A stretch of 64,000 nt of DNA from contig JANDJZ010000032.1 of NCBI GenBank assembly GCA_027943245.1, positions 62,001 through 126,000 on the forward strand. The letters are read 5' to 3'. Both the position numbers and the translations under genes were made by a program. Positions 1 through 64,000 of this stretch are shown here, in pieces. The stretch is from Acanthamoeba sp. SK_2022b. Taxonomy: Eukaryota > Discosea > Longamoebia > Acanthamoebidae. The notes under the pieces are model-generated. The model worked only from the letters and a program-made list of their open reading frames with translations, was not told the origin of the DNA and made no database searches. Numbering within the stretch: position 1 is the stretch's first letter; every line of letters starts with the position of its first letter.

Positions 1-640
1 GAGACAAAGCCAAGGCAACGCAGGGCACGAAGAATGCGTCGGTACCTCCGTCACCGAAGCAAAGCCGCTCCGGGCGGCTTCGTGCAGGGGCAAGTCGGCC
101 TGGTGGACGTTCAAGCAAGGAATGGAATGGAATAAGTCGCATTCCTTGTGCGGATTCTCAAGAACTCAAGCGACTCACTGTGAGCCGGCGACGCCGTACC
201 GAGTTCGCGTTGGCCCGCATCTCCAACAACTCCTTCACGCATTCAGTGTACCCTGCGTTTGGATGGAGAGGCTTTGAGCATGAGAATGAGATGGACGGGA
301 GAAAGATACCATTCGCGGCCGCTATCCCTAACGGAGACCAACCCTGGCAGTGGATGTTGGGGTTGACGTTCTCCTTGGCCAATAGACGTATCATCATTGG
401 CTTGTTGTTCTGAGCCGCCACGTAGAGCGGTGTGCAACCTTTTTTTTAAAATAAAAATTAATAAATTAATAGATAAATTAATATGGTTTTTTCTAGTCGC
501 ACCGTTTTGCACACCGTTGAGGTTGATGGAATTGCGCCCACTCAGGTGCATCTTCACACGCTCTACATTGCCAGACTTCACAGCTTCCCTGTGTCCTCGC
601 TCAGTCGCAAGGTCGAGCGAGGATTTGCAAAAGCAGGCAG
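1..640 (-). CDS. Ankyrin-repeat protein, 3' part cut by window edge
   Basis: The minus strand carries consecutive ankyrin helices spread over short exons: about 503-600, 310-438, 200-252 and 46-99, all with GT-AG borders. The exons join in frame. One junction rebuilds NGCTPLYVAAQNNKP, another AAANGYTECVKELL, and the leftmost exon reads LPLHEAARSGFASVTE. All are ankyrin consensus pieces, so the protein is a protein-protein interaction scaffold. No other domain is visible before the left edge. The 5' end is uncertain: the first recognisable ankyrin helix (EAVKSGNVERVKMHL) has no convincing in-frame ATG just upstream, and an ATG at about 703 would need one more intron. The gene is divergent from the AIG1-type gene to its right. 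Confidence 0.75.
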
Positions 641-918
641 AACGCACCAGATCGAAGTGAAACCTTTGGATTCCAAGTAGTTTTTTCGGGTTTTGTTGTG
701 GCTCATCTTCGCTTCTTCTGTGGGGGGCAGCAAGGCAGGGTGCGTCTGTCAGCGACAGCCGTCCGCTCCGCGTCGCGCCAGCTTGCTTTCCTTCCGGGAA
801 AGTTCTCCCTATCCTTTTCCTTATTGTTTTCTTGTTAATAACAGAAAATATACCACGACGATCCGGCCACGTCACCAACAAAGGACTGGTGTTCTGCGTG
901 GCGGACTCAACACTCACG

Positions 919-1629
919 ATGATGGCGTTGGGCTACTTGCGTCTCGTGTTCCATGCGGTGAGCTTGGGCGTCATCGCATACTCGGTGTTATGGATGCGTC
1001 AGATAGGCCTGCTGGCGCCGTGGCTGGTGTTGATGTTCACCATGTGGGGGCTGGCCACGCTGGCCGCCTTCCTGTGCGTGGCGCTGCTCGTTGACATGTG
1101 GTTGCTGGTGGCAGCCTTGGAAGTACGGGCCAAGAGGCTCGGTAACCGGCTCGTGCGATTCCTGCTCGAGCTGCACGAGTTGCTCTATGCGCTGGCCTTC
1201 TTCTTTGCGCTCAGCATCACCGCTATCTTCTGGGGCCTCTTCTTCTACGACCGAGAGCTCATCTTTCCGAGGGCCTTTGCCTTCCCGGCACTCCTCAACC
1301 ACCTCCAGCACACCTTCCCGCTGCTGGTCCTCGTGATCGAGTTCGTGGCGTTCCACCGTCGCCCACGAGCCTTCTTCCGCCACATCCCGCCCATCACGCT
1401 TCTACTAGAGGTGGGCGTGCTCGTAGGTGGGGTAGTGGCCTACCTGCACCTCACCGCCATGATCTACGCCAAGGCCGGCCGGTGGCCCTATCCGTTCATG
1501 GCCGGCTTCAGCTTCCTCACGTTTCTCGCCTTTGCCTCGGTGGCCGTGGTCTTGGCCACGTTTGTCTCGTGGCTCCTGCGTGCCGGCCGCCTTCACCTCC
1601 ACTACAGGTCGCCGCACAAGGCTTGCTGA
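919..1629 (+). CDS. FAR-17a/AIG1 (ADTRP)-type multi-pass membrane protein
   Basis: A single-exon ORF. The tandem ATGs at 919 and 922 are preferred over upstream non-ATG codons because the first membrane helix follows at once; this gives about 236 residues. About six hydrophobic segments are visible. The segment FPRAFAFPALLNHLQHTFPL is the hallmark of the AIG1/ADTRP family: its His aligns with the catalytic His, and a Thr in the FTMWG segment of the second helix aligns with the nucleophilic Thr. Family members are integral-membrane threonine hydrolases acting on fatty-acid esters of hydroxy fatty acids, so a lipid hydrolase of the ER or plasma membrane is likely. Substrate is inferred from the family only. 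The C-terminus is short, basic and cytosolic-looking. Confidence 0.8.
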   Translation: MMALGYLRLVFHAVSLGVIAYSVLWMRQIGLLAPWLVLMFTMWGLATLAAFLCVALLVDMWLLVAALEVRAKRLGNRLVRFLLELHELLYALAFFFALSITAIFWGLFFYDRELIFPRAFAFPALLNHLQHTFPLLVLVIEFVAFHRRPRAFFRHIPPITLLLEVGVLVGGVVAYLHLTAMIYAKAGRWPYPFMAGFSFLTFLAFASVAVVLATFVSWLLRAGRLHLHYRSPHKAC

Positions 1630-1755
1630 GCCAACGCAAAGGAACACAGGACAGTGTCCTGCGTGAAAAGGGAGGAAATGGCATTTCTTGGAAGCTAAGC
1701 TTGAAAAGCACAGTCGAATAATCAGACCTCGGCTGCATCGTCGCGCTGTGTTGGA

Positions 1756-2665
1756 ATGAGGTCCCAAAGATCGGGCATGCGACCCAGCCCGCCACAACCG
1801 CCGCGACCAGGCCCAAGTCGGGCAGTGTTGAACGGAGCGGAATTGGAGGAGAGGGTGGCGCGCATTTTGAAGCATATGGGCAAATGGAACGTCCGACGCA
1901 ACATCATCATGCGTGACAAATACGGGAACACCAGGTAGAGCACGGTCCATTTCCTTCTTTTAAATTTGTACATTTTAATTTCTGAAAAATCATCTGTAGC
2001 GAGATCGATCTGTCGTACGGGCTGTTCTTCCGGCGATACGTCGAGTGTAAGAATATGCCCCGTGTGGAGCTGGAGCACGTGGCCAAGTTCAAGGAGGCAC
2101 GTCTCCCTTTTCCACCTCTCCTCCTTTCATGAACGACGTGGTGCGCCTCGTCAGGAGTTAGGAACCTGTCCTTCGCGTCGTCGCCAGTGTATGTTCGTGA
2201 TAATGATCGCCTTGTCTAATGTCATCACAGGTGCTGAATCTGAACAAGATACCGCCCTCTCGGGGCCTCTTCGTGACGACTGGGTACTACGGCCCGCGAG
2301 CGATTACTATCGGCATCAAGACCATCAACGGAACTGAACTAAAGGTGCTCCAGACACAGAACAATGCGCTCACACACGCACACACAACGCTATGGGTTGG
2401 ATTGCTTGATCTGAGCGTCGTCGCCTGCTGGTGCTGTGCATGAATGATGTGACAGATTTGGGAGGAACAAGTGATGTGGAGGAGCCGAGTGCGACGTTTC
2501 GTGTGGGCCGGCTGCGCGGTGGGGGCCAGTTGGCTGGCCTACTGGGCCTACGGACCGATGTACGGATGGAAGGACGTGGACCGAGCACTGACGCGATTTG
2601 AAACCGACGCACGACGACGTGTGGACAAGCTCAAACGAACAGCCCGCGAGTATTGGCCCTGGTGA
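1756..2665 (+). CDS. RRG7/DUF2034-like restriction-endonuclease-fold protein
   Basis: Four exons (1756-1934, 2000-2096, 2231-2344, 2465-2665) join in frame to about 196 residues. The core has the order expected for the Mrr/RRG7 (DUF2034) nuclease fold: an N-terminal helix (AELEERVARILKHMG), then SEIDLSYGLFFRRYVECKN with the paired acidic Asp and Glu-Cys-Lys positions, then a helix ending in SRGLFVTTGYYGPRA. The tail holds a hydrophobic stretch around GCAVGASWLAYWAYG, probably a membrane anchor. Yeast RRG7 is mitochondrial and needed for respiratory growth; mitochondrial location here is inference. Intron 2 begins with GCACGT and ends in CACAG, so it is a GC-AG intron. An alternative start is Met at 1777. 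Confidence 0.65.
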
Positions 2666-2760
2666 CGTCACGCAAGGCCCACGCAACACCAACAGCGACA
2701 AATAATGAACGTTCATTATTTGATAACTGCACACCTGGTGATCTTTATTATTGCTGATGT

Positions 2761-3440
2761 TCAGAAGAAGCCGCCTGAGAACACCAGCTCCTCGCCCGGC
2801 TGCATCTTGTCAAACAGGTCGCCCAAGTCGAACTGCTCCGGTCTCGCCGTTCCCAACACGTCGTACATCTTCCTCTTTTCGGGAGACATCAACAACTCGT
2901 AGGCTTCCTTGATGTCGTGCCATGCGGCCAGCCTCTGCGTCTTCTCCTCCTGTGTGCTCATCCCAGCACGAAATGAGTCACGCAATGAATGATGAGGAAA
3001 GACGGGGAGCTGTACGTCTGAGAGCGATGCCAGCTTGTCTGGGTGTGATAGAGGAGCGCCTTCGTGCGGTAGGCCTTCTTGATTTGATCTTCTGTGGCAT
3101 CCCTCTCCAGCCCAAGTATACCGTAGTGGTCACTTTTCTTCTGGGAGGCAAGCTGTGGGCAGGACGAGCTATTGGTTGAATCTGGGGTCCTGGTGGCTCG
3201 CTTCTTTCTTCGTCGCTCCTGACAGACTCTCTTGGCAGGCTTGGGTTGAGCGAGGTCCTGAGACCAGCGCACTTTCTTCCTCGCCTCTGCCTCGTACCTC
3301 CGCTTGCGCTTTGGAGTGGGCTCTAGGCCCGCGGTTCCTGGTACCTGTTCACTGGTCTTGCCGCCCTGGCTGACCTTCTTTGCATGTTCAAGCGAGGATG
3401 GACACAAGCAAGTCAACCACACTGGGCAAAGTTGAGAGGC
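2761..3440 (-). pseudogene. DnaJ-like J-domain protein with a frameshift in the HPD motif
   Basis: The upstream exon (about 3440-3016) has a basic, Lys/Arg-rich N-terminus and then a J-domain: SDHYGILGLERDATEDQIKK, AYRTKALLYH. The downstream exon (2949-2761) holds the rest (AAWHDIKEAYELLMSPEKRK) and a short acidic tail ending ELVFSGGFF. The intron is 2950-3015. At 3041-3050 the sequence reads with one extra CA/TG dinucleotide, so Tyr-His is followed by Thr-Gln rather than Pro-Asp. Removing two bases restores HPDK and the frame into the next exon. The HPD triad is what stimulates Hsp70 ATPase, so as written the protein is broken. It could be a true pseudogene, a polymorphism or a sequence error. 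No clear in-frame ATG is seen, so the 5' end is open. Confidence 0.7.
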
Positions 3441-3614
3441 AGCCCGGTAACTCGTCACTTAGAATAAGCCAATCAAAGGCCGGTGCACTACGTCGACGAA
3501 GCTCCCGGCACGGTGATTGGTTGCAAGGCGAAACAGCAGGGTGAGCAGTTGTCCTCAACCCTCTGGTGCCTTCACTTTATCCTCGCACCACCAACCACTC
3601 AACACTAACGCAAC

Positions 3615-4033
3615 ATGCCCCGCTTGCCCACCCCCAAGAAGGGAAGAGGAAAGGCTGTCGCCATCCGCAAGGGGAGACACAAAAGCAACTGGCCAACCTT
3701 TTTGAAGGAACCCTTCCCAAGGGAATGAAGGTAAGTGAGGTGAGGTTCGTCAGGCAGGAGGACGGGACTATTGTGGTGCGTACTCCCATTACATATTAGC
3801 TGTTGCTCCCCTACTAATTGATCTCTGTTGTGTGGTCAACTACCCAGTTCCACATCATAGGAAAGGTGGAACGCAAGCAGAAGGTGTGGGTGTATGGCAA
3901 GGGAAGCTGCTACCACACCAAGGCGTGCTCCCACTGCAACCCCAAACTCGCGACGCAGGTCGATGTTGCAACGGCCAGGGAAGAGATGGGGCGAGTGCCT
4001 TGCAAATACTGTTTCAAGGACGAAGACGACTAA
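3615..4033 (+). CDS. Small Ada-type zinc-binding protein (apparent 1-base frameshift)
   Basis: The second exon (3848-4033) encodes KVERKQKVWVYGKGSCYHTK, then ACSHCN and GRVPCKYCFKDEDD. The spacing Cys/His...Cys-x2-Cys...Cys-x2-Cys after a YH strand resembles the metal-binding domain of bacterial Ada, where Zn is held and a C-terminal PCKxC closes the site. A strong GTAAGTG donor follows Lys-Gly-Met-Lys at 3730 and joins in phase to FHIIGKV. The obvious start is ATG at 3615 (MPRLPTPKKGRGKAVAIRKG), but this frame leaves the downstream frame around the G-run at 3668-3676; one extra G would join them. A first exon elsewhere is possible. Function is unknown; nucleic-acid binding is plausible from the basic N-terminus and zinc module. 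Confidence 0.5.
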
Positions 4034-4130
4034 GGCAAGGCTCATGTGGAACGACAAACACGTCGCTGTTCGTGTTGTGAACAATTGATAAAGAGAAGGC
4101 GCACGCTCGCTGCTGTATGGCGAGCTAGAG

Positions 4131-6711
<2,581 letters not shown>

Positions 6712-6779
6712 CTTTCTTGTGTTGTGCTTTTTCTTTCAATTAACAATTTTTTCTTTTTAATTAAAAGAAAGAAAATAGC

Positions 6780-9700
6780 TCAGTCGCGGTTGGCCAGACG
6801 GCGGCCACCTGCAAAGCTGAAGCGGCCCAGCTGGCCGGCTCTCGGCGACGGAGCGTCAGAGGCCGCGCCCATGGCCGCCGAAGGTAGTCGCGCAAAAGAT
6901 CGCGGGGCCAAAGACTGGCGTGGCGGCAGCTGCGGCTGCGGCGCCTCCTCTTCTGTGGGGTAGTGGTAGGGATCGTCTTGCTCCTCGTCTCCCACGGCGT
7001 AGGGCTCCTCCGCTGCTGGCGGAGCTGCATCGAGCTCGTCGACGCCTGGCTCTTCTTCGATCGCCACTCTCCTCTTCTTGCGCGGCGCGGCCGTCGTCGT
7101 CGATGTCCCGACTACGGAAGCGCGGCGCGCTTGGGACGACAAAGACGATGACGACGGCGTGGAACGAAGGGAGACACTGCTGTAGGGCGTCGAGTCCACA
7201 AAGTCGTCATCATCGTCGTAGTAGCTTCTCTCCACGACGCTGGTATGGCCCAGCCGCTTGGCACTGGTTTTCACCGCACCGTACAGGGCGTCAGCTGAGC
7301 TGAGCCGCTCTTCTTCACTGTACGCTGTACTGCTGTGATGTGTTGCAACAGAGTGCGGTCGTACCTCCAGGAGGGCAGGGTGGCTGGATCGACTTCTTCG
7401 ATGGCCTCCTCGTCCTCGTTCGCTGCGGCGTCCCACTGGCCCTCCTCGGCCAACTCCTCCTCCTCCTCCTCATTGCCCTCGTCATCCGCCTTCCGCTTGG
7501 CGCCCGTCGAGCGGGGCTTGCCCGGCGTGCCCGCCCGCTTGGCGGAGGCCTTGGGCCGGATCACCTTGCCGCCACGGCCCAGCGTGACGCCCCGTGCGGT
7601 CTTGCCCTTGGCCCGCTCGGCGCTCTCCATGATCTGGTCCAGCTCCTCGCCCACTGCCTCGAGCGTCGAGTCGGCCGCGTCAAAGTAGATCGTGGCCGGC
7701 TGGAAGCCGCCGCCGTCGGTCTCTCCCTCGGCCTCCAGCCGCGCCAGCTGTGCCTGGTCCTCGCAGATGATCTGGTTCATCATCTCGGCGTCGCGCTGCC
7801 GCTGCAGTCGGCGCTCCTGGTAGGCCTTCTCCCTCTCCTCGAACGTCTCGACCTGAAGACACGTTGTCAGCCCGCGTGCGCGCGCGGACGGGGAGGGGTG
7901 GCCACGCATGTGCCGGCACCTTTTGCAGGATCTGCTCCATGAAGACGTCGATGGTGCTGCCGTCCGGCGCCTTGCCCTCGACCGCCTCGGCCTCGAGCAC
8001 TTCCTGTTCTCCGTTGAGCGTGTTGCCCAGCACATCCAGCTTGTGTCGAATCATTTCCCTGCGATCATTGTGTGCAAACGCCGTCAGTTTGTAATGACTG
8101 GGCGGTCGCACGCAATAACACAGGGCTGGTTGAGTGGTTGGAGATCTTTACCAGATGCTCTCGTCCAGAGTGCCGCGGGCAACCAGGTAGAACACTTCCA
8201 CCTCATGCTCCACGCCAATTCTGTGGGCCCGGTCTTCAGCTTGTCGCAGAATCTGTTGTTGTTTTGGAACGAACAACACGCGGTTATTGGCCATGTCAAC
8301 GAAGAAGAGCGCAACCTGCCACCGGTGGGGAAAGGCAGGCGTACGCCGGGATTCCAGTACAGTTCGGTCATGACGACAGCCTCAGCCTTTGTCATCGTCA
8401 GTCCCACGCCGGCCGATGTCAATCTGAAGAGATAAAACATGAGTTTAAAAAAGAATACAAAAACAAGAAACTATTAATTAAAAAAATGAGATAAAATAAA
8501 AAGGCAACGAAAACCCGTAAAAAGTACAGCTTATAGGTACCCCAACACGGCGGCTCGGCAGTTGGGCTGGTTCTGGAAGTAGTCCACCAGCTCTTGTCGA
8601 TGATGCCTGCGCAGAGCGAGTGAGAAAGGTACGTGAGGGAGTTGGTCGTACGACCGCGGATGAGGAGTGGGTCAGCGAGAAAGGCGTACGGGGGCGTTTC
8701 GCCGTCGATTCGGACGTATTCGACGCCCTCCCTCTCCAACAGCAAGCCGATCCCGTTCATGACGTCGTGATGATACGCAAAACTGCGAGACGACCAGAGC
8801 CATGGTCAGCTTCAAGCGATCGTGCACATAGGCAGTAGGTAGGTATATGCGGTACACTAGGATCTTCTCCTTGACCTTGAGCAGCTCCTTGACATACTCG
8901 GTGACGGCCGGCAGCTTGGCCGTTCCCGTATTGTGATACAGCTCCTTAATGAGCCGCCAGGCTTCAAAGCGCGCAGTCTGGAGGACATCGGTCAGCCATT
9001 TATAAAAAATCTGAATTTAATAATATTATTAATTATAAGAGATAATATTATAAAGTTTAAATGAATTCTCGTAGGAGAAAAAAGTCGAACCTTGGCTGCG
9101 TCGGTGCTGTGGGCGATGTGGACCATCTTCTTGTGCTCCTTGATCTTGTTGTTGATATTGCCGATGACCTTCTTGTGCTTGTCGATTATTCCCAGGAACA
9201 CCTGCATCCGCTTCTTGGCCGGCAGCTGGCCCAACACGTCGCACTTGAGCCGTCGTATCATCACCGTCTCCTGCAACAGCAGGTTCAGCTCCCTGGCGAC
9301 GACACACGCGCAGAAATGTCAGCACGACCGTTCATGATCTCGGACATCGAGCGGGTGCCACGCACTTGAGGTTGGAGGAGCCCGAATAATCCCAGCAGAA
9401 ACGCGTCTGGTGCCCGGCGCAGTAGCGAACGCCAAAATCGATCATGCGCTGATAGCAGAGAGGGGAGTGTGTATGTGCGTGAGTGTGTGAGCGCGGGGCT
9501 TGTCGGCACGCCTGCCCACCGCGACAATACTTAACAGTATGACGTACCGGGAACACTTGCGCGTCCAGGGCGTGAAGCTGCGTGAACAACTCCGCGGGGC
9601 GGCTGAGCGCCGGCGTCTGCACAGTGGCGACGCGGGAGGGTAGGTAGTCAGTGAGTGGAGCTCGCCCAGGCCCAACCGAACGAGCACGAGGAGATGGAGA

Positions 9701-11939
9701 TGGGTGTAACTTACTCCGGTCAAGAGGATGCACCGACGCGCATCCTTGAGCAGGGGCTGGAGGTTGGTCGTGCGCTTGGCCTTCCAGCTCTTGATCGTAT
9801 GGCTCTCGTCTGCGATGATGACGCGGAACTTCTTCTGGGCGATGTTGACTTGGCGCACCACTGCGAGAGACAGAGAGCGAAAATGTTGGTCATGCGTGGA
9901 ATACTAACCAACTGCTGCGCGGATGTGGGCACGTGCACGCGCGCACCTAGATCGTAGGAGATGATGTTGACGAGACCGTCGGGGTTGTCCTTGGTCTTCA
10001 TGATCACCTTGATCTGGTCCGAGCGAAGCCCGGGAATCCATTTCTCGAAGTTCTCGGCCCACTGGACCCGCACCTGCACACCAACAAGCAAGCGAGATCA
10101 GCGAGGAGGCTTCCCTGGACCGTTGACGCGAAGGTCAAGAACTGCTCGTTCGGTACCGATGACGGAGCCACCACGAGCACGGGCCAGTCCTCTTTGTAGT
10201 AGGCAGCCACCGCGATCGCCTGGAGCGTCTTGCCCAGGCCCATCTCGTCCCTAGCAAGAGAGAGAGAGAGAGAGAGAGAGAAGCGAGATGGCTTTCAGCA
10301 CACATGCGCACACATGCGCACGCACGCGCAAGCACACGGATGAGGCCAGAGCTCGTACGCGATGAGGGCGCGACCGTTTCGCTGCAGTGCAAACATGACG
10401 CCCTCCCTTTGGAACGGGTAGAGCGCGTTCAGCAGGCCTACCGGTATCTTGTCCAGTTTCACTGCAACCATTTCAGAAATAAGTGAACGAATCAAATATT
10501 CATAAAAATATAAAACGATAAGATGGTAGTCAAGGAACCTTACGAAGAACAAAAAACATTTAAGAAGAAAAAAAGGGACCAAAAATGACCTGTCCTCACA
10601 ACAAGTTGGCCAGGAGGGCGATGAGCAAGGAATACCGTTGGTGTTGAGCGGTTTCTTCTCCTTGTACACGAAGAGGCGCATGATCCACGGCGGCAGGGGG
10701 CCGTTGAGCGTAACACCTCGAGCGTCCTCGATCGCCTTGGCAAAGGACTGGTAGCACGACAGCGGGAACGTCCACATCTTGTTCGGGACATCTACACACG
10801 CACACGCGCACGCAGACGAACGGAAGTCAACAGCTAAGCCATCCGATGCGGCACGGAGGCAGGAAGCGAAACGAACCGAACGTGCTCCCGGGCACGCTGG
10901 CATAGAAATCCGAGAGCCACTTGTCGCGCTTGTGCGGTTCGCCCACGCCAAACAGCTCCTTGTCGACCAGCTGCACGTCGATTGGCACCGGTGGCGCGTT
11001 GCCGTAGAACGTGGGCGCGCGTGGCTGAGGAAAGGCCACCGTTGGACGCTCTCCGCGCTGGAGTTGGCCGTTGCCTTGGTGATGTGGCGGGCCGCCACGA
11101 GCAGTCGCGGAAGCGTTTGAAGGTGAAGGGTAGGTGAAGCCAGACGAAGACGACGATGAAGAGGTGGGAGGGACGCCGGCGCGACCCGCTGTGGGGTGGA
11201 AGTCGTCCAAATCATAGTCGCCGCCAACAGCGCTGCCGTCGAAGGCGGCCGCATCGGCTGCGGTCGTGCTGTTGTTGAATATGGAGGGCTGGTTCTTGTT
11301 GAACCGATTGTGCGTCGATCGACCGCCGGCCGCTGCCGCTCCCGTCTCCGCCGGCGTGTAGGAGAAGCTGTAGGACTTGTCCTTCTCTTCCTGCTGCCTC
11401 TGGTAGGGATTGTCAAAGTGCGGCTTGGCTCTCTGCTGTTGTTGGTGCTGCTGCGGTGTTGCGTTGATGGTGGGTGAGGGGCGACTGGCCGTTGGCGGTG
11501 CACGAGCATAGGGAGAGGCAGTAGAGGAAGAGGGGAAAGAAGTTGGAGACGAAGATGTGAAGCGGAGCTGCGGCCCAGCGCTCGCGGGAGGAGGGCGGGC
11601 TGAGGCAGCAGAAGAAGCGGCAGGGCTGCCGCGCGCGGCACCGTGGGCGGGAGGGGAGGGCACCTGCGTGCTGGCCCCGGGACCAGATGGGACTTGGAAT
11701 CGGCTGGCGTGAGGCCGGCTTCCATTTGTAGCTGAGGGCGAGAAAGCAGAAGAGGGCGAAGACGTTGAGGCTGGCAGAGACGAGGCAGGGCGAAATGAAT
11801 GCACGTTGGAGGAATGGGGAGAGGAGAGCTGGTTGTGATTGGGCGCCGCGGGTGTGCTCTCTGCGATGTCCATCATCGCAGCTAATTCTTCCCATTCGCT
11901 TGATGATATCGATACCACCCCAACGCCCGTGGCACTCAT
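6780..11939 (-). CDS. SMARCAL1: SMARCAL1/HARP-type annealing helicase
   Basis: An SNF2-family ATPase. The N-terminus (from Met at 11939) is long, disordered and Ser/Pro/Gln-rich. It is followed by a HARP domain ([15 protein letters not shown], then [20 protein letters not shown]) and the ATPase core: [28 protein letters not shown] (Walker A), [15 protein letters not shown] (DESH box), [15 protein letters not shown], then the second RecA lobe with [34 protein letters not shown] and [12 protein letters not shown] plus DESH identifies SMARCAL1, which reanneals RPA-coated DNA at stalled forks in the nucleus. About 15 introns interrupt it; the one near 10257 holds a GA repeat. The acidic, Lys-rich C-terminal tail (after about 8000) with a KKRR cluster is longer than in animals. 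No canonical RPA-binding motif was recognised at the N-terminus. Confidence 0.92.
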
Positions 11940-12143
11940 TCTCGCTTGTTAATCAAACCGAATAAATAAAATCAGCCGTGTTGTCCGTCTGTTTTACGCC
12001 TTGAACGTTATAATAATAAATTCTGCCTTAACTAAAACACGAATAAATAATATATTCAACTTCCTCGAAAAATAAATCTCGCGAGTTATTTTTCTTGATT
12101 AAAAATTGAACAGAACGGCTGGATTTGGGTGTTGCTAACCCAA

Positions 12144-15100
12144 TCAGATGGGGCTCATATCGTCGCCGTCGCCGTCGTCGCCGACGTGTTGGTCGAGCAA
12201 GGCCACGATGGCCTCCATGCGCGGCCGCTTGTCTGCCGACGCGTGCCAGCACTTCTTCATGAGCTTGCGGAAGGCAGGGGGGCAGTCGTTGGGAATCTGC
12301 GGCCGCTTGCCCTCGAGCACGTCCAGCGAGACGCCCATGAAGTTGCGCCCGGCATAGGGCTCTCGCCTCGTCACCACTTGCCACATGACAACGCCAAACG
12401 AGTAGATGTCGGCCCGCTCGTCGTACTTGTCGCCGCGGATGATCTCCGGCGCCGTCCAGCAGGGCGTGCCGCAGCGCGTCATGGTGGCGTTCTCCTCCTT
12501 AATGCGCGCAAAGCCAAAGTCAGCCACCTTTACGTTCCAATTTTCGTCGACGAGCAGGTTGGACGGCTTGAGGTCGCGGTGCACGATCACGGGCTGGAGG
12601 GAATGGAGGTAGTTGATGCCCAGCGCGGCCGAGCGCAGCATGCGCAGCTTCTGCTTCCACGTGAGCTTGATGGCGTTGTTGGCGAGGATGTCCTTGAGCG
12701 AGCCCTGCTTCATGAACTCGGTCACGATGCACAGGTTGGGCTTCTTCACGCACGCCCCGATGAAAAGCACGATGTTCGGGTGGTGCAGCTCCGACAAGAA
12801 GGCCATCTCGGCCCTGAACTCGAGCATTCGCCGCTCGTCGAGCTTCTGCTTGATGAACCGCTTCACCGCCACATCGACGCCCTTCCACTTGCCGCGGTAG
12901 ACCACGCCGTACGAGCCCAAGCCCACCTGCTTGCCCACCTGGATCTCGTGGAAGTCGATGATCCACCGACACAGGTTGGCCGACGTGAGGAAGGTGTCCT
13001 CCTTGAACATCATGCCTTCGCCCACCGCCGTCTGCAGCTCGCGGTCTGGGTCGCTCCCGCTTCCACTCCCGCTGCCGTCGGGACTGTCCGGGCGGCCGTG
13101 TGGGTCCGAGCCCGACGACGGGTTGCCGGACGACGACGTGTTGTCGCCTTCTAGTGTGACGCCACCAAAGAAGCGAGCCTCGAGCCCCTCGGCCTTCAAT
13201 TCATACAGCTTGGCGCCTAGCGACCCACAGTCAGCCACATGGTCACGCAACACATTCGCACACGCACACGCACACGCACACGCACAAGCACACACGTGTG
13301 CACGCCTACCTTGTGGGGAGTCAGGCATCTCGAACTTGCCCAGGGCAAGGACACGCTTGCCAGTGGTCGCGGCCCAGTCGTCGACGGCCACGGCCTCCTT
13401 AAGTTTTTGGCAGGCTACGTGGCTCATGACGATCTGGCCGCCGTGGGTGAGGGCTGTGATGCGCGCGGCGGCGTTGACCGTCGGTCCTATGTACTCGACG
13501 CGGCGTGTCATCGGGTCGCGCACGGCTTTGGCCTGCCCCACGTGCACGCCCATGCGCACGCGCAGGCCCTTGTACAGAACGCGGTCGTCCGTGTCACCCC
13601 ACTCCTCGGCCGCGCCCGGGTGGTCGAGCAAGGCCTCAGGCCACTCGGCCGTCACCAGGGCGCTTTGCACGTCGCAGCACCAGGCCAGCGCGTCGGCCAC
13701 CTGCTGGAAGGCCATGCAAAAGGAGCCCTCGCCGCTGTTGCGATCGCGAATGAAGACGACCTCGTAGCCGCGGTGGCGCAGCAGAGCGGCGCGCAGAGTC
13801 TCGTTGTGGAGCAGGGTGGCGTCGCGCATGGCCGCGGCGTTAAACTCCCAGAGCGAGGCGGCGCGCGTGATGTCCGTGAACACGATCGCGACCTCGCCCT
13901 CCGGCGCACGCACGCCGGTGCCGGCGCCCGCGGCTACGCCTGAGTAGTTGCGCGACGAGTTGGAGGAGTTGGAGGACGATGAGTTGCCCGACGAGTGGGT
14001 TGAGGCGGAGGGCAGCGTCCACGAGTTGTACAGGCCCTTACCGGGCTTGAGCCCAGCCGACCCGGAGGAGGACGACGAGTGCGAAGTCGACGTCCTGGAC
14101 ACGCCGCCCGAGGTCGAGTCGCCGTGCATGGAAGACAGGCGGGTCATGATCTCAAGGAAGGTTGGGCGGATTGTAGGGTCGTGATGCCAGCAGCTCGTGA
14201 TGAGCTCCTCGAACTCGCTTGGGCACATGTTCGTCGCATCCTCGGGCATCCTCGGGCGCAGGTTGTCGCGAATGACTGCTACGGCCACCGCCGCCGGGCT
14301 GTACACATATAACATCAATAAGTGAAATTCTCCAAACGAAATCGAGATGCACACTACGTGATTACCTCATGCCAAGGTAGGGCTGGTCGCGAGTGAGGAG
14401 CTCCCACAGAATGATGCCAAAGCTGTAGACGTCGGCCAGGATGAAGTCCACGTCGGCGGACTCGTTCAGCACCTCGGGCGCAGTCCAGTGGACACTGCCG
14501 GCGATGTCGCGCGCGCCCTTGTTCTTGATGTCCTCCTTGAACTTGGTTAGCCCAAAGTCAGAGACCTTGACGTTCCACTTGTTGTCGAGCAGCAGGTTGA
14601 GCGACTTGAGATCGCGATGCACGATGCCCGAGGAGTGGAGGAAGTGCATGCCCTTGGAGGCCTGGTAGGCCATCTTGGCCTTGAGGGCGAACGGAATCTC
14701 TGGAATGAGCTCGTTGTGTAGCAACTGTACACGACCAATCAACCAAATGTCAGGAAATGATGCATGTTGTGGGCCAGGGCTGGACGCTGTTATCAGGACG
14801 CACGTCGTAGAGGGAACCGAGGGACATGAACTCCATGACGATGCACATCTTGGGAGCCTTGGTTGACGCGGCCATGAACAGTACGACGTTGGGGTGACGC
14901 AGCGCGGTCATGACCCGCACTTCGTCCTTGAAGCTCTTCTCCATCTCCTTGGTAATCCGATCTGAGGCCATGACCTTGACCGCCACGTCGGTGCCCTTCC
15001 AGGTCGCTCGGTGGACCTCGCCGAAGCCGCCCGTGCCGAGGTGCTCGCCCACCTCGAGTTCGTCGTACCGAATCTCCCAGTTGTCATTACCCTTGCCCTT

Positions 15101-18100
15101 GCGTTGCACCAGCACCAGCAGCACGACGATGAACACCAACAACCCGATGAAGGCGAGGGTCACTAATGGGATGCCCACGCCTGTCACCGCACACAACACA
15201 CGATTAATAGAGTGACATCAGTGACGGTGTTATTGATTGGTGGTGATGGCGCACCGAGGCCGATGGTCAGAGCGGCGTCGGCAGAGTCGGTCTTGAAGGA
15301 CTGGCAGTACTGGCCCACACGCCCCGAGTTGCACAGGCAGGCGTTCTCGACGCAGGAGCCGGCATCTGAGCAGACCTGACCGCCGTCGGTGATGCAGCCG
15401 TGGATGCTGCTCGCGGCCACACCGTCGCAGGTGAAGTTCTTTAGCAGCACGTAGAAGTTTCGCTTCATGCTCTCGATGCTGGTGGTCAAAAGGACACCTT
15501 GCCTGCGCATGTCAAGGTTCAACAACCTGGTCATTTCCTATTATTTTACAAATGGTGATAATAATAACGCTTGTGTACCGATTGGCTATGCGCTTGGCCT
15601 CGGAGTCGGTCTGAGTCCACAGGAGATAGTCGGCCAACCCGGAGGCGAGGGTGCAGTCCTGCATGTCCGCCTGACGGTAGATGAACGATCCGAAGGTGGC
15701 CAGCGGCCAGCTCTCGGCGCTCTTTCCTGCTCGCGTCCAGGTCCCAATCACGATGTCAAACTCAAGAACAAAGGCCAACAACCAAATAACGAAAGCCAAG
15801 CGCGTCCTTATACCAAGAACGAGCGAGTTGTAGGCGAGCGCGTCGCCCGTTTCGATGTAGTCGTCAACAGCGCTGGAGACGGAGGCGAAGCTCGGGCTTA
15901 CCACCACGCCGGCCGAGTTGACCAGCGAGGCGGCGCTCAAAGTTCGGCTCTGCTCGCACGCACGGCACGATCGAGTTGGCCCGCAAAGATAAAAGGCAGC
16001 TGGTAGTTGTAAGGGACCAGTACCAATAGGATGTCGTGGTACCACCAGAACGCGAAGGAGTAGGGCGTGGATCTCAGAATTTGGATGACCGCATCGACGT
16101 CCGATCCGGAGCGCGACCGATTGAGGTCGGCTTGGACGGGGAATGATACAATAGCGCCCACGCCGACCTGTAGAATGGTTGCACCAGAGAGACACAATCG
16201 TTAGCGTCGGGGTAGCACCGACAATTGTCGTGGGTGACACGGTGTCGCGCACCCGCTCGTTGAACTCGGGCACGGTCGCGCTGAGCATGGAGGTGAACAG
16301 CTGACCCACGGCCGAGCTGCCGGTCACGGTGGCGACGTAGATGGGCTTGGCCGGAAGGAGGTGCGCGATGTCCGGGTTAAGGTCCTTGATGCGCTGGTCG
16401 TTCCACATGGAAATGTTGGCGAGGTAGATCGCGGCCGTGGTGTTGAAGTCCAGCACCAGCGTGTAGCCATCCAGCTCCGGGACGTAGTAGGCTGTCGTCA
16501 CCGGCCGGGCACGCGTCAAAACTATACATGATGCAAGGAATGCGCTCGAGGGGAGTACCAGGCACGACGGCGTAGGCGGCAGCTGGCATGATGGCGGCAT
16601 CGGGCATGGCCGCATAGTAGGAGTCATCCAGCCCGTTACTGACCACGCCGTAGTCCTCGTCGAATGTGATGAGCTGATCCTTGGCGATCGACGACAGTGA
16701 CTGGTAGTATTTCATGGTGGTGGTATCGGTTGACCACGACACAGCCCACGAGGTGAACAGAGTGATCTGGGTGCCCACGCCGATAAGGAACGAGGTCGTG
16801 TAGGCCGTCTCTCCGTTGCACTGTACGGTGCCCAGCAGGTTGACGAGCTTCTTGCGGAAGCTCACCGGCAGCGGCGCCACGTTGACGGACTGTGCGTGCG
16901 CCGACGCCCTGTTGATCAGAGACGGTTAAGGCTGAGCATCACACTCAGAGCAAAGCAATTGGGGTTCGCACGCATCGTTGGTGTGGATCCAGGCGAGGAA
17001 GGAAAGGAGCTCCTTGATGTTAGTGCAGTCGAGCGAGCTTGCATTCTGGCTGATGGCGAAGTGGGCCATGAACGCGAGCGGCCAAGCGTTGGTATTGTTG
17101 GCGTCGTAAATGTCGATGTCGAATTGGCTGTTGGCGTAGTAGTCGCTGAATGAGGTCATGGCGGCCTGGACTGTGGTTACGTTGGGTTCGACCAGCGTGC
17201 CGGCCTTGTTGATCATGCGGGCCAAGGGCACGATGTCCAGGGCTTCCGAGTAAGTGACAAACGTCATGCGGTACGCCGCCTCCTGATGGCAACGCGTGAG
17301 TGCAAACTGAGAGGCTACTACGTAGGAAGAAGGAACGAAGAGAGCACCTGCAACCAGGTGAGCCTCAAGCTCGTGGAAGTGCCGACTGGTTCTGCAGATC
17401 CCCGCTGCGCAGGGGGCATGTTGGCGAAGGTGCGGTTGGCTGCGGCGAACACGGTCTTGAACTCGCTGCTGAAGCTTTCCAGGGCCAGTCTCAGCACTTC
17501 GGTAATGGATAGCTCGCTGTTGTCGTTATAGCCCAGGTAGATGGCCTTGGCCGGAAGCTTGCTGGCGATGGCGGGGTTGAGGGCCTGGATGCGCGAGTCG
17601 TTCCACAGGGAGATGCTGCCGGCCCATACCAGCCCCAGGGTCTCCCGGTCCAAAATCTGACCATAGAGTGGCCTCTGTGAGCGTGGCTGCCACTGGGACG
17701 TGCAAATTGCATTGGAACAGGAAGCAACGTACGAGGGTGGGGTCGGAAGAGCTCAGCTCAGGAAGACTGTAGCCCATCGCTAGCCCGTTGCCGGCCAGTG
17801 GGAATTGGGTGAGGTACCCATAGTCAACCTCGTCGGCAGGAACGCTTCGGTCCAGGGCAATGAAGTCCTAGTTGGCACAAGAGCCCACAAAAAATTGGTT
17901 GAGACATCCCGATGCCCTCAAGCCAGGTGGAGTCAAGCGCATACCAGCTTGCCATCGTCGTAGGCCGTTAGGGCTGTGCTTGTACCCGAGCCGGTGTAGC
18001 TTATGCTGTAATGACGTACGCATCAGCAAGAATATAAAAATGTAAAATATGTGAACCAAATTGAACGAGGCCCTTTTTGTGTCCCCGCGGGTAAAAAGAT

Positions 18101-18330
18101 ATCTCGCTACCTGACGTCGTCGCGCACGTTCAAATAGCCGTCTATCCACGCATTGAAGACGGCCGTGGTGCTGGGTGAGCCTGCACCTTCAATGATAATC
18201 CCAGAGCTTGCTCCTGCTTTGGGGGACAGGTTAGGTTCTTCAGCATGCCAGTACGAAGGGAACGTGGGGCGCTACCTTGGTGGAACACGAGCACAAAAAG
18301 AGTGGCGAGCAGGAGCGAAACGACATGCAT
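12144..18330 (-). CDS. Receptor: two PstS-like modules, EGF-like, TM, kinase-cyclase-kinase
   Basis: Starts at Met 18330 with a signal peptide (MHVVSLLLATLFVLVFHQ). Two periplasmic-binding (PstS-like) modules follow: the first has GAGSPSTTAVFNAW and SYTGSGTSTALTAYDDGKL, the second begins near 16860. A Cys-rich EGF-like segment (15290-15430), one TM helix (about 15100-15170) and a first kinase come next (GTGGFG, VAVK, HRDLKSLNLL, SDFG). Then a class III nucleotidyl cyclase domain (VAIVFTDITRAASLWE; GPTVNAAARITALT) and a second kinase (GLGSYG, VAVK, HRDLKPSNLL, ADFG, CWTAPEI). Both kinases keep Lys, HRD and DFG, TKL-like. In the cyclase the first metal Asp is present, but where families read EGDSF this reads SGEGSF. 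Likely a plasma-membrane sensor. Start and end are firm; some extracellular exon borders are not. Confidence 0.88.
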
Positions 18331-18640
18331 GGCGTGCCTGCTGGGATGAGGGTTGTGCTTGATGGTGTTGTACAGTGTGTTTGAGCAAGAAAACGAAATA
18401 GCTTGTGGTGGCGAAGTCAAGAACGCCGTACCCGGCACCGGTTGCAGTCCCAGGATCAAAGAACTGACATCTTCCGAAGGAGATCGGCGCCATTGGTGCA
18501 ACTCTTGGTGTACAACCCGACCAGGCGGGCTCTTCTTCGCTTAATTCATCGGCCCCTGTGCGCACACAGACAGTCTGCTATCGCCTTGTGCAACAGTAGC
18601 CAAGGCAGATCGCTCATGCCAACACGGCTACTGCAGGCCC
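18331..18640. other. Upstream region of the receptor gene
   Basis: About 300 bp of normal-CpG sequence between the receptor start and the CpG-poor block. It probably holds the receptor promoter. No distinct element or gene was recognised. Confidence 0.4.
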
Positions 18641-19660
18641 TCCACACTTCAGGTGTGCCAGGAGGGGACCTTCAATATCATGCCCAGAGGAGCTGTTTGT
18701 GCATACCATTGGACTAAGCAGAGCAGAAAGCCCACTCATTCCCAGGAATGCAGCTTAAGACCAAGTATCAATCTTAAGTTTACAATATTTTACTATGTTC
18801 TCCAGTGCTTCATCCATTCTCAACAGCAGGCCAGCATTGTACCATCGTCATCAAGGGCTATCAGAGGCACCATGTCAAACCATACTAAGCCACCCAGTGG
18901 CTGTTGTGTAAAGTCAACACATCCTGTATACATGAACCATGCACCTGCCTGTTTGCTGATGACATTGCACAAAGGTTTTGCCAGCTTACCTCCTACAGCA
19001 CACACCTGCTTGCTTGCCACCATCATGCCACACATATAGACCTGCCATCTGGTCATGTATGAGCATGATGTTGATGGCCTTCTTTTTATGCTTGCCATAC
19101 CATTGCAGATGTGTATGCAAAGCTCCTGCACCTCTGACAAAAATGCCTTCTGGTCATGTGAGCATGTGATGTTGATGGTCTTCATGGCCTATCTCTCTGC
19201 TCTACCATTGAACATGTGATGTTAATGGTCTTCATGGCCTATCTCTCTGCTCTACCATTGCATACATGTACACAATGCTCATGCACCTTCTGTCCCACGT
19301 TTACACCCTCTAACTTGTCATGTAAACATGACCAGATGGCAGGTCTATATGTGTGGCAAAACGTGGTGAAGAGGAGCTGCATGAACACAGCACATGAGGC
19401 CACAATGGTTGCAAGCATGTGTGTGGTGAAGGAGGTGCACTGCAAAACCTTGAAGCAATGCCATCAGTGAAGAAAGTGCAGAGCCATTGTGTTCTATGCG
19501 CAAGCAGCAGCATTTGGGTAGACAGCTGTAATGTTTCTTCAAGGTGCCACTGACAGTCAATGTTGTTTGTTGGTGATGGTGCTGGTGACCAGCCAAATGG
19601 CACAGCAACAGACTGACAGGATTACAGAGGTATATGCACAATCTACATATCCACTCACCT
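18641..19660. repeat. CpG-depleted non-genic block with tandem and inverted repeats
   Basis: By eye only about four CpG dinucleotides occur between 18661 and 19620, against several per 60 bp in neighbouring genes, while TpG and CpA are abundant. The block contains a 48-bp direct duplication (19163-19210 and 19213-19260), a 33-bp perfect inverted repeat (19026-19058 with 19326-19358) with more diverged homology beyond it, and variants of a motif containing CTGCTCTACCATTG. No gene can be supported. It looks like a decayed repeat array. Confidence 0.7.
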
Positions 19661-19763
19661 CAAATAGTCGTGGAGACTCCGCCACCGCCACAGCCAACCA
19701 ACCCCACCTGGGCTCAGAAGAAAAATAAATATAAATATGTGGTGCGCTAGTACATAACGGACA

Positions 19764-21048
19764 TCACTCGACCTTCTTCCTCCTTTTGATCTCCTCCTCG
19801 ATCTTGACAAAGTACTGCAGACGCACTGCCACCTCGCGGCACTTGGCCATGTCGGAGGCGTCGAGGGCGTGACCGATCTCCTCGTAGCAGCTGGCGAGTC
19901 TCTGTTTGTTCTCGCGCTCGAGCGTGCGGAGCTCGCTGTCGTCAGCATCCTCCAGCCGCATGCGGATCTCCATCACCTCCATCAACAGGTCGGGATCGGT
20001 GATCGTGCCCGTCGTCTCGTCAAGCGGCACGCCCTTCAGCTGCATCTGTGGACGCGTTGGTCAGGTCATTGATGGATGCGCGTGATTGGAGGCATGCACT
20101 ACAGTGCGGGTTGAGAGGGGGAGCGTACAAGATACTTAGCCCGTCTGTTGGGGTGCTTGAGCGTGTGGTAGGCCTCGTTGATAATCGATGACACGCCCTC
20201 CGAGTAGTTGCGCTCCCTCTGCAAGCACGTGGGATATGGACACAAGCGTAAATAGCGTCAGGAATGAAGCTGCGTCAGGCCGTGGCGGCCAACTAGGACT
20301 AGAGACGCGGGTCGTACGGTGGTCGCGGTGTGAAAGTTGTCGGGATGCAGCTTGCGCTGCAGGGCCCAGTAGTGCTTCTCCAGCTTGCCAGCATCAACCG
20401 CGAACCGCTTCGGCCTGAACAACCAGAGCAGCGCACAGTGTGTCGGATTATTAGTAAAACAAATAAATGTAAAATAATAAATAGGGGGCTATGTAGAGGG
20501 GAGGCGTACATGCCCATGAGCTCGAAGAAGTCGTAGTTGGACGGCGGCTGCACCTTCTGGCAGCACGAGCAGAAGAGCGGGATGCCCTTGACGAAATTAT
20601 CGCACGACCAGCACTTGGGATGCGAGCCAAACTTGTCAGATCCACAGCCAGGGGTTGTTGCATGCTGATGCTGTTGGGCGGTGTGTCCACAATCGGCGCA
20701 ATTGCTTGTGGGCTGATCTTCAGAAGAAGCGGGCTGGTGAGCTGAACTGGTGTCGGATGAAGAGGTTGTGCGCACGCGAATGAATCGTCGTGAGGTGGAA
20801 GATGAGAGTGAAGGGAGGTGAGAGGAAGTGAGGACAGCATAGCAGCTTGAGCGATTGAGAGAAGTCAAGTGACCAATCTCGCGACTGGCCATCAGACAAG
20901 GTGCCCCTCGCCCCCCAGCAGAGCTGCCTACGACTCGCATGAGGCAACACGGCGGCATATACGCCGGTGACTTGCCAATCGTGGCCAAAATCGGCGAAGA
21001 TGAAGGAAGCAGAGAGGAGAGGGAAGGGATAGAAGCCGTAGAGGCCAT
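19764..21048 (-). CDS. HSCB: HSCB, mitochondrial Fe-S cluster co-chaperone
   Basis: Met at 21048 starts a Ser/Arg-rich, acid-poor presequence typical of mitochondrial import (an alternative Met is at 21072). A zinc-ribbon-like segment with CWSCD...CSCCQ follows, as in animal HSCB. The J-domain begins SNYDFFELMG and continues over introns with EKHYWALQRKLHPDNFHT, so the HPD triad is intact, then ERNYSEGVSSIINEAYHTLK. The C-terminal three-helix domain (VPLDETTGTITDPDLLMEVM onward, to 19764) binds the scaffold ISCU. HSCB passes the ISCU-bound Fe-S cluster to mitochondrial Hsp70. Domain order and residues match the family well, including the zinc module that separates animal-type HSCB from bacterial HscB. 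The gene is divergent from the RING gene. Confidence 0.9.
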
Positions 21049-21480
21049 TTTGGGTGACCGAATGCGTTGCATGAAGTATGTCGCTCTCTCCTCCCGCTCC
21101 CTTGTCGGCTCAATTCTTGATCTGATGGACAGCGCCAGAAATCTTTAGTGTTTCTAAAACGTTTCCGAAACTTTACATCGGCGTAAAAGCACGGAAAGGC
21201 GGGATTAAAACGAAAGCAAGCTGGAGGCGAAACGAGAGAAAGAAGAGAGCTGATAGGGCGCGTGGACCTCTTGACGACGAGAATCTGGGAGATAGAGTTG
21301 CACGTGCGTTCCGTCATTACCTTCTTGCGCGAAAAGGTCCGCACAAAACGTCGGGCATGTATAAAATTCCTCCAAAACAGGTGTACCGGCTCCGCAGCCC
21401 AACGAGCTGTGAGAGCTGGTCGAGCACCAACAAAAGCGTCGTGACTGCCGCCCTGGCAGGAGAGAAAGTTAACTACTTGC
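21049..21480. promoter_or_regulatory. Divergent promoter region, HSCB / RING gene
   Basis: A 430-bp spacer between two head-to-head genes. No TATA-like box was convincingly seen. It must contain both start regions. Confidence 0.4.
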
Positions 21481-23311
21481 ATGGAGCACACCGCGTCAGC
21501 CACGGCCGATGATGATGCGGAGTTGATGCCGCTTCGCACTCTCTCCTGCCCCATCTGCGAGGAGCCCTTTGTAGAGGTACGGGAAGACTTGCTGCTTCCT
21601 GCAGGACTTTTGTCCTCTACTACGTTATGCATGAGTCTTGTTCGATGGGCTGACGCTTAGCCTCACACGGGAGGTAGGCCATACTGCAGTGCCCAGAGGG
21701 GCACGCGTTTTGCCGCAGGTGCTGGAAGCGCTGGCTGAAGGGTAGTGGGCAAGGGTGCGTCCTGCCCTCCACCGGTACCCCTCATTTGACTTCATCTCGT
21801 CTCACCTTGGTGCTGGGAACAGGTCTTGTCCCGAGTGCCGCACGCACGTGGCCTTCTCCCGACTGGTACGCAATAGACAGGTAGAGCACCTTATTGTTGA
21901 ACTCAAGGTGCCCTCAGCTTTCCCTATTGAACACTCGGGTGCCGCAAAGAAGGGCGTGTCGGTCTTACGCCACTCCTTCTGGGTTGATGCAGGAACGGGA
22001 GAAGATACGGCGAACGTCCTCGGACGAGCTACAGAAAGTGGGCGAGAAGACTACAACCAATTCCCGCACTTCCTCCTCTGCTTCTTCTTCGCCTTCCTCT
22101 TCCTCTCCGCCTTCGCCTCTGTCTCCCAGTTCCTCGTCTCCCTCGCCCTCTGCCTCTCCGTCATTCCCTTCACGCCATGGTGGCCTATACATTCTCAACG
22201 CCTCTTCTCATCGACTTGACCCCGAGCCTGCCCGCCAGCTCCCCACGCCGCGCTCGACGTCTTCTACGAACGCTTGGCCTGCCGACCCCAACTTAGCTCC
22301 GCTTCGGCATCGTCGGCGTGGCGAGCCAACTGCCGCGGGCGCTGCCTCTACCGCCGGTGTGGCGGCCCACGGCAACCCCGGGCCCAATCATCCACGAGCG
22401 GCCCGGTCTCCGCTGCTAGAGGCCAAACGCACGTCTACCGTCGTGCTGGTGATCAGGCTGGTCGTCGTGCTGTTTGTGGCCTACCGAGTGTGCGTGCTCG
22501 TCCCCGTCGTGCTCCAGTACTTCCGGGCCGGGCTCAACCCCAGCTTCGAGATGCTCTACGCCGAGCTATGGAAGCTGTGGTCCTCGCGCTGGGCAAGCGC
22601 ATCACCGAGCCCCTCTGGTAAGCTGCCCTGGTCCAGTGCACGCATCGACTCCAGGCCCATGTGTCTCACCACAGCGTCCGGCAGTCACAGATCAAGGGGA
22701 CGCTCACGAGCTCCTGCATGGGATGCTCTCGCAGTCGCCGCACCTGCCCTTCGGCTACGTGCTGAAGGAGCTCTGGCTCCACTTGGTTCGCTTCGTCTAC
22801 CACGCCCTCATCATCGGCGTCTGCATCACAGGTTCGTCTCAAGAGAACGAGGCCAACTCTTCTCGTTGGGCCCTCGCGCCCATATGGGTTAACACTAGCT
22901 CTCGCTGACGCCGTGCTTGCATCCAATGCCTCCGACGATGCAGATGTGATGCTGCTGGTCGTGTGCTGGGTGACCCACCGGAGCTTGTGGCTGTTCTATA
23001 GCCTCGTTGCCTATAGCGCGGCCTCCCTGTATGGCCTCTTGTATCGCCTCCTGGTCGACCCGTCTGGGTGCGTCTCGCCCCCACCCCGTGCTCGCACGCT
23101 CTCTCCCTGCCACCACTTGGTCGCTCTTACACAAGTCGATCACAGGCCCCAGTTGCTGCGGATCGCCGCCGCGTTCGCGCACTGGCTCCTTACAGCCCTC
23201 AGGGACCTCGCGTACAAGGCCATCAGCTCGGCCTTGACGGAGCTCGGGACGCTCGTGTCTGCCGCGTACTGCGTCCTCCGCGACGGGCGCCTGGCCGAGT
23301 GTTGGGCGTGA
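21481..23311 (+). CDS. Membrane-embedded RING-finger (probable E3 ubiquitin ligase)
   Basis: Exon 1 (21481-21576) gives LSCPICEEPFVE; the next exon gives CPEGHAFCRRCWKRWLKG; the third gives SCPECRTHVAFSRLVRNRQV. Together they form a complete C3HC4 RING (CPIC...C-x2-GH-x2-C-x2-C...CPEC). A long Ser/Pro-rich linker (about 22000-22430) follows, then several hydrophobic segments: STVVLVIRLVVVLFVAYRVC, HLVRFVYHALIIGVCIT, DVMLLVVCWVTHRSLWLFYS and a last one before the stop at 23311. RING domains recruit E2 enzymes, so this is probably an ER or endosomal membrane ubiquitin ligase. The C-terminal membrane part has no family I recognise. A GTGCG donor after the Ser-Gly-Gln-Gly codons sets the RING exon border. 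Confidence 0.75.
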
Positions 23312-23518
23312 AAGCCACTTTGGACGAGTGCCAGCCACTGGAGGCGGTGTATAAAACAAAGAAGAAGAGGTCGACGAGTGGACCGATCGCGAGTGGACAT
23401 CGCTTTACTGGTTACAGGATCAGACCGCTGCACACAAACCCCTTCCCGCTTCGCTCCACTCCGCCGATTTCCTGCCTCCAAGTGTGCGCCGACCGATTTG
23501 GTGTTCACTTGGCCCTGC

Positions 23519-24221
23519 CTACTGGATGAGGAGGTCCACGAACTCGTCGTACTTGAGGTTGCCCTCCGTGTCCACGTCGCTGGCCTTGAGCAGCGAGTCG
23601 ATCTGTACGTTGGTGGCCACAGCCCCCCGAACCTTCAGCATTAGCTCACCTTCTTCTTATTCAAGCAAGGGCAGTGGCACCTCTTCGCTGGTGAGGGGTT
23701 CGCCCAGGCTGCCCAGCAGCACGCGGAGGTCAGCCTCGGAGAGCTTGCCGGTGCCGGTGTTGTCGAGGAGGCGGAAGGCCTGTCGCATGTCCTTCTCGAG
23801 CTCCTGGGGGCGGCGCAGCTTCTTCCTGTAGAGGCCCTTGAACTTGTTGAAGTCCACGGGTCCATCACCTACCACCACAATCATCATCTTCATTAGCACA
23901 GCAATCATCATTTGATCGAGAACAGGATCTGATGAACCAGAGAGGGGGTTAAGTGTGGGACTTACCAGCCTCGGCGAGGATCTGGTCCAGCTCCTTCTCG
24001 AGAGGCGCCTTTCCTGTTGTTTGAACGTGTAACGTCAGCGATCTGTCATTAAGGTTGACTCTCGCTTGAGCTCTGGGAGGCCACACAAAGCGCGAGGGAG
24101 AGAAAGGTGACATACCAAGGGCTCGGATCACGGTTCCGATGTCGTCCTTGGAGATCACTCCAGTGTGATCAGCGTCGAAGCAGCTGAAGGCTTCCTTGAT
24201 CTCCTCTTCCGACGTGGCCAT
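23519..24221 (-). CDS. Calmodulin-like EF-hand protein (myosin light-chain type)
   Basis: Four short exons on the minus strand from Met at 24221. EF-hand pairs are visible: FSCFDADHTGVISKDDIGTV, LLDNTGTGKLSEADLRVLLG, and KASDVDTEGNLKYDEFVDLL at the C-terminus. The second hand (DGPVDFNKFKGLY) is degenerate. In the first and third loops position 12 is Asp rather than Glu, which usually weakens calcium binding; the fourth loop is canonical. Length (about 150 residues) and spacing fit calmodulin, centrin or a myosin essential light chain; the light-chain option is favoured by the degenerate hands. Likely an actomyosin regulator or calcium sensor in the cytosol. The exact subfamily needs an alignment. 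Confidence 0.78.
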
Positions 24222-24475
24222 CTTTTTTTAATCCGCTTGGTCGTTTGTTCTCTCCTCGTCTCGACCTTCTTTCGCTGGGGCAACCTTTCCGACAGCACAG
24301 CAGTTGCCTACCTTATCTGGCGTGAGACACGCATAGCACCAATATGTTGTTAGGGTCCAAAAGCGCAGGCATATTCCACAGCTATTTGCATGCTCGACAT
24401 TCTAGACATACCTCAGAAAAAGCGCAGACAAGATTTGCCGAAGATGAGGGCGTCGCTTGTGTGTAAGCAGTAGAA

Positions 24476-25903
24476 ATGGACATGGAGCAGCCCATCAAGG
24501 TAGCCTACGTTGGGCCCATGCATTTCTACAGCCTTCTGGTGAAGGGAGGTACGTCGTATTGAAGGGGACGATAGGTAGGTGGCCACAGTGCTGTCCTGAC
24601 CCTGCTGGCCACAGAGTTTGTGGTGGTTGACCTTGGCACTGCCGAGCAGTTCGCTCAGGGCAAGCTCCTGGGCGCGCAGCACCTGCCCGAGGGCGCTTCC
24701 AGCTTCGTCGACGACTTTGGCTACGAGCGCCGGGACAAGGTGCTGGCCTACGCCCACTCCGACGTCGTCGCGCCAAGCGACCCGCGTCTTGCTGTCTTCC
24801 ACAAGCAGAAGTACCTCAAGGAGATACTCATCTTGCAAGGTCGGCATCTCTCTATCTCCCACTCCTTTGCTCTTCACTGACTAACCGACGATGGTCTGTC
24901 ACGTCGTCGGTGTGGCAGGTGGCGCGGACGCCTTTGCCGAGCACTATCCGTTTCTGCGGGTCGGGGCTGCGGGCGGAGGCGACGACTTCCTGGTCTACCC
25001 GTCCCAGATCCTGCCCTCGCCCTCGGGCCTCTTCCTCGGATCACAGATCACGACCACCAACAAGAAGGTCTTGCAGGACCTCAAGATAACGTTCGTGTTC
25101 TCTCTATCTCTCCCCCCACACAACACACACACACACAATACACAACACCAGTCTAGGCCATGCTTGCTCACTCGCCAGGTGCCTCTTGGTCCGGTGCAGA
25201 CACATCGTCAACGTGACCAACGAAGTGGTCAACCAGTTCGAGTTCGACGAGGCCCTCGGCATCACGTACCACAGGTCAGGCCTCACAGGTCGCCGTGTGC
25301 GGTTGGGGGAGCAAGGCACGGGGTGCGCTCACATTTGGTGGTGAGGGGACCAGGTGTTCCGTGATGGATGAGGTGACGGAGGACATCTTCCGGTATTTCC
25401 ACAAGACACGCGACCTCATTGACCGAGCGAGAAGCGGCGGTCCACTACCTCTCCCTTTTCGTTTCTTCGTCCTTTCGCTTCGCTCTTTTGTGTTGCTGAC
25501 ATTTGTGCGAGGGCGACGCTCGACAGGCGGCAACGTGCTGGTCCACTGCGCGCAGGGGCGATCCCGGTCGGCCTCCATCGTGACGGCCTACCTCATGCTC
25601 ACCAACCGATGGGATTTTGAGACCGCCTATTCGCACGGTAACCTACCGCCACACATCTTGTTGTCACACATGATGTTTTATTTTCTGTGTTTCTTTTAAT
25701 AAAATATAAATACTTTTTATTCATTTTTCTAGAGATGTTTTGCGTTGGTGTGCCTCATTCTCGTGCCGTGTGTGTTTTCTCAAGTGACCACGCTGCGGGA
25801 CATCGTGCGAGTCAATCCCGGCTTCCGGCAGCAGCTCCTCACGCTAGAAGCAGAGATCACCAACGCCAACGGTGACGACGACACCACTTTTACGTTGCAG
25901 TAG
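24476..25903 (+). CDS. Dual-specificity (MAP-kinase-phosphatase-like) protein with rhodanese-type N-domain
   Basis: Starts at Met 24476 (MDMEQPIKVAYVGPMHFYSL). The first exons form a rhodanese/CH2-like domain (FVVVDLGTAEQFAQGKLLGA, then GGADAFAEHYPFL), which in MAP-kinase phosphatases binds the kinase. The catalytic half follows: GLFLGSQITTTNKKVLQDLK, HIVNVTNEV, a general-acid Asp in SVMDEVTEDIFRYFHKT, and the signature VHCAQGRSRSASIVTAYLM (C-x5-R intact). The last exon (from about 25790) gives a C-terminal helix. The domain order matches MKPs, and all catalytic residues are present, so the enzyme should dephosphorylate phospho-Ser/Thr and phospho-Tyr. It lies tail to tail with the Rab-fusion gene. 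Confidence 0.88.
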
Positions 25904-25963
25904 AAGTTTACGTGCGCATGTACCACATAAAAATGAATCTCTCTTGTAGCGCTCTTCAATGCC

Positions 25964-28817
25964 CTACTGCAGACAGCAGTTGGTTTCCTTCTTCTTGGCA
26001 GTCTCGAGGGCCGAAGAGGGGGCGCTGGTGGGCTGGCAGTGGGCGGCGAAGGCGGCCTCGGAGGGAACGTAGGCCGGCGTGGCCATGCCGATCACGGACC
26101 GCCAGCCGCCGGCGATGCGGTTCACCAGCTGGTTGATGGCCTGCTGCACGTTGTCGCCCGTCTTGGCCGAGCACTCAGCGAACACCGCGAACCCCAACTC
26201 CGCCGCCAAGAGCCTGTTTTGTGGGGGGGGGGGCGTGTGTTGGTCGATCGAGCAAACGCAGCGACGCCACACAGACACAATCGATTGTGTACCGCCCCTC
26301 CTCCTCGGTGACGGCTCTCTGGGCATCAAGGTCGCTCTTGCAGCCGATCAGCATCACTGTGCAATTCTCGTGCGCATACCTGCAACGCAGGTCGTTAGCG
26401 CATGACCGTCGTCGTACAACGGTTCGAACAATAACACCACAACACAGCACGCAGCACACGGCACGAGAGAGAGAAAGTGAGAGGAACGAATGCTTACTTA
26501 TGAGTCTCCTCCATCCATCGGGGGACCGATTCAAAGGAGGCCCGGTTGGTGATGTCGTAGGTGATCATTATCCCGTGCGCGCCCCGGTAGTATGACGAAG
26601 TGATCGAGCGGAAGCGCTCGGGCCCGGCCACGTCCTGCATCACCCATTCCGCCACACGCGATTGCCAATGCCTGTCAAGCGCGCACGAACGAAAGCGACG
26701 CACATAGCCGGCAGCCTCGTTTTCTTACCCAGAGTTGGACCTTGACCGTCTCGTCGTGGAGTTGGCACATGACGACCTTGAAATCGACTCCGATTGTGGC
26801 CATGTGGTGGTCAAAGAAGGTGTCCTCCGCATAACGCAGCAACACGCTCGACTTGCCCGCCCCGCTGCTTTTCGTGCTCAGCTACCCTCATTCATGCGTA
26901 ACCAAACGCGCACGCACGCATGCAGTCGTACCAGTTGCCCGAAAAGAGGAGCTTGATGATGCAGCTGTAGTCCGGCGGCGGCTGTCCCTCCCGAGCCACC
27001 GCTTCCGATACGTACCGGCTCTTGTTCTTGCTCCTGTGCGTTGATTGTGCGTATGCGCATGTGCGATTGCGTGACCGTGAGCGAGTGACGACGCACGGGC
27101 GTGTTTTCACGCGGTGGCGTGGTGCGCCGTCGCACCTGTATTGCTTAGCAGCGGCGCGGAGCCAGGTCATGTAGGCGCCTTTCCAGCCGTCCTCTCTACA
27201 GTGTCACACAACACACAACACACACAACAAGAGCCTTCAGGTGCGATTCGAAAGCCTAAGGCGAGCGAGGTTGGCGTACGTGCAGACTTTGAGATGCGCC
27301 CAAGAGGGATGGCCGAGCGGACGCCACAGGCTCTCCTCCCTGGCGACCATCGCAAACGCTCGACACACCTGCCCCACCACCGACGGCCAGACACGCAGCA
27401 ATTTGTTTTGGCGGCGTGGGTCAAAAGAGTCGACAGCGACAAGAACGGCAGAGAACGGAGGGAGAGCAGCGAACCATGGAGACAGCGCACAGCTGCTCGG
27501 CCGTGCCCAGATACGAGAGCATGTGCACCAGCACCTCCTGTATCACCGCCCCACCACCAACCGATGCCCCACAGCTGTCAGAAGCAAAGGCGAGATCGGA
27601 AAGAGGGGAAGGAGAGGTGGGAGGGCAAGCGATGGTCGGGCGCGCGTACGGGAGGGAGCGACCACACGCCGACGGTCTGGTCGGGATGGGCCACCGCGCG
27701 CAGCAGAGACGCCACGGCCTCCTGTTGGAACGCGCTCGCAACCTGGCGTGGGCGCGTGGGAGTGAAGTTTGATTCGAAGCCGGTTCAAAAAAGACAAGAA
27801 AGGAAGAAGGGGAAAGGGGGAGGGGGGTACCTGCGTCGGCGTGCCATATTCGCCCCGTTGTGCCGGCGACGCGCCGTGAGAGAGCAAGAGGGCTACGATT
27901 TGCTGGTGGCCCTTCCTCGACGCTGCGCGTGTTTGTTTGTATGTGCGAATGTGAACGGAAGGGGGTGAACGAACGGTTGGCGCCCGTTTCACACGGTCTG
28001 ACGACTGAAAGACAACACGCGCGCGCTGGTAGGACTGTGAGCGGTACCGTAGTGCAGGGCGGTGTCGCCGTGGGCGTTGGTCGCGTCGATGTTGTTCACC
28101 AGCTTGCGCGAGAGCAGCCAGCGCACGGCTTCCGTGTGGCCACGCAGGCACAACAGGTGGAGCACGCTCTATGCCCACACATAAACGCCACCCACACGCG
28201 TGCACTGTGAGGTGAGCCTCCCCCTCACCCACCTGACGCGTCTACCTCTGCGCAAAGGCGGGCGCGGTGGCGTACCTCGCCCATGGCGTTCTTGGCAGTG
28301 GGGTCGACGCCGGCCTCGATCAGCATCTCGAAGATGGGCGAGTACTGGACCGATGCGCCACCAGCGTCGTCCTTTTGCCGTACCAGTCGGGACAGCGTTG
28401 TAAGCAAATGGAACGGGAGATGGAGTGGACAATGAGGCGTGGCTGGCTTTCGGGAGGGCGGGAGGAGGTGGAGGCTGTACGTTGCGCCAAGCAGGGTTGC
28501 GGTGGTCTTGTTCGGCGAGAATGTGGAGGGCGTTCATGCGGTCGCTTCCAGTCTGCCGGTGAGGATCGGCTCCGGCGTCCAGCAGGAGCTTGACCATGGC
28601 CACGTTCCCCAGCTCAACTGCTTGCATCAACGCCGTCCTGTTTGTCCCACTTTCGTTACCACAAGATGCAACAGGTGGTTTGCAGAGTTATAATGCACCA
28701 GTCGTGGGAGTCAGTGGCGTTTGCGGTGCTCGGATGCTTCTTGAGCAGTTGTCGCACGCGCTGCTCATCATCTCCTCTAATTGCCTGCAGCAGGTCAGCT
28801 TCCCCAGGAGCCTCCAT
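25964..28817 (-). CDS. Ankyrin / F-box / Rab-like GTPase fusion protein, 527 aa
   Basis: Fourteen exons (28817-28699, 28637-28481, 28371-28276, 28168-28048, 27922-27831, 27742-27668, 27537-27475, 27368-27280, 27195-27136, 27033-26932, 26864-26729, 26634-26498, 26379-26293, 26213-25964) sum to 1,584 nt with GT-AG borders and one open frame. Residues about 8-220 are ankyrin repeats ([40 protein letters not shown]). Residues 221-290 are an F-box ([39 protein letters not shown]) with the usual WKGAYMTW follow-on. From about 312 comes a Rab fold: GNCGAGKSS P-loop, TIGVDFK switch I, DVAGPERF switch II, IGCKSDL, ECSAKTG, and a CCLQ prenylation end. Catalytic Gln is Pro, and Asn of NKxD is Cys. Likely an SCF ubiquitin-ligase adaptor tethered to membrane by a degenerate GTPase. 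Confidence 0.85.
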
Positions 28818-30265
28818 CTTTTACGATTTTTTTCAAAAAAAAAAGACCCAAGCTGAGGTGGGGAAACACCTCCCTCGTTCAGTTCATTCCCATCAAACTA
28901 AACCTGGTAAAATCTGGGAGACACTCGAACGAGCGCTCTGCGCAAGCATTCACCACGAGAGTTACTCCTCCGCTTACTTAGCGATATTGAGACGTACCCC
29001 AGGAAACGGCATGCGTGAGACGGCCAACAGGCGTCACTCAGTGGGCCGGCCATCTGTAGTCGGCTGTCCTTACAGTGACCAAGCCAACAGCTCTCAGTTA
29101 CCCCATTGCTGGCGCTATGATGCTCGGATCCACACTGTGATCGCCGTGGACGTAGCAAAGCAACAGAAGTTGTGAAGGAATTTTTTGGCTTTCTTGACTT
29201 CGTCTGCAAGGTGGTTCATCATAATGCATCAGCGTATTGGTGGCATTACGACACGCACTCTCAAGGACATGGCCACCATCAGCACCGTGGGTTGGCTTGT
29301 CTGCATACGTAGCCACAGCGCTCACTGTTAGTAAAGTGGTTTTGTCACTCCCACAAGCACGCCCGGTGCTAGCCGTTCAACAAGAAGGCCTACTTCAATA
29401 CACGCATTCACTCCCAAGACTACAACCACGCCGTCGAGCCTTCTACAACCAGAGGCGCCTCAGGCCCTGAGCCAGACTGCATGAGAGACCACGGCAGATC
29501 TTGATCTAGGCAGCAGTGAGGTCACTGCTGGCCAGAACAACAATAGATCTCTCTCAGGCCAAGGACAGTCATCGCCACTGCTGCCGCGTACGCTCCCACC
29601 TCCCTTGGTAGGCGCCTCTACCCCACACTTGAGGGCGGAGTCGAGACGGTGGAGGAGCAACTACACCACAGCAGGCTCCTCAAGTCCGCCGAGAAGATGC
29701 TCTCGCCCGCAGTCGGGCCGATTGTCGTGGTTGACTGCGCCTTGGTTGGTGGGGCTAGTTGAGGCAACCAGCAAGACTATGGGCCACCAATGGCCAATGC
29801 GCATCTTCCACACGAGGACGCACATTCGTGGTAGATTCTCAGCAGCCGCTTCTGTTGGTGGCCGATATTGAGGGTGGACGATTTGCCATTGGTCAGGTGA
29901 GGCACCATCCTCACCTTTTCGCCCGCACATTCGAGTACCACCTGCTGGCATCCCATACTATGAATAGCGCGCCAACCACCGATGAGCAAGAAACCCTCCG
30001 TTCCCAACCGTCCGGACCGTCGTAATAACGTCAAGAATGTCAGCTAACACAACGAGGCATAGCTGGGATTTGAAGAGGAACGGATTTCGTCCGAGCCATC
30101 GCAATCGCCCACCAATGAGGGCGCAAGCCGAAGCAGCCAGGTGCTTCGAAATTTCGATTGTGTGTGCCAGCGAGGGGATGACTTCGGACAGCTGGGTCCT
30201 GTTTCTTATCTTCTTTTCCTACCCTTACACACAGCCGCTTCGGTGAGCCAGCTGCCTCCCGCAAC
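28818..30265. other. 1.4-kb intergenic region without a supported gene
   Basis: CpG content is normal, unlike the two depleted blocks. Short open stretches occur. One on the plus strand near 29560-29760 reads with coding-like composition (GRRLYPTLEGGVETVEEQL), but stops surround it and no family is recognised. It may hold a decayed gene, plus the upstream regions of the fusion gene and the bZIP gene. Confidence 0.5.
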
Positions 30266-31502
30266 ATGCACCGCCACATCTCTTCTGCCGCAGACTTCAT
30301 GAGCCCTCCGTTCTCCCCTGCCCCTGGCCTCTCCTACGGCGCTCCGCCCCAGCAGCAGATTAATGGCGCCCGCGCCGCCCCCAAGTACGCGTCCCTTGAG
30401 TCCTTCGAGCCCACTTCGTTCCTCGACGCTGGCTTGGGCACGGAGGATTTCTTCTCGCCCTTCCTCAACCCTGACTTCCCCATCGACATCAGCCTCCCCC
30501 TCCAGCATTTGGGCGACAGCGGTACGCGTCTTTTCCGACTTATTTCTCCAAGATCTTGCGAACATGTTCGCATTTGTTATTTTTCTTTATCGAGGGAGAG
30601 ATGGGGATCAGATCGAGCGACCCATTGCATGTCTTTAATCGATCTCTGTCCTTATATCACACACAATACAGTCATGCAATCGCAAGCGCCTCTTATGCAA
30701 GTGGCCCAGGGTGCCGGCGTCAGGAGGAACCCCAAGCTGGCCGCCAAGAGGAAGCTCGAGGCCGCCGCCAAGGCCAGGCAGCCCCAGCAGCAGGCCCAGC
30801 CCCAGCAGCTGCTCCCCATGCAGCAGCAGCCCCAGACCCAGGCCCAGCAGCAGGGCAAGGCCCCGTTGATGCCCATGGCCCCGGCTCCCCAGTCCACCAC
30901 GAACACCTCGTCCACCATGCGCCCCTCTTCGTCGCTCGGCATGTCCCAGCCCTGCTACGTCGACTCCCCGCCCAGCGGTAGCTGCGACCAGGGCGAGGAC
31001 GACTACTACGGCGGCGAGGAGCCCACCAACAAGAGGCAGAAGCGGTTGGTCAAGAACAGGCAGGCCGCCCAGCTCTTCCGTAAGGTTAGTCGACGACCTC
31101 CCTTCTCTTGCTTGCCAGCAAGTAGCGCCTCGAAGTAGTCGGCTGACCCGCTCTCTCTTTTTCTCTACTCCACTACAGCGTCAGAAGCAGTACATCTCCG
31201 ACCTGGAGAACAAGGTGGCCGAGGTAACCAACAAGAACATCGCGCTCATGGCCAAGGTCGACGTGCTCGTCACCGAGAACCAGCTCGTCAAGGACCAGCT
31301 TAAGTACCTGCGCACGTTTGTCGTGTCGGCCCTCGAGCAGGCCTTCCCCCCGCAGAAGTACGGCGAGATGCAGCAGCAGCTCGGCGACATCGGCCTCCAC
31401 GACGGTCCCAAGAAGGAAGAGTCCACGGCCACCGCTGCCAACCCCACCATCATCTCCTCGTCTCCATCATCGTCTCCGGCTCCCTCGACGGAAGGCAAGT
31501 GA
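30266..31502 (+). CDS. bZIP transcription factor
   Basis: Three exons. The N-terminus is Pro/Gln/Ser-rich with an acidic, aromatic patch (DFFSPFLNPDFPIDISL) that resembles an activation domain. A Gln-rich linker follows. The basic region spans the last intron: KRLVKNRQAAQLFRK joined to RQKQYISDLENKVAEV, which matches N-x7-R/K of bZIP proteins. Leucine-zipper heptads continue through NIALMAKVDVLVTENQLV. The first intron is about 30523-30672, the second about 31085-31179. The C-terminus is Ser/Thr-rich. It should bind DNA as a dimer in the nucleus; the target site and partner are unknown. Start Met 30266 is the first ATG of the open frame. Confidence 0.9.
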
Positions 31503-31858
31503 AGGCAAGGCGTAGCGAAAAGGGAAGAAGAAGATAAGCGGTGATGATGACGGAGAAGCAGGACATGCGGACGGACGTGTCGGGGAAGGCCGCGGCGGAA
31601 CGACGACGTCGTAAACCGACGAACAGCAACACCAAACGCAACATCAGCAGCACATCAGCAAGGAGCCTGCGCGGGGCGGCAGGCAAGCGAGGGAAGGCAG
31701 AGGATCGAATCTGAAGGTGTACACTACTGGCGTCCTATAGATTTTGGTGGTCCACCTCATAAAGATGAGCAGAGCACACAACAATCACGCGAGTTGCAGT
31801 TCTCCTTTCTCGAACCAGGAATTGGCGACCACGAAGTCACCGCTGTTGGCAATCGTCC
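31503..31858. other. 3' flank of bZIP gene up to retrotransposon insertion
   Basis: This stretch holds the bZIP 3' UTR and spacer. No further gene was seen. It ends at the left copy of the target-site duplication. Confidence 0.5.
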
Positions 31859-31874
31859 CATTGGGAATTCTGAC
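31859..31874. repeat. Target-site duplication, left copy (16 bp)
   Basis: Perfect match to 34541-34556: CATTGGGAATTCTGAC. Confidence 0.92.
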
Positions 31875-34540
31875 TTTCTTTCTTTTCATCGGGTTTTTAT
31901 TGAGCCTTTCCTTTTCTGTCTATTTGTTCTTCTTCTTACTCCTCCCTCTCGTACTGGTCGCTCATGTCGGGCTCGTCCCTGGTGTCGTTTGGCTCTATCG
32001 TATGCGGTGCGGCGTCGGGTGTGTCTGGGTGCTGGTCTGAGTCTGTTCCTCCATCCTTGTCCGGTAACTCTCGTGCTAACTTCATTCGCTCCCTGTAAAT
32101 GTTGTGCGTTGCTGTTAGGGCGGCGCGGACGTACCTATCCCTGCTCAGGCCTTGCCCCTCTTGTTCTGGCTTCCTTTTCTTCTGTATGGTCTTGTATACC
32201 ACCTTCGGGAGGAGACCCAGTAGTAGCTGGGCGGTGCGGCTCGGGTCGTGGCGCGCCCACGCGGCCACGTCAAACGAAGAGCGCTGACACTGTCCTACCG
32301 TCTTGTACAGGGACTCCGTCTCCCTCGCCCTGACCTGCTCCGTTGCCGGGCAGGCTCCCAGGAGGTGTGCGTTGGTCTCCGTTACCTTCACTCCGTCCGC
32401 CTCGCACAGCGGGCAGTCTGTGCTGCGTGGTTCCCCATCGCCGCGGTCCTGATATCTGGCTCTGTGGAGCGCGCTCGCCGACCTACCCATCCGGATGGCC
32501 ATTGTGGTCCTCAGCGCCGGGCCATCGTTGTGGTGCGGGGCCTGCATGGGCCGGTGCGCCACCGACCACACCACCTCCTCGGGTGTGGTCGTTAGTGCCT
32601 TTTCCCTGCCGGCCACGTATCCATTGTACTTGGACCTCCTGGCCGACCTCACCACCCCCCTAGCTCCATCGTCCCTCCACTGGCCTCCTACAAATATCCC
32701 CAGGTCTCCACACTCGTCCGCTATTCTCGAGTATGGGGGCATAGTTGGGCACTTCGCTCCCTCCGCCGCCAGCTCGTCTGCCTGTTCGTTACCCTTGACG
32801 ATGGTACCGTACAGGCTCCCCCACCTTTCTGCCTGCTTCGCTTGCCTCTTACACCACTTAGTGTCTCCTGCTCTCTCCTTCTTCTTTCTCCCTAGGTGGC
32901 TGTATACGTGTTCACATTTGGTGTGTTTGCCCGCTGCGTTTCTCTCCATCAGGAGGGCCCTGATCTTCCTGTCCACTGCCCCTCGTGCCTGTACCCGCTC
33001 CCCTCTCAATACCCTATTGATGAATGTGCATACCCCCTCATTGTCTACTACCACGCACAGCCGGTCGGCCTCCTCCATCAGCGATAGCGCAAGCAGTGCC
33101 GCCTGGCGCTCGGAGTTGTCCGACGTTTGCTCCCCTACTGTACGTCCTGCTGTATTTTTTGGGTGTTTAGGCCCCACGTACACTCCGTACCCCGCGCTTT
33201 CCCCGTTTCGTGAGCCGTCCGTCCACACCAGCGTATCACCTTCCTCGGTGATGTGGGTGCGGCCTGATCCTCTTTTGCGCTCTAGTGCAGTCTTCCTGTC
33301 CGCCCTGATCCCTGCCAGTGAGGTACTCTGTGCTGGCGCGTCGCCTTCTGCACTTGGTGGGGATGGCCTAGTGCCCGCGCTGAGCACCGGGGGCGGTGGC
33401 AGATCGCTCAGCATGGCGCGGAAGCGTGGGTCTGCTGCCAATGATAACTGCACCAAGTTACGGTTGGCCTGCCGACGCTCCGTACGGGTGCTGGCCTCTT
33501 GTGGGAGAGGGGCCATGTTCTCCCTCCTTGACTCACGCTCCAACACCTCGGATACTAGGTCAATCCCTTCCTTGCGCATGATTTTCAGCATGCGGTGCAC
33601 AGTTGACATGGTGGGTCGTGAGGTACTGCCGTCCACGCCCTTGATAGACAGGACATCACGGTCGCCCAATGCGCGGTACGCCCCCACATTGCTGCTCAAT
33701 ACCGTCTTCCCCGGTGAAGGGGGCCCCCTCAACACTTGGTCTACCACCGTGCCCATAAACTCTGCATCTTGTAGGTCTGCTAGGCGTTGCAGGCCCAAGC
33801 CCCCCTGACTGACCTCAGCCCACATCCACGCAGACGGTGCATCTGGTGGCAGCCAAAAAGCCTGTTTGACCACCTTCAACAACATCCGGTCCAGCTTGTT
33901 GACGGCTGCTGTTGGGTATGGAACCACTCCCATCCCGTACCCCAGCAAGGAGCCCGCCAACACGTTAAGAAGCTTGACCTTTTGCATGGGTGCCACCGCG
34001 CGGTGGTGGATATAGTTGACCGTCCGGTTGAACCTACGGTCTGTCTCCATGATGTGTGTGTCCCACTTGAGGTCCATCCTCAGGTGTACCCCTAGGTATT
34101 TATATGCCTCGTCGTGATTCAGTCTGTTAACCCGCTCTCCCTGCTCCGTGGTTGGGGTCCACTCACTGCCATCCTCGTTTGTGGAGTAACTGACATACCC
34201 CACTCGCTGCACCAGTTAGAGAAAGTCTCCCACGCATGACTGGCTTCTTCAGCCGACCCGTTGGTCAGTGTGACATCGTCCGCGTACGCCAAGACGCCCA
34301 CTCTCTCCCCACTTTCCATCTGGTACCCCCTCTTGCTGTCCTCAATGGATGCGATGACTGGGTTTATAAACAGGTTGAATAATAAAGGCGACATTGGGTC
34401 CCCCTGGCGAACTCCTCGAAGGACGGGGAGAGCATCAGTGGGCCCGTAGTCCGTGATGACTCTGGCTGATCCTCCAGTGTATATGTTCTGGATGAGTGTG
34501 ACCAGGGAGTCAGGGACGTTGTACCCCTCAAGAGCGCGGA
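31875..34540 (-). mobile_element. 5'-truncated non-LTR (LINE-type) retrotransposon
   Basis: A 2.67-kb element inserted in minus orientation. Its 5' end is cut inside the reverse-transcriptase fingers/palm region at 34540, and its 3' end near 31875 is T-rich on the plus strand (A-rich tail). Identical 16-bp sequences flank it exactly at 31859-31874 and 34541-34556, the expected target-site duplication of target-primed reverse transcription. It carries RT, RNase H and a zinc-knuckle-like tail. The 5' truncation and missing endonuclease mean this copy is not autonomous. Confidence 0.9.
31936..34212 (-). pseudogene. Retrotransposon RT thumb, RNase H and zinc-finger ORF
   Basis: A 758-codon open frame. 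It begins in the region after the RT palm (DEAYKYLGVHLRMDLKWDTH) and runs into RNase H with all four acidic positions visible: LVWTDGSRNGESAGYG, SERQAALLALSLMEE, VVVDNEGV and KGNEQADELA. Near the C-terminus DCPLCEADG...NAHLLGACP forms a CCHC-like knuckle, followed by a helical tail. It has no start of its own that would be used in an intact element, because the RT part lies in another frame upstream. The long uninterrupted frame suggests a fairly recent insertion. Confidence 0.85.
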
Positions 34541-34556
34541 CATTGGGAATTCTGAC
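34119..34556 (-). pseudogene. Retrotransposon reverse-transcriptase fragment (frame-broken)
   Basis: Contains the RT palm motifs VLRGVRQGDPMSPLLFNLFI and VLAYADDVTL (the catalytic YADD box). The frame then departs from the downstream RNase H frame near 34190-34212 (after SNWCSEWGMSV). A few residues expected between the two parts are absent, which points to a small deletion with frameshift. The 5' part of RT is missing because of truncation. Confidence 0.88.
34541..34556. repeat. Target-site duplication, right copy (16 bp)
   Basis: Perfect match to 31859-31874, directly abutting the truncated 5' end of the element. Confidence 0.92.
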
Positions 34557-34930
34557 AAGCAACACAACCCTGTTAGAATTCTCAACGACTTCTTTTGCTT
34601 TTTACACGTAACGACAAAATGTATCAAAATTAAATAGCACAGTTGTTGTGGGGGACCGTTGTTGTAGGCTCTTCGGCGACAGCCGGTCCATCACACCACA
34701 TACACACACACTGCACCACCTCCAACACTCCAACTTGGGCGAGCATTCCGCGACCACAACAACTACACTTCTGGCTCCATGCCTGCGCCAGAAGTGACCA
34801 GTAACGCTTTGGGCGCGGGAAGCAGCTACGACGTAGTTGAAGAACGTGAGTTGTATTATGAACATGTTGTTCCTCTTCTCGAAGCTCCACACCTCTCCTG
34901 TGTCGTACGTCACGAGTCTGGTTCACAGGT
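34557..34930. other. Spacer between retrotransposon and proteasome gene
   Basis: AT-rich 3' flank of the proteasome gene. No gene was recognised. Confidence 0.5.
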
Positions 34931-35916
34931 CTAGTCCTGCTTGAGGTCAAACCTCATTTCCCTGACGCCATCCTTGTCGATGACGGCGATGAGCACGTAG
35001 TCGCCGGTGTAGATGTCCCTCTCGCCGGCCGACGTGAAGATGTCCCGCACAAAGTCCACCGTCTCGTCCGCCGTCAGCTCGGGCTTCAGCTTGGTCGCCC
35101 TCTGGTCCTTCCAGCCGATCTGGTTGTCGAGCAGGGGCTGCACGAGCTGGTTGCCAGTGCCCGACGAGGAATACTTGACGCGCTCGAACGAACCCACGGC
35201 ATCGTAGCTGTACACACACCCAACACCTGATACAACAACACGTCCACCATGAGACCGAAAGCTCGTGTAGAGAGACTCGACACGTAAAGGTTGGGGGGGG
35301 GGCACCATTGTCGTCGATGCCACCCAGAACGTTGAAAGTGTAGAAGGGGAAGAAGCGCTTGCTGTAGAGGATGGTGGCGAGCATCTGCGCGATGGCGGGG
35401 GTGCTCATGGGCTTCCTGTGCTGGTGCTCGTACCACTGCAGACGAGTCTGCAGCAGCTTGTGCAGAGCAAGCTGGTCAGCCTGCATGCCCGCCGTAGCGA
35501 TGACGCACTTGTCCGTCCTTTGTTGGTTTGGGAGTGAGCGATCAATCAATTTAATTCATCGTGCAAAGTGCGTTTGGCAGGAGTAGCAGCTCTCGATTAC
35601 TTGAGGGGGGCGTACAATTTGAGGACCTTTCGTGCCTCCCTGGAATGGATGGAGTAGCCCGTGCTGAGACGGGTGTCGGCGGCCACCACACAAAAGTCCT
35701 TACCGTGGAGCGCCAGGGTGGTACTGAACGAGAAGATGAGAGTGTTAGTGCCACGACGTAGCCATTACATTGGTACGATCGCACTGGAACTGCGTGGCGA
35801 TCGATGAATTGGCCAGGTACGTACCCTCCATTGTCGGTGTAGGGAGACCAGCCCCTGCCCTGCGTGCGAGGGCCGTACTCAGCGGGCATGGGGGCATTAA
35901 AGCGGGATTCCATCAT
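34931..35916 (-). CDS. PSMB1: 20S proteasome subunit beta-6 (PSMB1)
   Basis: Exon 1 from Met 35916 encodes [37 protein letters not shown] intron follows, then [20 protein letters not shown] and [19 protein letters not shown]. Later exons give [40 protein letters not shown] and [20 protein letters not shown], and the last [20 protein letters not shown], ending near FDLKQD. The N-terminal Thr of active beta subunits is absent, as expected for the non-catalytic beta-6. Order and wording match the PSMB1 family closely; it forms part of the inner rings of the 20S core. About 240 residues, the usual length. The gene is divergent from the LOV/PAS gene. Confidence 0.92.
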
Positions 35917-36376
35917 TTTTATGCTCTTGTGTGTCCACTACAATCTCTGTTTGTTCTAAATCTCTCGCCACGCAATCCTCAGCTTCGAAACAGCCCCAGC
36001 TCAGCCTTGCGTGTTTGATACCTCACCCTTACCAGATTTTGCCCGGTTCGCGCGTAAGCTCAAACGCATTTCATAGTCTGTTTCGAAATGCAGTGGATTT
36101 TTTTGCGTTCGTGCTGGGGAAACAAAACAGCGAGCCCATCGCATTGTAACCACACCACTGGATACCAAAATTACGGGGTGATCTGGTTGATATGCGCCGA
36201 TTAGCACCTGGTTGCTTCTTCGGCAATGCTTAACCGCTCAGCACCCAGCCTCCTCAACGTACTCTTCAAAATTTGAGTAGGTAAACGAAGCATTGCTTTT
36301 GAAGTCGGTGGGAGCAGAGCGAGAGCAGATTAGCAAGCCAAGCAGTCTCTTACTCTTCATTCTGAGTTTGGACCAG
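35917..36376. promoter_or_regulatory. Divergent promoter region, PSMB1 / LOV-PAS gene
   Basis: 460 bp between head-to-head genes. No clear element can be named. Confidence 0.4.
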
Positions 36377-39052
36377 ATGGAGCGACAGAAAGAGAACGGT
36401 GATGGGCTGTACCAGGAGCATCGCTCTACACATTCTTCTCTACCTCGAAGAGGGAGCAAGCTGGGAACTAGCTCGGGCAGCGGCTTAGGGGGAAGCAGAA
36501 GCTCCCTCACGGATGTGTCTGCGGTATGTCAGCCAGACCGTGCTGCCATTGACCACCTCGACGATCCTGTGCTCGTGGATTTCAAGCTTCAGCTCGTAGA
36601 CCTTGTGGGAGAGGGCATAGTCATCGTCGACACGGCTGGCGGAGCCATGCGTGTGGCACACGCCAACCCTGGCTTCGAACAGCTCACGGGCTGGAAGGCG
36701 TCCGAAGTGTGCGGCAGCACCCTTCAATTTCTCCAGGGGCCGGGCACCAACGAGAAGGGCGTCGAGACAGTGCGGCTCGGCCTGGAGAGTGGCCGGCAGG
36801 TGCGAGTGCTGCTACTTAACTATCGACGCAACCGCACGCCGTTCTGGAACAGCATTTACACCATTCCCCTTCCGTCTACGGGCAACTCAACCGTAAGCAC
36901 CCCCCGCCTGGAGATATCAAGGTAGTGCAGCAACTGAGTGAATGAGGTGACATGTTGATCAGGAACGACGATATGTTGCGGTGGTGATGCAAGATGTGAC
37001 TGAATGGAAGGAAACGAAAGAAGCAGCCACGGGGTACAGCTGCCTCCTCGAAGTTCTCGCGCCCAAGTTGCGCTCACTGTGTGGCTGCACAGGCGCCTGC
37101 CAGCTCCGCGTCCAAGGCCCACAGGGCCTCCGACAGCTTCCCACCGGGAACCAGTGGCGAAAAAGCTGGACGACGTGAGTATCATCGTTATAGACTTCCT
37201 CAGGTGCGGCTACCTCGTCATGTGCGGTTGGCGTGGCGGGCCACTCATTGTGTATGTATTGACGCTCAGGATTCATCAATACCTGGACTCGTTCTCGGAC
37301 ACCGCTGTGGCAATGCGGATGATCAAAAACCTCATGGACATGATCGAGACCTCCCTTGCCTACTTCCCGTCTCTTCGCAAGGTTGCCCTCATCGTGCTTG
37401 CCAAGGCCTCACAGCGAATCGCTCTCACCACTTGTGGCCACTCAGGTGCGGATGACGGGCTCAAGCTTTGTGGCCATAGGCGGCATTCCGGTGCCCAGGA
37501 CGGCAGACCCGCTCCAGGAGGCCATGAGGAGACGCCTTCCTTCTCGTCGCTCAACAGCATCGGAGACAGATCTTCGCCAAAGGGTTGAGCGAATGGAGCG
37601 TGAGTGGTAAAGCCTGCGTCTTGTGGTTGGCACGAGGCGTAAGCTAACAAACTTGGTGTTTACTTGATGGCGAGCGACAGGTACGAGCTTCTTGGCTATG
37701 AAAGCGAGGATGACGACGAGGACAACTCGATTCGAAGGACGCTCTCCGGATCGGAGGTGGCGTGCCCAGTGTTCGCGGACCCTTCGTTCCTTCTGACCTC
37801 GCCCTACTCCTTCCCCGATTCTGGGAACACCCACTCATCGCCCTTCCCGGCCATCACCTCCGACCTCATGGCGACGTCATCGCCTCAAGTGCCCACAGCA
37901 CCGCGTGGCCTGCCCTCAGTCATATCTATGCCTAAGTTCAAGGCTTTCTCGTCGCCGCTGCCCACGGACATGAGGCGACGCAACAACTCGGCTCCTCCCA
38001 AGGTCAGGCCGCCATCTGCAGCGTTGACAACGTCTCAGCGCATGGGTGGGCAGCTCGCCTCGCCCACCACATCGTCCTCGTCTCTAGGCTCGGCCTCGTT
38101 CCCGCCAGCCTCCTACAACTCGGTGGCGTTCGAGGGCGATGACGACGAAGAAGAAGTCGATCGGCTGGCGGACGTCAGCGCGTCCATGTTTGACAACGCC
38201 ATGCAGTCAGTTCTGGGCAGCATTACTCAGGAGGAAGCGAGCGAGGCCAAAAAGACACAATTGATGGCCAGTGTCAAGAAGAAGCTGCTCCTGAGACGAG
38301 ATAAAGGCAAGGACAAGAGTCGTGAACGCGAGCGAGAGCGGGAGAAGTCGGAGAAGGAAAGGGAGAGGGAGAGGGAGAGAGAAAAGGAGATGGAGAAGGA
38401 GAGGCTCCGACAGCAACAGGAGGAGCGTGCCCGGGCCCAGCAGCAACAACAGGCATGGCAGCAAGTCGAGCCGCAGGGCATAGAGAAGCTGAAGGAGTTG
38501 GACAAGGAGAGCAAGCGCAACAAGAAGAACAAGGCGCTCGAGGAGATGGCGGCCTTCGCCATCACCGTCCTCTCCAAGTTCAACGCCCTCAGTGAGTCCG
38601 TGCTCAGGGAGGAACGCGAGCGCGAACGGAAACGAAGCGTTTCGGCCAAGGCTAGCAGCGGGAGCCATTCACTTCAGCGGGGCAGCGCCTCCGAGAGCGG
38701 GCAGGCCTCGGCGGACTTGAGCCTCAAGGTGGGCATGCACATCGGCCGTGCTCTGGTGGGGTCGGTCCCTATCTCTCTGGCCTCACCTGCTGGCACCACC
38801 GGTACACATTCAGCTTCGTGCATTTGTGTGCGTGCGATGCTGATGGGCCGAGCGTCAACTATAGGGGGAGCGTTGCAGTCGGTGCCCGAGGTGTGGGGAG
38901 AGGCGCTGGAGATGGCCCAACAATTGGGAAGGGCGGCCGACGAGGGAAGAGCGCTCGCTTCGGGCGCGGTGTACGATAGGATCTGCCACAAGTTCCGATT
39001 CGTGGAGAGAGAGGACAAGTGCTTCCTCCTCGAGGGCTACCGGATCAAGTGA
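36377..39052 (+). CDS. LOV/PAS-domain protein lacking the photoactive Cys, with degenerate cyclase-like C-terminus
   Basis: Starts at Met 36377. The PAS core GEGIVIVDTAGGAMRVAHAN, FEQLTGWKASEV, CGSTLQFLQGPGTN, VLLLNYRRNRTPFWNSIYTI closely follows LOV domains, but where plant LOV reads GRNCRFLQG the adduct Cys is Leu. After several small exons (36961-37600) comes a 450-residue exon: acidic and Ser-rich, then a long Glu/Arg charged helix (REREREREK region, 38310-38420), then segments aligning with class III cyclases: AFAITVLSKFNALSE (no metal Asp), KVGMHIGRALVGSVP, EVWGEALEMAQQLGRAADEG. Key catalytic residues are missing. Likely a signalling scaffold that senses flavin or redox state rather than forming a light adduct. 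The intron chain 36899-37680 closes in frame. Confidence 0.75.
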
Positions 39053-39484
39053 AAGTCATTGGAGGAAAGCATGCTATCATCACCTTCTTGTACAACGAAT
39101 GAAGCTTTGCATGCAAGTCTTTCGGCTACCAAAGCGCGATCTTCATTCGCGCAGGGGGGTGTCACCTGAAGATGCATATGCCATCAACTGAACAGAATGC
39201 ACAGTGACTTGCGTCTGACGACGGGGGTTGTTGATAAAACCGGTTTTTGTTCCTTGCGATCTTTGCGGGAGTTGTTGTACATCGACCGCTTACTCGCGAC
39301 AAAAATGGAAGAGGAGTGGCGTGTGGTGGAGGAAGCCACAGCAGTAACACGTGAATAACAAGGAGAGAGAAAAGAACGAAAGCGACTATGAGAGAGAGAA
39401 GGAAAGAATGAAGCTCTGAAAGAAGAGGGAAGGAAGAGGTTGCGACGTGTCGGCAATGCTGGTGTAGTGTGCGCCAGAGCCGAT
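39053..39484. other. Convergent 3' spacer, LOV-PAS / PTEN
   Basis: Holds the 3' ends of two tail-to-tail genes. Short GAGA tracts occur. No gene was seen. Confidence 0.4.
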
Positions 39485-42377
<2,893 letters not shown>

Positions 42378-42747
42378 CTTGTTTGTGCGAACTTGCCGAT
42401 TACAAATTCTAAATCTTGGGCTTGCGAGATGACGATGAGAAGAACGGAGAAGCAGGAACAAGGAGAGCGAAGAAGAACTTCTTCTCCTCTTCTATGGAGT
42501 TCCTTCCAGGAGAGATGCGACGACACACGAACAACAACTCGCAGCACTAACCCGTCCGTTGCGAGATAATTAATTAAAGACACTTTTATTAAGATTTTAT
42601 TTTTCTCGTATTCTGGTTGGTTGGTTCAAACCCCTCCCGAGTGGTTCTCCGTCCCGTACATTCCTCGCGAGATTGCTATTGGCCTCCTTATCTTCCGGAA
42701 CGCAGTGCAACCTCAACCCCCAACCCCAACCTAACATACAGAACAAC
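42378..42747. other. Spacer upstream of PTEN
   Basis: About 370 bp containing the PTEN 5' region and the 3' flank of the RNA-ligase-like gene. No gene was recognised. Confidence 0.4.
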
Positions 42748-44706
42748 TCAGTCGCCGCCCTCGGGATGGCAGTGGGGGCAGTCGGGGATCGCGGGGAGGG
42801 GCATGGCCGAGAGCTTGCGCGTGGCGTAGCGCTTGCGGGTGGGCTTGAGCTGCTGGTTGTAGGCCGAGAAGAGGTGGCCCTCGAGGCCCTTGCTCACGTG
42901 CACATTCTTGACGCTGTCTAGCGACAGGTAGTGCGCGAGCGTGGTGAGCTTCATCGTGTGCTGCGGGAGCGGCGGCCCGTGCTCGAGGGCAGGCGGCCCG
43001 CGATAGTGCTTGGAGTTGGGCGCCTCGTTGGCCTTGTAGAGGAGCCGCAGCAGCTTGCCCCGCTTGCTCTCCTTGGTGTTGAGCCGCTGCTGTTCATGGA
43101 ACCACTCCCCTAAGAAGAGATGTAACATTTAACATAATTGATAAATTTAATTATTGCATAAACACGAATAAATCGAAAAATAAAAGCCCACGCACCCATT
43201 TCCTTGTTACTCATCTTGGAGAGGGTGTCCATGTACAGACGATCGGTCTCGTCGCAGAGCGAGATCAGGAGCGCGTGGACGTACTGATCACGAAGTCGCG
43301 GGACAGCCCGGTCCAGCGTTGAATGCGGTCAGTCACTGTCGTGGGCCCCACACGCACACGCGCGCAAGAGTGAAGGGCGCACGCACTCGATACCAGTGGG
43401 CCCAGTCGGGATAGTAGCGGCAGAACCGCTCCTTGTGGTCAAACGTCGTGCGCACGATGGTGAGGAAGTACTCCTCCTTGGTATGTCGACACGTATACGG
43501 GCCTTCAGGTTTGGTTGTCAAGTCGATCAGCTCACCCGGTGGGAGAGGGAGAGCGCGATAAGGACGAGAGGAGGCCGAGGTACCCAGGGAGGCCAATGCG
43601 TTGTGCGGAGGCGAGTGGACGACGATGCGCTCGAGGCCGGGACCGCACACGATCACGCCCTGTGCCTCGAGTACGTTCAACTCCCAGCACTGGTCGACCA
43701 GCTTATCCAGCACGTAGGTCTGCCTCCTCCTTGCCACAGCGTCGTCAGACAGAGCGCCGGCGCCGGCGCCCGTGGCCGATGCCTTGCCGCCGTTCGGTAC
43801 CGGTCGACCCTTGCCGCCGGCGCCGCGCCGAGACCACTCCTTGAGCTCGTCAGCCGTGGGCTCGCCCTGCCGGGCCCACTGCGCCACGAGGGCCGCCAGG
43901 TCGCTTCGCTCGGTCGGGCACGGCCAGCCGTTCTCGCGAGCGCATCGCTCCGGCAGCGACTCCTCGTTCGTGGCGAGGTCCCGCACGCCCACTAGCACCA
44001 GCCGCTCGTCTTCGACCGCATGGCCGTCGTGGTCGTCGACGAGCAGGTGGCTGACGTTGGCCCCTTGGGTGACGAGGCGGAACGTGTAGCACTTGCCCTT
44101 GTCGTCGGGGAGCCGATAGCCGCGGGCCTTCCACACACGCCAGAACAGCGTCTCTAGGAGCCCGAGCCAGTCCTGCCCCGCATGTCCCGGCGGTGAGCCA
44201 ACGGACTCGCATCACGCATGCTGGTGGGAGGGGAGAGGGAGAGGGAGCTACCGACCTTGCCCTCGTCCATCTCTCGGCCCTCTTCGCCGCGTATGCGGGC
44301 GCGCTCGCGCTTGCGGAGGCATCGACCGATGAAGCTGTTGCTTGTCGAAGCCAGTAGCCAACGATCCGAGTACCAGTAGAGCGTGATCGACAGGCCGGGG
44401 CTGATCTCGAAGATACGCACCTGGTCCCACTCGACGATCGTCGGCAAGTGCTTTTCCTGCGCGTATGCCGTTGACGCGTCTCAACAGCATACACCTTAAA
44501 GGTACACGCACACATACGTGAACGCACAGAAATAGGATGGCCAACCTCGTCTTCGTTGTAGTGAAACAAGCGGGGGAATCCTTGACAAACGACTCGCCAA
44601 TCGTTGTCCTCGTCAAGCACAAGGCCGGCGCATTCCCTGACCACCGTGCATTGCTGTACGCAGGGCATAAGTCGGCGGCTGAGCCTACACTTGATGCATG
44701 CATGTG

Positions 44707-44780
<74 letters not shown>

Positions 44781-46274
44781 TGCGTTACCGCGGGCGACGA
44801 GTGAACCTGCTGGTTGAGCTGCACGAGGTTGGGGAAGAGGTGGTGTCGAGCGACCCGCAGCGAGAGGTCTCGCTTGAGAAAGCTGAGATCGCTTCGCCTG
44901 CATTGTCGGCAACACCTATTCGTCAGTCAAACAGCGGCCACTTCCAGAGAACAGCAACCGAACCCGTCGTGAGTTGTGGCGTGCGGTGATTGCTCTGCCT
45001 CCTCTTGGAGCGACAGTCGAATGTAGTCAGCCGTGCTGAGCCGAACAGGTCTGTCGAGGCCCTGAACGAGGGCCATCTTCCTCCGGTAGTCGTTGACTCC
45101 GCGTCGAAACTCGAGACACAGCGGGTGGTAGAGCAGATGGAACCACCCGGCAAGCTTCGGCCAGGTGAGGCTCTCGCCATCGAGCTGCATCAGCTCGCGG
45201 TAGTGTCGATTGGCGATTTCGTTGACGCCGAGGTCGACTCCCCTACCCTTGTTCCTGATTAGGCTGGTCGCCAGTAGCATTGTGCGCAGGCAGTGAATCA
45301 TGCACTTGCGTCCCCTGTTCGCGATTAGGCCATGCGGCATCACGCACGCATGCACGCAGGGTACGCACCTCACGTGCTGCTTGCGCTTCATGAACTGTCG
45401 GCTGAGCATGTGATGCGACCATACATAGGCATTGACAGAATGCTTCAGTCGCATCATGTCAAGCTCCCACGAGAACCGCTGCGAGCCCCGCACCACAGCG
45501 AAAAGAGATCCTATCACGTCAGAAGGGAGAACCCACAAGAACGAGCAAGGGAAGACGGTTTGCGGTGGCGGTGGCTCACCTCTGGCGAGTTCTTAAGGGC
45601 GAGCGAGGAAGGCAGGAAGTTCTGGCACAGAATGCTATGCAGGTCCTGCGTCGCCCATCCCACTGTTAGTTAGGCCCAACAGCAGCCATTGCAAAGACAC
45701 ACGATCGCGAAAATGATGAGCTAGGTGTGGTAGTACCTGGTAGTCCAGCATCTCTTGCCAGTTGCCGGCCTCGTACACGGTCATGTCCACATTTCCGCGA
45801 CAGTAGAGCACCTAGACACCACAACGGTGAGGTGAGACCGAGCTCCTGGTTACCCGCATTGAAGAGAGAGCGTAGCCCACACTGAGCCCACCTCCCAGCG
45901 CAACTCCTCCGGGCGGTCGGGGATGGCCACTCCAGGCGAAGGCCCCGCAGGCGCTTGGCAGGTCGTGTCGGTTGCCTCCTTGGCGGTGGCGTCGACTGCC
46001 AGTGGGCCTATGTACCCATCGACCACCGTGTAGAAGTCCCAGTCTGCCCAACCCAGGATTCAGCGATTGCTGTGGCCGGCACTGCAAGAGGGAAGGGAGT
46101 GTGGGTTTGTGGTTGAGGGGGAGGGGTACCAGACTGGGGCGTGGCTGTGCCGAAAGCGTGGGAGCCGAATACGTAGATGCCCTTCACCAGCTTTGGCGGC
46201 AAGGCAAGCAGGCTTTCGATCAACTCGCGGCTAATCTCTTCTGGCGTGTACTCCCTGCTGGCCTCGTCCTCCAT
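42748..46274 (-). CDS. Nucleotidyltransferase fused to a T4-Rnl1-like RNA ligase domain without catalytic Lys
   Basis: Met at 46274 (MEDEASREYTPEEISRELIE). The N-domain has GIYVFGSHAFGTATPQSDWD, the GS...DxD motif of Pol-beta-type nucleotidyltransferases, and a helical region (CMIHCLRTMLLATSLIRNKG) seen in viral and bacterial relatives. The C-domain follows T4 RNA ligase 1 order: ECAGLVLDEDNDWRVVCQGF, PRLFHYNE, then VRIFEISPGLSITLYW where motif I (EKxDGS) should be, CYTFRLVTQGANVSHLLVDD, ERLVLVGVRDLA, QGVIVCGPGLERIVVHSPPH (motifs IV-V), and a helical tail to 42748. The motif I Lys and motif V Lys are absent, so covalent ligation is unlikely. About ten exons; several small exon borders are approximate. 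Confidence 0.72.
44708..44779. repeat. (TG)36 dinucleotide repeat in an intron of the RNA-ligase-like gene
   Basis: An uninterrupted TG tract on the plus strand. Confidence 0.95.
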
Positions 46275-46721
46275 TGTGCAGGTGCACAAGCGCCCTTGCT
46301 AGGTACAGTTTTGTTATGAATTTGTGTGAAGCTTTTTTCCTTCTTTTTTCTTGTGCTTACCACTTCCCACATTACCATGTGTGATGACATGGCCTTGGTG
46401 AGCCCCTTCAGTTACTTGAGGCAACTAGTATCATCATTGTGCAAGCAGCATGAGAAGAACATATGGTATCTGTTCTAGTTGAGAGGAGGTGTACCCATCT
46501 CCCAAACCTTGATGTTAGCAACAAAAATGCTGGGAGAGGAGCAACTTCAATGATGGTGATGATGATGATGATACCACGAGGCGAACTAGTTTAGACCAGC
46601 CACAGGGAACAGGCGCCTGCCGCCAACTGAAAAACGAAAGAAACATGACCCAAAAATAAAAGTGGCAATTGCGCGCAAGTTTCTTTGCATCTGCGACGGC
46701 GAAAACGAGGAGGGCGAGAAG
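46275..46721. promoter_or_regulatory. Divergent spacer with low CpG
   Basis: 450 bp between head-to-head genes. From about 46290 to 46575 no CpG was seen by eye. A short ATG/GAT trinucleotide run sits at 46550-46572. It probably holds both promoters. Confidence 0.45.
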
Positions 46722-47473
46722 ATGGACTTCCGTGTAGACATGCGCTACGACATCACGCACTTTGTGCTGGCAGGTCTCTACTTCCTGTTGTGCCTCCTTT
46801 CCATCTTTTGCATGTTGCGACTATGCATTGTAGGACACTTCAGGCGATGGCAGCTCTTCTTTCACCCAATCTTCTTTTTGGGCACCCTCGGTACCAAGAT
46901 CCCTCCATTGTTTTGATTCTTGTTGGTTTTTTTTCTCGACTTGAGGCTGGTGAATTAATGAAAAGTATTATACTTGGCTGACTCATCGCCGTTCATTCTA
47001 TTTTATCGTTTAATCTTAATTTTCTATTAAATGAAAATAAATTGTTCTACATCTCTTGCAAAGAGACCCGTTGCAGCTCAGCCCCGACACTGGCGTTTCA
47101 TCGGCAGCCATCTTTCATTTAATTCATCTCTCACCCAAATCTTTGTTTCCTCGACGTGTCTCTTTGGCTCTTGGGCCCGGGGCGCGCAGTCCGTATGGTG
47201 TTCTTCCTCCTGCAGCCACTGGTCATGGAGCGGGAAATCTACATTCCTAATAAGCTCAACATGTTCATGAACTCGTTACCCTCTTGGTTCTTCTTCACCG
47301 ACTACCTCATCGTGCTCTTCCTGTGGTACGTCGGGTGTCTGTTGCTGTCGTTTTCCTTTTCCTTCTCTCTTTCTTTCGCTTTGTCGCGTTGCAGCGGTTC
47401 ATTACTCCTTAGGCCGGAGCGAGTGCCCAGGAGAGCGTTGCGGGCCTGCACTGCGCCCAGCGCGTGCGGTGTG

Positions 47474-47505
<32 letters not shown>

Positions 47506-48482
47506 TGGTATCCCGAGTGTCTGACGCTGTCCGTGGACGGGCGTGCAGGGCCGAGATTTACCACTTCACACGGGGCGGCGAGCTGACGATCAAGAAGCTG
47601 AGCCCCGTCTTCTGGTCGCTGACCATCACGATGTACTGCGCCGTCGGCCTGCTCTACGTCTTCGATGCCACCTTGTACGCACCTCTCCTCCTCCTCCTCC
47701 TCCTCCTCCTCCTCCTCCTCCTCCTCCTCGGGCGCGTGTGTTGGGTGTTGTGTGTACTGGTTTCATACGTTCGTTGTCTCTCTCATCACCGTCAAGGATG
47801 CGAACCGAAGACACGTCGTTTTCGAAAGCAGGCAACCCCGTGGAAGAGACCCTGCTCATCGTGGACGCGGCCATCTTCATATGCTCTTCACTTGGTAGCT
47901 AGCCGCCTCTCTTTCCCTCCGCTCGGGCTCGTGTGTTTCCGAGATCGAGTGTTGCTCACCACCACCCATGCAGCGTTCATGGTGTACGGGACGGCGATCT
48001 ACCTGAGGCTCGTGCACTCGGTGCCCACCGCCAACCGCCGCTCGCTGCTGAGGCGGATACAGATCATGACCACCATGATCTCCCTCGGGTTCTGTTGTCG
48101 AGCGGTCATCATCTTGCTCAACGTCTTCGTCTTCCCGGACATGTCCGAGCACTGGTGGTTCGACTTGGGTACGTCGGCCTCCTGCTTCATACGCGAGTCA
48201 CACAACACAACTCAAAGACAACAACGCAACAGCAAGACTCATCAGCTCTACTTTATCTCTACATTTCATGCGCTCTGTCCAGCCTACTTCACAGCGCTGG
48301 AGTGGTTCCCGCTGCTGGTGATGCTGGGAATCCTGCACAAGGCCTCGAACACCAGGAGGGGGGTACGGCCGGTGCAGCCCGTCAACGCCAACAAGAGGAC
48401 CATCAACCACGGCTACAGCAACAGCAGCAGCAACAGGACAAGCTCGTCGGACAACGAACACACTGGCCTTCTCAATCCGTGA
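46722..48482 (+). CDS. THH1/TOM1/TOM3-family seven-TM protein
   Basis: Met at 46722 (MDFRVDMRYD). Helices lie on successive exons: ITHFVLAGLYFLLCLLSIFC, VRMVFFLLQPLVMEREIYIP, SLPSWFFFTDYLIVLFLW, AEIYHFTRGGEL, SPVFWSLTITMYCAVGLLYV, TLLIVDAAIFICSSL, AFMVYGTAIYLRL, MISLGFCCRAVIILLNVFVF, and AYFTALEWFPLLVMLGILHK. The wording around the W-AEIYH junction and the last helix matches the PF06454 family: plant TOM1/TOM3, host factors for tobamovirus replication, and animal GPR137/TPRA-like. A role in lysosomal or TORC1-linked trafficking is possible by analogy. The Asn/Ser-rich cytosolic C-tail ends in a dileucine-like HTGLLNP. One intron holds a CTC repeat (47685-47730). Confidence 0.75.
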
Positions 48483-48938
48483 AGGTCGGTTGCCTACTTT
48501 GGTACGGTGGGTCCGCCGTTAGTTTTTGACCATCATTTCGAGTTGTACATACAAGAGAGCAAGAGACACGGCTGGCGGTGCAATTTCTCTCCTCTTTTCT
48601 TCGGTGTTTTTCGCTGGCATGCCAGCATGCAATGCTTGGAACGCGTTGAGCGCGTGGGTCGGCGGCAACCGGACTCGAACATGTGTCCAGCAAGACCACG
48701 CCGCCCTCACCGCAGGGGTACTTGCGCCGCCTCCAGCGTGGTGGGTGCTGCGCATTCATAACATTTCATACGTGGGTCGCTGTTAGCCGTTGCTTTTGGC
48801 GCGCTTCTGCGTAGAAACAGTCGTTGCGTTTGTGCGCGAAAGTGACAGCAGCTCCCACAAAAGCACAACGCAACTTGTTTCGCCCATCCGCAACTATCAA
48901 GGCCTAATCCTCCGCCCAGACCTTCACCTGCTCGCAAT
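48483..48938. other. Spacer between THH1/TOM1-like and Spo12-like genes
   Basis: A minus-strand stretch with MKCYECAAPTTLEAAQ is open but short and cannot be extended convincingly. Inverted GGCGGC/GCCGCC runs near 48662-48708 could form a hairpin. It probably carries the promoter of the next gene. Confidence 0.4.
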
Positions 48939-49283
48939 ATGTCCGCTCAGAACCCCCCCTCTACCCCTACCAACCCCAAGGTCTTCAGCCAGTTCAACAA
49001 GAACCCTGCGTACGTACTGCCCCTCTCCTCCATCAGGAGCAAGCGCTAAGCAATCCGCCGAATGCAGCCTCTATCGGAGCCCCACCGATGCAATGGTGTC
49101 ACCCTGCACCAAGCAGCTTGGTGGCAGAACTGCTCTTAGCAAGCGTGCTGTTACGGCTGCCGGCCGGTACGTATTGCGCTCGTGTTCATCCGCGAAAAGC
49201 GCAATCGAATTGATTCCCTTTCTGTCCACAGCAAGAACCTCAAGTCCGAATTCTCCACAATGGAGAAAGAGAACGCACAGTAA
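48939..49283 (+). CDS. Small protein with Spo12-like SPTDxxxSPC motif
   Basis: Three exons (48939-49009, 49068-49166, 49232-49283) give a 73-residue protein. Its central exon reads LYRSPTDAMVSPCTKQLGG, then RTALSKRAVTAAG, and the last KNLKSEFSTMEKENAQ. The SPTD-x3-SPC-x3-L pattern resembles the conserved box of the Spo12 family, small cell-cycle proteins linked to mitotic exit in yeast. Two Ser-Pro sites look like CDK targets. Splice phases close in frame, and the start has a good context (GCAATATGTCC). Identification rests on one short motif. Confidence 0.55.
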
Positions 49284-49880
49284 GCCATTCGACCATAGAT
49301 CTCTTGGGAACCAGAGTTGGCGTTAACGTAATTTTGTAGATAGAGGAGGGTGCGATTTGTTTCGCACTCTTCAATAAGCGTCTTACTGAGTACTCGAACG
49401 TTTTGCATTTAGGCAACCTAAATCATCGCTTTGAAGATGCGCAAGCCAAATACATGTACTTTAACGCAGGCTAAGGAGCCAACACCAATGTTGCCTGAAC
49501 GACTCACAGGTCGAAAGGACCGTAAGTGCGGTGAGGACATTCACCATACCGAAGCAACGGCGCCAGCCAAACGACCCAGGGAACGACGAGCACTGGCCTG
49601 CGTTGCCATTACGTAGCGCCTCCAGCAGGAGCAGGCGCGTGGTCGTTGTAGTCATGCAATCTTTCGCGTTGTGGTTGTTGGGCGGTGTAAAGGTGCACGA
49701 ACACGTTGCACAGGCCGCCGAGAACATCGACGCTCCGCAGAGCCCACGGCAAGCACTCTTGGGCTTTCCCGTTCTTTCTCCTAGTGTTGGGAATGTGGAA
49801 GTGGTGATCGCAACAGTGTGGCTCATGTGTGCCAGGTAGAGGTGGCCCATGCAACAGATGGTGAAGAGCACCTTCACTGT
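49284..49880. other. Spacer with normal CpG, no supported gene
   Basis: Open stretches occur on both strands (for example a 61-codon plus frame at 49431-49616), but no family is recognised and coding potential is doubtful. Confidence 0.4.
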
Positions 49881-51310
49881 GTGTCTGCAGACCAGTGTGC
49901 TGCTCCATGGTACTGCCCACATCCATCAATCTGAAATCCCCAAAATCCCTGGTGAGTGTATGCATTGGGTGCTGTGTGCAGGTCTAGGGGTGTACTGATG
50001 CTGTGCAGGGAAGGTTCCCATGGACATGGTAACATGTTTTTTTGATGGCAGTCACCATAGCAGACACCAGTGAGGTGAGTGTTTGCTCCATGGCCTGAGG
50101 ATTATGTGGTCTAAGACTTGCCACAGCTTTGGCAACATCAAAGGTTACTTCAACTACATGCATGAGCACCCCACTTGCTGCCTGTTGGGATATTCATACC
50201 TGCAGAATTGAGACTATCCAAGAGAGGATAGTTTCTATTGGCACCAACTGAGCCAGCTCTACATGGGCCTCAAGCAGCCCATGCAACACTACTGCTGCGC
50301 TGCTGAATAGATTTCTCAGCCCAGTGAACCACCAGAGGAACACAGGCTTCAGCACTGAACAGAACAAGCAGCTTGTGAGCTGGAGCTACCATGTACCTTA
50401 TGATGTGGTTGTTGTGGGAGCTTTTGGAGTAACCCTGATACCACCTTTCAGTGCCCTTCTTGGATGGCCGCCCTTGCTCTGCAAAGACAAGTGGTCACTA
50501 GTTTGCCCCAACAAGGGCCATGAAAGATGCAGGAGTGTGCAGTGAGTGTACATGTGTTGGTAACTGAAAGTTGGGCCAGGCACTTTTCCATCCACATGCT
50601 TGATGAAGGGGGTCACCAAGAAACCACTGCAAGCACATGGTGTGCAGAAGAAAGACACAGACATACCAGGAGAGGCTGCTTGTGCCAGAGTGTCACCAAA
50701 TGCTCAAATGCATTACTGAGCTTGCCAATGTTGTGGCTGTGACTGCTATGAAACATGACTGAAGTGAGCCACAAGATGGCAGCCTTGGCTGTGTATAAGT
50801 CATCTTCAACAGCCAAGGACCACAGAGATTGAAGCACTCAGCCCTCATGGCTGCTCTGACCCCAGGTACTCATCAATGACTGCCAATAACACATTCAAAC
50901 AGCTCCTATGCACCTCAATGAGGGCACAGAGGGCTTCTTCTTGTATCTTGGGACTGGACACCCCTGGCATGTGCATGGTGGGAGTGTTCATGTTCAGCAA
51001 AGCTTAGTACAGCAAGAAACAGGGAACATGCACAGACCAGTTATGTGTGCCCTAAGGTCGTAAGACAGCAAGGGAACAAGATGCACCAGCTGAGGGAGGT
51101 TGTCCTTGATAGATCTTAAGCTCAGTTCCAACAGGTTGATGTGATGGGCCATAACATTGCTTCAACCAATGCTGGCACCAGCCTGTCTGCAGAAAGGAAT
51201 TTGGTCTCCCTCCACTTGGTTCATTTCTGTGCATTGAAGGTACATACCAAAGGAGTGCATCCACAACAGCTTTTCCTTGCTCTGGGTGGTAGTGGGAGAC
51301 GGTTGTCAAA
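49881..51310 (-). pseudogene. CpG-free block with remnants of a helical-repeat (HEAT-like) gene
   Basis: By eye only about three CpG occur between 49921 and 51300. On the minus strand several stretches read like HEAT-type helices but are separated by stops and frame changes: HHINLLELSLRSIKDNLPQL (about 51090-51150), SPKIQEEALCALIEVHRSCL then NVLLAVIDEYLGSEQ followed by a stop (about 50850-50960), [20 protein letters not shown] (about 50230-50300), and VEVTFDVAKAVASLRPHNPQ (about 50090-50160). No complete ORF can be built. It is best read as a gene or multi-copy element decayed through C-to-T change at CpG. Its right boundary is sharp, at the start region of the F-box gene. Confidence 0.6.
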
Positions 51311-51467
51311 ACCACTTTCTGCCACAGCTCGTGCAAGTGCGTGCAGCAACTCCGCAGCAACCCTTGGGCGACTTTCGTTCTTGAACTCTATGAGCTCGTT
51401 GCCGTTTTTGCGCCAGCGAGCAGCGCAAGAAAAATATAGGAATTAAGGGAAGGGTCCACAATACAAC

Positions 51468-51500
51468 ATGCCGTGCCAGCGGACAGACACACCAACGTGA
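51468..51500 (+). promoter_or_regulatory. Ten-codon upstream ORF whose stop overlaps the main start (TGATG)
   Basis: The ATG at 51468 opens ten codons ending in TGA at 51498-51500. The A of this TGA is the A of the main ATG at 51500. This geometry could lower initiation or allow reinitiation at the F-box start, if the uORF is in the transcript. Confidence 0.4.
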
Positions 51501-52769
51501 TGAACCGCAGAGGAGGACAGGCTGGCCGGGGCAGGGTCTCACCGGGGGTCAGTGCAGGTGTCGGCACCGTCAATGTCTTCGACATGCTGCTTGGGGCAGA
51601 GGAGGACGAGGCGATGAAGCCCAGCGGTGTTGAACGAGGGGCGCGCCGCAGGAGGAACAGACACAAGGTTAAGGCTGCTCCATCAGAGGTGATGCAGAGC
51701 GACGACGAGCCTGCGCCCCTACAGATAGTCTCCATGACCCCCCAGTCGGAAGCAATCGCACTCTTCAACACAGTTGACGACTACGTGCTCTCGCTCATCT
51801 TCTCCCAACTGAGTCACGGGCCGACACTTGCTGGCATGCGACTGGTTTGCAGCTCGGCTCTCAGATAGGCAGGGAGGACATAACCCGACTCACTCTAAGG
51901 GCACCGTAGGTGTGCAGGCGATGGCGGAGCGTGATCGATGAGGACAAGCGCCTGTGGAAGCAGCTATTGTTGATAGACTTCAAGTGGCGCAAGCGCAGAG
52001 GCAAGGGCAGTAGCAAGAAGAACAAGAAGCGGGAGCAGGTCAGCTACCACGAGCAATACGTCACCCTCTACAAGGCGAACCAGGTACCGCCGAGCTCAGG
52101 TTACATTGCGTGGTGGCAAAGTGAGTTGAGCAGCATGCGTGGGATGCGATAGATCCGAGAAGACCTTGCCCGACAGAGGCAACAGCAGAAGATAGCCAAG
52201 ACTTCTCGGCTCATGCGCAACGTTCGTGCCATCCCCCACGTCCAAACCCGTAAGCTCGGTCTCATCTTTCGCTTCGGACGTACTTGGAGCAGTTGGTGGC
52301 TTTAGCGATGATGTTACAGCTGCCCAGGTTCCAAGACAAGCGGCATCCGTGGCTGTCTTGCACCCACCCCGAGGACAGGTACGTGAGGACCAGTAATCAA
52401 GACGACCGCCTGCCATTCTGCTCCACCACCCACCAATGTGGCCTCCCTCTCCCCAGGCTGGACGTGTCGGAGGAGGCCACGAGCGGCTACTTTGTCCCGA
52501 CGGGCCCGGTCCGATGGTGCTTGTGTTCGGCCTGCGGGGCCGAGCTGACAATCGTCCAGCCTGCCGAGTGGCGGCAGAGGTGGCCCGCGATGCTGGAATG
52601 GACGCGGTACATCGCGGTGGAGCGCCGCAAGCTCTTCGAGGTCGCCTTCCGCGTCGTGCGCTTGGAGCTCGGGGCGTCGGACGACGCCTACCCCGACAGG
52701 GTGCAGCAGGCCTACGCGCTCTACGCCTCCTACCTCCAGCAAGTCGTGACGGCCACAGCCGGTCAGTGA
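51500..52769 (+). CDS. F-box protein
   Basis: Met at 51500 (MNRRGGQAGRGRVSPG). A basic N-terminus precedes the F-box, which spans an intron: VDDYVLSLIFSQLSHGPTLA, GMRLVCRRWRSVIDEDKRLW, KQLLLIDFKWRKRR. The donor after CGACTG at about 51845 and the acceptor before GTGTGCAGG at about 51908 restore the VCRRWR step. Later exons give a basic helix (IREDLARQRQQQKIAKTSRL), a Cys-containing strand pair (WCLCSACGAELTIVQPAEWR) and a C-terminal helical part ending LQQVVTATAGQ. F-box proteins link substrates to Skp1-Cullin1 ubiquitin ligases. No known substrate-binding repeat is seen. It is convergent with NDUFAF5. Confidence 0.78.
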
Positions 52770-52800
52770 GTGAGGCTGGTAGGGTTGCGACGGCATGTAA

Positions 52801-54519
52801 TCATTGCTTGCGGCCACACGAGTGATCGCCCCCGCCGAGGCTCGGCTCGATTTCGTTGCCGTTGTCATCGACCACCTTAAGCTCGCCAACCGAATGGGCA
52901 AACTCCTTCAGCGAGAACTGGGCACTGCCCCGCTCCTTGGGCTTCTGCTGCGACTCGTGCGGGGACCACCCGATCATATACACCACCTTGTCGCCCACGC
53001 CGAGAGTCAATACGAGGATGAAGGAGGGGCGGCGACCTGAGGGAGGGAGGCGCACCTGAAAGGTTGCGGGCACTCGGCCGTCCTCCTTGCCGTAGAGGGC
53101 CTGGTAGGCTGCGGCCGTGGCGTACATGGTGCTGCGGGGCACGTAGGGCCGCCGGAAGTGCTGCGCGTTGCTCTCGCCCATCCCCCGGAGGTCTCGCATG
53201 AGCGTGAACGCATCAGCAAAGTCCACCACCACCTCTTCCTGATCGACTGTCGACCACCAACGACGCACGCAGCATTGTCACTACCTCAAGCGCTTCGTTT
53301 GCCTGATGGAGAGGCGGAGGAGGCTACTTGTGGGTAGAGCGAACTTGGCCCGCGTCAGCAGGTCCCCGACGTCCGACACCCCAGCAAAGGGCGACACGTG
53401 GTTGGAGATGCCCCCGTCTCGATCCTGCTCGGCCACCAGGAATGCATTCCTAGCGCACCGACGGGCCACGTCAGCAAAATGGCGATCGTGCAGAAGTGAG
53501 GGAAGGAGAGACGTGTGGTTACCTCAGCTCCCATAGGGTCTCTTCGCCAAACATGGAGGCCAGGAAGAGGCCGTCGGGTTTGAGCACGCGCCTGATCTGC
53601 GTCAGCACGCCCGGCAGGTCGTTCACCCAGTGCAGCGCCAGGTTGGATATGACCAGGTCAAAGGTGCCCTCCTCAAAGGGGATCGTCTCCTCGTCCGCCA
53701 GCACGCGTTCGGGCTTGACTGAATCCACGTCACGCCAGGGAAGCGAGACGAGTGAGCGATCGCTTAGCAGGCTCCCCCCTCTGTGCAAACGAACGGCAGG
53801 CGGGACTGGCGTGTTTGACACGCACTTGCAAAACCGGCGTCCAAGTGTTGGTCCCTGGCCAGGTTCAACGCTGTAGCCAAGCAGCAAGCGAGTCATCGAT
53901 CATCGCCACAGAAGAACGCCGAGCCACGACAGAGAACAACAGGTAAGACACGAACGGACGCATTGCGAGCGATGGGTGGCTCTGTAGCATACGAGAGGAG
54001 TCTATCTGCACGATCCTCTTGGTGCCGGGGACCTCCTGCAGGTGCTCGACCACGCCCGCTGCGGCACCGCCCAGAGCCAGCACGGACGGGAACTCTCTGT
54101 CCAGTATGTCCTGTACCAAGACGTATGCGCTGAGTGTGAGCGTATGTTATGAAAAAAGAGGGAGAAAAGGGTGCAGGTACATGCAAGCGGTCGGTGAGGC
54201 GGGCGGCGATCTCCTTCCTGAGGTAGTCGTAGTCATGCGAGTCGGGATCGGCGGCTGCACGATCTCGCTGCAAACGCTTCACATTTCGATTGAACACGTT
54301 CATAGCGCGCTGCTCGTCGCCACTCTCGGTCGGAGAGGCCAGCTCCCTGCGGCCCCATACCACTCCACCTGCCGCCACCAGCCTGGTCGTGCAGCGACTC
54401 ACTCTATCTGCGGATTTGATGAGAACGCTCTGGCGGGCAAAGGGAGATGATACGCTGCACAGGCTCGGCAGGCACGACCTTGTGCTTGTGTTCCCTCCTT
54501 GAAATAAAGCCCTTCTCAT
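52801..54519 (-). CDS. NDUFAF5: NDUFAF5, complex I assembly factor
   Basis: Met at 54519 starts a Ser/Arg-rich mitochondrial presequence. The body follows human NDUFAF5: [134 protein letters not shown] and [26 protein letters not shown]5 hydroxylates an Arg of NDUFS7 in an early complex I step, in the mitochondrial matrix. The usual SAM-binding motif (DLGCGRG) reads ALGGAAAG here, which weakens it. Exons are short with GT-AG borders. The tail after [11 protein letters not shown] is acidic and Gly-rich. Confidence 0.9.
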
Positions 54520-54634
54520 TTGCTTGATGCTGTTGTGCTTTTATTGCTGGTTTTTTTCAGACTTTAAAATCTGAAACACAGAGAAAAAGAAAACAAAAAG
54601 AGGGATCAGTTGGCTGCAACAATCTCGCGGCAAG

Positions 54635-57269
54635 ATGGAAGATGTGGCATCAGACTCGTCAGTGATCAGTGAGGCGGCTGAGCTTGTTGAGGAGGATGAC
54701 GATGAGGAAGAAGAGATCGAAGAAATCGAGGAAGAAATAATGGAAGAAGAAATCGAGGAAATGGAAGAGGAGGTAGAAGAGGGGGGCGAAGGAGCCGACG
54801 CTCCCGTGAGCTCCAAGCTTCAACCAACGGGAAACGACTCATCTGCACCTTCGCCTACACCAAAATCCTCACATTCCTCGTCTGCCGCGACATCGGCGGC
54901 ATTGACCGCCAAGAAGCCCCCCTCCTCTTCTTCGAGCAGCATGCTAGAGGGCTCCAACATTCATTTCTCGGCAGATGGCAAGAAGCTGTGCAGTCACAGC
55001 ACCAAGGTGTGCAAGCAGCGACGGATGGAGGGTCGCGGCTTCTGCATCAAGCACATCCTCGAGGACCCCACCTCGGGCTTCCAGCAGTGCGAGTACCTGT
55101 GCAAGAAGAAGGGCAACCGCCGCTGCACCAACCCCGTCCCCCCACCACACGACGACGTGTACGTCTCCTTCAACTCTCCTCTCCACATCTGTGTAGGAGT
55201 AACGCTTGGTGTGTGTGTGTGTGTGGGTGGGTGTGGACACAGTGTGTACTGCTCGCATCATCGACATATACTGGGCCTGCAGCCGCGCACGGCGGTCAAG
55301 CGCGGGCAGGGCGGCAAGGGCGGCAAGTCCCGGGCCGACCTCCGTTCCAAGGGCGCCCATACGGCGCTCATGAACGTGCTCGCCAAGCACGGCATCCCCG
55401 AGAAGAGCCCCCACCGGCGCAAGGGCGCCGCCACTGGCGCCTCCTCCGCTACGCCCAAGAAGATCAAAGCCGAGTACTGCTCGCCTCGCTTGCCTCTCTC
55501 CGCTCGCAGCACCTCTGTCGCCTTACATTGTGAGGCCTGTGTGCGTGCGTGTGTGATGTGTTTAGGGAGGCGGCGGCTGAGGAGGAGGAATCAAGCGACG
55601 AGTTTCCGTCGGACGAGGAGGAGAACGGGGAGGAGGCCGACGTGGAGAGCGGGTCAGAGGACGCGATCAGCGACCTCGACCGCGACTACGACAACGACGC
55701 CTTTATTCCCGACAGCTTCCTCTGGCACCTCGAGCACGACAACGCCACCACCGAGCCTGACCCGCTGCAGTAACCTCTTTTCTCCCTCCATTCCTGGGCG
55801 AGCGGGAGGAGGACTGACAGACCGACGTCTCTTGCTGGCTGGTATGTCATGTGCAGGGACCAGCAGGTGCTGACTGAAGAAGAAATACTGCAGCGACGAA
55901 AGGCCAAGGTTCTCAAACTGCTACAGCTCTACAAACTGCAGTACTACCGCCTCCAGGTCGGTTTTCCCCTCGCTGCGTGTGTGTTCTTTTGTTTTTAAGG
56001 ATGCAAATTTTAGGATACTATTTGTATTAATTAAATTATTGATTTTTTTAATTATATAAGTTATTAATTTGTTGAAAATCACTTGTTGGACACACTGGCT
56101 GATATACTTGGTGGTCTATGCAGGACAATCTGCAATCGACGTACGAGCTCTACAACAAGAAGGTGGCACTGGAGCGGGAGAAGCAGGGCCGGGTGGGCGA
56201 GGGCAAGAGGCACCACGGGAAGGGCGCGATCGACAAACGCAACAAGCCAAAGAAGGACCAACAGGTTCGCACACATGTGCGCGTGCGTGCATGTACGTGA
56301 GTAGTAGATCTCATATGACGTGACGGCGTGTGTTGTGCTGAGCAGGAGGAGCAGCTGCGGGCGCTGTACATTCATTCGAAGGAAGCCAAGGTCAAGCTGG
56401 ACAGCACGGTCGGCTACTGCGCCGTGCCCGAGTGCCGGCTACGAGCCCTCGCGCCCTCCACCTTCTGTCTCACCCGTACGCGCAGCCCTTTGTTCATTCC
56501 TAAATTGCCACATTGCACGCACGCATGCGCGATCGCCCATACACATGTTGTAACTCTAGCTTTGTGGTGATGCAGACATCCTGCGAGACCCCAAGCAGCA
56601 GCTGTACGTCGGATGCGCGTACGCCAAGGGCGAGTGGCACGCAGCGCGTGGGCACACGTGTGGGCAGCCCGTCCTGCGGACGACGCAGCCTCCCCTATGC
56701 GAGGCACACATGGCCACCAGCGCCGAGCAGCGGGAGCTCCTGGCGGCGGCCCAGCGGAAGCGGAACGGCAAGAAGCGAAAGGCGAGCCAGCTCCTCGAGG
56801 AGCGCGATAAGGACAAGGCCAAGGAGCGCGAGAAGGTCCAACGCGAAGCCAAGGCCAGAAAGAAGCAAGCCTCATCCGGCAAGTCCAACAAGGTACGTTT
56901 CATACGCGCCACGTCGGTTTGGATCGACCTAATGAGTGAGCCGGCGACGTGGTGGGGCGCGTGTACTGCAGTCGGAAGGAAAGAAGAAGGTGGAAGACTT
57001 CATCGGCATCACGAGCGGCAACGCCAGCCAGTTCCCGCTATCCCTGGTCCTGGCCAAGGTCAGCTACAACGTGGGCATCATCCAGGAGAAGCGGGGATTG
57101 CTCCTCGACGAAGAGAACAAGAGGCGGCAAGAGCAAGGCGGTACACGGCCTAACCTCCACGCTCGGCACCTCTCCCGCACTTGGCTGACCGGTTTTGCGT
57201 GCGTGCGTGCGTGCGTGCGTGGGAATTTGTTCAGACTCAAATGAAGAGGAGGGCGACTCCAATCTATGA
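54635..57269 (+). CDS. KANSL2/INO80D-like protein with two zf-C3Hc3H domains
   Basis: Met at 54635 begins a very acidic segment (long Glu/Asp runs to about 54790) and a Ser-rich stretch. The first Cys/His module reads LCSHSTKVCKQRRMEGRGFC, IKHILED, QCEYLCKKKGNRRCTNP, CSHH. After an acidic middle and a coiled coil, a second reads YCAVPECRLRALAPSTFC, LTHILRDPKQQLYVGCAY, HTCGQPVLRTTQPPLCEAH. Two such modules are typical of KANSL2 (NSL acetyltransferase complex) and INO80D. A Lys/Arg-rich helix follows, and the last short exon ends in EEGDSNL at 57269. It is probably a nuclear chromatin-complex subunit. Choosing between the two families needs a tree. An intron near 55210 holds a GT run. Confidence 0.75.
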
Positions 57270-57676
57270 ACACGGCTTTTTGTTGTGTTCTGCGTTTGTG
57301 CCATTAGTTGAAGCCAAGACTGAGCATCTGTCTTCCGCACCAACATCCACTGAACAAAAGTTTTTACACCATTCACTGGAGGCCAACTTGGTTCAGTACT
57401 TTTGGTTTCCTGCTCTCCTTTGTGAGCCTGTACACACAAAACTAACCATATGTGAGGCGAGGTCCAAATGATGTGGGTTGTTTTTCAAACCCTAAAAGGT
57501 TATCCTTAATGAATGCCCAGATGCCGGATGGCAATGTTTGTCAAACAGCGTTGACAAGCCCCAACGTTAACGTAAGTGGTTTATTGCACATGCCTCATTG
57601 TGTGTACGACGCGGCCCAGCGTAGTAGCTCAGAATGGCCTGGCTGAGGGCTGGAGCTGCTGAGGAGGACAGCCGGT
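57270..57676. other. Convergent 3' spacer with reduced CpG
   Basis: No gene was recognised. CpG is noticeably scarcer than in flanking exons between 57300 and 57530. Confidence 0.4.
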
Positions 57677-58643
57677 CTAATGGTGCTGCGGCGGGTAGCC
57701 ATAAGGAGCTTGCTGCGGCGGGTAGCCGCCAGGCTGCTGAGGAGGGAAGCCATAGGGGGCTTGCTGCTGAGGCGGGTAGCCGTAGGGCTGCTGCGGCGGG
57801 TAGCCATAGGGCTGCTGAGGCGGGTAGCCATATGGCTGCTGAGGCGGGTAGCCGTGGGGCTGTTGCTGCTGATGCTCAGCATGCCCATGGGCTGAATGCT
57901 GCTGAGGCTGGTGCTCAGCATGCCCATCATGGGATGACTGCTGTTTCTGGTGAGCAGCAGCTGGCGCAGCGGCAGCGGCAGCAGGCTTACCGTCGCCATA
58001 GACCACCTATCCCAACACACCGATACTCAGAACATAAACAAGTAAGGCAAGATGGGAGCTGAAGGGGAAGCTGACCTTGATTTGCATGGAGGCTCTGGAG
58101 CCTCCCTTGATGGAGTTGAGTGGCACCCACTCCTCAACGGTACCGGCAGCAGCAAACTTGGAGATGGGAATCAGGTTGCGAGTGAGAAGGTCGTTGCTAG
58201 AGAAGCGGTCCCAGTCGTAGACGTCGACACGGATAGAGTCCGTGCTGGCCTTGAAGCTTGCGGGGTGGAACGTGAATGTCTCGCCTGCAGCAAGAGGCAA
58301 CGCAATCATGGTGGGAGCCTAGAGCTTCAGTGTTTTGCTGCTCTACTGCAAGTTCGGGTGGAGATTGGAAGCAGTACCCCAAAAAGGAGTGACAGTGCCT
58401 TTGATAGTCTTGGTCTTGTGCGTTACCTCGTTGATGGTAACCTTGAAAAGAAACAGTGAGCAAAGTTCCATTAGCTGCCACCGTCACGTACTTCGACATA
58501 GGGGTCTGATTTGCCTCCGCCGTCGGCGCTCGGTAGGTCTTTCGCCTGTATCACTGAGATTGCATAGGAGCAGTATCTCCGCAGGTTAGTGACTAGTTAT
58601 AGTTGGAAGCAGTTGAAACCATACCTGTGAACTGGAGAGCCAT
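57677..58643 (-). CDS. C2-domain protein with C-terminal YPPQQ repeats
   Basis: Exon 1 from Met 58643 is tiny (MALQFT) and splices to VTNLRRYCSYAISVIQAKDL, PSADGGGKSDPYVEV, then TINEVTHKTKTIKGTVTPFW, GETFTFHPASFKASTDSIRV, DVYDWDRFSSNDLLTRNLIP. The calcium-binding Asp residues (KDLPSADGGGKSDPY and YDWDRFSSND) are present, so it should bind phospholipid in a calcium-dependent way. The last exon encodes an Ala/Gln/His linker and about eight GYPPQQ-type repeats ending in a His pair. Similar tails occur in annexin, synexin and amoebal membrane-trafficking proteins and drive self-association. About 230 residues. Likely cytosolic and recruited to membranes. Confidence 0.85.
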
Positions 58644-58983
58644 GGCTAAGTTCTAACTCGATGTTCTCGCGATCTTTACCGCAACCGTGTGTTTCTATCA
58701 ACTGGCCCTAACCCTTACATATGTACCGTGCGGGGCTGGGTTACGGCGTTGCGGGCGGTTTGGCTCCGTACAGCTTTTACCTAATAGGGGATATCCTACC
58801 CTAATTGGTTCGACCTCGGGGTTAAGATGGTTGACTTCAAGTAAATCTATCTTTGAACTTGAATGGTTAATTAAAAGTTCAATATTGCCGGCTTGAGCTG
58901 CTTAGAAGTTGCAAAATAAAACCGAACATAAAAACCTCACCTAAACATCATATCTTGGTTCGTTTTTAGCTCTCGCTACAACT
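58644..58983. other. Spacer upstream of the C2 gene, AT-rich
   Basis: No gene or RNA was recognised. Contains the C2-gene start region and the AAA-gene 3' flank. Confidence 0.4.
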
Positions 58984-61258
58984 CTAGAGGCAGTCATCGG
59001 CAGCCATGGAGTCGAGGTCGTGCTTGAACTGGAGGCTGACGTTGATGGTACGCTCGATGTGCGCCTCGGTGACGGAGGTGTGGCCTTCGGTCTGTGCGAG
59101 TGAAAGGGCAAGGCGGATGACCGTGCGGATTTGACGGCCATTGAGCTCGAACGCGGCGAGCTTCTCGAGGTCGAGCTTGGCCTGGGCCACGTCGACCGAT
59201 GCTGCGTCGAGCAGGTTGGTCCAGATCTTGCGGCGCGACGGAAAATCGAGGTCGCTGTACTTGAGGGCGACGCTGATGCGGCTGTGGAAGGCCGGATCGA
59301 ACGACTGGACGAGATTGGTCGTCAAAAACAGGACGCCCTGATGGTACTCGAGCAGCCGCAGGAAGATGCCCACCATCGCGTTACGCTTGATGTCGTTCTT
59401 CGATCGACGCTCCAGGAAGACTACACCCAAGAAAAAAGTAAGTGCGTAAGTAAATACGTGATGGGTTACTTTCACAGAGAAAAGCTGGTGTGAGCGTACT
59501 GTCGGCTTCGTCGATGAGTATGACGGCGTCCCAGGAGCTGGCTACCTCGAGGATCTCCTTGAGGCGAGTCTCGAGCTGTTCCGTGCTGGTCCCGAGCTCG
59601 CCCACGCTCACCGAGTAGAGGGGCCTGTGGAGCAGCTCGGCGATGGCCTCGGCCGTGAGCGTCTTGCCCACGCCGGGCTTGCCGTGGAGGAGAAAGATGC
59701 AGCCGCCGCCCTTGCCCGAGATCACATCGCTGAACGCGGCCTTGGAGTTGTTGGCCACCAGCGACTTGATGAGGGTCTTCTTCTCCCGCGCCAGCACGAG
59801 ACGGTCAAAGGCCAGGTCGTCAAACACCACGTCGGACACGTTCTCCACCACCACTTCGCCCCACTTCTTGGCCGTGAAGCTGAACCCGGGCAGGGTGGGC
59901 CACGCCATCCACAGCTGGTCATCGCTCAGCTTGGCCAGGTCGGCGCTCGTCCTGAACGAGGAGTACTCGGTGAACTCCTCGTAGCCCGGGTTGATCCGGT
60001 TGAACGATACGCCGTCGATCATGATGCGCCCGTCGGCCTTGTACTTGTGCACGCACCACCCGGTGCGGTAGAGCATGTGCCCACTGTAGACCTTGTAGTG
60101 CGCGCCGAGGGCGAGGGCCTGGAAGAGCTTGCCGCGCGCAGTTAGCCTCGCCTCGAGCTCCTCGCTGAGCACCTGCACCGGCAAGTCCTCCAGCTTCCTC
60201 GCCCCTGCAAACATAGGAATGAAGAACTGGTGCTCCTTGTTCAAGTAGGCCTGCCCCGACGACTTGATCACCTGCAACCAGAGTGAGTTGACAGTCCTTG
60301 TGCTATCCGAACATGCGTGACGCAAAAGAGGCACGGGCCAGAGACAAACCTTGGCAGTGATGAGGAGTCCGGGGAAGAAGCCACGCATATACTTGACGGT
60401 CTTGACTTCGCCGGCGATGACGAGGCCCACGTCGGTGCCCCACACCTTCTTGCCGGTGCTGAAGAGGTACCAGAGGCAGTTGTAGGCTATCTTCTTCTCA
60501 TCGAGCAGGCGCTCGATCTTGTCGTTGGTGCCCTTGTATCGCTTCTCCAACCAGGCCACCAGAGGATTGAGCACCTCTTGGTAGTAGCTGTTGCTGCTCG
60601 ATTTGAACTGGGGCAGATGGCACTGGTGCAGGAGCGTGCACAGAGAGGTAGCGCAAGGCGTAAGCACGAAACCTCTTCAGCAGACGGGTGAGGGGCAGTA
60701 GTACAAGGAGAGTCTCGGGATCAATTTGTGGGCGCTCCTCGTAGAGAGCATCGTCCGAGGCGTACTGATTGATTGCAGAACGCAAATCGTTGTCCTCAAT
60801 TGTGATGAAGGTATGCTCCTCAAATTCGCCGTCGCACATCTTGACCTTCTTCTTGGCAAGGGAGAAGCCCTTGAGTTCGACGTCGTCATCTTTCGCTTCC
60901 TCCGTCTGTGTCTGGCTCTCCTTCTTCTTGTCGATCTGCGCTTGGGTAAAACCTGAGAGATGTTCGCCATCCTGCACGTAGTCGGTAACGTCGTCCTCAG
61001 GCAGGAGCGTAGCACCACCAGCGGTCAGCTTTACGAGCTCCACCTTCTCGCCCACAGCGGCGCTTAGCCTGCGGCTCGCATCGGCAAGCAGACGAGCAAC
61101 GGTGTAGCAGGCTTGTAAAGGCGCGTCTTCAGCTCCCTTGCCGTTTTCATCTGTTACATGCGACTCCGTGTGTTCTTCTCTCGCTGTGGTCTTGATTAAT
61201 ACCATCACTGCCTCCTGCTCGGAGGTCAGCGGATTCGTGTACGTGACTGTTACTCGCA
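58984..61258 (-). CDS. AAA ATPase (DUF7025-type) with ubiquitin-like N-terminus
   Basis: Met at 61258 (MRVTVTYTNPLTSEQEAVMV). The first 100 residues look like a beta-grasp fold (KVELVKLTAGGATLLPEDD, VTDYVQDGEHLSGF); this is inference. A central domain follows (WLEKRYKGTNDKIERLLD, GTDVGLVIAGEVKTVKYMRG, GKLFQALALGAHYKVYSGHM), matching the DUF7025 region that precedes AAA modules in many fungal and protist ATPases. The AAA core has IFLLHGKPGVGKTLTAEAIA (Walker A), AVILIDEAD (Walker B), FLERRSKNDIKRNAMVGIF, GVLFLTTNLVQSFDPAFHSR (sensor 1 and Arg finger) and a lid ending at 58984. The ATPase looks active. Substrate unknown. Confidence 0.8.
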
Positions 61259-61350
61259 TGGTGGAGACTCTGGCGTGTGCAAGCAAAAGAGGAGGCCAGC
61301 TCTCCCACACATTTTTCTGATCTCGTTCTGGTTCTATCACTGAATCATTT

Positions 61351-64000
61351 TCATTGGCCTTTTCTGCTATGTTTTCCTTTTCTTTTGGGCACAAGTCTTT
61401 TTATCCAGGGCGACGTGGATGTCGGCCGCATGTTCGTACGAAGACATCGCTCGAAACCCTGTCCGAGCAAAGAGATCAGTCTCCCTCTCTTCGAGCTTGG
61501 GTGGGTACCTTTGCGTTCCTTGCGTAATGCTCCATCCCAGTAGCCGCCTCGGCGCTCTAGTGTCCTCTCAGCTTGTGTGTGTGTTGTGGGCAGGGGCTGT
61601 CGCGTGAGATTGAACCATTGATGGCCGCCACGTGGAGAGGAGATATATGCACTCTGTCGGTTCTCCTTCTTGAGGCGAAGGAGCTTGGCACTTTGCTTTC
61701 TATGCCACTGCTCGGCCAGGTCGTCCTTCGTGTGGTAGATCAGGTCCAGCGTTGCTTCGTCCTTGACGACCTCTGCACGGATCAGGCGCTTCAGGCGGGC
61801 CTCCTGGCGCGCTCGCCGAAGCTCCTGCTTCTCCACGTTGCGCCGGACCACCTCCTTGGCGTGCTCCTTGGATTGCTTGACCTGCTTCTTTCGCCGACGT
61901 CGGTTACGGTTCGCATCGAGCTTTGTCTCTGCACAGCCACGCCCCGTGAATGCCACTCTTGTCCAAGACAACCTTTTGTCGCCTCATTATGGTACAGGAA
62001 GTGTGGTGTACCAGTGGGCAGGACCAGTGTCAGAGCTCGCTTCTTTGCCCGTCGTCCAAGGACGCAGGGCTTCACCCACTGATCCATGGACTGCTTGGGT
62101 GCTGAACATGGTGTATGTCACACATAGGAAGAGGCACACGCGGTGTCGCTATTGCCGTTTGTGTGGTGCACGAACCGGTCGAATAGATGATCTTAGCCAG
62201 CGCTCGCTGGGCGTGGCCGACGCAGGGCTGGTCCTTGGTGGCGTTGCTCTTCGTGAAGGAGTGCAGGGACGCCGCCAACTGACCGATCAACGTGGTCTTA
62301 CGGAACTCGCCTTGCGCTCTCACCTGGACTGAAAGAGCGAAAGGAACCGGTCAATCGCAGTTGCCATCGCTGTCGCTTGCGTTGGAGCTCCTTGCGTCTT
62401 GCGCTCACGAGATATTCGGTGGCCAAGCAGCGGAAGACCGGTAGGGCGCGTACAAGGCGAACTGACCAAAAGCTGGGCCAGCAGGCTGACGGCGTGCAGT
62501 ACGCGGGGCTGGTGTGGGTGTTGGGCAAGGGCGCATGCCATTGAGTTCACGAAGCCCTCCTTCAGCGCCCAGTCCATGTATCGCTCCGCCCTCTTCTTCG
62601 CCAAACCTGTCGGCGCAGGAAAGAACGACGTCAGCCTCAGCACAGGCGGGCAACCAAGGAGCGATGGGATATACCAACGGAGGACGATTGGTTGCCGGCG
62701 ACCGAGAGGTTGTGGACAAGACCGACACACCGGCTCAAGATGGGTATATCGGTGGCGTGGATGCGCATGAGCTCCATCAGGATCGGTATCAAACGGGGAT
62801 GTGGCGCGGTAGTGCTTATCCCGGCACCACCGAGACCAGAGGCGTACATCCCCGACATGGCCTTGAGCACGTTCTTCACCGTCACTGGTTCGCTTGGATA
62901 GGTCCACAAGCAGCGATACATGAAGTTGAGCCATTTTTCGTCAGTCAACTCGTCGTATACTGCCAGGAGAGAGTCTCTGAGGTCAGCAGTTCGCGGCGTT
63001 TAGGTGCATTGAGAGCATGGTGCAAACGTACGCTCGACTCTGCTCGTCTCAGCTACGTTGCAGCACCACATAAGCTGACGCACCAAGCTGATGCCCTGAT
63101 TCAGCAGCTTGAGGTGGTCAAAATGGACTGTCATCAGATGGAGGAGCCTGTCCAGGTAGTGCACAACGCGCGGGCAGAGCGAACTGCCATAGCCGACGCC
63201 CACTATCCCGTTTCCTTCGTGGTCCTCACGGTCGCTTTGATCATCACTGGTGCGGTGTGACCTGTCCTTGTGATGTTGTCTGCTGCGCTTTTCCTGCGCC
63301 GACGCGATCCGGCCCATGATCAAGGGCATAGGGCCGCCGGCCGACCGTGGGCGCGCGCCCCTTCGGCTTGGATGCCAGCGCCGTCCTCCGTCGACGTCTT
63401 TGGTGTCGCCTGCCCAACGCGACACGACACAAAGCCCAAGAACCACCCTAAGCCACCACTCGGGTGGGTTTGCAAGACTTGTGGAGAGTGCGCTTACCAC
63501 TGTATATGCGAAACCGCAGGAGTTGGAGGAGGCGAGCACACAGATCGGGGTCGCTCTCGGAGTCGGGAGACTCAAACGCCTGAGCTACTGTGTACTGAAA
63601 TGAGGAGTAGTTGCAGAGCACCACAACGGGATAGGCACCTAACGCCGGTAAAATCCAGAATTGCAGTTACACCTCGTGTGATGACAGGACAGCAAGAAGA
63701 TAAAGAATAGATGAATGAGGCGAGATACTCTTGATGGCAAGCAGGTGTGCCTCGGTGAACTGGTGAGCTTGCATTGCGATGAACTGTCGCAGACAAGGAA
63801 AGCGGCCGAGATCTGATACGGAAAGGCAATTGCGTTAGAAGTTGACCTAGTGGCGTGGGCTGTTTGAAAGGAGCATATACCAAGGAGCTTCTTCACCGAG
63901 GAGCCTACTGCCCCGCCCGAGAGATCGAGCAGCTCCAAGTTTTGAAGGTCTGCCGCCAGCACACACGTATATGTACACAGAGAAGAAGGTGATGGTGAGG
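61351..64000 (-). CDS. LRR / ARM-HEAT-like protein, 5' part beyond window
   Basis: Runs off the right edge. The rightmost exon has a leucine-rich segment (LAADLQNLELLDLSGGAVGS), then LGRFPCLRQFIAMQAHQFTE. Further exons encode helical repeats: VVHYLDRLLHLMTVHFDHLK, LLNQGISLVRQLMWCCNVAE, WLNFMYRCLWTYPSEPVTVK, LIPILMELMRIHATDIPILS, ERYMDWALKEGFVNSMACAL, RVLHAVSLLAQLL, all ARM/HEAT-like. The 3' part is a strongly basic coiled coil (KQSKEHAKEVVRRNVEKQEL, RRARQEARLKRLIRAEVVKD). The last exon ends at 61351 or about 61372 depending on frame. Treating these as one gene rests on same strand, continuous helical pattern and short gaps; it could be two genes. No family recognised. Confidence 0.5.

Follow-up and report, generated by a model that had tools for sequence, protein, structure and literature searches.

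Small GTPases that carry a cullin adaptor within the same polypeptide chain are already known. The SOCS box of Rab40 is described as unique among Rabs; the protein works with Cullin5 and "ubiquitinates its effectors", which makes the effectors its substrates (PMC10509765). RhoBTB proteins carry BTB domains and work with Cullin3 (PMC4931677). For protists, F-box-ARF, BTB-ARF and Rab-BTB-BACK-Arf proteins as well as an Arf joined with a 2OG-Fe(II) oxygenase have been reported, and the authors read the ARF fusions as recurrent recruitment to ubiquitin circuits (PMC8358228); the general idea of a GTPase fused to a cullin adaptor is therefore already in print. Moreover, in Acanthamoebae ankyrin repeats can occur in F-box proteins, and Legionella AnkB, which combines ankyrin repeats and an F-box with a farnesylated CaaX end, acts via SCF (Skp1-Cul1-F-box) on a membrane in amoebae and is argued to have more likely been acquired from amoebal hosts (PMC7830128). 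Ank-Ras proteins are listed in Legionella species (PMC4256840). An F-box-carrying Rab was not met in our literature searches, which covered few subscription papers, in line with an earlier sequence-only reading of the locus that knew of none; likewise, a term search of the main text of a Dictyostelid GTPase survey returned no mention of F-boxes (PMC8923023).

We analyzed a 64,000-nucleotide stretch of Acanthamoeba DNA (the window) which contains a gene whose single product unites ankyrin repeats with an F-box and a Rab-family GTPase domain. What appears to be new is the occurrence of F-box and Rab in one chain, beside the known fusions of GTPases with cullin adaptors; the function is predicted. 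The features of the gene are given below, together with their counterparts in a second copy (contig C110), a diverged paralogue (contig C554) and two database relatives (P0001 and P0002).

25964..28817, minus strand: coding region of the Ank-F-box-Rab gene, 14 exons (splice model; spliced alignment to P0002; same exons in C110)
28817-28699, 28637-28481, 28371-28276, 28168-28048, 27922-27831, minus strand: exons 1-5
27742-27650, 27537-27475, 27368-27280, 27195-27136, 27033-26932, minus strand: exons 6-10
26864-26729, 26634-26498, 26379-26293, 26213-25964, minus strand: exons 11-14
27674..28814, minus strand: ankyrin repeats, residues about 2-218, exons 1-6 (Pfam Ank_2 2e-28, Ank 5.3e-24)
27321..27664, minus strand: F-box, residues 222-263, interrupted by two introns (Pfam F-box-like PF12937, 47.0 bits, cut-off 24.3)
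26932..27195, minus strand: linker exons 9-10 with WKGAYMTW, from the F-box to the first strand of the Rab domain (kept in P0002 and C554)
26114..26954, minus strand: Rab-family GTPase domain, residues 324-484 (Pfam Ras, 172.2 bits, cut-off 21.6)
26865..26931, minus strand: intron 10, within the P-loop GNCGAGKS (same place and phase in C554)
26617..26634, minus strand: G3 motif DVAGPE, proline replacing the catalytic glutamine (proline also in C110, P0001 and P0002)
26331..26342, minus strand: G4 motif CKSD replacing NKxD (CKSD in C110; CKRD in P0001 and P0002; NKAD in C554)
25967..25978, minus strand: C-terminal CCLQ, CaaX-type, predicted lipid anchor (CCLQ in C110 and P0002; CVLQ in C554)

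The order of domains in the encoded protein is ankyrin repeats, F-box, Rab-family domain and C-terminal CCLQ. The proposal of the sequence-only reading that all three domains reside in a single protein stands: They lie in one frame, and a Pfam HMM search finds Ank_2, F-box-like and Ras above their cut-offs in that chain. By contrast, PF00646, an older F-box model, remains slightly below its own (18.8 vs 20.5 bits); the closest solved chains of the F-box part are FBXL5 (E 1.5e-4) and SKP2. The GTPase part has a Rab1a as its best solved relative (E 2.3e-52), followed by Rab3, Ypt1, Rab35, Sec4, Rab8 and others among the best 60 of 1298 PDB matches; those of the 60 that fall on the GTPase part (residues 306-500) bear the names Rab, Ypt1 or Sec4, with the exceptions of 1zbd_A ("Rabphilin-3A") and 4rke_A ("GH01619p"). 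Together with the Ras-superfamily fold and the sequence IGVDFK and the YYRGAHG region, which we take to be Rab-type motifs, this identifies the domain as Rab-related, and the Pfam scores (Ras 172.2 bits vs Arf 48.3 bits) place it outside the ARF family. No SOCS-box family occurs among the 12 Pfam families found up to E 0.01, and the Pfam search of the protein returned no BTB family, its nearest solved relatives being Rabs.

Compared with the described systems, the protein resembles Rab40 in combining a Rab, odd GTPase residues and a cullin-adaptor module in one chain; however, the module is a SOCS box for Cullin5 in Rab40 and an F-box for a predicted Cul1 here, it is C-terminal in Rab40 and N-terminal here, where a SOCS box was not found, and Rab40 arose in bilaterians whereas this protein is amoebal. 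RhoBTB likewise unites an atypical small GTPase with a cullin adaptor, but with Rho instead of Rab and BTB instead of F-box. To our knowledge, Rab40 has no ankyrin repeats and RhoBTB no CaaX end of the kind found here. The F-box-ARF and BTB-ARF proteins are also lineage-specific fusions that pair a small GTPase with an F-box or a BTB domain, yet the GTPase of F-box-ARF belongs to the ARF family and not to Rab, Ras or Rho. Legionella AnkB has ankyrin repeats, an F-box and a CaaX-type end in common with the protein; it differs in being bacterial, in having its F-box N-terminal with the ankyrin repeats after it, and in that no GTPase domain is described for it. An F-box-Rab would be the Cullin1 version of the pairs Rab40-Cullin5 and RhoBTB-Cullin3 that has arisen in an amoeba. 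The gene also shows that amoebae themselves have Ank-F-box proteins with a CaaX-like end, which would be a natural comparison for AnkB.

The gene model is well constrained. The location on the minus strand, the 14 exons, the ATG at 28817 and the stop at 25964 had been read correctly from the sequence, as had the GT-AG borders (13/13 introns) and the unbroken frame. The splice model encodes 533 residues plus stop instead of the 528 codons counted before; the exon borders behind that count were not given. Our borders are backed twice, by a spliced alignment of P0002 to the genomic sequence with free choice of introns and by the copy on C110, with the same 14 exons in each case. Intron 10 ends in a doubled acceptor, AAGCAG (26870-26865), which is kept in C110; its second AG yields the GxxxxGKS P-loop GNCGAGKS. 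Splicing to the first AG instead would add a serine and break the GxxxxGK spacing, which might serve as a splice switch.

When residues 200-350 were compared with 5.8 billion proteins, two of 388 candidates were matches, P0002 and P0001, and both combine ankyrin repeats, F-box and Ras. P0002 (537 aa; contigs of up to 2.6 kb) is intronless, shows the same order of domains from end to end and is identical to the window protein in 363/532 aligned residues. By our own reading, P0001 passes into unspliced sequence where introns 3 and 13 would lie, lacks introns 4-12 and does not extend to introns 1-2, so that it looks like a partly spliced form; we infer that both sequences are RNA-derived contigs. 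The worry that the locus gives two separate mRNAs is thereby answered from relatives, namely the intronless P0002 with all domains and P0001, and not from a transcript of this strain. The Ank-F-box-Rab fusion is a real, conserved and duplicated gene. A viral origin was also considered: One scan of viral contigs with P0002 gave 10 pattern matches, none of which was confirmed. An AlphaFold2 model built from P0002 and P0001 had a mean pLDDT of 37 and was set aside as unusable.

The genome (44.9 Mb, 1129 contigs) was searched for copies, paralogues and neighbours. Its actophorin-like gene, put together from two frames, agrees with the Acanthamoeba actophorin chain 1ahq in 133/137 residues, in keeping with an origin from Acanthamoeba or a very close relative. 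The Ank-F-box-Rab gene has a second copy, built of the same 14 exons, at C110:77006-80034, corresponding to window positions 28856-25811, and 515/533 residues are identical. Within the 6 kb compared, the similarity starts 39 bp ahead of the ATG and ends about 150 bp beyond the stop, and 2 kb of sequence upstream of the gene (window 29400-31400) match only themselves and one 74-base stretch on contig C598. Because the match ends near the edges of the gene and the upstream region is largely unmatched, we rejected a haplotype duplicate or allele block; C110 looks like a gene-sized duplication that kept its introns and has almost no flank in common with the window. The coding sequences are 97.1% identical and the aligned introns 93.3% (1101/1180). 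Purifying selection acts between the two copies, with a dN/dS of 0.21 (NG86) or 0.14 (YN00) for the whole gene, 0.19 or 0.10 for the Rab domain and 0.13-0.18 for the Ank region. The F-box plus linker (residues 220-318) has values of 0.76 (NG86) and 0.63 (YN00) that rest on very few changes, and the F-box codons themselves are nucleotide-identical. The diverged paralogue on C554 (544 residues; 242/519 aligned residues identical to the window protein; two GC-AG introns required by the model) has 10/11 introns at the positions and phases of the window gene, including the P-loop intron, reads WKGTYIRW where P0002 keeps the linker motif WKGAYMTW, and passes both PF12937 and PF00646.

We then consider the catalytic motifs of the GTPase domain. 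The P-loop GxxxxGK[ST] is intact across the members (GNCGAGKS in the window; GDCGAGKS, GDHGVGKS and GHEQAGKS). In contrast to the DTAGQE of Rabs, the switch-II glutamine is missing from all five: G3 reads DVAGPE in the window and C110, DTAGPE in P0001 and P0002, and DWARGGE(RF) in C554. The NKxD of Rabs is likewise replaced in the window, C110, P0001 and P0002, but the change in G4 is not common to the whole family since C554 has NKAD. Because of the missing glutamine, the domain is best described from its sequence as a Rab by descent and not as a canonical cycling Rab. As a control, a pattern search of the fetched loci gave 13 distinct G3 motifs, a count that overlooks split or odd motifs including those of F-box-Rab and F-box-Rho; 11 of the 13, F-box-Ras among them, have the glutamine, one has M and one T. 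The glutamine is also present in 7/8 intronless GTPases, the eighth (L008) having a glutamate. Loss of the glutamine is thus uncommon in this genome and yet not confined to F-box fusions. The corresponding exchange in HRAS, Q61P, lowers the rate of GTP hydrolysis to about one eighth of the wild-type value and is not transforming (PMC6813200). The proline therefore need not mean a constitutively active protein, and by this analogy we predict slow hydrolysis of GTP by the Rab domain, not a fully locked state. Additionally, CKxD may weaken guanine binding and leave the domain nucleotide-poor.

The C-terminal CCLQ had been taken for a Rab-type end. A lipidation-type terminus with a prenylatable cysteine is indeed present, but the motif reads better as a CaaX box ending in Q, because the paralogue ends in CVLQ and the F-box-Rho model described below in CALQ, with one cysteine each. 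A glutamine in the X position favours farnesyltransferase. CaaX-like ends occur in 7/8 of the intronless GTPases (six end in F, one in M and none in Q), while L008 has none.

To place the gene among other GTPases of the genome, 120 GTPase clusters were drawn from most of the listed matches (171 in one search), with the window's own left out, and 31 of the 120 were scanned for F-boxes, so that the number of fusions is a lower bound: We accept five genes, those of the window, C110, C554, C737 and C773, and keep C316 as a candidate. Among the 12 fetched stretches, C110, C554, C737 and C773 were accepted as one gene each and C316 is the candidate; the other seven were rejected. The F-box lies about 2.5 kb before the GTPase in C629, downstream within its own long frame in C445, and after the Arf stop with its own ATG in C86; C409, C896 and C348 have no F-box match, and C248 has an F-box alone. 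Twenty further GTPase neighbourhoods, taken in list order, yielded no same-strand upstream F-box above noise, the matches being an upstream one in L081 at E 0.45, one of two pieces on the other strand in L080 and a downstream one in L083. At C316 (L036 about 2360-3740), an F-box exon starting MEILPAEIW precedes a degenerate Rab-like domain with the terminus SCVVS; this may be another F-box-GTPase fusion, its model being unclosed.

Two of the accepted genes pair the F-box with GTPases other than Rab; Pfam assigns both to the Ras family, and by our own reading they appear to be Ras-type (C737) and Rho-type (C773). Neither model has a Pfam ankyrin match. In the F-box-Ras gene (L034 1377-3624), F-box and Ras P-loop share a single open exon (L034 1377-2687), and joining them therefore needs no splicing. 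The model of 607 residues passes Pfam for F-box and Ras and has no CaaX end. The related protein P0003 (458 aa, 11 member sequences) has the same order of domains, is 74% identical over the best local alignment, which covers 46% of the searched region, and reads through the places of the later introns of C737. Both proteins share the P-loop GASGVDKS and SHAD in place of NKxD while retaining the glutamine; the altered P-loop and the lost NKxD suggest a pseudo-GTPase. The F-box-Rho model (L035 1300-3717; 563+ residues, start not found) comprises a 2OG-Fe(II) oxygenase, an F-box and a Rho-type domain in which DTAGHPEYD replaces DTAGQ, with histidine at the position of the catalytic glutamine. Having no database relative among 5661 candidates, it is a genomic model only. 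The presence of F-box-Ras and F-box-Rho in the same genome indicates repeated recruitment, and the three kinds of fusion together suggest that GTPase-cullin adaptors are a recurring design.

How might such a protein work? F-boxes recruit Skp1-Cul1. The protein is likely a CaaX-anchored SCF adaptor whose targets would be picked by the Rab domain, the ankyrin repeats or both. In this scheme the F-box would recruit Skp1-Cul1, while lipidation of the CaaX cysteine would tether the protein to a membrane; the Rab domain would bind nucleotide by its P-loop and, without the switch-II glutamine, stay longer with GTP, which would keep Rab effectors beside the ligase, and the ankyrin repeats would bring other partners next to it. 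We adopt this reading because three domains far above Pfam cut-offs in one chain are conserved in relatives, and because of purifying selection, the conserved proline, the F-box-Ras and F-box-Rho genes, the Skp1-family (3 matches) and cullin genes present in this genome and the precedent of Rab40. It is weakened by the dN/dS of 0.76/0.63 for F-box plus linker, by PF00646 below its cut-off, by the behaviour of HRAS Q61P and the possible loss of guanine binding through CKxD, and by the glutamate of L008, the M and T pattern matches and the NKAD of C554. The altered motifs predict that the GTPase domain acts as bait rather than switch. To the specific version, a membrane-anchored SCF adaptor whose slow-hydrolyzing Rab domain would hold targets for ubiquitination, we give an even chance. 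That Acanthamoeba possesses a whole SCF class, in which F-boxes were repeatedly fused to Rab, Ras or Rho with the switch disabled and the frozen GTPase baits pathway partners for ubiquitination at the membrane, is put forward tentatively, as something we would rather doubt than assume.

Ankyrin repeats are common substrate binders. They might be the substrate receptor of an otherwise ordinary Ank-F-box ligase adaptor in which the Rab domain serves only as an address or as a nucleotide-controlled on/off switch; Ank-F-box proteins are reported to occur in Acanthamoebae (PMC7830128), and purifying selection acts on the Ank region (dN/dS 0.13-0.18). However, F-box-Ras and F-box-Rho, without Pfam ankyrin matches, still pair the F-box with an altered GTPase, which suggests that the functional partner common to them is the GTPase domain, and a cycling switch fits poorly with altered catalytic motifs, so that we consider this explanation rather unlikely. 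The F-box could also control the GTPase in cis, the Rab domain being cargo and the F-box setting its turnover. Many F-box proteins are autoubiquitinated, and fusion in cis would be the simplest coupling of a Rab to SCF; but both the ankyrin repeats and a change of catalytic motifs that was afterwards conserved would then go unexplained, and we judge this quite improbable. We assign an equally low probability to an F-box that no longer serves SCF and, within a divergent multidomain Rab, now acts as a structural or protein-protein module: Skp1 binding is predicted only and PF00646 is under its cut-off (18.8 vs 20.5 bits), yet PF12937 lies well above its own, C554 passes both models and the F-box codons of window and C110 are identical. 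Finally, two neighbouring genes joined by the reader, or a mis-assembly, have a negligible probability, for although the evidence is genomic and from relatives instead of this strain's transcripts, nothing was found in their favour and they are ruled out by the contigs P0002 and P0001, the same 14 exons on C110, the introns shared with C554 and the absence of an in-frame methionine between M286 and the P-loop.

Two observations concern other parts of the window. On the plus strand, positions 25217-25699 hold an open frame with HCAQGRSRS, presumably a dual-specificity-phosphatase-like signature, as a convergent neighbour of the Ank-F-box-Rab gene. Moreover, a home-made profile gave a partial F-box-like match at 51910-51966 (E 5e-4), also on the plus strand.
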